Below are positions 1-34,932 of a DNA stretch of 34,932 nt, one piece after another. The position numbers and the translations under genes were made by a program. Below the pieces are notes generated by a model. The model did not search any database. It saw only the letters and a list, made by a program, of their open reading frames with translations, and was not told the DNA's origin. The stretch is from a virus, in the IMG/VR virus record IMGVR_UViG_3300001473_000016, positions 1 through 34,932 of that record; one strand, given 5' to 3'. The stretch's first letter is position 1; every line of letters begins with the position of its first letter.

Positions 1-15
1 ACGCCTAGCCCCAAC

Positions 16-61
16 CACCCACCAGGGGAGCATAATTGCCCCCACCAGTGGAGATTGGCCG
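16..61. repeat. 46-bp direct repeat, copy 1
   Basis: These 46 bases recur exactly at 185-230. Each copy contains an imperfect hairpin (GGGGAGCA, loop, TGCCCCC) and the short dyad CCACcaGTGG. The repeat lies just beyond the last gene of the leftward operon. It could be a tandem terminator or a dispersed intergenic element. It does not match the tRNA-Asn 3' end, so it is not the attachment site. Confidence 0.85.
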
Positions 62-184
62 AATTTGGTGTGGGATAGCGCGGGAATTTTGGTGCTGGCG
101 ACAACGCGCGTCCCCCGACTGAACGCTGCCGCCAGACACCGCGCTCGAAGCGTGACGGACGAGCGCATCAAAACTGAGTGAAAA

Positions 185-230
185 CACCCACCAGGGGAGC
201 ATAATTGCCCCCACCAGTGGAGATTGGCCG
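185..230. repeat. 46-bp direct repeat, copy 2
   Basis: This is identical to 16-61 and separated from it by 123 bases that hold no convincing gene. It ends about 10 bases before the stop codon of the nucleotide kinase gene, so leftward transcripts would run through both copies. On the minus strand the hairpin is followed by TGGTGGGTGTTTT, which is a poor U-tract, so terminator function is uncertain. Confidence 0.85.
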
Positions 231-240
231 GCTGGTTAGG

Positions 241-744
241 TCACCAGCCGCAAAAAAGATCGCCTACAGTGGCCCATAAGTCGTCGAGAGAGCCATTATT
301 GTCGATCCAGCGCATGGTGGTAGGGTCGGGCTCAATTGTCATCGATCCTGAGCTTTCTGACGGCACTCCACGTTTCGAAGCGTCGACCCAGACAATCACG
401 TCGAAGAGATCGCGTGAGGCTTGGTACTCGCGATCTGAGCGCATGCCGATGTAGATATCGGCTTCTGCAAGGATCTCCTTCGCCAGCCGGGCTGGATCTT
501 CGCGATTGTACTCGACGATTATGTCATGCCAGAGGTCGCGGTGATTGACGCGATCAGCATAGCACTCCTCAACGGAGCCGTAGAACAGGCCGTGCTCCTC
601 AAGAGCGGGCTTCACTGCCTTTTCGGCCAGGAACAGGCTAGAGCTGCGGAAGGTGAAGCCATATTCGGCCTCAAGCATCTCCGCGACTGTGTCTTTGCCG
701 TGCCTGGCATAGCCAAGGATCAGGATCTTGGGCTTTTTAGCCAT
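241..744 (-). CDS. Deoxynucleoside monophosphate kinase-like P-loop protein
   Basis: The product has 167 aa. A Walker A loop stands at the N-terminus (G11-Y-A-R-H-G16-K17-D18-T19) after a hydrophobic beta strand, followed by a compact alpha/beta domain. A second strand-like stretch (DVIVWVDA, about residues 115-122) precedes the C-terminal part. Phage dNMP kinases of this kind phosphorylate deoxynucleoside monophosphates and raise precursor pools for phage DNA synthesis; the same fold is also used by other small kinases, so the substrate is inferred. It is the last gene of the leftward operon, about 40 bp after the metallophosphoesterase. Position after the lysis cassette suggests a late-expressed accessory function. 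Confidence 0.7.
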   Translation of the reverse strand: MAKKPKILILGYARHGKDTVAEMLEAEYGFTFRSSSLFLAEKAVKPALEEHGLFYGSVEECYADRVNHRDLWHDIIVEYNREDPARLAKEILAEADIYIGMRSDREYQASRDLFDVIVWVDASKRGVPSESSGSMTIEPDPTTMRWIDNNGSLDDLWATVGDLFCGW

Positions 745-786
745 GACGCGACCTATTCGGCTGGATGCGCGATTGCTTTGCGGCCG

Positions 787-2052
787 TCATGCTTGCTCCT
801 CATGATGATAGAGATCGCCCTCGTCAGGATGGGCAAGGTTGATCTGGCGCCTGGTCGTCACCCCACGCTCGGGATGGACCGACAGCAGCCACTGCACTGG
901 CGGGGAGGGCTTGGCCCGGATCTTCAGGCGCGCGTATTCGCTGAAACCCGGGATGCATCCATTGCCCCAGCCGTACTCAGTCTCAACAGCGGTGTGGAAG
1001 TGGCCAGTCAGGACGTAATCGACGCGCTTATTGGCCTGCATGTAGGTCTCGACAAGCTTGCGGTGCCCTTTGGTGATGGGAGCGACTGGGCCGATATAGC
1101 CGGTGCCTCCGCCCGTTCCCATCATGTCGCCGTGGGTCAGCAGGAACTTGAAGCCATAGATCTCGAACAGGGCGTCATTCTCTGGCGGCAGGAAGAACTG
1201 CACGTCCGGATCGTCCTTGAAGCACATCTCAAGGTGCCAGGAGATGATCGTGTCGAAGCTGGTCTCGACATAACCCTTGTGGCGCGGTTTCCTCGTCGTG
1301 CGATCGTGATTGCCTGGCACGCGCACCACGCGGATCGGGCACTTCAGTGCATCGCGCAGAGTCTCGATGCCCCAGCGGACATGGGCGCAGTAATCACGGA
1401 CGGCCGGAATACTTGAGAGATCGTTGGTCTCTGCCAATTCCTCATGGATCGAGCCTGAGATACTGTCCCCGCCCATGCAATAGACAAGTTCGGGCGGGCT
1501 GTTAGGGGCATAGGGTGGTTGGCAGCACTTGATGGTGCTTTCGATCAGGCGCTTATAGCGATCCGAGGCGATGTTTCGGTTGTAGGAATTGAGACCGCCC
1601 ATCTCCTCGCGCTTGATCACTTCGCCCCATTGCTCATCAGACTGGAACAGGAGCGGGATTTCGGCTGCATCTGGCTCGCCGCCCTTGAAGACGATGGGGT
1701 GATCGATTGGATCGATCGGCTCACCCATGCCGAAGATTTGGTCGCGGAAGTCCTCGATCGCATTGAGTTCGCGATTTGCTGCGTTGAGCTCGCGCTTGAG
1801 GGCCGCTTTGTCGTCTAGGAGACGGCGGCGTTGGCGCTCCGCAAGGGGCACCTCTTCGACGGGTTTCCCAGCCGGGGTGCCGGCATCTTCAGGTGTCCAG
1901 TCTTTGAAGGTGGCCTGAGCGACCTGTAAACGGCTCCTGAAGGTCGTGTAATTGACCCCGAGGGCTTCGGCTGCATCTTTCTGAGTTTTGTGCTCAGAAG
2001 CAGCCTGTAGGGTCCTGAGCAGGGTTTCTGGGTCGTGGCCTGGGTTGGGCAC
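787..2052 (-). CDS. Calcineurin-like metallophosphoesterase with N-terminal HTH
   Basis: The product has about 421 aa from a GTG start; GAGG lies 9 bases upstream, whereas the TTG two codons earlier (2058) would be only 3 bases from it. The first 45 residues look like a helix-turn-helix (TQKDAAEALGVNYTTFRSRL). A charged coiled-coil-like stretch follows. The catalytic part has the metallophosphoesterase signatures in order: MGGDSISG, VPGNHDR, LTHGDMM and LTGHFHT, which supply the two-metal ligands. The substrate is not evident. Alternatives are a nucleic-acid phosphoesterase or a DNA-repair type nuclease. It sits between the spanin genes and the nucleotide kinase. Confidence 0.8.
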   Translation of the reverse strand: MPNPGHDPETLLRTLQAASEHKTQKDAAEALGVNYTTFRSRLQVAQATFKDWTPEDAGTPAGKPVEEVPLAERQRRRLLDDKAALKRELNAANRELNAIEDFRDQIFGMGEPIDPIDHPIVFKGGEPDAAEIPLLFQSDEQWGEVIKREEMGGLNSYNRNIASDRYKRLIESTIKCCQPPYAPNSPPELVYCMGGDSISGSIHEELAETNDLSSIPAVRDYCAHVRWGIETLRDALKCPIRVVRVPGNHDRTTRKPRHKGYVETSFDTIISWHLEMCFKDDPDVQFFLPPENDALFEIYGFKFLLTHGDMMGTGGGTGYIGPVAPITKGHRKLVETYMQANKRVDYVLTGHFHTAVETEYGWGNGCIPGFSEYARLKIRAKPSPPVQWLLSVHPERGVTTRRQINLAHPDEGDLYHHEEQA

Positions 2053-2110
2053 AAGCAATATCCTCGATAGTTTCCGAAGGGCAGGGGACGCTTCAGATCA
2101 TCGAGCCGCG

Positions 2111-2473
2111 CTAGAAGACGCCAAGGAATCTCGGTGCGGCACGCTTGATCGCCCGTGCATCCTCCTCCTCGCACCGCTCGTGGGTCTCGATTATGACCTC
2201 CTTCTCCTCAAACTCCTGATCCTTCGCCGCGGTTTGAGCGACCCCAAACACGCGCCAGCGATCGGCCAGATATTCGACGTAAAGGGTGTAGGCCTCGGTG
2301 TTTCGCTCAGCATTGGGTGCTGGCAGCAAGTCCGGCAATTTAGCCCCAGGCACGGGGTCCTTGAGCTGCTCGGGAATTTGGCCAGAGCAGCGAGCCTTGT
2401 CGGGTGTGATTGGTGGAGGGGTGAGGCAGCCAGCAAGGCAACATGCCAGCGCAACGATAGCTAGGTTCCGCAT
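2111..2473 (-). CDS. Putative outer-membrane spanin lipoprotein (Rz1-like)
   Basis: The product has 120 aa and starts at ATG 2473 (TAATG overlap with the stop of the upstream gene). The N-terminus is a lipoprotein signal: MRN, a hydrophobic run, and lipobox LAGC with the lipidated Cys at residue 16. Proline-rich TPPPIT follows at once, as in Rz1. The mature chain is longer than lambda Rz1 and has a charged helical C-terminal half. With the preceding membrane-anchored coiled-coil protein it would form a two-component spanin that fuses inner and outer membranes in the last step of lysis. The call rests on signal, order and neighbour. Confidence 0.65.
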   Translation of the reverse strand: MRNLAIVALACCLAGCLTPPPITPDKARCSGQIPEQLKDPVPGAKLPDLLPAPNAERNTEAYTLYVEYLADRWRVFGVAQTAAKDQEFEEKEVIIETHERCEEEDARAIKRAAPRFLGVF

Positions 2474-2823
2474 TATTCTTCCTCCGGGCAATAGGCTGGA
2501 TCAAGCTCGCACAGTGCCGCTGTAGCTATTGCCTCCTTTTCGGCTTGGGTTGGGGCTTGCGCGATTTCCACCTTCGTGGATTCGACGACGCTCCGACTTT
2601 GCTCGCGCGCTTCATCGAGCTCGGCGAGGTCATTGAAGGTCTCTTGTGCAGTTCGAACTGCGGCTCCGGCACGCTCGCTATCGATCTCGGCGATGACTTC
2701 GGCGTTGCCCACAACGAGATCGCGCACAAAGGTGAAGACGAGGACAACCAGCGCGACAGTGATCAATGCGCTGACGATGCGACCGAGCGGGGTCAGGCTC
2801 TTGAAGAACTTGATAACGGGCAT
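2473..2823 (-). CDS. Putative inner-membrane spanin (Rz-like)
   Basis: The product has 116 aa and starts at ATG 2823 (TGATG overlap with the desaturase gene). One N-terminal transmembrane helix (about residues 15-35, SALITVALVVLVFTFV) is followed by a long charged helical region rich in A, E, R and Q that should form a coiled coil in the periplasm. This is the topology of an i-spanin. It is directly followed by a lipoprotein gene, the usual o-spanin partner. The C-terminus has two cysteines (ALCELDPAYCPEEE), which could make a disulfide-linked dimer; that is inference. Confidence 0.65.
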   Translation of the reverse strand: MPVIKFFKSLTPLGRIVSALITVALVVLVFTFVRDLVVGNAEVIAEIDSERAGAAVRTAQETFNDLAELDEAREQSRSVVESTKVEIAQAPTQAEKEAIATAALCELDPAYCPEEE

Positions 2824-3353
2824 CAGACGGTCTCCTGCTTTGACACAGGACGGATTCCGATCAGCGCGAGACCGCGCTCCAGCCAATACCAGAACCGGAT
2901 CAACTCGAGCCATGGGTTCAGCCAGCCGGACAGGGTGCAGTAATGCGTCGTCATGCTGCCCCGGTGGTGGCGGGAATGCTGCGCCGGTCGCTGAAAGATG
3001 CCAGTCTCTTGCAAGGCAGAGATCCACGCAGGTCGATCAGTCTTGTGCGCCCAGGCATGGGTCTCGTTGGCAAGCGCGCCGCCTAGGGTTGCTGCAAGCC
3101 ACACCCAGGAGAAACCGAACGCAGCCAGCCAGGCGAGCGATATTGGGGCAACAGCCAACCAGGTGGTCCAGTTGCGATCGAAGAATGAGCTGGCGAGGAA
3201 TGCCTGCGGATCAGTGTGGTGCAATTCGTTGGGCGCACCCACCAGAGCACCTAGCAAGGGCGTGCTGCTGGTGATGAATTGGTCCTCGAACCAGTGAACG
3301 ACACCAGAGAGGAAGTCTGCGATCAGCCATCCGGCGAGAAGGAGCAGGATCAT
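2823..3353 (-). CDS. Kua/CarF/TMEM189-family lipid desaturase-like membrane protein
   Basis: The product has 176 aa. The start is ATG 3353: it overlaps the amidase stop as ATGA and has AAGGAG 7 bases upstream. The histidine-rich pattern of the plasmanylethanolamine desaturase family (PF10520) is recognisable: ADFLSGVVHW with H20, NELHHTDP with H45/H46, NETHAWAHK with H99/H103, QHSRHH with H126/H129/H130, then HYCTLSGWLNPWLE. Hydrophobic segments lie at about residues 1-12, 62-95 and 145-165. Family members use a di-iron-like His cluster to introduce the vinyl-ether bond of plasmalogens or for similar lipid desaturation. Here it is embedded in the lysis cassette between endolysin and spanins, so a membrane-modifying role during lysis or lysogeny is possible but unproven. 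Confidence 0.8.
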   Translation of the reverse strand: MILLLLAGWLIADFLSGVVHWFEDQFITSSTPLLGALVGAPNELHHTDPQAFLASSFFDRNWTTWLAVAPISLAWLAAFGFSWVWLAATLGGALANETHAWAHKTDRPAWISALQETGIFQRPAQHSRHHRGSMTTHYCTLSGWLNPWLELIRFWYWLERGLALIGIRPVSKQETV

Positions 3354-3946
3354 AGCGACACTCCTTCGATTGAGGCCCACCATTCGCCTGCATCAAAGCA
3401 GGGACAATCCTTGGCGACATTGGGGTGATCGCGGTGCCCAAGCACTTCAGCGAATGGATAGGCCTTGGTCAGGGCACCCACCAGGCGAGCCATGGCATCC
3501 TTCTGGGCGGCGGTCCTGGTGTCGGTGGACTTGCCATTCAAATCCAGGCCGCCCGCATATACAATCCCGATCGACCCTTGGTTGTGGTGGCGGACATGAA
3601 TACCGGTGACATTCTCGTCGAGCCCACGCTCGATCGTGCCATCAAGCCTGATCAGATAGTGATAGCCGACCCGGCTCCAGCCGCGCCCGCGGGGCTTGGG
3701 GTCAGTGTGCCAGCGCTCTACCTCTTCAATACTGACATCGCGCCCAATTCTGGTCGCGGTGCAATGGATGACGATGCGCTCGATGTTCTCGCCAGTACCC
3801 TGGACCAATGAGTCCGGCGCAACAGGAGGTGTGGCCTCACCCAACGCTTCGAGCGCCTTACGTGCAGTTTGTGGGCCGAACTTGCCGTCGACAGTGGCGC
3901 CGACGCGGCGCTGCAGCTGCCTGGTTAGATCGCGCAATTCAGACAT
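3350..3946 (-). CDS. Endolysin: N-acetylmuramoyl-L-alanine amidase (Amidase_2)
   Basis: The product has 198 aa. Residues 5-36 resemble a short peptidoglycan-binding repeat (LQRRVGATVDGKFGPQTARK). The catalytic domain follows from about residue 55: VIHCTAT with zinc ligand H61, GYHYLIRLDGT, GSIGIVYAGG, and GHRDHP...KDCPCFD with H171 and C181, as in T7 lysozyme. It cleaves the amide bond between MurNAc and the stem peptide. There is no signal peptide, so release should depend on the adjacent holin-type proteins. Its stop overlaps the start of the desaturase gene. A GGAG precedes the ATG. Confidence 0.9.
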   Translation of the reverse strand: MSELRDLTRQLQRRVGATVDGKFGPQTARKALEALGEATPPVAPDSLVQGTGENIERIVIHCTATRIGRDVSIEEVERWHTDPKPRGRGWSRVGYHYLIRLDGTIERGLDENVTGIHVRHHNQGSIGIVYAGGLDLNGKSTDTRTAAQKDAMARLVGALTKAYPFAEVLGHRDHPNVAKDCPCFDAGEWWASIEGVSL

Positions 3947-3998
3947 GGGGGATTCTCCTCATTTGCAAGGATTGAATGGGTTTCGGTTGTGGGGTCGG

Positions 3999-4274
3999 CT
4001 ATTTCAGTAGCGGGCAGGTCTCGCGGCGCTTGCGCCACACCCAAAGGAACGCGAAAACCAGCATCGCGACGTGAGCTGTGTCGAAGATCCAGCGGAACTG
4101 GGGGAGCATTGCCGGATCGAACCAGAACATCATGCGCCCTGTTCCAAACAGCATGACAGTGACGGCAAGCAGCCAGCACATCCAGCGATCAAGGCCGTCC
4201 CTGTCGATCGAGGCCGCATGCCAGAGCAGGACCAGCGATGCCGGGAGGTAGAGGATCCAGATCAATTCGATCAT
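3999..4274 (-). CDS. Small three-helix membrane protein in the lysis cassette
   Basis: The product has 91 aa and starts at ATG 4274 (ATGA overlap with the upstream holin-like gene). Three hydrophobic helices are visible: about residues 3-20 (LIWILYLPASLVLLW), 31-48 (WMCWLLAVTVMLFG) and 65-82 (TAHVAMLVFAFLWVW). The tail is basic (RKRRE). It could be a holin, an antiholin or a holin accessory protein. No specific family was recognised; the call follows size, topology and position immediately before the endolysin. Confidence 0.6.
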   Translation of the reverse strand: MIELIWILYLPASLVLLWHAASIDRDGLDRWMCWLLAVTVMLFGTGRMMFWFDPAMLPQFRWIFDTAHVAMLVFAFLWVWRKRRETCPLLK

Positions 4275-4639
4275 TGACCATCTCCTCGTTTCCAAGGCAG
4301 CGACATATTGCCACTCGCTGCGCGCCGCGCGAGCCATGGTGACGCAAGCCCGGCAACACCCATGACAAGTGGCAGGGGCAGGGCAGAGACCCAGCCGATC
4401 CATGCGCCGCCCGCGGCAAAGTGAGGATGCGCCATCCCGGCAAACGCGCCGATCACCATCGCGACGACGACAGTGAGAGGCAGCGTCAGACGCTCGGTTG
4501 GCGGACTCACGACCATACCGACAAAACCACCTGCCACGGCAAAGAACATGCCGGCGACGATGTAGGGCCAGGGTGCGGCAAAGCCGAGTGCTCCGGTGAT
4601 CAGCGCCATGTAGCCGCTGAACTTGGCTTCAGGTATCAA
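4271..4639 (-). CDS. Putative holin
   Basis: The product has 122 aa from a TTG start at 4639, which has GGAGAG 5 bases upstream. Three to four hydrophobic segments are visible (about residues 9-22, 24-46, 53-70 and 80-100), and the C-terminus is basic (ARRAASGN..LPWKRGDGQ). A holin would form inner-membrane lesions that release the signal-less endolysin. It is the first gene of the lysis cassette, after the tail fibre genes. The family was not recognised, so the function is from topology and gene order. Confidence 0.55.
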   Translation of the reverse strand: MIPEAKFSGYMALITGALGFAAPWPYIVAGMFFAVAGGFVGMVVSPPTERLTLPLTVVVAMVIGAFAGMAHPHFAAGGAWIGWVSALPLPLVMGVAGLASPWLARRAASGNMSLPWKRGDGQ

Positions 4640-4666
4640 CAGGACTCTCCAATGATGGTGCGACCG

Positions 4667-5452
4667 CTATGCGGCCAAAGTGATCGAGTAGCGCGCGGCG
4701 AGATAGGCCCGGATTAGGTCGCCCAGCTCGGTGAAGGCAGCGGATTGGATGGGGACGGTAAGGTCGAAGAATTCGGGAATGTCGCCCGTGAATGGGAAGT
4801 CCGTGTCCGTCGACGTGAAGCCGATCGTGGGGACAACGCTGGCCGACACATCGTTGTAGGCATCCATCGCCAGCAGATCCCAAGTGCCGTTGTTCACGCG
4901 CATTGCCTGACCGTCAGCCTCAGGTGAGACGGACCACTCCATGAGCTGAATGGCGTCGTAGCCAGTCAAAATGTTTCCGGCCGTCGTTAGGCCCTGACCG
5001 GTATAGAGATGACCTTTCAACAGATTGTGGCCCAGCCGCAAATCATTGGAGAGATCGGCAGCGCCAAACAGCACCTTGTTTCCGCTTGGTACGGAAGGAA
5101 TTGAGAAGACAGCCAGCGCCGAGAAGGCACCGCGCAATGCCTGCCAATCACCGACCAGGCCCTCAGCTCCAGCAAATGTCATGGCGGGAAGCCCTGTTCC
5201 CTCAAAGTCGGCCGTCAGGGTTGGTGCGTTCGTCGTCAGCACGGTCTCGCCATAGGTCCGCTCGCGATGGCGTCGTTCGCGCCAGCGGTGATCGGTCAGC
5301 ACCTTGGTAACCGGGTCGTAGTTCTCAGCTCTTCCCCAGAACGCCACACGCGGATCGCGCGCAATGCGGTTCTCAAGGTCTGAAACAACTGCGGCGAGCG
5401 TCTGTGCGCTAGGCACAGCCTCGCTCATCAAGCGTGCGGGAAAGTTGGTCAC
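4667..5452 (-). CDS. LamG/concanavalin-like tail or receptor-binding protein
   Basis: The product has 261 aa from a GTG start that overlaps the fibre stop (GTGA). AGAGGG precedes it. The C-terminal two thirds look like a jelly-roll LamG/ConA-type lectin domain: LVGDWQALRGAFSALAVFSI, a core of beta strands, and the typical final motif ELGDLIRAYLAARYSI. The N-terminal 40 residues resemble a small adaptor. Such proteins bind glycans or decorate fibres. It is encoded right after the long fibre and before the holin, so it is likely part of the adsorption apparatus. Confidence 0.65.
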   Translation of the reverse strand: MTNFPARLMSEAVPSAQTLAAVVSDLENRIARDPRVAFWGRAENYDPVTKVLTDHRWRERRHRERTYGETVLTTNAPTLTADFEGTGLPAMTFAGAEGLVGDWQALRGAFSALAVFSIPSVPSGNKVLFGAADLSNDLRLGHNLLKGHLYTGQGLTTAGNILTGYDAIQLMEWSVSPEADGQAMRVNNGTWDLLAMDAYNDVSASVVPTIGFTSTDTDFPFTGDIPEFFDLTVPIQSAAFTELGDLIRAYLAARYSITLAA

Positions 5453-7500
5453 GAAATGCCCTCTCGATAGTCGGATGCAAACCAGTTTGGCAGGGCCAGT
5501 CCGGACAGCGCGCCAAGGGTGGTGTCGGTGTCAGAGATGTTGACACCTGCGCTCGTGGCCTCGGTCGGGTCTTGCCCTACAGTTGTGGCGGATGTCGCAG
5601 ACGAGCCTGAATAGAGTGCTCCATTCTGCGGTGTTCCATCCAAGGTGAAGATCAATCCGCCAGCCGTGTTGTCGATGGTCGGGTTGCCGACCAACTCGAC
5701 TCCATTCGCGACACCATCCTCGAAGTTGAAGCCTAGGTTTGGCCGCGCGACAACGGGATCGTAGTTTTCCTTCAGGGTGCCGGTGTAGGATTGGCAAGGC
5801 ACGAACAGCGAAGTGCCGTTGCGCTCGACGGGCTTTGCGTGATCAAACCCTGTGTGGCGCCAATTGCCGCGCTCGATGTAGAGCAAGACCTTGCCCATGT
5901 ACTCGCCCATGAGCCGGGGACTCAGGGGAACGCCGTGGACGCCATCATAGGTCTCAAGGAAATAGCCAGGGCCAACCAGGTGCAGCTGCGGCGACTGGCG
6001 CACGGCATCAAGCGTTCCATGCCAGACGCGCCGGCATTCTTCGTTGGTGGATGCCTGGTAGGTGGCGTTGCCGCTTTGCCAGGTTAGGATCGGATGGGCC
6101 TGCTCTCCAGCCGTTTTGCAGACAGCGAGCTCAAGCTCGTCGGCTACTCGCTCCAGCAGGGCGTCGCGCTGCTGCTCTCGCGTGAAATTGGCCAGAATGT
6201 GAGCGTGATCGTGGATCAGGACGGAAGCTCTCTCCCGAATCTGACGTGAGGAGAGAAGATGCCAAGCGATCTTGGAGCGATGTGTATTGCTCCAGTTTTC
6301 GGTGCCCGGTCCAAGGTCATCGAGATCCCGACCACCTTCGCCATTGATGGTGAAGCCAATTTGGATGTCAGGATCATCAACGCCAGCCAGGAGCTGCGCG
6401 GCCATGCCCGATGCGAAGGTCTCGCCGTATTGCGATTGGCTTGGCGACTGTACCTCTGTCAGCTGGACAATGCCGGTGATCTCCCCGGGAATAAGCTGCT
6501 GTGAATCGTTGATCGCGGCCCGCGAGCTGTCGAGATAGACACGCGGCCCATTGTTGGCCCCAGACAGGCCGAGCATCACGGCTCGCGCATCTGAGAAGGT
6601 GGGGCTGGCCAGTTGGCCATTTGTGTTGGAAACCGCGATGGATTGCCCACCGCCTCTGATCAGATCCAGCCGAGACGTACTTGCGAGCATTGGCTGCTGT
6701 TCGCCACCTGAAGCGTTCATGGTGAAGGCCTCAGGGAAGCCGTTGCGATCGGTTAGGAATGAAATCAGACCGCCGTTGAGCGGCTCAACGGCCCAGTTTC
6801 GACCCTCACAGGTGAGCTGAGAGACAGATCCGCGTGTCGTTCGAATATGGACTTGCTCGACGCCATTCACTGGTGAAACGAAGTAGACCGGACGGTCTGA
6901 ATCGTTGGACCTGAGGTGGAAGCCGTCAGACCGGGTGCCGGCGATAAAGTCGCCATCGCTGTCGCGCTCGAAGAATGCGGCGCCAGACTCGTCACCTGCC
7001 CCCTTGGTTGCGGCGTCGACCGCGGAAACGGCAGTATCCCTAGCGGCCTCTGTTTCGGTCTTGATTGCCTCAAGCGAGGTCTGCAGCGAACCGCCAATCG
7101 CTGTCAGCGTCACCTCTATCGTGTCGCCATGGAAGTCCTGCCCAGCGGTAGTGACATTCAGCCTCACATCAGTGATCAGCTGCTGCGCACCGCCTGAAGG
7201 TGTGCCAAGCAGATCACCGAACATAGTGAAGTTTCCAGTGGTGTCCGCGATACCAGCCAGTGTCGCCTGATCGATCACGATCTGGAGGGCGCCATTTGCC
7301 GCATCAACCAGCTCAAAGCCTTGCGCTCCTGCGCTTGGAGCCATGGCCAACTGAATCTCGGCCGACTGGTCAGCAAACCGAAAGAGGTCGAGCACAAAGG
7401 TCCAGCCGGTGATATCCAGGACTGAGCCATCTGTGTCTTTGAGCAATAGGGTCTTATCGAACGCCACGCTCTCGCGGGCGTACAACCTGAGCTTGTCCAT
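5449..7500 (-). CDS. Tail fibre with SGNH/sialate esterase-like domain
   Basis: The product has 683 aa. Residues 1-135 look like a BppU-type beta-rich attachment domain (DTDGSVLDITGWTFVLDL...). A short helical spacer (about 140-168) follows. From about 279 to 540 there is an SGNH-hydrolase-like pattern: GGGQSIAVSN with candidate nucleophile S287, NGEGGRDL (387-392), LIHDHAHILAN (428-438), and YDGVHGVPLSPRLMGEYM with D519/H522 matching the DxxH of block V. The C-terminus is Thr/Ser/Gly rich. It may deacetylate a surface polysaccharide during adsorption. The esterase assignment is from motifs only. It follows the tip protein gene, where host-range proteins usually lie. Confidence 0.65.
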   Translation of the reverse strand: MDKLRLYARESVAFDKTLLLKDTDGSVLDITGWTFVLDLFRFADQSAEIQLAMAPSAGAQGFELVDAANGALQIVIDQATLAGIADTTGNFTMFGDLLGTPSGGAQQLITDVRLNVTTAGQDFHGDTIEVTLTAIGGSLQTSLEAIKTETEAARDTAVSAVDAATKGAGDESGAAFFERDSDGDFIAGTRSDGFHLRSNDSDRPVYFVSPVNGVEQVHIRTTRGSVSQLTCEGRNWAVEPLNGGLISFLTDRNGFPEAFTMNASGGEQQPMLASTSRLDLIRGGGQSIAVSNTNGQLASPTFSDARAVMLGLSGANNGPRVYLDSSRAAINDSQQLIPGEITGIVQLTEVQSPSQSQYGETFASGMAAQLLAGVDDPDIQIGFTINGEGGRDLDDLGPGTENWSNTHRSKIAWHLLSSRQIRERASVLIHDHAHILANFTREQQRDALLERVADELELAVCKTAGEQAHPILTWQSGNATYQASTNEECRRVWHGTLDAVRQSPQLHLVGPGYFLETYDGVHGVPLSPRLMGEYMGKVLLYIERGNWRHTGFDHAKPVERNGTSLFVPCQSYTGTLKENYDPVVARPNLGFNFEDGVANGVELVGNPTIDNTAGGLIFTLDGTPQNGALYSGSSATSATTVGQDPTEATSAGVNISDTDTTLGALSGLALPNWFASDYREGIS

Positions 7501-7515
7501 AACTTCTCTCGTTAC

Positions 7516-9432
7516 CTATGGATTGATCTGATTTTCGACATCGGTCAGCCGCTGCTCGATCGCGTCCAGCGCAGCCTCATCATACGAACCGCTGGCCGCG
7601 GAGATTGAGCTTGTTGTTCCAGCGTCGATGACGCGGCGAGGGGTCACTTCGCCATCTACGAGATAGCTGACCGCCACCTCGTAGGCTGTCATGTCTGCGA
7701 CTGATGTGATCGTGGTGGATGTCAGGCCCGGGCCAAAGTCACCGAAATGTGTCCAAGGGGTCGTGCCGTCGACACGGTACTCGAAGCGCACCTGGTCGGC
7801 TGTGTTTCGATCGACAGCGCCATTGATCGCAATTGACGGGATCTGCCCGCCGGATCCAGAGATGTTGCCTGCAACCGCTGTCCATGCCGAGACGCCAGGC
7901 GCTGTCAGAGCAGCTGGGGCAGTCTGCTGCGTGTTGTCGGTCTGGTCGTCAGATTCGTCGGTCGCGGCGGTGTAGGTATAAACGTCCGCGGCGATCTCGC
8001 GCAGGGTCAAGACGAGCTGCCATTTCTCATCGCGCGCAAAGCTCTCGACGCGGAACACGACCCGGGCGCCGTCGAAGTGACGGGCACTTGTCCAGCCGAT
8101 CCAGTCACCTTCTTCAAGGAATGCGAACCGAGGCCCCAATGGGATTGTAGCCGTCTTCGTCAGGCGGCCGAGCTTGCGCTTGATTTCGCCGATACGCTGC
8201 GCCTGTGTGCCCGAGGTGACGGCTTTGAGCTCCGGCGAAGCGACACGGGGGCCACCATCCTCAATTACGTCGGCATAGACCCGCCTGATAGGCGCAGAAT
8301 GCATGGTCCATTTTTGACCCGGCTCAACGTAGCGCGGGGTTACCGTGTTGATCCAATTGAGGTCAGCCTCGCCGCGGAACTTCTCGACTGTAACGTCAGC
8401 GTCGTTGAGAATGTCGAGATCGGTGATCTCCGCGACCACAGCCTTTGATTGGCCGGGCTCAACTTCGACCCCGCCCTCTGGCTGGAGGATGATTCCGCCC
8501 ATGGCCTCGGCAAAGTAGCTCTCAGCCTGAAGGAAATTTTCATCAGCCGAGATCAGGCCATTGAATGTGTAGCGCTTCTCCGTTCCGCCTGCCTTGAGTG
8601 CTACATCTTCGTTGCAGGTTGCGGCGTAGGCGATGGATCGTTCTGGCGGCGCCTCGATCTCTGACAGTCCGCGACCTAGCAGGAGCATCTCAGGCTGGTC
8701 GACGCGATCGAGCGCGTAGATCCCGCGTAGGAATTGGTAACGGCATTCAGCGGCGCTTTGGGTCCACTCCCAGGTCGTAGGGTCATCGTAACGATGGGTG
8801 CCCGTTCCACCCGTCACGGTGCTGTCCTTGCTGGGAATGTAGCACTTCTTGCCGCGCAGCTGGAACAGGAAGCGGGGACGACCACCCGGCCAAACCGGAT
8901 TGTCCGCTTCCGGATCGTCAGCCTTGTAAGCGACAACGGCGCAGGCAACGCCGGCCGCATTGTCGGTGTTGGTCCAGCCGGGACCATTCGAAGTCACTAG
9001 GCTCGGCCAAGTCTGCGTTGCTGTGCCCGGCAGGAAGTGGATTTCGAGCTGGTTGTTATAGCCCGCGACCGGGCCGTTGCCCGCGAATGTCACCTCGTCA
9101 TCGCTGACCCAGACCTTTTCAAGAGCGTCGCACTCATGATCGGCAAGCGCGATGAGAAGGACCTCCCAATCGGTTCCGTCATCACCGCCATAGTTGAACG
9201 CGTCCATCAGGCTGCCAGCCGTGGCTGCTCGGCCAAAGAGCACCTGTCGAGGCACTTCGCCGAGCTGAAGCGTGGTTTCGCTCGCCTGCCGTTCGGTCTC
9301 GCCCCCAAGGCTAGGTGAGAGCAAAGCTGATGCGACCAGGGAAAGGCCGATCGAAACAAGCCAGGATTGCTGGGTCAGGATACCGACGACTGTTGCGGCG
9401 ACGCCGGCGAGGGCGCGGACGACCTTACTCAT
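7516..9432 (-). CDS. Tail tip / host-specificity protein (J-like)
   Basis: The product has 638 aa. The N-terminus carries two hydrophobic stretches (RALAGVAATVVGILTQ and LVSIGLSLVASALLSP), as in many tail-tip proteins of this class. A large central region resembles the lambda J / TipJ hub architecture (VLFGRAATAGSL, LWINT-type beta strands). About residues 500-600 look like a fibronectin III-like domain (VSAWTAVAGNISGSGGQ..., VRFEYRVDG). The C-terminus is a short coiled coil (DAIEQRLTDVENQI). It begins with ATG overlapping the peptidase stop (ATGA). It should form the tail tip that contacts the receptor and the fibres encoded next. Confidence 0.8.
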   Translation of the reverse strand: MSKVVRALAGVAATVVGILTQQSWLVSIGLSLVASALLSPSLGGETERQASETTLQLGEVPRQVLFGRAATAGSLMDAFNYGGDDGTDWEVLLIALADHECDALEKVWVSDDEVTFAGNGPVAGYNNQLEIHFLPGTATQTWPSLVTSNGPGWTNTDNAAGVACAVVAYKADDPEADNPVWPGGRPRFLFQLRGKKCYIPSKDSTVTGGTGTHRYDDPTTWEWTQSAAECRYQFLRGIYALDRVDQPEMLLLGRGLSEIEAPPERSIAYAATCNEDVALKAGGTEKRYTFNGLISADENFLQAESYFAEAMGGIILQPEGGVEVEPGQSKAVVAEITDLDILNDADVTVEKFRGEADLNWINTVTPRYVEPGQKWTMHSAPIRRVYADVIEDGGPRVASPELKAVTSGTQAQRIGEIKRKLGRLTKTATIPLGPRFAFLEEGDWIGWTSARHFDGARVVFRVESFARDEKWQLVLTLREIAADVYTYTAATDESDDQTDNTQQTAPAALTAPGVSAWTAVAGNISGSGGQIPSIAINGAVDRNTADQVRFEYRVDGTTPWTHFGDFGPGLTSTTITSVADMTAYEVAVSYLVDGEVTPRRVIDAGTTSSISAASGSYDEAALDAIEQRLTDVENQINP

Positions 9433-9839
9433 GTCAGCCGCTCCGCAATTGGAGCAGCGCTCCAGGCCTTCACCATATCGCTGCGCGGAATTCGAACCAG
9501 ACCTTGCTCACCAGGAGAGACGAGCGTTTGGCCTTCGATCAGCATGACGTGAAAGCCGAGATCGGGATCAATCACCCCGGCAATATCGCCAAATTCGGCC
9601 TCACCGGTGGGGACAGGGTCGAAGAGTTGGTCAACCGCATGCTCAAACCCCCCTAGATTGGCTATAGCTCGCTGTGCGCTGCGTTTATCGTTCCATTGGG
9701 CATCTACCCTAGGAGCCTCGCCAAATTGCGCTGAGACGGCTCCTAGGACGAAGCAGGCACAACAATTGCCGTTGAAGTCGTGCGGTGCTTGGCTGTGCGC
9801 GTCGATGTATTGAACCAGCGCTTCTCGATTCCGGGTCAT
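9429..9839 (-). CDS. NlpC/P60-like tail peptidase (DUF6950-like)
   Basis: The product has 136 aa. The N-terminal NGNCCACFVLGAV contains a candidate catalytic Cys at the start of a helix, and GFHVMLIEG supplies a candidate His, as in NlpC/P60 papain-like folds. The order Dit, hub, this protein, tip matches gene transfer agents, where the equivalent gene encodes a cell wall peptidase at the tail tip. It would open peptidoglycan during DNA injection. Both ends overlap the neighbours by 4 bp (ATGA). Family assignment is tentative. Confidence 0.6.
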   Translation of the reverse strand: MTRNREALVQYIDAHSQAPHDFNGNCCACFVLGAVSAQFGEAPRVDAQWNDKRSAQRAIANLGGFEHAVDQLFDPVPTGEAEFGDIAGVIDPDLGFHVMLIEGQTLVSPGEQGLVRIPRSDMVKAWSAAPIAERLT

Positions 9840-10468
9840 TGGCGCCGCACAAAATTCTGGTACGGGCTAACAGCGCCGCCACTGGGCAGGGAGCTCCCCG
9901 CGTTGGAAGGTCGGCGGCCGCCCCAGTAGAGCGTCTTTTGCGCCGCGAAGCTGACCATCCGAAACCCACCATCGGTAGAGGTGATCAGTCGCTGATCTGT
10001 ATCGGCACGGAGACGGCCGGTCTTCCGGCCGAGACCGCGGCCTGCGCTTTCAACCTGAACGGTGATTGTTGCGGTGCCGCCGCTTGTTTCCTCTTGGACG
10101 ACGCGATCAACCCGGCCCCTGCGATGGACGTAGTAGTCAAGAAGCGTCGTTCCACTCTGATCAAAGATCAGGCTGTAAACCGTTACCGGAGCGCCTCTGA
10201 GGCCTGCTGCATCCAGAAGCTCAAGCACTTCAGGCTCGATGCCGGACAATGTCAGATCAAGGTTCTGCGCTACCGCACCGATAGCCGCGCTCGAAACGAT
10301 GCCGATATCTCGGTCACCGAGGGGTGTATAGGTGTCGATGCCAAGCGGGATTGTGCTGAGGCCGCTCCAGACCCGAATAGGCTCTGTTGCCAGGATCTCG
10401 ACCGCACCTGAAACGATTGCGCTGCCATCTTCAAGCGCATCAAGTGCGGCCTGTGCGATCGTCTTCAT
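9836..10468 (-). CDS. Baseplate hub protein (DUF2163-like)
   Basis: The product has 210 aa. The region TPLGDRDIGIVSS...VAQNLDLTLSGIEP near residues 47-77 and the C-terminal RADTDQRLITSTDGGF with TLYWGGR are typical of the DUF2163-type hub protein of gene transfer agents and related siphophages. It would connect the distal tail protein to the tip. The start ATG 10468 overlaps the previous stop (ATGA). Confidence 0.65.
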   Translation of the reverse strand: MKTIAQAALDALEDGSAIVSGAVEILATEPIRVWSGLSTIPLGIDTYTPLGDRDIGIVSSAAIGAVAQNLDLTLSGIEPEVLELLDAAGLRGAPVTVYSLIFDQSGTTLLDYYVHRRGRVDRVVQEETSGGTATITVQVESAGRGLGRKTGRLRADTDQRLITSTDGGFRMVSFAAQKTLYWGGRRPSNAGSSLPSGGAVSPYQNFVRRQ

Positions 10469-11160
10469 TCGCGCAGATCCTGCAATGCGCGAAGAGACCC
10501 GCCTGCGATCTTTTGGCGGCGGTCAAGCGGTCCAAGCACGGCCTGCCCAGGAACGGCCCGCATGATGCAAGCAGGCTTGTCGAGGTGAGCCTCAGCGCCC
10601 GCAGGCACGGCTGAGGGAACTGGGGGTTCGACGAGCGCGGTCACTGTGCCATCAGCCGCGACAACTGCTGGCTCAACCAGTCGCGCCATTGTGCGTCGAT
10701 CATGGGTCCCTGCCGGCGATCCCGATGCATCCCACCGAAATCCAATATAGTCGCCTTTCACAAGGACCATGCCAGAGGGCAAGTCTGTAAGGCTGACGCG
10801 GGCCTCACCGTCGCTATCTATTGCCTGGCTCCAGCTTGCCGCTGAACCGTCGAAAGCGGCACCGCCAACCCTAGTCATTGAGCCGAAGCCGTCAGGATAG
10901 GTCCGGGGAAAGAGGCGATCGCGATCGTAGGCAAGAAACGGCCGCTTGGAACCGCGAAGCCTTGCATAGAAGGCCCGCCAGTCATCGCTCATGTCGCGGG
11001 AGAGGTTGGGGCTCAGCTGAAAGGTGGCGCTCCACAATGGGAAACCGAGCGTGACGCCGCCCAGCCGACCACCTCGCTCTGATGCTGAGGCGTCGCGCTC
11101 GTCTTTCTCAAACTCTTGGGAGGCGATGCCGCGTGATGGCATTTCAAGGATCAAGGTCAT
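10465..11160 (-). CDS. Distal tail (Dit-like) protein
   Basis: The product has 231 aa. The N-terminal half has the pattern of a Dit-like protein (GFPLWSATFQLSPNL, DDWRAFYARLRGSKRPFLAYD). It is encoded directly after the tape measure and before the hub protein, the Dit position. The C-terminal half is Ala/Val/Pro rich. Function is by order and weak similarity. Confidence 0.6.
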   Translation of the reverse strand: MTLILEMPSRGIASQEFEKDERDASASERGGRLGGVTLGFPLWSATFQLSPNLSRDMSDDWRAFYARLRGSKRPFLAYDRDRLFPRTYPDGFGSMTRVGGAAFDGSAASWSQAIDSDGEARVSLTDLPSGMVLVKGDYIGFRWDASGSPAGTHDRRTMARLVEPAVVAADGTVTALVEPPVPSAVPAGAEAHLDKPACIMRAVPGQAVLGPLDRRQKIAGGSLRALQDLRE

Positions 11161-13610
11161 CGTGGCCCCGCGAATGCTGCGCCGAATGTGCGGTCATTGA
11201 GATCTGTCGCGGCGACCAATGCGCGTCGCTCAAGATTGCGATCGAGTTCGCGAACCTGATCAATCAGGCGCTGAAGCTGCGCTGGGTCGGCGCCATCGGC
11301 AGAGATGTTGAAGATTGAAGGTGCGCGATCGGAAGAGCTGCTTCGCTCCATTGCCCGAGTACGCGAGGCATTGATCACCTGGGCGCCACGGGGGAGACGG
11401 ACGAGCTCACGACCGAATTCACCCACATAGCGGAGGCCACCAGCGGAATGCTCGGCACCAATGGCGTTGCCAAAGATGCCGCCAAGGAATCCGAAGAAGT
11501 CGTTTCCAGCTGTAGGAAGCTCCGATCCGTAGAGCGCATTTTTGAGTGGGTTGATTGCGGCGAGAACGAGCATCTCTTGGATCAGCTGTCGAATGATACG
11601 TTTGCCGAGCTCACCGAAGTCATCCCATTGGGAGCTGTCGAAGAGGGTGTCGATGATATTCTCACCGATGCGCTGCTGCGCTTCCAGTTCGCGATTTGCT
11701 TCGGCCAGGAGCTGCTCGCGGGTGATCAAGGCGTCATTGCCTTGGATGAGCGCGATCACTTCCTCACGAGACAGATCGATGCCGCGCGCCAGCAGATCTT
11801 CTTTGAGGGCCAGCCTGGACAAGGCACGATCGCGTTCAGAATTGCTGGCGCCCAGGAGCGTGCCTTCAAGCGCGAGCAGCCGATTGGCGGCTTCCTGATC
11901 GGCCCGAAGTTCGCTGAGGAATTCGGCGCGCTCGGCAAAGATGTCGTCTTCCTCGTCAACCGCATCTTGGATGTCGCTGAAGGCGCTTTCGAACAGGCTG
12001 CGGCGCGCATCACTGGCTCTCTGGCGAGCCTGTGCGCTTAGAATACCGGCCTGCTCTGATCCGATGCCGCCTTGCGAGGGAGCAACGGAAGTGAGGCGAG
12101 CGATTTCGGTAAGATCGTCGCGCAGCTGGTTGGCAATCGCAGCCAAGGGGTTGCTTGCTTCGATGAGGCTGCGCAGTGACCTGGCGTTCTCTTGGCGCTG
12201 GCGCTCCGCTTCGCGCTGCAATTTACGAGCTTCGGTTGCGGCTGACCTGTCCCTTCGACCTCGGCTTCGCACTGCCTCAAGGGCTGCCGCCTCCTCACGG
12301 TTTAGCCTAGCCAACGCAGCGGTTTGCTCGTCAACGTCCTTGATGTTGCGCCTAACTTGCAGCCGGGCGTTTTCGAAGCCCTCAGCGATCGCTGCCGCCT
12401 CGTCAGATTGGAGGCGCGCGCGTTCTGACGCGAGATCGAAGCCCTTGTTGGATACACTCCGCTCGATCTCGGCGATCAGATCAAGATTCTGCCGCAGCCG
12501 CTCTTCAAGCCGTCCGACACGGATAGCATGCGCTGATGTGTCGACTGTGAAGCCGCCTTCGCCTGAAACATTGCTGCCGTCGAATTCACGAGCAGACTGT
12601 AACTCAAGCTCAGCCTGGATGGTCTTGCGGATCGCAACGGCCTGGTCGAGGTTCGCCTTCTCAACCAGATACGCACGCTGCGCGGCCATGAGTGCAGTTT
12701 CAGACGAGCGCTCAAGCTCATCATTGTAATCGCGGATCGCAGCGATGACAGCACGGTAGCTGCCTTTCGCTTCCTCCAGCCGATCTGAAAGGGTGAGGTT
12801 GGCAGAGCTGGCCTTGGTCGCGGCCTCTTCGTTCTCGAACAGCTTGGTCGACAGGACGCCGATCAGCGAAACGGCAACGGTCAAAGCAGCACCCCAGGGC
12901 CCCGTGAGAAGACGAGCCATGGCGCCAAACTTGCCCTTGGTCTTGTCAGCGCCCTGACCCATGAGGGCGAGCGCTTGGACGGCCTGCGGACCTTGCAAAG
13001 AGAATGCGCGAATAGCCGAAGTGCCGCCAGCAACCTGAACGGCAAAGTCACTGACCTGGAAGCCCAGTTGCTGGATACCAACGCGCGTCGCTCCGCTGGT
13101 CTTCTGCATGGACTCATATTCGACAGAAGTGCGCTGCAGTTCCTGGCGAGCGCGCGACTGAACGAGCGTCAACTCCTGCTGCGACAGCGAACCTTGAGCA
13201 TGAAGGCGATTGGCTTCAGCCAACACCTGATTGTAGCGCTGTTGGGCTGCGAATAGCGGATTGAACTGCGAAAGCAGGCGCGCCCGCGACTGTTCGAGCT
13301 GATCCTGTTGTTGCAGGAAAACCTGCATCGATTGCTCGGCGCTTTTGCCGCCAGGCAGGGCCGCGCCGAGACCTGTCGAGGACGCAATACGCCGCTGAAT
13401 GTCGCTGCCGCCCAAGGTAAGCAGAGCCTTGGAACGACGCTCCAGCCGTTCGACGCTTGCCTCCGCGAGACGAAGATCCTTTTGGTAGGCTTGGCTCAAC
13501 CGGCGTGCGGAATTCTCGCCGGTCTCTCCGATTTTTGCCAGCGCCCCGACAACGTCTTGCTCGCCAGCTGTCGCAAGGCGATAGGTCACGCTTTCGCGCC
13601 GAATTGTCAT
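11157..13610 (-). CDS. Tail tape measure protein
   Basis: The product has 817 aa. The first 170 residues and about 270-640 are long helical, Ala/Glu/Arg/Gln-rich coiled-coil regions. A hydrophobic segment lies at about residues 230-255 (LLTGPWGAALTVAVSLIGVLS), typical of the membrane-active part of tape measures. A Gly-rich segment follows at about 700-735 (FFGFLGGIFGNAIGA), then GLRYVGEFGRELVRLPRGAQVI. It sets tail length and assists DNA entry. About 0.15 nm per residue would give a tail of about 120 nm. Flanking genes (chaperones upstream, Dit downstream) fit. ATGA overlaps on both sides. Confidence 0.9.
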   Translation of the reverse strand: MTIRRESVTYRLATAGEQDVVGALAKIGETGENSARRLSQAYQKDLRLAEASVERLERRSKALLTLGGSDIQRRIASSTGLGAALPGGKSAEQSMQVFLQQQDQLEQSRARLLSQFNPLFAAQQRYNQVLAEANRLHAQGSLSQQELTLVQSRARQELQRTSVEYESMQKTSGATRVGIQQLGFQVSDFAVQVAGGTSAIRAFSLQGPQAVQALALMGQGADKTKGKFGAMARLLTGPWGAALTVAVSLIGVLSTKLFENEEAATKASSANLTLSDRLEEAKGSYRAVIAAIRDYNDELERSSETALMAAQRAYLVEKANLDQAVAIRKTIQAELELQSAREFDGSNVSGEGGFTVDTSAHAIRVGRLEERLRQNLDLIAEIERSVSNKGFDLASERARLQSDEAAAIAEGFENARLQVRRNIKDVDEQTAALARLNREEAAALEAVRSRGRRDRSAATEARKLQREAERQRQENARSLRSLIEASNPLAAIANQLRDDLTEIARLTSVAPSQGGIGSEQAGILSAQARQRASDARRSLFESAFSDIQDAVDEEDDIFAERAEFLSELRADQEAANRLLALEGTLLGASNSERDRALSRLALKEDLLARGIDLSREEVIALIQGNDALITREQLLAEANRELEAQQRIGENIIDTLFDSSQWDDFGELGKRIIRQLIQEMLVLAAINPLKNALYGSELPTAGNDFFGFLGGIFGNAIGAEHSAGGLRYVGEFGRELVRLPRGAQVINASRTRAMERSSSSDRAPSIFNISADGADPAQLQRLIDQVRELDRNLERRALVAATDLNDRTFGAAFAGPR

Positions 13611-13846
13611 TCGCCTACTTCCTTGTTCCAGTCATCTTCGATGGTTTCGCTGTCGACGTCATCAGAATGGTGAGCCAAGACAGCCAGTTCCGCGTCAGGG
13701 AGGACGCGTGCCAGTAGATCCATGTCACAGCCGCGAGCCTGGCCGAGAGCCAGGGCGGCGCTCATATCGAGGCCTGTGACTCCTCCGCCGCCCACTCCGG
13801 CAACAACGCGAACCTGACCACCAAGGGCCTGCAGCACTTCAAGCAC
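13607..13846 (-). CDS. Tail assembly chaperone, T-like part (probably made by -1 frameshift)
   Basis: Read alone from GTG 13846 this is 79 aa, but no Shine-Dalgarno precedes that codon. The same frame is open without a stop upstream to the slippery site at 14053-14059 inside the previous gene, reading through GFVEEVHHEPS, ARCEQCPYRISRPETPDG and into VLEVLQALGG. The Cys pair and smooth continuation suggest that the region before GTG 13846 is also coding. A -1 shift would give a G-T fusion of about 252 aa, near the size of lambda gpGT. The gene ends at the tape measure start (ATGA). The alternative is an independent short protein. Confidence 0.6.
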   Translation of the reverse strand: MLEVLQALGGQVRVVAGVGGGGVTGLDMSAALALGQARGCDMDLLARVLPDAELAVLAHHSDDVDSETIEDDWNKEVGE

Positions 13847-13929
13847 AAGCGCGCCATCGGGTGTCTCAGGACGTGAGATCCGATAGGGGCACTGCTCGCA
13901 CCGCGCTGAGGGCTCGTGGTGGACCTCTT

Positions 13930-14364
13930 CTACGAATCCTCCATTGAGGGGTTCGCTTCGGTCAGCGGTTCGTTCGTATCCGCAGGTGAGTCTGCAATAG
14001 TCTGCGCCGCCGTCTCCTTCTCGGTAGTGCCATCGGATGAGGCGGCTGATACGTTTTTTTCCTCTTCCCGCTTCGCGATAGGAACAACGTATTCAGCATC
14101 CAGCCGATCGAAGACAAAAATGTCGCGCAACAAGAGCTCGACATTCTCCGGCGTGCATTCCAGCGGCTCGCCATCGGCGTCACCTATGCCAGTGAAGTCC
14201 TTTACAGCAGCAAGCAGGATTCCCTTACTGAATGCATGGGCAGCGGTATGAAAGGGAACGTCTGCATCGTCGAGCAGGGACTTGCTAGCCTCGGCTCGGC
14301 CAGCCGCAATGATGGATGGTTCAGGGGCGCGAAGGATAACCTTCGCGCCATCGGCGATTTCCAC
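13930..14364 (-). CDS. Tail assembly chaperone, G-like
   Basis: The product has 144 aa from GTG 14364. It lies between tail tube and tape measure, the place of lambda G. The N-terminal 100 residues are folded-looking (ADGAKVILRAPEPS, FSKGILLAAVKDF, ELLLRDIFVFDRLDAEYVVP). After KREEEKN the chain becomes acidic and disordered-looking. The in-frame sequence upstream (ISYKLDTRDDQV) reads like a natural N-terminus but offers only ATC at 14400, preceded by GAGG with a 6-base gap, so a rare ATC start giving 156 aa is possible. It would coat the tape measure during tail assembly. Confidence 0.75.
   Translation of the reverse strand: MEIADGAKVILRAPEPSIIAAGRAEASKSLLDDADVPFHTAAHAFSKGILLAAVKDFTGIGDADGEPLECTPENVELLLRDIFVFDRLDAEYVVPIAKREEEKNVSAASSDGTTEKETAAQTIADSPADTNEPLTEANPSMEDS
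14053..14059 (-). other. Candidate -1 ribosomal frameshift site (A AAA AAC)
   Basis: On the minus strand the zero-frame codons are GAA AAA AAC, giving a perfect X XXY YYZ heptamer. A purine-rich, SD-like GGAAGAGG lies directly upstream, a known stimulator position in bacteria. The -1 frame then runs 148 codons without a stop to 13610. The zero frame ends after 41 more codons at 13930. No strong downstream hairpin was evident by eye. Confidence 0.55.
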
Positions 14365-14429
14365 GACTTGATCGTCGCGAGTGTCAAGTTTGTAGGAGAT
14401 GGGGGACCTCGTTTGGTTGGAGTGATCGA

Positions 14430-15374
14430 TTAGGCGTAGCTGGCTACGTCGTTGACGAGCACAGCGGTCATGCTTGCGGCACCGTCGCCAGAGCCGATAA
14501 AGTTCGCCGTCGACTGGACACCCTGAGGGCCCTCGATGGGCGTCTTCACCACGGGCAGGAATGCCCGGGGGATGGTGATTGTCAGCGTCTTGCCCGCACC
14601 AAGGGACCAGCTGAATTCGAGATCCAGTGGATCTCCATTGGTCGCGTCGTTGTGCAGCGTCAGGCTGTCGTAACGGGCAGTGATGGAACCCGAGACCATG
14701 ACCTGACCGGGATCAGCATCTTCGATCTCGCCATCAGCCTGGATCGTCTCGATCTTGTCGAGCTGGTTGCTGAAGCTGATCTGGGCTTCAGTAATCGAGC
14801 CGAGAACGACATCGTTGCGCTTAATCGAACCGGTGGCCTGGCGGAAGCGAGACAGAGCCAGAGCTGCAGCCAGCGATCCAGCCCCAGTCGTCGATGCCCG
14901 GGCATCGGCTCCTTTGGCGATCAGTTCGATTGTGGCGTTGAGCAAGCCGCGAGGGCTCATGCCGATCTGCATCGAATTGGCCCGGACGCCGTAGTTCATT
15001 TCGAAGCTGGGCACATCGGGCAGCTGCGTCTCCAGCGATGCAGAAGGCAGAGTTTCCGCGCCGCTGGTGAAGGTGTGGGTATATGGATCACTGGCACCAG
15101 TCGTCGTCGGCGCACCCAGCAGCAGCTTGAGCCAATGCCCGAAATAGCGAAGGTCAACCGGCACCACGACGTTGCCGTCATTGACGACAAGGTCCTTGGT
15201 TGGATCGTACTTTTCCCGGCCATTGCCCAAGAGATCGCTCTCGATGAGGCCCTGTTCCGGGCCCATATTCGAGCTCACAAAGGGAACGCCAAAGAAGCCT
15301 GAGCCAGGCACTGTTGCGTAGGTGGTCTCGATTCCGAGAGCCAGTTTTGAATTCGCGCCGCGGCCTCGTGCCAT
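14430..15374 (-). CDS. Major tail tube protein
   Basis: The product has 314 aa. The sequence is beta-rich: GIETTYATVPGSGFFGVPFVS, YFGHWLKLLLGAP..DPYTHTFTSG, PSFEMNYGVRANSMQIGMS, and SGSITARYDSLTLHN. This pattern (target/tail tube of siphophages with a PSF-E and RFGG-type core) and the position before the chaperones support a tail tube subunit. It polymerises around the tape measure to form the non-contractile tube. The start is ATG with GGAG about 9 bases upstream. Confidence 0.8.
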   Translation of the reverse strand: MARGRGANSKLALGIETTYATVPGSGFFGVPFVSSNMGPEQGLIESDLLGNGREKYDPTKDLVVNDGNVVVPVDLRYFGHWLKLLLGAPTTTGASDPYTHTFTSGAETLPSASLETQLPDVPSFEMNYGVRANSMQIGMSPRGLLNATIELIAKGADARASTTGAGSLAAALALSRFRQATGSIKRNDVVLGSITEAQISFSNQLDKIETIQADGEIEDADPGQVMVSGSITARYDSLTLHNDATNGDPLDLEFSWSLGAGKTLTITIPRAFLPVVKTPIEGPQGVQSTANFIGSGDGAASMTAVLVNDVASYA

Positions 15375-15384
15375 CTTCAGTCTC

Positions 15385-15810
15385 CTATTCGGCGGGGTTG
15401 GTGGTGCTGTATTCGACCGTCACGGCCAAACGCATATCGATGTGACCGGCAGACCCGGTCTCAGTTTCGTGATCTTGGCCGTCGAGCGGAGCGACATCCG
15501 CCCATTCGCAGGCGCCCCCAAGCGTGCGGTCTGAGACCACAACGGCCCCTATGCCGCGAACCAAGGACTCGGCAGTTGCACTCGTGTCGGCGAGGGCAGC
15601 GATGCCGAAGACGACCGTCTTGTGATACGTCACAGGATTGAGATCGACTTCAGGTTCCAGCTCGTTGACTTCGACCAGGACGATTGAGCCGGCGTCTGGA
15701 AGCTTGTCTGGCCGATCAGCCTCGCCATCAAAGCCCCTGATGTCGACGCCAGTGAAGAATCCGAAAAGGCCGTCCTGCAGAGCCAGCTTATTTGCTTCTC
15801 GACTGGCCAA
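15385..15810 (-). CDS. Tail terminator-like protein
   Basis: The product has 141 aa from TTG 15810, with AAGGAGG 5 bases upstream; this start is directly after the stop of the upstream gene (15812). The chain begins MASREANKLALQDG and has a beta-rich middle (AGSIVLVEVNELEPEV, HKTVVFGIAALAD) and an ending typical of proteins that cap the tail (HIDMRLAVTVEYST). Position between the 202-aa tail completion protein and the tube matches lambda U / HK97 gp10. Assignment is by order and general pattern. Confidence 0.6.
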   Translation of the reverse strand: MASREANKLALQDGLFGFFTGVDIRGFDGEADRPDKLPDAGSIVLVEVNELEPEVDLNPVTYHKTVVFGIAALADTSATAESLVRGIGAVVVSDRTLGGACEWADVAPLDGQDHETETGSAGHIDMRLAVTVEYSTTNPAE

Positions 15811-15811
15811 C

Positions 15812-16420
15812 TCAGCCTCCTTGCAAGATCCGCTTGCCGCGACGCTTTGCGCGGCGGAACGGAGCGTCGATGTCCAGGCGCCTGGGGAGCTTGGCCATCG
15901 GAGTGAATGTGAACATATGGACCAGCCGGGGACGGCGTGATCGGCGTTTGCCGGTGGCGGCTGAGACATTCATGTCGATCAGGGCAACCAGCGTGTTTGG
16001 CTTGCGGCCGCGCCGCAAGATGAAGTCTTGATTGAAGTGCGCCTCCACCTCTTCAGGTGTCATGCGCGCCTTGGCACCCCTGCCTCTGCGGCGGGGCACT
16101 CGTTCAGTAGGGATAGCGATCATTTCGCTACCATTGACGGGAACAATCGTTGCTCCCCTCGCATGCCCAAGGACGATCGCTGGAGCCTTGCTCCAGAGGA
16201 AGGCTGCCGGGCTATCTCCGCTACGCATTCCGTAGAAGCGAAGCCTCCAGGCCTTGGCGATCCGATCACCAAGTTGAGGCTCTGTTTGCTGCCTCAGCTC
16301 GGCCTTGAGCATTTCGCCACTGACCGAAATGGCTTTGCGTTGGCGACGCCGCAACTCGGTGACGACGCTGCGATTGAAACTCTTGATGCCCGTTACGCTG
16401 GCTTTGGCAGAGAGGGCCAT
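15812..16420 (-). CDS. Putative tail completion / minor tail protein (DUF6441-like)
   Basis: The product has 202 aa and is very basic (long runs of R and K: RRRQRK, PRRRGRGAK, RSRRPR). The position between the head-tail joining protein and the tail terminator is where HK97 gp10 or lambda Z-type tail completion proteins lie. The N-terminus AKASVTGIKSFNRSV is reminiscent of DUF6441 phage proteins, but I cannot confirm this. Its start overlaps the joining protein stop (TGATG). Confidence 0.5.
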   Translation of the reverse strand: MALSAKASVTGIKSFNRSVVTELRRRQRKAISVSGEMLKAELRQQTEPQLGDRIAKAWRLRFYGMRSGDSPAAFLWSKAPAIVLGHARGATIVPVNGSEMIAIPTERVPRRRGRGAKARMTPEEVEAHFNQDFILRRGRKPNTLVALIDMNVSAATGKRRSRRPRLVHMFTFTPMAKLPRRLDIDAPFRRAKRRGKRILQGG

Positions 16421-16710
16421 CAGACTGGCTTTGCCTCGCCCCTCCAGGTGCCGTTGCGATCGAGCAAGGGCTTGCCGATGACCTGGTAGTCCTGGCCATT
16501 GATGGTGAAGATATCACCCGCAACCGGCGCCGGGACTTCGCTGGAGCGAACCCGAAACCTGTTCTCGTCGTCGGCGGTAAGACCAACGATTTGCTCATTC
16601 GAGCGGTGAATGACGCGAACCGGATCAGTGATCCCGGTCCAATCCGCATCGGCACCCAGCCGCACAAACACGGCATCTTGCAGCCGTGCTTGCGCAGCCG
16701 AGAATGCCAT
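16420..16710 (-). CDS. Head-tail joining protein (FII-like)
   Basis: The product has 96 aa. It looks like a small beta-barrel: GADADWTGITDPVRVIHRS near residues 18-36, and a final DIFTINGQDYQVIGKPLLDRNGTW, a signature of the lambda gpFII / Gifsy-2 gpFII-like joiners. It would bridge capsid connector and tail. Placed between the decoration-type protein and the tail completion protein. Confidence 0.6.
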   Translation of the reverse strand: MAFSAAQARLQDAVFVRLGADADWTGITDPVRVIHRSNEQIVGLTADDENRFRVRSSEVPAPVAGDIFTINGQDYQVIGKPLLDRNGTWRGEAKPV

Positions 16711-16712
16711 GA

Positions 16713-17051
16713 TTAGACGGCCTGACCAGTCAGGTAGACAGAGCCGGTTGTGTCACCGGAGGCAGCGGCTTCGGCGGCGAAGCCGACCAAAGTGTTGCCC
16801 GAGGCAGACGTTGTGAAACGGCTATTGCCGTTGTCCCAATAGATCTTGGCGCCTTCGGTCCAGGCGCTGCCGGTTGCCTTCACCACATCGGTGAACAGGC
16901 CATTTGTCACGCCGGCGAATTTTTCGCCCTCTGCGGCTGTGACATTTGCGAAGATCACGAACGCCCCGATGAGATAGAACAGGCCAGCGGTCACGCCGCC
17001 TGAAGGGGCAGTGAAGTCCAGGACATTCCCTGGTGCGCGGTAGTAAGCCAT
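16713..17051 (-). CDS. DUF2190 family capsid decoration-type protein
   Basis: The product has 112 aa. The Gly/Ala-rich beta pattern (VTAGLFYLIGAFVIFANVTAAEGEKFAG, GAKIYWDNGNSRFTTSASGN, LVGFAAEAAASGDTTGSVYL) is characteristic of DUF2190 proteins, which are encoded after the capsid gene and are thought to cement or decorate the capsid. The ATG has AAGGAAA 5-6 bases upstream. A perfect hairpin lies in the gap between the capsid gene and this gene. Confidence 0.8.
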   Translation of the reverse strand: MAYYRAPGNVLDFTAPSGGVTAGLFYLIGAFVIFANVTAAEGEKFAGVTNGLFTDVVKATGSAWTEGAKIYWDNGNSRFTTSASGNTLVGFAAEAAASGDTTGSVYLTGQAV

Positions 17052-17100
17052 TTTGATTTCCTTTGTTGGGTGGGGTCCCTTTGAGCCGGGATAGAGCTGA

Positions 17101-17126
17101 ACCGGCCGGTACTAAGCCCGGCCGGT
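17101..17126. other. Perfect 9-bp inverted repeat between capsid and decoration genes
   Basis: The arms ACCGGCCGG and CCGGCCGGT flank an 8-base loop. It lies 20 bases beyond the capsid stop. On the transcribed (minus) strand no U-run follows, so it is not a typical terminator. A role as mRNA 3'-end stabiliser or partial attenuator between two high-copy structural genes is possible. Confidence 0.7.
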
Positions 17127-17146
17127 CATGGTTTGGGGTGCTGGGA

Positions 17147-19210
17147 TTAGGCTCCAGGATCCTTGTAGGCCGAGCGGTGATTGAGCGCGCCAACGCCATA
17201 GTCGTGGCGAACTTTCCACTCGATGCCGTCAGTCCGGAAACCGTCGCGCATTTCGAGGAATGGCTGCTCGACACCGTCGAGGAAGACCACCTCAAAAGCC
17301 GGATTGAAGTTGGGGTCGCCCAGAGCATACCAAGCATTCCCCGTCAGGCGCGCTGTGTCGACGATGTCATCGAAGACTCCGCGAACCTTGTTGGGCTTCT
17401 GCAATTTGCTGGCGGTGTCGGGGTCGTAGACAGCATCGTTGATGACGCGAGCGTCACCGCCGAGACCGATCGGACCGAGCCAAACAGATGGGCGGATGTC
17501 CAAGACTTCGTTGCCGCTCACGTCTTTCTGGCTTGCCATGGAAACGCGGGCTGCATCGAACGATGCAACGCTTGGAGCTGCTCCAGCTGCGGCGAGGTTG
17601 CCATGGTCTGCGTGGAACATAGCTACCCCATCGTTGAGGGCCGGGTTGGCATCCAAGAGCGCGTAAGCATCGATTTCGATCGAAAGCCCAGCCGCACGGC
17701 CAAGCTCAGTCGCCAAGGTGCTGAAAGCATCGAGATCATCATTGACCATAGACTGACGCGAGAGGGCAATAATGTTGCCCTTGGTGCTCGCGCTGATCAG
17801 CTCTTTGACGCCGTCCGGGATCGTCTTGTTCTTGAACTCGCCCGTCTCGGTAACGTCATCGAGCTTACCGAAGCTGCCGCGTTGGATCCGAGGGTGCGGA
17901 CGGAAGTCACGCACGGACCCGACACCGCACCAACGGCGCCAAGTGTCAGGCACCACCGCATAAGAGGCCTGGAGCGACTTATGCATCGTGTTTTCGAGAA
18001 GAACCGCGAATGTGCTTGAGGATTGCATCACACTGCGGCCCTGCAGGCCAGTGCTGGCCAGAGCCATGGCGATGATCTCGTTGGGATCACGGGTGCGAAC
18101 CTTTGAGCCCTCAATGTCGAGAGCAGTCGCCGCAAGGTCGACCAGGCGCATTCCGCGGAATTGGCCCGGATCGAGATCATGCTTCTCGTTGGCCTTCTCG
18201 GCAGCGCGTTTCAGCGTACCACCAAGACCGGCCCGGAGAAGAATGGCGTTTCCGGCACCGCGCAAGAACTTTTCAGCCTCGTCGGTTCCGACCTGCACGG
18301 TCGTGCCGCCACGGATGTTTCCGGTTTCCTTCTGCTGGGCGTCAGCGGCGGATTTGAGCACGGCAGAGCGAGCTGACTCGATGCTGCGCTTGTCTTCGCT
18401 GACTTCCTTGACCAGCTCTTCTGCACGCTTGGCAACGTCCTCGCCAAACGCGCGGGCTTGATCAACGAATTCGAGTGCGGCGGTCGAGCTGAAGTCCGGG
18501 CCGTTAGAGCGGGTCTCAACATCGCCGGTGCGCTTCTCGGTCGAAGTCGTTGACGAGGTCTCAGTGCCTTCGCCAGTCGCTTCGCGGTTTTCACCAGACG
18601 GCGCGGCGCCGCCATTCTTCTTAGACATATCATCTTCCTTTTGGGTGTTGGCGCCAGGGCCAGTAGTCCGGGTCGAATTGTTTCCTGGTGCCGAGCGGAT
18701 CCCGGTTTCCGGATCGGCAGGAACGGGTACAAGGGAGACTTCCATCAGCTCCCAACGAGTGGCTTTGCGGGTTTCTGGCTGCTCGCCTTCAGCCTTGGTG
18801 ATTTCCCATTTGCGGATGGCGTATCCAATCGACACTCCCTTGATCTCACCGCGACTGACCATGCCTTCGGCCTCTCGGCCGGCATCAGTGTCGGCAAAGT
18901 TGAACTGGCCAACGAGGGCGTCGCCCTCGATCCGAACGTTGGTCACGGTGCCAAGAATCTTGTCGAGTTCCCAGCGGTCGTGGACGGCAAGCAGATTCAC
19001 GAGGCCGCTGGAGACGCGAGATAGGTCGATCGCGGCAGCACTGATTTCGAGCGACTCGACATAGCCCCAGCGCTGGACGGCAGTTCCCCTACTGAGGACA
19101 GCCTCAACGCTCCGAGACTCCTCATTGTAAGAGCCTGGCGTCAGCCCGGCCTGGCGATGCACGATTTCGCCGCCATCAGCTTTGGCTGAGGCGCTTTTCT
19201 TCTTGGCCAT
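17147..19210 (-). CDS. Prohead protease-major capsid protein fusion
   Basis: The product has 687 aa. Residues 15-170 are an HK97-type prohead protease: LLAVHDRW with candidate H77, FADTDAGREAEGMV, GEIKGVSIGY with candidate nucleophile S127, and ELMEVSLVPVPADP. A low-complexity linker follows (about 175-240). A coiled-coil scaffold-like delta domain is at about 240-285. The capsid fold runs to the end (GAGNAILLRAGLGG, FAVLLENTMHKSLQA, GLSIEIDAYALLD, DPNFNPAFEVVFLDG). In most phages the two parts are separate genes. The protease would cut scaffold regions, possibly releasing itself from capsid subunits. The start is ATG 19210 with an AGGAAA upstream. An internal start for free capsid protein cannot be ruled out. 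Confidence 0.85.
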   Translation of the reverse strand: MAKKKSASAKADGGEIVHRQAGLTPGSYNEESRSVEAVLSRGTAVQRWGYVESLEISAAAIDLSRVSSGLVNLLAVHDRWELDKILGTVTNVRIEGDALVGQFNFADTDAGREAEGMVSRGEIKGVSIGYAIRKWEITKAEGEQPETRKATRWELMEVSLVPVPADPETGIRSAPGNNSTRTTGPGANTQKEDDMSKKNGGAAPSGENREATGEGTETSSTTSTEKRTGDVETRSNGPDFSSTAALEFVDQARAFGEDVAKRAEELVKEVSEDKRSIESARSAVLKSAADAQQKETGNIRGGTTVQVGTDEAEKFLRGAGNAILLRAGLGGTLKRAAEKANEKHDLDPGQFRGMRLVDLAATALDIEGSKVRTRDPNEIIAMALASTGLQGRSVMQSSSTFAVLLENTMHKSLQASYAVVPDTWRRWCGVGSVRDFRPHPRIQRGSFGKLDDVTETGEFKNKTIPDGVKELISASTKGNIIALSRQSMVNDDLDAFSTLATELGRAAGLSIEIDAYALLDANPALNDGVAMFHADHGNLAAAGAAPSVASFDAARVSMASQKDVSGNEVLDIRPSVWLGPIGLGGDARVINDAVYDPDTASKLQKPNKVRGVFDDIVDTARLTGNAWYALGDPNFNPAFEVVFLDGVEQPFLEMRDGFRTDGIEWKVRHDYGVGALNHRSAYKDPGA

Positions 19211-19230
19211 CTTGATTTCCTAGTCTGAGG

Positions 19231-20754
19231 TTATTCGTCGTCGTCAGGCGCAGGACCAGTGCCGAGATAGCCAACTGGATCCTGCAACTTGCCGCTGTTC
19301 ATGATCTTGCGGGGATCGGTGTCGAGCGCGAGCTGCATCGCATCGATCTGATCGTTCATCGCTTTGATGTCGGCGAGGTGCTCTTCAACGTTTTCGCCGC
19401 GCTCAGCGATCGCTTTCTTCAGCGTGCGCAAGCCCGCTCTGATCGCCATGATTTCGCCAATGGCATCCTTGACCGGGTCCACCATTCGGCGAACCGGCAA
19501 AGCGTAATTGACCTTGCATTCGAGCAACTCTGCTTTGCCCGTTTTGATGGCAGCCATCGCCAAGCGGCGCTCGACGGCAGGGCGGCAGAGCAGCGGGATC
19601 ACCACATTGGTCTGCCAGCTGTCGACATTGGTGTAAGCGCCATTCATGGCGGCGCGCAGGCTTGAATAGTTCGCCTGGCTCACATCACCCGTCATCAAGT
19701 GATAGGGCGCCATATTTGCGCTGACGCCGGCCAATTGCTGCTTGATGAAGTTTACAGTGTTTTGTGAAGGCTTCGGATCAATTGTATGAACTTGCTCGCC
19801 ATTCTTGGCGCGCATGATCATGCCGGGCCGGATCGTTTCGATCGCATTGCCACCCTCGGAAACACCTTCGGTGCTCTGCGTCGAGAGAGCGCTGGTTTCC
19901 TCGCCAGACGGCGGGGTCAACACGAGCGCCAGACAGGCCTGGATCTTCTCACGCATCCGAGCAGCGTCTTCAATCTCGCTGATGTCGCGCAGCGTCAAAG
20001 CCACAGCATGCATCCAGCTCATGCCGCGGACTTGGCCAAGGCGCTGCCGCTCAAAGACATGGTCAACATTCGCAGCCGCGATCCGTTGACTTACTGCCGC
20101 GCGCGAAAGCATGGTTTCGTGCGGATGCTCAGGGAAGATCCAATAGGCGCGAGGTGTATTGCCGAATGCGACCTCGACACCTTGCGAGATCTTCGCTCCG
20201 TCTCTCAACCGAAGTGTTTTGGCAGGATCGAGCTGGGCGCCTTCAAGGCCTACGACGACCTCGTTTGGTTTACCGTCCTTTGCACCCCAAAGTGTCAGGC
20301 CGTCGCCGCCGACTGTCATTTCGCGGACGATCAATTGAGCATGGCCATACCAATCGCCGACGCCGTCGACCTTGCCCTCTGCCCAGCGATCCCACTCGTC
20401 CTGGGCAAGCTGCTGAATGACTTTGCTGCTGTGGCTGAATTGGGGTGAAATTCCGTCACCCCAGATCATACCAACCAACTGGCGGATGCCAGCCGCGGCA
20501 TATTTGTTGTTGCGCACCAAATCGTGCGCTGCCCGGGCCAGTACCTGGCCACCTCTGATCAACTCACCATTTGCGCTGGTAGCGCTGCGAGGCCAATTGG
20601 CTGTGCGCCGGCCGCTTTGGGCTGCGTCGAACTGACGCACCTGTTCGCCAACAATGCGCTGCGCTTCGATACGATTGCGCGCTTCCTGGCGATCGGCGAC
20701 CCAGCCGGGTGCAAATGGTTCGATCAGCTGATCGATGCGAGATCCAAAGTCCAT
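19231..20754 (-). CDS. Portal protein (lambda gpB family)
   Basis: The product has 507 aa and starts at ATG 20754, one base after the gpW stop; a longer in-frame reading upstream lies inside gpW and is unlikely. Family pattern: KYAAAGIRQLVGMIWGDGI..., EWDRWAEG..DWYGHAQLIVREMTVGGDGL, VDHVFERQRLGQVRGMSWMH, then APYHLMTGDVSQANYSSLR and VNYALPVRRMVDPVKDA. The length is near lambda gpB (533 aa). It forms the dodecameric ring through which DNA is packaged and ejected. The next gene is the protease-capsid fusion. Confidence 0.88.
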   Translation of the reverse strand: MDFGSRIDQLIEPFAPGWVADRQEARNRIEAQRIVGEQVRQFDAAQSGRRTANWPRSATSANGELIRGGQVLARAAHDLVRNNKYAAAGIRQLVGMIWGDGISPQFSHSSKVIQQLAQDEWDRWAEGKVDGVGDWYGHAQLIVREMTVGGDGLTLWGAKDGKPNEVVVGLEGAQLDPAKTLRLRDGAKISQGVEVAFGNTPRAYWIFPEHPHETMLSRAAVSQRIAAANVDHVFERQRLGQVRGMSWMHAVALTLRDISEIEDAARMREKIQACLALVLTPPSGEETSALSTQSTEGVSEGGNAIETIRPGMIMRAKNGEQVHTIDPKPSQNTVNFIKQQLAGVSANMAPYHLMTGDVSQANYSSLRAAMNGAYTNVDSWQTNVVIPLLCRPAVERRLAMAAIKTGKAELLECKVNYALPVRRMVDPVKDAIGEIMAIRAGLRTLKKAIAERGENVEEHLADIKAMNDQIDAMQLALDTDPRKIMNSGKLQDPVGYLGTGPAPDDDE

Positions 20755-20755
20755 G

Positions 20756-20965
20756 TCAGCTCGGATCAAATTCTGCGACCGTCGTGGCGGGACGGGTGGT
20801 TGAACTCGATGCAGCGGCCAGTTGCTGGTCGCAATATTCGATCGCGCGGCGCATCTCAGCAAAAGAGCGATAGGTCACACGGTCACCGTCGCTCTCAACT
20901 GTCAGTTCGCCTCCAAGCAGCGCTTCTTCGAGCGCCTCTTTTTTCGCGGCGTAGTCTATAGCCAA
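20756..20965 (-). CDS. Head-tail connector gpW
   Basis: The product has 69 aa from a TTG start at 20965; GGAG stands 7 bases upstream inside the terminase gene, whose stop it overlaps. The sequence fits gpW/gpII: two helices with a short beta hairpin (AAKKEALEEALLGGEL, TVESDGDRVTYRSF, AEMRRAIEYCDQQLA). It sits between the large terminase and portal as in lambda (A, W, B). It completes filled heads before tail joining. Confidence 0.8.
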   Translation of the reverse strand: MAIDYAAKKEALEEALLGGELTVESDGDRVTYRSFAEMRRAIEYCDQQLAAASSSTTRPATTVAEFDPS

Positions 20966-23055
20966 GGTTCATCTCCGGTGCCGAGCCAATCACCTTCTGG
21001 CGATTGGTCGGTCGCATCGCGCTTCTGCGCCTTGCGTGGTTTGGGTGGCTCCGCCTCGGGATCGGCGTGCCGTTCAATCTGGAGCCGCAGCCAGTCTTCG
21101 GCCGAAAGCCGATCCAGCAGCAGCTTTTCGTGTGCAGCGCGGTTGTAGACGCGGCAATCGAGATAGTGGTTCGGACGACCCGGGAGCGGCGCGAAGACGC
21201 GGACGGTGTTGAAGCCGACCTTCTTCGTGGTGACCGCCTCAGCCGTCACCTGCTCAAACCAATCTTCCGGTACGTCGCGTCCAACATGAGCGAGGCCCTT
21301 GGGCTTCACCAGGTCGAATTCGTCAGCACTGTTCTTCGCTTCAATTCGGGCCCGGTGCCATTTCACTGATTCCCGCAGATAGCCGTACCAACTGAGTTTG
21401 ATCGGGAACGTGCCCACAAGGAACGCTCGATCATCTTCGCTGACACCAGCCTTACCAGCGCGCTTGCCGCGCTGATTGTACTTGATCGCTTCGCCGCGGC
21501 CGAGAACCGGCATTGTCCAGCCGGATCGACCGAACACTGCAAGCCGCCTAGGGCTCAGTTCGCAATAAGCTCTTGCCGCACCAGTGTGGTAGCCAGCGTC
21601 AACGCATTCCTGATCAATCGGAAGAGTCTTGCCGCCAGAATAAGTGACCCCTTGCTTGCTGTACTGGTCCAGCAATTTCCAGGCGCCTTCGCCTTCAATA
21701 TCGGTATCGCCCTGAAGGAAGCGGGCATCAAGTTGCCAGCTCTCCAGACCAGGCCCCCAGCCGACGAGCTCAAGATAGAGGCCGTCACCCTGAACATCGA
21801 CGCCGAGCGTCGTGGCGGCGACCTCTTTGGGCACATCACTGCGACCCCACTCTTGCTCGCGCAAGACACTGAGCTTGTCGTGATCGGGCCGACCACCTTT
21901 GACCTCAAAAGCAATGCCGCGGCTCAGATTGGTCCAAGCCTTGAGCAGATTGTCATCGCCTTGAGCAGCGATGAATCCTACGGCCATGTCAGCCCAGGTC
22001 TGGAAGGTCGAGATCATCCCCTCCAGATGAAAGCCGCGCTTGACGCTTGGCACCATCTTAGCTCGCAGAGCCTGGAACTCGTCTTCCTTCAGGATTTTGG
22101 GGCTCTCAACCCCGTCAATGATGATCGACAACCAGCCGTCAGACAGCTTGAGCTCCGGCTTTCGCCAGTGCTGGATCTCAGCGCCACAGCATGGCGCGAT
22201 CAGATGGGCCTTCTCCGGCTCGCCATCTGGCCACTGAATGTCCTTCCATTGCGGATCGAACCGCGAACCGCAATGGCAGCACTTGAAATAGAAGCGCCGC
22301 CTGTCGCTGGCATTGTAAGCCGCCTCGATCTTGCTCGCGCCCTTGATGGTTGGCGTCGAGATCTTGAGGCGCTTCGACAGGCCTTTGCCCCGAAACACTT
22401 TGAGGCGGGCATCCACCATGCTCTCAGGCGAGCCCTGGTTGTCCAGGTCGTCCGGAAACTGGTCGAGGTCATCTTCAAGCGCATAGCGGATGGTGCGCTG
22501 CCTCAAATCGGCAGCACTGTTTGCGCCCGCCAGGAGTAGATAGCCATTCGAACGGCGGAATTTGATCTTTCGTTGATCAGAGCCGCTACCGTCTTTCAGA
22601 CCCAAGGGGCGGATTGCGCCGCCATCATCTGGATTGAGCCGAGGGCTTGCCTCGACCATTGGCCAGAATTTCTCCTTGGCCCAGTTCTTGGCCGCGATCG
22701 CAGTTGCCTGGATCAACATGCCGGGACCGGGATGAAGGTCCGCCCAGTACCCAATCAGGTTTTCAGCGCTTGCCGAGCCGCCTGACTGGGCGCATTTCGG
22801 CAAGGAGACTTCTTCGCATGGATCTGCGGGATCCAGCGCATCCATAATCTCTACGAGCTCAGGAGCGGTCTCATTCTTCCATGGCCCTGGATAGGCATCA
22901 TCATCTGGGAACCGGCGATGCTCTGCAGCCCAATCAGAGGGCTTGAGCAGTGGCGGTGGCCTTGTCCCTTGGGCGGCAGCGTGATCGAGCTTTGCGACAT
23001 TTGTCGCGAGGATCGCTCCAGCCTCTGGCCCGTAGCGATCGAAGTCGACAAACAT
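20956..23055 (-). CDS. Terminase large subunit (GpA family)
   Basis: The product has 699 aa; lambda gpA has 641. The ATPase domain has a deviant Walker A (K87-C-A-Q-S-G-G-S, comparable to lambda KSARVGYSK) and a Walker B-like YALEDDLDQFP (191-201). A zinc-finger-like CCHCGSRFD...APCCG is at about residues 260-290. The nuclease domain has TLGVDVQGDGLYLELVGWG and ends with NHYLDCRVYNRAAHE. It cuts concatemers and drives packaging with ATP. Starts one base after the small subunit stop with AAGGA upstream. Confidence 0.9.
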   Translation of the reverse strand: MFVDFDRYGPEAGAILATNVAKLDHAAAQGTRPPPLLKPSDWAAEHRRFPDDDAYPGPWKNETAPELVEIMDALDPADPCEEVSLPKCAQSGGSASAENLIGYWADLHPGPGMLIQATAIAAKNWAKEKFWPMVEASPRLNPDDGGAIRPLGLKDGSGSDQRKIKFRRSNGYLLLAGANSAADLRQRTIRYALEDDLDQFPDDLDNQGSPESMVDARLKVFRGKGLSKRLKISTPTIKGASKIEAAYNASDRRRFYFKCCHCGSRFDPQWKDIQWPDGEPEKAHLIAPCCGAEIQHWRKPELKLSDGWLSIIIDGVESPKILKEDEFQALRAKMVPSVKRGFHLEGMISTFQTWADMAVGFIAAQGDDNLLKAWTNLSRGIAFEVKGGRPDHDKLSVLREQEWGRSDVPKEVAATTLGVDVQGDGLYLELVGWGPGLESWQLDARFLQGDTDIEGEGAWKLLDQYSKQGVTYSGGKTLPIDQECVDAGYHTGAARAYCELSPRRLAVFGRSGWTMPVLGRGEAIKYNQRGKRAGKAGVSEDDRAFLVGTFPIKLSWYGYLRESVKWHRARIEAKNSADEFDLVKPKGLAHVGRDVPEDWFEQVTAEAVTTKKVGFNTVRVFAPLPGRPNHYLDCRVYNRAAHEKLLLDRLSAEDWLRLQIERHADPEAEPPKPRKAQKRDATDQSPEGDWLGTGDEPWL

Positions 23056-23622
23056 CTACTGTCCTTGTTTGGCCTCGCGCTCCAATTCGTCAGCGAAGTC
23101 GTTCGAAACGTCGTGGACGATCTTGTCGAGCACCGCTCTGACCGATCGTTGATTATCTTCTTGCGCCAGCCGCTCTGCAGAGCCTCTGAGCGCTGAGCTG
23201 ATCCGCTCCCGGTATCGAGTGGCGAAGCTTTCCATCTTGGCCAGCATGGCTTCGAGAGGGACGAGTTCGCCAGCGAGCTGCCCGTTTTTGAGCGCCGTGT
23301 TGACGCGTTGCTCTCTGAGATGCAGCGCGCGCTCACTTGCGACACCGCTTGTCGGAGCTGAGCTCAGCTCATCCTTTTCGGCCCGGTCGACCAGGTCGTC
23401 GTTTTCGGCGGTCGAACCGACGTTCGGAAGTGAATCGGATGCGGTAGGACGCCCTTGATGGGGATCGACCATCTCGCCGAGTTTCTTATCGCTCGCCGCC
23501 ACGTCGACCTTGCCGTCTCGCATGACCAGCTGACCACGCTTCTTCCACATCGAGACTGCCGATTTCCCGACACCACGATAAGCAGCATAATCTTTCTGGA
23601 GCATCAGCTCAGGAGTGGACAC
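23056..23622 (-). CDS. Terminase small subunit (Nu1-like)
   Basis: The product has 188 aa from GTG 23622, with GGGGAGG 5 bases upstream; an in-frame upstream reading would run through the hairpin and is rejected. The N-terminus is a winged helix-turn-helix (QKDYAAYRGVGKSAVSMWKKRGQL), as in Nu1. The rest is a charged helical region ending in ALLEREAKQ-like sequence. It should bind cos and recruit the large subunit. It is the first gene after the promoter-like and hairpin segment. Confidence 0.8.
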   Translation of the reverse strand: MSTPELMLQKDYAAYRGVGKSAVSMWKKRGQLVMRDGKVDVAASDKKLGEMVDPHQGRPTASDSLPNVGSTAENDDLVDRAEKDELSSAPTSGVASERALHLREQRVNTALKNGQLAGELVPLEAMLAKMESFATRYRERISSALRGSAERLAQEDNQRSVRAVLDKIVHDVSNDFADELEREAKQGQ

Positions 23623-23642
23623 GTCTGCCTCCCCTGAAACGA

Positions 23643-23683
23643 CAAACCCCGCAGCGCCAGCGAGGCACAACGGGGAGTTTCGA
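23643..23683 (-). terminator. Terminator-like hairpin upstream of terminase
   Basis: Read on the minus strand, AAACTCCCCG and CGGGGTTT pair (one bulged base) around a 19-base loop that can itself fold. TTTGTCGTTT follows. It lies between the promoter-like sequence and the terminase ribosome binding site, the place of lambda tR'. Strength is uncertain because the T-run is interrupted. Confidence 0.45.
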
Positions 23684-23705
23684 CGCATTTCTTCGAGTTA
23701 GCTGA

Positions 23706-23734
23706 CATATGAATTTCTCATTGTCGAAAGTCAA
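23706..23734 (-). promoter_or_regulatory. Candidate late promoter upstream of terminase
   Basis: On the minus strand a -35 TTGACT (23734-23729) is followed after 17 bases by CATATG (23711-23706). The -35 is close to consensus, the -10 is weak, which might fit a regulated promoter. It overlaps the end of the preceding gene and precedes the hairpin and the terminase genes. Confidence 0.4.
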
Positions 23735-24396
23735 TCTGCCAGCCCATCGTGAGCGCGCAAAATATCCTCGTTTTTGACCACTTTCGTCACTTCTCTGTGG
23801 ATACGTGCAAATTCGTCGAGTGATCTGACGAAGCGTTCGCGCGCTTTTCGCCAGCCCATTTTGTATTTGCGAGCTGTTGCACTCATCGGTCGAGGCGCGG
23901 TCAGCATCTCAAGGACGAGGGGTCTAGGTGCCGGCAGCCGTTTGCGCCAGATCGTGTACGCCATCTCTGCGCGGACCTGCTTGAGAGCTTCATAGGATGC
24001 GTCTCTGTTACCACCGCCATTGTCGACCCGGGCCTCAAGGCTTGCACATTTTACGTCGGCGCCGCGCTTGATCATCTCGTGGATGAACATGATGGTCTGG
24101 GCTGCAACGAACTGGTCGTTATCGAGCGTGCCGTTCTGATGCATCCGAAACAGCGCTGACTGGCCCTTATGGCGCTTGGTGTGGTGCAGCGTGCCGGTTT
24201 CGACATGCATGACAAAGACCGGCTCATATTCGCCGTGCTGCTCGGTAAATGCGGAGACAGGCTCGCCATTCTCAAGCCGTTTGTCTTGGTCGAGCTGAGC
24301 AATCCGCGTGCGCCATTGGAGATCGGTCTCGCCAGGCAGTTTGCGGCGCTCTCTGAGGTCGACCTCCAGTTCGCGTTGCTCTTCAGTCAACGGCAT
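23731..24396 (-). CDS. Unknown 221-aa protein in the late-regulator (Q) position
   Basis: The family was not recognised with certainty. The N-terminal part is acidic and charged (LTEEQRELEVDLRERRK). About residues 80-200 are helical and somewhat like DUF6456/antiterminator-type proteins: LFRMHQNGTLDNDQFVAAQTI, ASYEALKQVRAEMAYTIWRKR, and KYKMGWRKARERFVRSLDEF near the C-terminus, which could be a helix-turn-helix. It is encoded directly before a promoter-like and terminator-like segment and the packaging genes, as lambda Q is. A late gene activator or antiterminator role is inference from position. Confidence 0.55.
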   Translation of the reverse strand: MPLTEEQRELEVDLRERRKLPGETDLQWRTRIAQLDQDKRLENGEPVSAFTEQHGEYEPVFVMHVETGTLHHTKRHKGQSALFRMHQNGTLDNDQFVAAQTIMFIHEMIKRGADVKCASLEARVDNGGGNRDASYEALKQVRAEMAYTIWRKRLPAPRPLVLEMLTAPRPMSATARKYKMGWRKARERFVRSLDEFARIHREVTKVVKNEDILRAHDGLAD

Positions 24397-24399
24397 CTG

Positions 24400-24609
24400 T
24401 CACAATCTCACTTTTACATCATAGGCCTTGTGAGCCAGGGTTTGCGCCAACTTCTGATCACCCCAGCCAGGCAACCAATCCGTGCTGATGAGTACGATCT
24501 TGCCGTCGCTCTTTTCGTAGAGCTTGACGGCCAGTTCCTTGAGCCGCTCGGGATCGGGATCGCGCATCGCGCCAGCGAATGGGCCGAGTGAAGAGCGGAA
24601 GTCACCCAA
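24400..24609 (-). CDS. Small hypothetical protein
   Basis: The product has 69 aa from TTG 24609, which overlaps the stop of the replication gene and has AGGAGG 6 bases upstream. The chain has a helical first half (ERLKELAVKLYEKS) and a strand-rich second half (GKIVLISTDWLPGWGDQKLA). No family was recognised. It is tightly placed between the initiator and the 221-aa gene and is probably translationally coupled. Confidence 0.6.
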   Translation of the reverse strand: MGDFRSSLGPFAGAMRDPDPERLKELAVKLYEKSDGKIVLISTDWLPGWGDQKLAQTLAHKAYDVKVRL

Positions 24610-25702
24610 CGACCTCCTCCTTTTGCTCGACGGTCAATTCGACGAGCTGAAGATCAGTGTTGGCAGCCATCGCGAGCCGGTCCCGGAAGCGATCGAAGAT
24701 CCAGTCGCGAGTGAATTCGTTTGGACAAACCACCTCAACGCTGACAGCTGCCCCGTCTTGCTTGAGCAGAATCGCCGACTTCGAGAACCAGGTCAGGTAG
24801 AGGGCGCTTCCAAGTTCTCGCCGCAGTGCCTGTCGAACCGCATCGCTCCGCGTGTCTTCGCGGTTCTTGGCGTCGACAGGGATGACAGGCTCAGAGGATT
24901 TCGCAGCTGGTTTCGATGACGCCTTGGACATCGAAATGTTCGAGCGGTCAGCCCGCATCATCTTGGGATGATCTTCCAGCACCCAGGCCGCGAGTTTGGC
25001 GGGCCAGTCAGCGGAGCGAGCAGCTCGTCCCGTCGCCGAACGATGGAACAGACAGAACTTTTCGTGAAGCAGCTCGTAGGCCCCTTCGGGCCACTGCCTG
25101 ACCATGGCCTGAGCAGCTTCTGGGAGCTCGTCGATCGGCACCAGGTCAAAATCCTCAGGCAACCTGGTTCCGCGCCGAGATTGCCGTTCCTGGTCCCCTT
25201 CATCACCCAAATCATCTTGGGGGGGAGAGCCCCCCTTTAGGGGGGCAGGGGGGGAATAAGAATCCTTATCTCCTTTAAGGGGTGACAGCAGTGTCACCCC
25301 GTCCCCTGACAGATTGTCATCCCCGGGTGGCAGATTGTCATGGGGGGGTGACAGATTGTCACCCCTAGGTTTCTGCGGTTTATCGCCTGATTCAGTCAAT
25401 GGCTGCTGATATCCGATCAGCTGGAATGCATTGGCGCCCTGCGATCCGTCTTCCCGATATTGAGCCACTCGGCGGATCAGACCAAGCCTATCTGGTTGAT
25501 CGACTGTAGGCTCTTCGAGCTTGCGAATATGGCGTTGAACAGTGCGCGGATCGACCTCGACAACTTCGGCAATGTCCCAAATCTTCCTAAAGCTCAGGAA
25601 GCCGCTCGGGTCCGCCCAATTGGCAAGCTCAATAAGGACTGACTTGGTCGTCGCATTGCCGCATTTCTGGCGCTTGGCCCATGCTTTGGTTTCAGTGCTC
25701 AT
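24602..25702 (-). CDS. Replication initiator: wHTH plus DnaA domain I-like C-terminus
   Basis: The product has 366 aa from ATG 25702 (ATGA overlap; GGGGAC upstream). Residues 15-65 are a winged helix of phage O/replication proteins (KSVLIELANWADPSGF, DPRTVQRHIRKLEE). Residues 105-178 are a Pro/Gly/Asp linker with DNLS repeats; this part of the gene carries iteron-like dyads. Residues 180-250 contain LPEDFDLVP and WPAKLAAWVLEDHPKMM. The C-terminus (about 288-346) resembles DnaA domain I: LRRELGSALYLTWFSKSA, CPNEFTRDWIFDRFRDRL. It likely binds the origin through the N-terminus and recruits host replication proteins through the C-terminus. Confidence 0.75.
   Translation of the reverse strand: MSTETKAWAKRQKCGNATTKSVLIELANWADPSGFLSFRKIWDIAEVVEVDPRTVQRHIRKLEEPTVDQPDRLGLIRRVAQYREDGSQGANAFQLIGYQQPLTESGDKPQKPRGDNLSPPHDNLPPGDDNLSGDGVTLLSPLKGDKDSYSPPAPLKGGSPPQDDLGDEGDQERQSRRGTRLPEDFDLVPIDELPEAAQAMVRQWPEGAYELLHEKFCLFHRSATGRAARSADWPAKLAAWVLEDHPKMMRADRSNISMSKASSKPAAKSSEPVIPVDAKNREDTRSDAVRQALRRELGSALYLTWFSKSAILLKQDGAAVSVEVVCPNEFTRDWIFDRFRDRLAMAANTDLQLVELTVEQKEEVVG
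25219..25278. other. G/C-run hairpin and AT-richer segment beside the iterons
   Basis: CCCCCC-TTTA-GGGGGG (25230-25245) can form a hairpin and is flanked by further G runs. Then comes a short AT-richer stretch (25253-25277, with ATAAG/CTTAT dyad) that could serve as the unwinding element. G runs on the plus strand might form a quadruplex. Function as part of the origin is inferred from adjacency to the iterons. Confidence 0.4.
25279..25365. repeat. Iteron-like dyads: candidate phage replication origin
   Basis: Four related dyads lie within the initiator gene. The first is a perfect inverted repeat, GGGGTGACA (25279-25287) and TGTCACCCC (25292-25300). Three copies of TGRCAGATTGTCA follow at 25307-25319, 25328-25340 and 25349-25361; the last has flanking GGGG and CCCC. 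Spacing of starts is 24, 21 and 21 bases, about two helical turns. This mirrors lambda, where the origin iterons lie inside gene O. Confidence 0.7.
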
Positions 25703-26067
25703 GACCGTCCCCCGCATTGGCAAGCATCCATGCGAGAGCCGCACCGAAAACACGGCGTCGAGCTCTGGCTCATATTGGACTTAGCCAGCTTGTCTCGCTT
25801 ACTGACGAAGCCCTCGGGAGTCGCCGTCGATACGCTATCGCCAATCGCGGTGATAATCCGCTCTAGGTTCTTCCGAGCCATGCCGTATTCGATTTGGATA
25901 AGGCCCTTGCGCATCAGCGAATTGCAGGCGCTATGCACGGACGATGTCTGCGCGCTCAGCTCGTCCGCGATCGATGCGTTGCCAGGGCAGACATTTCCGC
26001 AATGCGCTGCGCGTCGAAGGATCTCGTAGATCCCCGCCTGGAGCGGGGTCAGCTCAGCCATGCTCAT
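25699..26067 (-). CDS. Winged-helix protein with C-terminal Cys cluster
   Basis: The product has 122 aa from ATG 26067 (ATGA overlap; GGAG 8 bases upstream). Residues 5-70 are a MarR/LexA-like winged helix: TPLQAGIYEILRRAAH, NASIADELSAQTSSVHSACNSLMRKGLIQIEYG. The C-terminal CFRCGSRMDACQC looks like a small zinc-binding knuckle. It probably binds DNA, either as an early regulator or a replication accessory, since it is co-transcribed and coupled with the initiator gene. Confidence 0.65.
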   Translation of the reverse strand: MSMAELTPLQAGIYEILRRAAHCGNVCPGNASIADELSAQTSSVHSACNSLMRKGLIQIEYGMARKNLERIITAIGDSVSTATPEGFVSKRDKLAKSNMSQSSTPCFRCGSRMDACQCGGRS

Positions 26068-26690
26068 GGAGACATCTCCGAATAGTCGCCACTTCGTTCG
26101 AGACGCTTCCGGCATGGGGCTATCCAACGAAGTCTGGTATCGTGATCACCTTTCAGCCAAACAAACCAGGCATAGGCCGTCGCGCTGGCCAACTCCGGGT
26201 CGACGCGACCCTTGCACATCGGGACACGCTCAGCGAACTGAAGGACAAAGCTGGGCGGATGTGAGTTGAACAGGGTGCTGAACCGAGCTTTGCCTTCGAG
26301 AAAGGCTGTTCTCAAGATCGCCGCGCAGCCAATATGACTGGTTTGAAGCGCGCGGTGGACGAATTCCTCTGCGAGCCGGAAGGGCGGGTTCATGCACGTG
26401 AAGTCGACCGAAGAAATAGTGATCGGGAATAGGAAGTCTTGGACCTCAAAGCCAACGCCGTAATCGTGCACGTCGCTGGCAAGTACCGTTCCGAATGATT
26501 CACGAAGCGGTCGCACCATGTAGCCGCGGTTCGCGCAGGGCTCACGGCAACTAAGCTCTTGAAGTGGGAGCCCGCGCTGCTCTTGCAGCCATTGGCAAAG
26601 CGCGCGCGTTGCCCATGGCGGCGTTGGAAAGTCGTCTAGGCTATCGTGGGGTTCATGCCGTTGCTGCATGACCGCTGAGAAAGAATTCAC
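26064..26690 (-). CDS. Putative DNA N6-adenine methyltransferase
   Basis: The product has 208 aa from GTG 26690 (GTGA overlap with the upstream stop); ATG 26669 is the alternative. It has DFPTPPWATRAL (20-31), a motif I-like REPCANRGYMVRPL (49-62) for AdoMet, an acidic residue in ASDVHDYG (71-78) and the catalytic NPPF (101-104), so it is a Rossmann-fold amino-methyltransferase. Phage enzymes of this type protect DNA from host restriction or mark replication origins. No restriction partner is visible nearby. Confidence 0.75.
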   Translation of the reverse strand: MNSFSAVMQQRHEPHDSLDDFPTPPWATRALCQWLQEQRGLPLQELSCREPCANRGYMVRPLRESFGTVLASDVHDYGVGFEVQDFLFPITISSVDFTCMNPPFRLAEEFVHRALQTSHIGCAAILRTAFLEGKARFSTLFNSHPPSFVLQFAERVPMCKGRVDPELASATAYAWFVWLKGDHDTRLRWIAPCRKRLERSGDYSEMSP

Positions 26691-27187
26691 GCCGGCGCCC
26701 CCCACTCAAGCAGGTCAAGCAAGGCCTCACGAACCTCGAATCCGAAGCTGCCAAGATGAACGCCTCCAGCCTCAACGATACCCAACGATCGCAAGAGAGG
26801 AGCCGCTTCATCGCGCACGCGATACTGCCCGCAATTGCCGGGCAGCTTCGAAGGGTAGGCATCAGCCAGGCAGTTCGCGACGAACGGATCCGCTTGCTCG
26901 ATCACCCGCGCCATATGTTCTGGATCAGGGAGATCGCGAGCTATGGCTCGCAACGCATCCTCATGGACCCTATCGAGGTCGTGGGTTGAACAAGGCGGCG
27001 CCCAACCGCGCTGCTCGATCTGGTAGAGAATGTCCTCGCCAATCCTCGCTTCTCGTCGCTCGGCGAGATCGGCAAACTGATAGCGATTTCGCTCTCGGTC
27101 AGCATGCGCCCCAAGGTCAGAGAAGTCGGTGTGGGCGTCGATAGTGCCACCCTCGAAGAACCCGTCCATTCCGGTGAGTTTGTTCAA
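26687..27187 (-). CDS. Hypothetical early protein, 166 aa
   Basis: The product starts at TTG 27187 with GGAGG 5 bases upstream, overlapping the stop of the upstream small gene (TTGA). It is charged and helical, with a His/Asp-rich N-terminus (GTIDAHTDFSDLGAHADRER) and scattered Cys (PPCSTHD, VANCLADA, GNCGQY). No family was recognised. It is in the leftward early operon between the small 61-aa gene and the methyltransferase. Confidence 0.6.
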   Translation of the reverse strand: MNKLTGMDGFFEGGTIDAHTDFSDLGAHADRERNRYQFADLAERREARIGEDILYQIEQRGWAPPCSTHDLDRVHEDALRAIARDLPDPEHMARVIEQADPFVANCLADAYPSKLPGNCGQYRVRDEAAPLLRSLGIVEAGGVHLGSFGFEVREALLDLLEWGAPA

Positions 27188-27369
27188 TTGATCCTCCTGC
27201 TTGGATCAAGGATCGGGGCTTCGGGCAGATTCATGCGGGCACGCATCTCGCGCGTCTTCGCCAAGATCAGTCGACGTTGGGGTGAAAAGCGCTCGCGCAC
27301 AAAGCGCCCGCCATCACCCCGCAGTTGTTCGTGTTCGAGGCAAAGCTCCCGCTGATCCGTCACCGACAT
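27184..27369 (-). CDS. Small hypothetical protein, 61 aa
   Basis: The product is basic (pI high by eye, many R and K) and starts at ATG 27369, overlapping the stop of the GapR-like gene (TGATG). Sequence such as RGDGGRFVRERFSPQRRLILAKTREMRARMNL suggests a helical or nucleic-acid-associated peptide. No family was recognised. Coupled translation with its neighbours supports that it is real. Confidence 0.55.
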   Translation of the reverse strand: MSVTDQRELCLEHEQLRGDGGRFVRERFSPQRRLILAKTREMRARMNLPEAPILDPSRRIN

Positions 27370-27605
27370 CAGCCCATTCCCAGTGCGGCCTTGTAGGTTT
27401 CGAGCAGCGTCTCGCGCTCGGATCGTTCGTCAGGCTTCATCTTGCGAAGCGCGACGACAAAGCGCATGGCTTTGGTGTCGTAGCCGACCGCCTTGGCCTC
27501 AGCGTAGACATCTCGGATGTCGTCGGCGATGCCCTTCTTCTCTTCTTCCAGACGCTCGATGCGCTCGATCAGAAGGCGGAGGCGATCATCGGTGGATTCA
27601 ACCAT
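27369..27605 (-). CDS. gapR: GapR-like (DUF2312) nucleoid-associated protein
   Basis: The product has 78 aa, the usual length of the family. The sequence matches GapR closely: [20 protein letters not shown], then [42 protein letters not shown]. GapR of Caulobacter and relatives binds AT-rich overtwisted DNA as a clamp and stimulates gyrase and topoisomerase IV. In the phage it is in the early operon just upstream of replication genes, so it may relieve supercoiling ahead of phage forks or at transcribed genes. Alternatively it competes with the host GapR. Confidence 0.9.
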
Positions 27606-27617
27606 TGGAGGTACTCC

Positions 27618-28097
27618 CTATCGTTGTCGGGTGAGGGCGAGGGAGCGCAGCCGCATCCCCCTTGCGATCATGCGGTTGCCCACCTCAATAAGATCGGGGC
27701 ACTCGTCTTCGTCGAAAACATCATCAATTGCCGCGCGAACAAGCGTGGCGTTGTCGTCGGTGTTGTTCGCAGCCATCTGACCTGGGCTCACTTCACCCTC
27801 AGGTGGATCAAACACGCAGATACCTGTCGGCTTGATGCAGCCCTGTAGGAACGAGCTGCCAAGGAAGGTGGCGACACTCATGAAGGATTCAGGCGGCAGC
27901 GGACGGTGCTTGGAATCCTCCGCCTCAATCATGGCCTGATTCAGCTGCCAGACCGGCACGCCGGTGCCCTCGCTGACTTCGGCAACCGAATATCGACGGC
28001 CCCGGCCGATATGGAGCCTCAAGCTCCAGCGAATGGCATTACGTGCTTCAACGCTACCAACGAGCAGGTCGTTATTAGCGGCGCCCTCTTTAGGCAT
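27618..28097 (-). CDS. Early regulatory-type protein, 159 aa
   Basis: ATG 28097 has GGAG 6 bases upstream. Residues 35-58 look like a helix-turn-helix (RRYSVAEVSEGTGVPVWQLNQAM). The middle is FLGSSFLQGCIKPTGICVFD and the C-terminal half is acidic and helical (DDNATLVRAAIDDVFDEDE). It is the first well supported gene after the Cro-like gene in the leftward operon, so a second early regulator such as a CII-like function is possible. No family was recognised. Confidence 0.65.
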   Translation of the reverse strand: MPKEGAANNDLLVGSVEARNAIRWSLRLHIGRGRRYSVAEVSEGTGVPVWQLNQAMIEAEDSKHRPLPPESFMSVATFLGSSFLQGCIKPTGICVFDPPEGEVSPGQMAANNTDDNATLVRAAIDDVFDEDECPDLIEVGNRMIARGMRLRSLALTRQR

Positions 28098-28305
28098 CGA
28101 CTACTCCGTTCTTGTCAAACAGGTTGAAAAGGAGGTGGCCGAACGATGACGGCCGAAAAGATAGCGCCCGGCGAAGAAGAAGGGGCTGAGGGATCGAAGA
28201 CGCCGCTCCATCCCGCCGAGCAGACACTGCGAGGATTAAGCAACAGGGGGTCAGTCCTTCCCGCAGCGCCAATTCAGAACGGCTTGAACGAGCAGCACCA
28301 ATCAT
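28090..28305 (-). CDS. Possible small coupled ORF after cro
   Basis: This 71-aa frame starts ATG 28305 with AAGGGG 8-10 bases upstream. Between it and the cro stop there is a 17-codon frame (TGATG overlap with cro, ATGA overlap with this one). The overlaps are the style of real neighbours, but the sequence (LREGLTPCCLILAVSARRDG..) is unusual in composition and matches nothing I know. The 28098-28354 gap holds nothing else convincing. Confidence 0.25.
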   Translation of the reverse strand: MIGAARSSRSELALREGLTPCCLILAVSARRDGAASSIPQPLLLRRALSFRPSSFGHLLFNLFDKNGVVDA

Positions 28306-28354
28306 CTGGTTGCCCCTTCAAGTCCTTGAGGATCTGGTTTCGCCGAAGCGCCCA

Positions 28355-28618
28355 TCAAGCAGCCTCACTCGCTGCAAGGCTCTCAAGGTCGCAGCCCTCG
28401 CGCGCTCGCCAGCTTGACATCAACCAGGTGCTGTTCACGAAGCTCAGGTCAGCCTTGGCTGCCAATTCAATGATGGCAGGCCACACCTCGACAGGGATGC
28501 GCCCAGCGCTTTTCCATTTACCAACGCGCACAGGTGACACACCTGGAATCCCATCGGAAACTACTTTGTTTCCGCCTAGGCGATCAATGAGGGTTCCGTG
28601 GTCAACGATAGAAAACAT
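28355..28618 (-). CDS. Cro-like (YdaS-type) repressor
   Basis: The product has 87 aa. The HTH pattern LIDRLGGNKVVSDGIPGVSPVRVGKWKSAG..RIPVEVWPAIIELA is the Cro/YdaS family. It is transcribed away from the S24 repressor gene, the classical cro position at the head of the lytic operon. There is no Shine-Dalgarno before ATG 28618, which lies inside the operator dyad. A promoter TTGATA-17-TATCTC ends 7 bases before that ATG, so the mRNA may be leaderless. Confidence 0.75.
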   Translation of the reverse strand: MFSIVDHGTLIDRLGGNKVVSDGIPGVSPVRVGKWKSAGRIPVEVWPAIIELAAKADLSFVNSTWLMSSWRAREGCDLESLAASEAA

Positions 28619-28621
28619 ATC
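28603..28621. promoter_or_regulatory. Operator O1 (GATA-N7-TATC dyad)
   Basis: The core GATAGAAAACATATC (28607-28621) recurs at 28637-28651 and, with one change, at 29735-29749. This copy overlaps the first codon of the Cro-like gene. It is likely bound by CI and/or Cro. Confidence 0.65.
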
Positions 28622-28624
28622 GTC

Positions 28625-28653
28625 GAGATATCAAACGATAGAAAACATATCAA
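28625..28653 (-). promoter_or_regulatory. Lytic (cro) promoter with operator O2 in the spacer
   Basis: On the minus strand -35 TTGATA (28653-28648) and -10 TATCTC (28630-28625) are 17 bases apart. The operator copy at 28637-28651 fills the spacer, so a bound repressor would block RNA polymerase. A further dyad ATATC-GTCGA-GATAT lies at 28618-28632. Confidence 0.6.
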
Positions 28654-28693
28654 TAAGATTTTTATCGCTTCTGTGGGTTACAAGGTCGGCAGC

Positions 28694-29374
28694 ATGACAG
28701 AAGATCTCGACACAGCTGGCCAACGCCTCCGATGGGCGCGACAGAAAGCAGGCTACAAATCTGGTGAGGAGGCCGCAGCAGCGCTGGGCTTCAAGCCGGT
28801 CACTTATCGCACCTATGAGAACGAGACGAGTGGCTTCAGCCGGCACGCCTCAAAATTCGGCAAGGCATTTGGAGTGCCGGTATCCTGGCTGCTCGAAGGT
28901 GGTCCACTTCCGAGCCAGGCAGACGACGGTGCTGGAGAGGGCGTGATCGCACCTCTCAACTCGGACATCGAGTACGTTAAGCTGTTCGATATCTCCTATG
29001 CCATGGGGGACGGTTCGCTGATTGAGGGCAGTCCCGAAGTGTCGCTCTTGCCATTCTCGCTGGACTTTCTGCGGCGCTACGCGCGCGGCAGCACGGATAT
29101 GCTGTTTCTTGCCAAGGGACATGGGGACAGCATGGAGCCAACGCTAAGGCGCGAAGATCTTCTGATGATCGACACTTCGCAAGTAACTGTCACTATGCAG
29201 GACGAAATTTGGGCTCTGACCTATGCCGGGGCGGGAATGGTCAAGCGCCTTCGCAGACTTCCTGACGACATGGTCCGGATACTCAGCGACAACACCACTG
29301 TTCCAGATTATGATGTTGATGCTGCCGAGGTCCATATTGTCGGTAAGGTGGTTTGGGTGGCAAGAGGGCTCTAG
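28694..29374 (+). CDS. CI-type repressor, S24 family
   Basis: The product has 226 aa from ATG 28694; an upstream in-frame extension would translate the operators and is rejected. The N-terminus is an HTH_3 domain (QRLRWARQKAGYKSGEEAA, YRTYENETSG). The C-terminal S24/LexA domain has GHGDSMEPTLRREDLLMIDTS with Ser146 and a Lys dyad partner K184 (GMVKRLRR). The bond normally cleaved (Ala-Gly or Cys-Gly) is not obvious; AMGDG near residue 103 lies at the expected place. It is divergent from cro and probably keeps the lysogen silent by binding the GATA-N7-TATC operators. Confidence 0.9.
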   Translation: MTEDLDTAGQRLRWARQKAGYKSGEEAAAALGFKPVTYRTYENETSGFSRHASKFGKAFGVPVSWLLEGGPLPSQADDGAGEGVIAPLNSDIEYVKLFDISYAMGDGSLIEGSPEVSLLPFSLDFLRRYARGSTDMLFLAKGHGDSMEPTLRREDLLMIDTSQVTVTMQDEIWALTYAGAGMVKRLRRLPDDMVRILSDNTTVPDYDVDAAEVHIVGKVVWVARGL

Positions 29375-29658
29375 TGGCATATCTTGAAGACCCTCCCGAG
29401 CCGCCGATTACTGGCCGCAATTTTCTCAAGGTCCTGCTCGTCATTGTCGCGGTTGTGATTGCCTTCGGCTTCTTGTTTCCACCCTGGCAAGCAGAACGGC
29501 GATACGAAGCAGCAGCCCGAACTTCTCCAGAAGCATGTGTCGCAGCTCGTGAGACTGCCGCATCATATGCCAGTTTTGGGTTCGAGGAGACATCAAGAGA
29601 ATGGCATGAGAGGGCCGAATCTGACTGCCTGCTTTCGCGCTCCTATCGGCCCGACTAG
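29374..29658 (+). CDS. Small membrane-anchored protein
   Basis: The product has 94 aa from GTG 29374 (TAGTG overlap with the repressor stop; AGAGGG 5 bases upstream). One transmembrane helix lies at about residues 17-38 (FLKVLLVIVAVVIAFGFLF). The C-terminal part is soluble, helical and has Cys (SPEACVAARETAASY, AESDCLLS), perhaps periplasmic. It is co-expressed with the repressor in the lysogen, so an exclusion or immunity function is possible. No family was recognised. Confidence 0.6.
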   Translation: MAYLEDPPEPPITGRNFLKVLLVIVAVVIAFGFLFPPWQAERRYEAAARTSPEACVAARETAASYASFGFEETSREWHERAESDCLLSRSYRPD

Positions 29659-29704
29659 TGGCTCGGAATTGAGCGGCCCTGATTCGCGCCAGACACTTTC
29701 GAAC

Positions 29705-29756
29705 TTATCGCGGCGATAATAAATCTATTGACGCGATAGAAAACTTATCATATTTC
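29705..29756 (+). promoter_or_regulatory. Rightward promoter with operator O3 in the spacer
   Basis: -35 TTGACG (29728-29733) is followed by the operator GATAGAAAACTTATC (29735-29749); the -10 is probably TATTTC or CATATT around 29749-29756. Just upstream is a perfect dyad TTATCG-cgg-CGATAA (29705-29719). This arrangement copies that at the cro promoter, so the CI repressor should control the operon that starts at 29779. Confidence 0.6.
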
Positions 29757-29778
29757 CATCTCCGACACGGAGGTGGAA

Positions 29779-30126
29779 TTGCACGTCGATATTCCAACAC
29801 AGCGAGATTTTGCGGCTCTACAGCCTTTGCTCTCTCCGAAGCAGCAAGCGGCGCTGAGCTTCATCGCTGGCTACGCAAAAGCGCATGGCTATGGGCCAAG
29901 CGTTCGCGAGATCGCGAATTCGATTGGGAGCAACAGCTCACACATCGGTGAGCGCATTATCGGCGACCTGGTCGACCGCGGGCTCGTCAGGCGAATTCCA
30001 AGCAGGGCCCGGGCTGTCCAGGCCGTTGGCAATGTCCCGATCCCTCAAGCGCCGGACGGCGCCCCTCTCCACTTCATACCTGCCGAGCTAATCTATCAGC
30101 GGGCAGGGCAGGGCGGCTGCCAATGA
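29779..30126 (+). CDS. LexA-type winged-helix DNA-binding protein
   Basis: The product has 115 aa from TTG 29779; GGAGG is 5 bases upstream, while GTG 29773 would be too close. Residues 15-75 match the LexA DNA-binding domain (LSPKQQAALSFIAGYAKAHG, PSVREIANSIGSNSSHIGE, LVDRGLVRRIPSRARAV). There is no protease domain. It could bind SOS-like boxes or an operator of its own operon. It is the first gene behind the O3 promoter. Confidence 0.75.
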   Translation: MHVDIPTQRDFAALQPLLSPKQQAALSFIAGYAKAHGYGPSVREIANSIGSNSSHIGERIIGDLVDRGLVRRIPSRARAVQAVGNVPIPQAPDGAPLHFIPAELIYQRAGQGGCQ

Positions 30127-30242
30127 CAGTCCGCGAAACCTTCAACTGGCTCTGGCGCCACAATCGTGCGGAGCTGCTGTCTCCGCTCGTGATCTGTGCC
30201 GGCCTAGCCGCCATCTTCATAGCAGGAGTCATGTTCTCATGA
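30123..30242 (+). CDS. Membrane microprotein, 39 aa
   Basis: This frame was found by reading the gap between neighbours. It overlaps the upstream stop (ATGA) and the downstream start (ATGA), and encodes an N-terminal basic/aromatic segment (TVRETFNWLWRHNRAE) followed by one transmembrane helix (SPLVICAGLAAIFIAGVMF). The coupled overlaps make it likely real. Function unknown. Confidence 0.6.
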   Translation: MTVRETFNWLWRHNRAELLSPLVICAGLAAIFIAGVMFS

Positions 30243-30448
30243 GCGCCAAAGATCCCGCGCTTTTTGCACGCGCGCCTATGCATTCGGATGAACGCATGTT
30301 TCGCCACGGTCCAGTGCGACCGATGAGCGAGCCGGTCGAAGACGACACCGACATGCTGATCAGTGTGGTGGTCCTGTTTGCGATCGCGTTGACGGTGTTC
30401 TTGATCGGCTTTGCGGTCGGCTTTGGAGTTGGTTGGTTATCCCAATGA
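30239..30448 (+). CDS. Small C-terminally anchored membrane protein
   Basis: The product has 69 aa. Its first 40 residues are hydrophilic (RAPMHSDERMFRHGPVRP); residues 40-66 are a transmembrane helix with a glycine zipper-like end (LISVVVLFAIALTVFLIG, FAVGFGVGWL). Start and stop overlap the neighbours by 4 bases. Family unknown. With the preceding microprotein it could form a membrane complex; this is inference from adjacency. Confidence 0.6.
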   Translation: MSAKDPALFARAPMHSDERMFRHGPVRPMSEPVEDDTDMLISVVVLFAIALTVFLIGFAVGFGVGWLSQ

Positions 30449-31983
30449 CTAACAAGCAACCCACACCACAAGCGTTAGCGGACTGCCCGTTTTGCACAAA
30501 CAGGGAGTTCCCGCCCGTATTGACCGAAGATAAATCAGGTCACGTTGTCATCTGCACTGCCTGCAGCGCACTAGGCCCAACTCGCCGCTCAGCACCAGAG
30601 GCGGCCGCTGCATGGAATAATCGCGCCAACGCGGCGCCTGTGTCTTGCGGCATGGGGGTAGGATGCGAGGAGGCGGGCACATGCTACGCTAGCGCGCACG
30701 ACGAACCTGAGCGCTGCCCACTCTACGCAGGCCGACCGCCTGAGGTGGGGGAGGATAACAAGACAGATCAACGTGCACAGCAAATGACAGAGCTTGTTTC
30801 CGACATGCTTTGGGGTGGAGAGCATGGATGGGAAAGCGCGACCGATGAGCAATTCAAAGAGCTGACGAAAGCGGCCAGAAAACGCTTAAGCACCACACCA
30901 TCCCCAGCACCAGCGGAAGGCCTCAAAATCATGCCCCCGCCAGCGGCGATAGAGGACGGTGACTATCTTGAAGGCTGGATAGAGGGGCAGCGCTACCTAA
31001 TCGAGAACACGACTGGAAAGGACCTAGACGAGTCCACACCATCCCTAGCACCAGCGGAAGGGCTGGCAGCAATGGTCGCGCTCGATGAGGAGCTTGAGGC
31101 CAAACATCCCGGTTGGATGGATGGAAGTGCAGTGCCGACGGACATTCATCTGATTGTGAAGGCGCTTCAAATGGATGAGAACGATGACACCCGACAGCGC
31201 GGCTATGAGCTTGAGGGCAAGCTGGATCGTTTGTTTGCCACACCATCCCCAGCACCAGCGACAGACTGGGCAGCAGAGGTCGCCAAGGCACAGGAGGCCG
31301 GTCTCGACCATTCAACCATGCTCAACCATTTGGGCGCGATGGTCCTAGACCACGTGAAGTATGGGGCCGTTCCAGCACCAGCGGAAGGGTTGGCAGAGCG
31401 GAAACAGTTCCCAATTCTGCATGGCGGGGGAGCAACGGTCGATTGGCAATTCCTGCAAGACATCGCTGGACGGCAAATCGAGCTTAATCACGGGCGGCAA
31501 TCGCTTGGCACGCTGGCTCGACGTGGTGGTCTGACGTGGGACGAAATTCTCGCCGCCCTAAGGGGTGAGCGCGACCTGTCTGACAATAGGGGAGAGTACG
31601 AGAACACCTTGTTGGTTCGCCAGCAAGAGCAGGCTTTTGTCCAAACCCTAGCACCCGATGCGATCACTGGCGCATGGCGTCCGATGGAGGCTTGGGAGGA
31701 ACACCCAACCAAGGACGATATCGTCCTGCTGTTGGTGGACTACAGCAATGGCGACAACCCACTCGAAGATGCGACGATTGCATGGACGATTGGCAGCAAT
31801 AACGATCACAATGTTGGCCCAGATGAAGCGGAGGGATGGAAATTCGCTGGCTGGAGCTGGAGCCACGATTTCTACTGCGAGGGCAGGGGGCAACCGATTG
31901 GCTGGATGCCGGTGGATGTGGACTCGCGCGGGAATGCGCCTGTCAGCGCGCCTCGCGGACACGGCAGCCTCGGAGAACCCTGA
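30445..31983 (+). CDS. Mosaic multi-module protein (Lar-like zinc finger N-terminus)
   Basis: The product has 512 aa from ATG 30445 (ATGA overlap; TTG 30433 is an alternative). Residues 14-55 resemble Lar-type restriction alleviation zinc ribbons (CPFCTNREFPPV, VVICTACSALGP..AAAAWNNRA). Another Cys-rich bit follows (GCEEAGTCYAS..ERCPLY). Four near-identical linkers, PSPAPAEGL or variants, separate modules at about residues 151, 198, 266 and 310. The C-terminus (about 415-495) ends with PIGWMPV, as in the DUF551-type phage module (AWRPMEAW...). Function unknown; the modules look recombined. Confidence 0.6.
   Translation: MTNKQPTPQALADCPFCTNREFPPVLTEDKSGHVVICTACSALGPTRRSAPEAAAAWNNRANAAPVSCGMGVGCEEAGTCYASAHDEPERCPLYAGRPPEVGEDNKTDQRAQQMTELVSDMLWGGEHGWESATDEQFKELTKAARKRLSTTPSPAPAEGLKIMPPPAAIEDGDYLEGWIEGQRYLIENTTGKDLDESTPSLAPAEGLAAMVALDEELEAKHPGWMDGSAVPTDIHLIVKALQMDENDDTRQRGYELEGKLDRLFATPSPAPATDWAAEVAKAQEAGLDHSTMLNHLGAMVLDHVKYGAVPAPAEGLAERKQFPILHGGGATVDWQFLQDIAGRQIELNHGRQSLGTLARRGGLTWDEILAALRGERDLSDNRGEYENTLLVRQQEQAFVQTLAPDAITGAWRPMEAWEEHPTKDDIVLLLVDYSNGDNPLEDATIAWTIGSNNDHNVGPDEAEGWKFAGWSWSHDFYCEGRGQPIGWMPVDVDSRGNAPVSAPRGHGSLGEP
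30893..31388 (+). repeat. Dispersed linker repeat in the mosaic gene
   Basis: Copies of CACACCATCCCCAGCACCAG with GCGGAAGG occur at 30893-30920, 31034-31061 (one change), 31238-31260 (shorter) and 31373-31388 (core CAGCACCAGCGGAAGG). They encode the PAPAEGL-type linkers and are in frame. They could be sites of homologous module exchange. Confidence 0.8.
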
Positions 31984-32014
31984 TGCCACTTATCCTTTCA
32001 TTGGAGATGTCGTG

Positions 32015-32203
32015 ATGGGCGTTTGGAAAGAGATCAGATGTGATGGGCCTCGGTCTAGCCCCGATTGTCTGAGCAATCACAACGACGGCCCAAAGGGTTA
32101 CGAAGATGCCAGGACCTTGCGCGCTGAAGCTCGCCGAGAAGGCTGGTTGGTTGCCGAGGGGGAAGAAATCTGCCCAATTTGCCGAGCGGAGCTGACCCAA
32201 TGA
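32015..32203 (+). CDS. Small Cys-containing protein, 62 aa
   Basis: ATG 32015 has GGAG 8 bases upstream; GTG 32012 is an in-frame alternative. The sequence WKEIRCDGPRSSPDC ... GEEICPICRAEL has four cysteines that could bind zinc. The middle is helical and Arg-rich (DARTLRAEARREGWL). Similar small zinc-ribbon proteins are common in phage accessory operons. Function unknown. Confidence 0.6.
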   Translation: MGVWKEIRCDGPRSSPDCLSNHNDGPKGYEDARTLRAEARREGWLVAEGEEICPICRAELTQ

Positions 32204-32238
32204 AACCCACTCTCATCATACTTGGAAAGGTGTCGTGA
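32200..32238 (+). pseudogene. Truncated copy of the small membrane protein gene at 32612
   Basis: A 12-codon frame (MKPTLIILGKVS) starts at the stop of the upstream gene and ends with TGATG overlap on the next start. Its DNA shares AAACCC and TCATCATACTTGG with the start of the gene at 32612 (MKKPFIILG). It may be a remnant of a duplication that now serves as a leader for the next gene. Confidence 0.4.
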
Positions 32239-32615
32239 TGGGCATTGTTAGCCGCTGGGCGAAAGATATTGGCCGTAAGGCCGCCAAGCGCGCCCTAGAG
32301 GAGCGCAAGGGTGAAATCTCCGAAGCCATTGTTGAGGCGGTGAAGCCGGAGCTTACACGGGCTGTCGAGCGTGTTGTCGCTGACCACTTCCGCAAGTCAC
32401 CCCGCTTCCGGTTTATCAAATACATGCAGTTCGAGCTGCAACGCATCGACAAGAACATGTCCAATAAGATCGCCTTTAGGACGGCTCGCGCCACGCTCCA
32501 TGAGCATCTGCGCGATGAAAAGATTGAGTTCGGGGACGAGCGCTACGCTTGGGGCAAAGGTGGAGCTGTCGATCTGATCCACGCATACGAAATCGACCAT
32601 TGGGATAGAGCATGA
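32238..32615 (+). CDS. Helical hypothetical protein, 125 aa
   Basis: ATG 32238 is preceded by GGAAAGG. The N-terminal half is basic and helical (RWAKDIGRKAAKRALEERKG). The rest is mixed (FRFIKYMQFELQRIDKNMSN, DERYAWGKGGAVDLIHAYEIDHWD). It ends with an ATGA overlap on the next gene. No family was recognised. Confidence 0.6.
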   Translation: MGIVSRWAKDIGRKAAKRALEERKGEISEAIVEAVKPELTRAVERVVADHFRKSPRFRFIKYMQFELQRIDKNMSNKIAFRTARATLHEHLRDEKIEFGDERYAWGKGGAVDLIHAYEIDHWDRA

Positions 32616-32734
32616 AAAAACCCTTCATCATACTTGGCCTGATGGCTCTTGTTGCCCTTGCTCTTTTTGGTGCTGACCTTTGGTTCACCGGGGGAGAGTT
32701 GAGCTGTGAGATTGTGACCGGGGAGGGGTGTTGA
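32612..32734 (+). CDS. Membrane microprotein, 40 aa
   Basis: It begins with MKKPFIILGLMALVALALFG, a short basic start and one hydrophobic helix that could be a transmembrane anchor or signal. Two Cys follow (GELSCEIVTGEGC). Both ends overlap the neighbours (ATGA, TGATG). Function unknown. Confidence 0.6.
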   Translation: MKKPFIILGLMALVALALFGADLWFTGGELSCEIVTGEGC

Positions 32735-32877
32735 TGCGTAAGTTCAAAAACCTACACCGCAAGCTTCGCCAAGCAGTCTGTCGGCATGAATGGGAAACCT
32801 CACCATTCCGCGCTCTCAACATCCCTGTTGCTCGCCAGCAATGCAAAAAATGCGGCCTTTGGAGAGACCAGCCATGA
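32734..32877 (+). CDS. Small zinc-ribbon-like protein, 47 aa
   Basis: A basic N-terminus (RKFKNLHRKLRQAVCRHEW) and a C-terminal CKKCGLW give a C-H-C-C pattern typical of tiny zinc-binding phage proteins. The ATG overlaps the previous stop (TGATG) and its TGA overlaps the next start. Function unknown. Confidence 0.6.
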   Translation: MRKFKNLHRKLRQAVCRHEWETSPFRALNIPVARQQCKKCGLWRDQP

Positions 32878-33197
32878 GCAATCTAGTCGAGAGACTGCGC
32901 GAGAGTGCGCGACAATCATCTGACATTTCCCGGCGTATGGCAGAAGACAAATCGCTACGCCAAGCGAGCAATACTGAACGGCGCAAAGACCTCTACATGT
33001 TCAGCAGCCCCGAGAGCTTCGTCGAGTGGGAAGCTGCCAACGAAATAGAGCGCCTGCGGGAAGCTTTGGACCGTCAGTGCGACAACATCGCATTCATCCT
33101 CAACCGGGTCGATCTGCCCAAAACTTGGTTTGAGAAATTCGACAGTGAACTAAGCGAGGACCGCAAAGCCCTTGGAGGCAACCATGCAAGTAAGTGA
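32874..33197 (+). CDS. Coiled-coil hypothetical protein, 107 aa
   Basis: ATG 32874 (ATGA overlap, GGAG about 10 bases upstream). The chain is helical and charged (LVERLRESARQSSDISRRMAE, EAANEIERLREALDRQCDN), consistent with a coiled coil. It resembles the many small Ea-type helical phage proteins. No function can be given. Confidence 0.6.
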   Translation: MSNLVERLRESARQSSDISRRMAEDKSLRQASNTERRKDLYMFSSPESFVEWEAANEIERLREALDRQCDNIAFILNRVDLPKTWFEKFDSELSEDRKALGGNHASK

Positions 33198-33417
33198 TCC
33201 AGCAGCTATCGCAGAGGGGTTGACGGAATTGGAGCGCAACGTCGCAAGGGCCCTTCTTCCAATGAGTTGGCATGGGGACAAGGCGACGCCCGGAATCAAT
33301 GAGCTAGAGCGCGTAGGTTTGATGCAAGTTTCTCGGCTCGGCGGAAGATTCAAAGCCTCCCCCACACCCCTCGGCCTAGCAGTAAGAGAAATACTACAGG
33401 AGCAAGAGACGACGTGA
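33184..33417 (+). CDS. Small hypothetical protein, 77 aa
   Basis: ATG 33184 has GGAGG 5 bases upstream and overlaps the previous gene by 14 bases. The sequence TELERNVARALLPMSWHG ... NELERVGLMQVSRLGGRFKA, TPLGLAVREIL has a winged helix-like look (a small DNA-binding or regulatory protein). The stop overlaps the GTG start of the next gene. Confidence 0.55.
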   Translation: MQVSDPAAIAEGLTELERNVARALLPMSWHGDKATPGINELERVGLMQVSRLGGRFKASPTPLGLAVREILQEQETT

Positions 33418-33605
33418 CGGCCGCCGCTAGGATCTCGCAAGACGACATGAGGCGTGCGACAAAAGCTGTCGCAGACGCAGGCTTTGGCCGTGCCAAGATC
33501 GTGATGGATTTGGAGAATCAGCGGATCGAGATATTTGTTGGTGACGCGGTCCAGGCGGCCGCTTCTGACAACGACTGGGACAAAGAGCTCGACGATGGCG
33601 CGTAA
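33414..33605 (+). CDS. Possible excisionase-like small protein, 63 aa
   Basis: It starts at GTG 33414 and ends inside the integrase start region (11 bases overlap). The sequence ISQDDMRRATKAVADAGFGR, AKIVMDLENQRIEIFVGDA is a small helix-plus-strand protein of unknown family. Position directly before the integrase and coupled to it is where excisionases often lie, but there is no clear HTH, so this is weak. Confidence 0.5.
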   Translation: MTAAARISQDDMRRATKAVADAGFGRAKIVMDLENQRIEIFVGDAVQAAASDNDWDKELDDGA

Positions 33606-34734
33606 GAGATTCCTGCCGAAGTATGTTTCGGCCTTCACCGATCGGCATGGCAAAACCAGGCACCGGTTCCGCAAGACCGGCAGCCCCTTCAACGGTGAGT
33701 ATTTTCAGTCCGGTCTGGGAACTGACGAATTCCGCGCTGAATACAAACGCTTCTTAGATCCGAATGCGAAGCCTGCTCCTGCCAGTAAAACACGCTGGAA
33801 GCCTGGCACCATTGGATACCTGCGCGACCAATACTTCGCAGTGCCGACCCGTCTGGGGCCCACCACTATCACACAGCAAAAGGTCTCGGCTGTAATCGAT
33901 GACTTCTGTGAAGGGCGCGAGGATCGCCGCGTCGATCAGGTTCGCTTCCACCACCTTGACGCCATCATCGCTAAGAAGATGATCAAGACGGTCAAAGACA
34001 CTTCGTTTGGTCAAAGGAAGGTTGGTGGGATTCATGCCGCAAGGAAGCTGCGGAAAGAACTCATCCGTCTGTTCGCATTCGCCAAGAAGTTGCGGATGAT
34101 CAAAGACAATCCCGCGGAGGAAACCGAGCAGGTCAAGCAGCCGCGCAAGAACAGCAGCAAGGGCTTTCACTCCTGGACGGAAGCAGAGATCACACAATTT
34201 CGCGGCACACACGCGCTTGGGACGCGCGAGCGCCTCGCTATGGAGCTTATACTCTGGACCGATCAGCGCCGCAGCGACGTGGTTACAATGGGCATGGCGC
34301 AGACCCGCGACGGATGCATTCCGGTTGTGCAGGAGAAGACTGGCGCAAAGCTGTGGCTTCCGATGGCGCCGCAGCTGGTTGAAGCCATCGTTGCGATGCC
34401 ATCCAAGTATTCGAGCCCATTCTGCTTTTTGGTGACCAACAGGGGTAAGCCGTTCACTCCAGCAAGCTTCGGCAACTTCTTCCGGAGCGCGTGTGATGAA
34501 GCCGGCCTAAAGCACTGCAGCGCCCACGGCCTCAGAAAGGCCACTCTCAGGCGGATGGCTGAACTCGAGATGCCGAACAAGACGATGAAATCGGTCAGCG
34601 GCCAGGAGCGTGACGAAACACTCGCGGAATATATCCGCGACGCCAACCAGAAAAAGCTGGCGGCAAGCGCGATCGAGCGCCTTTCTGCATGGGAGCGCGG
34701 CGAAGTCGATGCGAAGGCCGTGAACGATGAATAG
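33595..34734 (+). CDS. int: Tyrosine integrase
   Basis: The product has 379 aa from ATG 33595; an upstream in-frame start would overlap most of the previous gene. Residues 1-65 are arm-binding-like (KYVSAFTDRHGKTRHRFRKTG), about 70-170 the core-binding (SAM-like) domain and 190-360 the catalytic domain. Catalytic residues seen: R225 (TDQRRSDV), K248 (EKTGAKLWLPM), H311 and R314 (HGLRKATLRR) and Y346 (AEYIRDA). The usual second His/Trp is Gln (SGQERDE, Q337). It inserts the phage at the adjacent tRNA-Asn gene. Last gene of the rightward operon, so its expression may follow repression state. Confidence 0.92.
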   Translation: MARKRFLPKYVSAFTDRHGKTRHRFRKTGSPFNGEYFQSGLGTDEFRAEYKRFLDPNAKPAPASKTRWKPGTIGYLRDQYFAVPTRLGPTTITQQKVSAVIDDFCEGREDRRVDQVRFHHLDAIIAKKMIKTVKDTSFGQRKVGGIHAARKLRKELIRLFAFAKKLRMIKDNPAEETEQVKQPRKNSSKGFHSWTEAEITQFRGTHALGTRERLAMELILWTDQRRSDVVTMGMAQTRDGCIPVVQEKTGAKLWLPMAPQLVEAIVAMPSKYSSPFCFLVTNRGKPFTPASFGNFFRSACDEAGLKHCSAHGLRKATLRRMAELEMPNKTMKSVSGQERDETLAEYIRDANQKKLAASAIERLSAWERGEVDAKAVNDE

Positions 34735-34838
34735 GCTCTTTCAGTTCACGAAAACGAGAAAAAGTGTCTAACCCGCTATTTCAGGGTAGACAAAACAGCG
34801 AGGAAAACTGTTGTGTTTCAGTGCTTTAAAGAGATGGA
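34735..34838. other. Intergenic region between integrase and tRNA (attR neighbourhood)
   Basis: No gene is visible in these 104 bases. An imperfect dyad ACAAAACAG ... CTGTTGTGT (34793-34819) could be an integrase/accessory binding site or a weak terminator. The crossover core is expected to include or touch the tRNA 3' end at 34839. It cannot be fixed without the other att site. Confidence 0.4.
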
Positions 34839-34913
34839 TGGCTCCCCGAGTTGGATTCGAACCAACGACCAAGTGATTAACAGTCACCTACTCTACCGCT
34901 GAGCTATCGGGGA
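34839..34913 (-). tRNA. tRNA-Asn (GTT), integration target
   Basis: Reading the minus strand gives a complete cloverleaf: acceptor TCCCCGA / TCGGGGA, D arm AGCTCAGCGGTAGAG, anticodon loop CTGTTAA with GTT at 34881-34879, TPsiC GGTTCGAATCC, discriminator G and an encoded CCA. The 3' end faces the integrase, as expected for a phage that integrates into the tRNA 3' half and restores it. Confidence 0.96.
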
Positions 34914-34932
34914 GCAACACTCGCTCTGTCTG

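What the first reader, a model, noticed from the sequence alone, without database searches (positions are those of the whole stretch)
2823..3353. Kua/CarF-type lipid desaturase inside the lysis cassette
A 176-aa membrane protein with the His pattern of plasmanylethanolamine desaturases (HHTD, NETHAWAHK, HSRHH, YCTLSGWLN) overlaps both endolysin and spanin genes. Known families of lysis genes do not include lipid-modifying oxidases. It might alter membrane lipids for holin or spanin action, protect against singlet oxygen, or modify host lipids during lysogeny. The tight overlap suggests it is expressed with lysis.
Basis: partly seen in the sequence, partly recalled or inferred. Interest (0 to 1): 0.75.

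Follow-up and report, generated by a model that had tools for sequence, protein, structure and literature searches.

The report
Lipid desaturase inside phage lysis operon
A temperate phage carries, wedged between its cell-wall-cutting enzyme and its membrane-rupturing proteins, a gene for an enzyme that probably alters membrane lipids; relatives form phage-only branches among the sequences sampled and sit in late-gene operons of many phages, which suggests that some phages remodel host lipids late in infection.

Summary
Window 2823-3353 (-) encodes a 176-aa PF10520 (Lipid_desat) protein (E 5.7e-38). It overlaps the amidase endolysin by 4 bp and the Rz-like spanin gene by 1 bp. All 8 family histidines and the essential Asp are present; AlphaFold2 pLDDT is 93. 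The six-gene block TM122-TM91-amidase-desaturase-Rz-Rz1 (2110-4666) is the only gene-scale DNA shared (80%) with an otherwise unrelated phage, and within it the desaturase is under purifying selection (dN/dS 0.07). A different cassette (holin-lysozyme-Rz-Rz1-desaturase, L056) also carries it. So the gene belongs to lysis operons, at least twice.

Corrections: it is not a CarF/PEDS1-type enzyme. The PEDS1-specific His (mouse H131) is Ser, F118 is Asn, and the CarF model scores 87 bits against a cut-off of 500. Nor is the gene tied to lysis: in other phages relatives sit among tail, head-tail, portal or terminase genes, or behind a secreted protease, and direct lysis adjacency (2 of 8 alphaproteobacterial-type contexts) is not above chance. 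Best reading: a late-expressed, phage-resident phospholipid desaturase of unproven substrate, part of some lysis operons. I found no description of phage PF10520 in the papers searched.

The parts
2823..3353 (-). PF10520 lipid desaturase, 176 aa, 8 conserved His (H20, H45, H46, H99, H103, H126, H129, H130) and D24
   Evidence: PF10520 E 5.7e-38; 8 His and Asp invariant in 35 sequences; AlphaFold2 pLDDT 93.4
3350..3946 (-). Amidase_2 endolysin, 198 aa; overlaps the desaturase start by 4 bp
   Evidence: PF01510 E 3.9e-18, phrog_822 lysis E 4.8e-55; junction
2473..2823 (-). Rz-like inner-membrane spanin candidate, 116 aa; overlaps the desaturase stop by 1 bp
   Evidence: N-terminal hydrophobic segment; phrog_214 Rz-like spanin E 0.025, weak
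2111..2473 (-). Rz1-like lipoprotein, outer-membrane spanin candidate, 120 aa
   Evidence: Lipobox LAGC by eye and position after the Rz-like gene; no HMM hit
3999..4274 (-). 91-aa membrane protein, holin candidate by position only
   Evidence: 93% identical in L001; no convincing family hit
4271..4639 (-). 122-aa membrane protein, holin candidate by position only
   Evidence: 98% identical in L001, dN/dS 0.004
2110..4666 (-). Exchange module: six-gene block shared at 80% DNA identity with an otherwise unrelated phage (G010)
   Evidence: blastn of the window against G010 and against L006/L007

Best explanation
The gene encodes a membrane-embedded, O2-dependent, probably di-iron lipid desaturase of the PF10520 family, in a bacterial/phage subgroup that is neither PEDS1 nor FAD4. 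It is probably made late in the lytic cycle from the lysis operon, coupled to endolysin and spanin. I infer that it introduces a double bond into chains of host inner-membrane glycerophospholipids (FAD4-like on phosphatidylglycerol, or on phosphatidylethanolamine), using host electron donors, and so changes membrane packing in the last phase of infection. In this cassette the likeliest benefit is to tune when or how easily the membranes yield to holin and spanins. Shown: family, catalytic residues, operon structure, exchange of the cassette as a unit, purifying selection, recurrence in phages. Inferred: activity, substrate, timing, effect on lysis.
For: PF10520 match over its cut-off; all 8 essential His and Asp24 in 35 of 35 sequences; confident model whose best PDB relative in the VIA second look is the di-metal hydroxylase Scs7p, Z 7.5 against 3.0 for the next entry; overlaps with endolysin and spanin genes kept in L001, dN/dS 0.067; six-gene block is the only gene-scale DNA shared with phage G010; independent holin-lysozyme-Rz-Rz1-desaturase operon in L056; endolysin a few genes upstream in L053-55 and L061-63.
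Against: No activity or lipid data. Close relatives lie in tail, head-tail and portal regions without detected lysis genes; direct lysis adjacency in 2 of 8 contexts is not above an assumed background. The spanins of this cassette are weakly supported and its holin only by position. No electron-transfer partner was identified in the cassette.
Confidence: 0.45

Rival explanations
1. A late-expressed lipid-modifying auxiliary gene with no specific lysis role: it remodels the host membrane during late infection (fluidity, respiration, virion assembly) and merely landed in the lysis operon, as relatives did among tail and head genes elsewhere.
For: Relatives of the same clade sit among Mu-like tail genes, head-tail genes and next to portal or terminase, mostly with 4-bp overlaps; L059 and L061-63 carry close copies in different positions; phage desaturases of another type are proposed to adjust host membranes (PMC7300359).
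Against: The gene is kept inside two different lysis cassettes, and one of these moves between unrelated phages with the desaturase inside it.
Confidence: 0.35
2. Superinfection exclusion or counter-defence: altered lipids late in infection block entry of other phages or disarm a membrane-acting host defence.
For: Single small gene, mobile between late operons; general precedent for membrane morons is from my own knowledge.
Against: No defence-related neighbour was seen in the contexts read; late timing suits exclusion poorly.
Confidence: 0.1
3. CarF/PEDS1-like enzyme that makes vinyl-ether lipids as protection against, or signal of, singlet oxygen.
For: Same Pfam family; NF045946 PlasmethDesatCarF match E 1.6e-24.
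Against: Score 87 bits against a cut-off of 500; the ninth His (mouse H131) is Ser55 and F118 is Asn42; alphaproteobacterial homologues lack that His and do not complement carF (PMC9131029).
Confidence: 0.05
4. Lysogenic conversion: the prophage gene modifies lipids of the lysogen.
For: The phage is temperate: integrase and S24 repressor.
Against: One promoter-like site was found in the region, as many as in shuffles, and on the other strand; start and stop are embedded in lysis genes.
Confidence: 0.05

Closest known systems
PEDS1/TMEM189/CarF plasmanylethanolamine desaturase (PF10520)
   Same: Family, eight essential His, Asp equivalent to mouse D100
   Different: Lacks the PEDS1 ninth His (H131) and F118; far below the CarF equivalog cut-off; much shorter
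Plant FAD4 phosphatidylglycerol delta-3-trans desaturase (PF10520)
   Same: Family, eight His; lack of the ninth His; its substrate class occurs in bacteria
   Different: Phe conserved in FAD4 and PEDS1 is Asn here; substrate untested
Uncharacterised bacterial PF10520 proteins (Bacteroidota, Burkholderiales, some Alphaproteobacteria)
   Same: Same catalytic set, many with the Asn at position 42
   Different: Chromosomal context where read, no lysis genes; the sampled copies fall outside the two main phage clades
Viral fatty acid desaturases (cyanophages; Arctic brine viruses, PMC7300359)
   Same: Phage-encoded membrane desaturases proposed to alter host lipids
   Different: Compared there with stearoyl-CoA-desaturase-type enzymes and cyanobacterial FADs, a different family arrangement; not described as lysis-operon genes in the passages read
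Scs7p sphingolipid hydroxylase (PDB 4zr0/4zr1)
   Same: Best PDB fold match (Z 7.5 over 147 residues); weak FA_hydroxylase match E 2.9e-05, below cut-off
   Different: 14-16% identity; a hydroxylase; other substrate

Membership tests
PF10520 Lipid_desat | Profile match above the curated cut-off | tested here: met
   131.1 bits against 26.4, model positions 1-172 of 175
PF10520 Lipid_desat | Eight conserved His and the Asp equivalent to mouse D100 | tested here: met
   Invariant in 35 of 35 sequences; essential in PEDS1 (PMC8960569)
PF10520 Lipid_desat | Di-metal membrane fold | tested here: inconclusive
   pLDDT 93.4; Scs7p first at Z 7.5, under the caution level; metal ligand distances not measured
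PEDS1/CarF | Ninth His (mouse H131, M. xanthus H113) | tested here: not met
   Ser55 at the equivalent spacing from the HH pair
PEDS1/CarF | Phe118 | tested here: not met
   Asn42; Asn in 34 of 35
PEDS1/CarF | NF045946 equivalog cut-off | tested here: not met
   86.8 bits against 500
PEDS1/CarF | Forms vinyl-ether lipid | not testable with these tools
   needs an assay
FAD4 | Phe shared by FAD4 and PEDS1 at position 118 | tested here: not met
   Asn42
FAD4 | Desaturates phosphatidylglycerol at delta-3 trans | not testable with these tools
   needs lipid analysis
Phage lysis proteins | Gene embedded in a lysis cassette | tested here: met
   Window and L001; L056
Phage lysis proteins | Sequence match to a holin, endolysin or spanin family | tested here: not met
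   No PHROG at E 0.1 or better
Phage lysis proteins | Needed for, or alters, lysis | not testable with these tools
   needs a deletion

The most novel reading that the evidence does not exclude
Some phages encode an enzymatic lipid-modifying step of lysis: a desaturase made together with endolysin and spanins that conditions the host membranes for rupture, from a phage-resident PF10520 lineage that also serves other late functions and, in planctomycete-like phages, pairs with secreted proteases.
Probability: 0.25. Interest if true: 0.85.

Novelty: new variant of a known kind. Interest (0 to 1): 0.6.

Why it matters
Lysis is usually described in terms of holins, endolysins and spanins that act on membranes and wall as given; a late lipid-modifying enzyme would mean that the phage also prepares the membrane. 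The finding also shows phage-resident branches of a family known chiefly from plasmalogen synthesis and chloroplast phosphatidylglycerol, and gives short, well-conserved proteins on which the uncharacterised bacterial branch could be assayed.

Tried and rejected
(1) Searching for more copies of the cassette by its other genes (amidase, TM91, Rz) returned only the two contigs already known. (2) Plasmids: no match. (3) PDB sequence search: none; Foldseek gave nothing at E 0.001; only the VIA second look singles out Scs7p. (4) Host origin: PF10520 in 5 of 398 Pseudomonadota genomes, one of them the centre genome already known to carry it, and an A3 profile match in 4 of 289 genomes of the class of G122, again including the centre; none of the host copies falls inside the two main phage clades. 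Only one host neighbourhood was read at length (L092); the others are short stretches. Host sampling is thin, so a host donor is not excluded. (5) Enrichment of lysis adjacency: 2 of 8 contexts, not significant under an assumed 8-15% background. (6) The 132-190-309-desaturase-76 block of L013/L029 looked like another lysis cassette, but only weak hits were found (Thioredoxin_2 E 0.04, Rz-like spanin E 0.13); left open. (7) Literature: no paper with PF10520 and phage; the three papers with plasmanylethanolamine desaturase and phage concern other subjects by title and abstract; of 18 papers with spanin and desaturase, the 10 listed are unrelated by title.

Full report
OBSERVATION. The ORF at 2823-3353 (-) is real: 176 aa with the quoted motifs and a full-length PF10520 Lipid_desat match, E 5.7e-38 and 131 bits against a cut-off of 26.4. 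A longer reading from an ATG at 3383 exists, but the 3353 start has a GGAG just upstream and overlaps the amidase stop by 4 bp; the stop overlaps the next start by 1 bp (TGATG), again preceded by GGAG. Both junctions are kept in the 92-93%-identical relative L001.

SURROUNDINGS. The window is a 34.9-kb IMG/VR virus record. The phage is temperate: integrase, S24-type repressor, GpA-type terminase, capsid protein fused to an S78 prohead protease. On the late strand the order is TM122, TM91, Amidase_2 endolysin, desaturase, Rz-like, Rz1-like lipoprotein. The endolysin is certain. The spanin pair rests on architecture plus one weak HMM hit (phrog_214, E 0.025), and the holin on position alone.

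THE CASSETTE MOVES AS A UNIT. Against contig G010 (source of L001/L006) the only gene-scale DNA similarity is window 2110-4666, 80% over 2568 bp, bounded by the ends of the six-gene block; apart from short repeats near 30.4-31.4 kb the rest is unrelated at DNA level, with only scattered short translated matches. Across this block dN/dS is 0.004 (TM122), 0.027 (TM91), 0.149 (amidase), 0.067 (desaturase), 0.168 (Rz) and 0.145 (Rz1) (several dS values are near saturation, so these are rough). The desaturase is thus a maintained member of the block and not decaying cargo. L006 and L007 are identical over the 8.2 kb compared, so this is one comparison and not two.

OTHER PHAGES. Two profile scans of IMG/VR gave 39 and 45 loci, overlapping; two annotated phage records also match. 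I called genes around them with a simple script of my own, so exact starts are approximate. Sorted by hand, eight alphaproteobacterial-type contexts result. (i) The window cassette. (ii) L056: holin, lysozyme, Rz-like, Rz1-like lipoprotein, desaturase, with a 4-bp overlap to the Rz1-like gene: an independent lysis cassette with another endolysin and another position. (iii) L053-55: a GH108-like endolysin by its sequence, Rz-like, Rz1-like, fibre, two small membrane proteins, desaturase, then terminase genes by position. (iv) L061-63: GH108 or lysozyme endolysin, spanin-like and membrane genes, desaturase, TerS. (v) Mu-like tail region, L008/9/57/58/60. (vi, vii) Head-tail region, L010 and L059. 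(viii) PhoH/portal region, L004/L027. For contexts v-viii no lysis family was among the 25 of 36 PHROG families shown for 34 neighbours. A separate group of phages, which I take to be planctomycete-like, has the gene directly downstream of a predicted secreted Trypsin_2 protease in at least five lineages.

IS LYSIS ADJACENCY SPECIAL? Two of eight contexts touch lysis genes directly. With an assumed 8-15% chance per random insertion this has P 0.13-0.34. What does recur is insertion into late operons, often with 4-bp overlaps. I therefore do not claim that the family is a lysis family, only that in two cassettes it is an integral lysis-operon gene.

FAMILY PLACE. All 35 aligned phage and bacterial sequences keep the eight His and Asp24. 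In PEDS1 the eight His and D100 are essential, F118A leaves 6% activity, and H131 is conserved in PEDS1 but not in FAD4 (PMC8960569). By spacing from the HH pair, F118 corresponds to N42 and H131 to S55 in the window protein; N42 is kept in 34 of 35. I did not align a PEDS1 sequence directly. The CarF equivalog model gives 87 bits against 500. The review PMC9131029 reports that alphaproteobacterial homologues lack the ninth His and do not complement carF. The label should be 'PF10520 desaturase, substrate unknown', not plasmanylethanolamine desaturase.

STRUCTURE. AlphaFold2 on an alignment of 32 relatives gives pLDDT 93.4 and pTM 0.87. Foldseek finds no PDB match at E 0.001; the VIA second look puts the di-metal hydroxylase Scs7p first, Z 7.5 over 147 residues, the next entry at 3.0. 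In BFVD the top hit is a giant-virus lipid desaturase domain protein, E 9.1e-07. The caution printed with the tool applies: Z under 8 alone is not proof for a helical protein. I could not measure metal-ligand distances.

ORIGIN. In the tree the phage sequences form two main clades, 17 rows at 99/95 and 14 rows at 94/95, without sampled host members; three other phage rows lie elsewhere. Hosts rarely carry the family: 5 of 398 Pseudomonadota genomes including the centre genome. This points to long-resident phage lineages, though host sampling was limited, and a single origin is neither shown nor ruled out.

MECHANISM. The best-supported reading is a late lipid desaturase acting on host phospholipids. 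FAD4, the characterised family member without the ninth His, acts on phosphatidylglycerol, a common bacterial lipid; this is an analogy only, because the Phe shared by FAD4 and PEDS1 is also absent here. Co-expression with endolysin and spanin would place the activity shortly before lysis, where altered packing could tune holin triggering or spanin-driven membrane fusion. The main rival is general late membrane remodelling without a lysis role; the present data do not separate the two well.

NOVELTY. Phage desaturases of another type are known (PMC7300359). I found no paper on PF10520 in phages, and no PHROG matches the protein; the library leaves out most subscription papers, so an existing description could have been missed.

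Noticed in passing
window 30433-31983 (+): A 516-aa ORF holds repeated linkers (TPSPAPAEGL-like; 46-nt copies at 30893, 31034, 31238). Short copies 92-100% identical over 24-40 bp occur in the otherwise unrelated phage G010, L085 about 2100-2800.
   Followed up: partly
L011:4877-6007, L017:2951-4054, L025:4577-5941, L028:4513-5784, L037:4786-5919: In planctomycete-like phages a predicted secreted Trypsin_2 protease lies directly upstream of the desaturase in at least five lineages. Why these two are paired is unexplained.
   Followed up: partly
L013:3931-6731 and L029:3891-6719: Block of a 132-148-aa protein, a secreted 190-aa protein that looks like a Cys protease by eye, a membrane protein with a weak thioredoxin hit, the desaturase and a small coiled-coil protein; might be an unrecognised lysis or envelope module.
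   Followed up: partly
L005:5989-6447 (LR756511, 595-kb phage): The desaturase of this huge phage has Phe and His at the two PEDS1-diagnostic positions, unlike the other phage copies; it may be closer to PEDS1 in function.
   Followed up: no
L004:2337-2873 (Erythrobacter phage vB_EliS-L02): Protein UIS25202.1, annotated hypothetical, is a relative of the window protein at 44% identity, between the PhoH and portal genes.
   Followed up: partly
window 17147-19210 (-): The capsid protein is fused to a prohead serine protease in one 687-aa ORF (PF04586 and PF25209).
   Followed up: no
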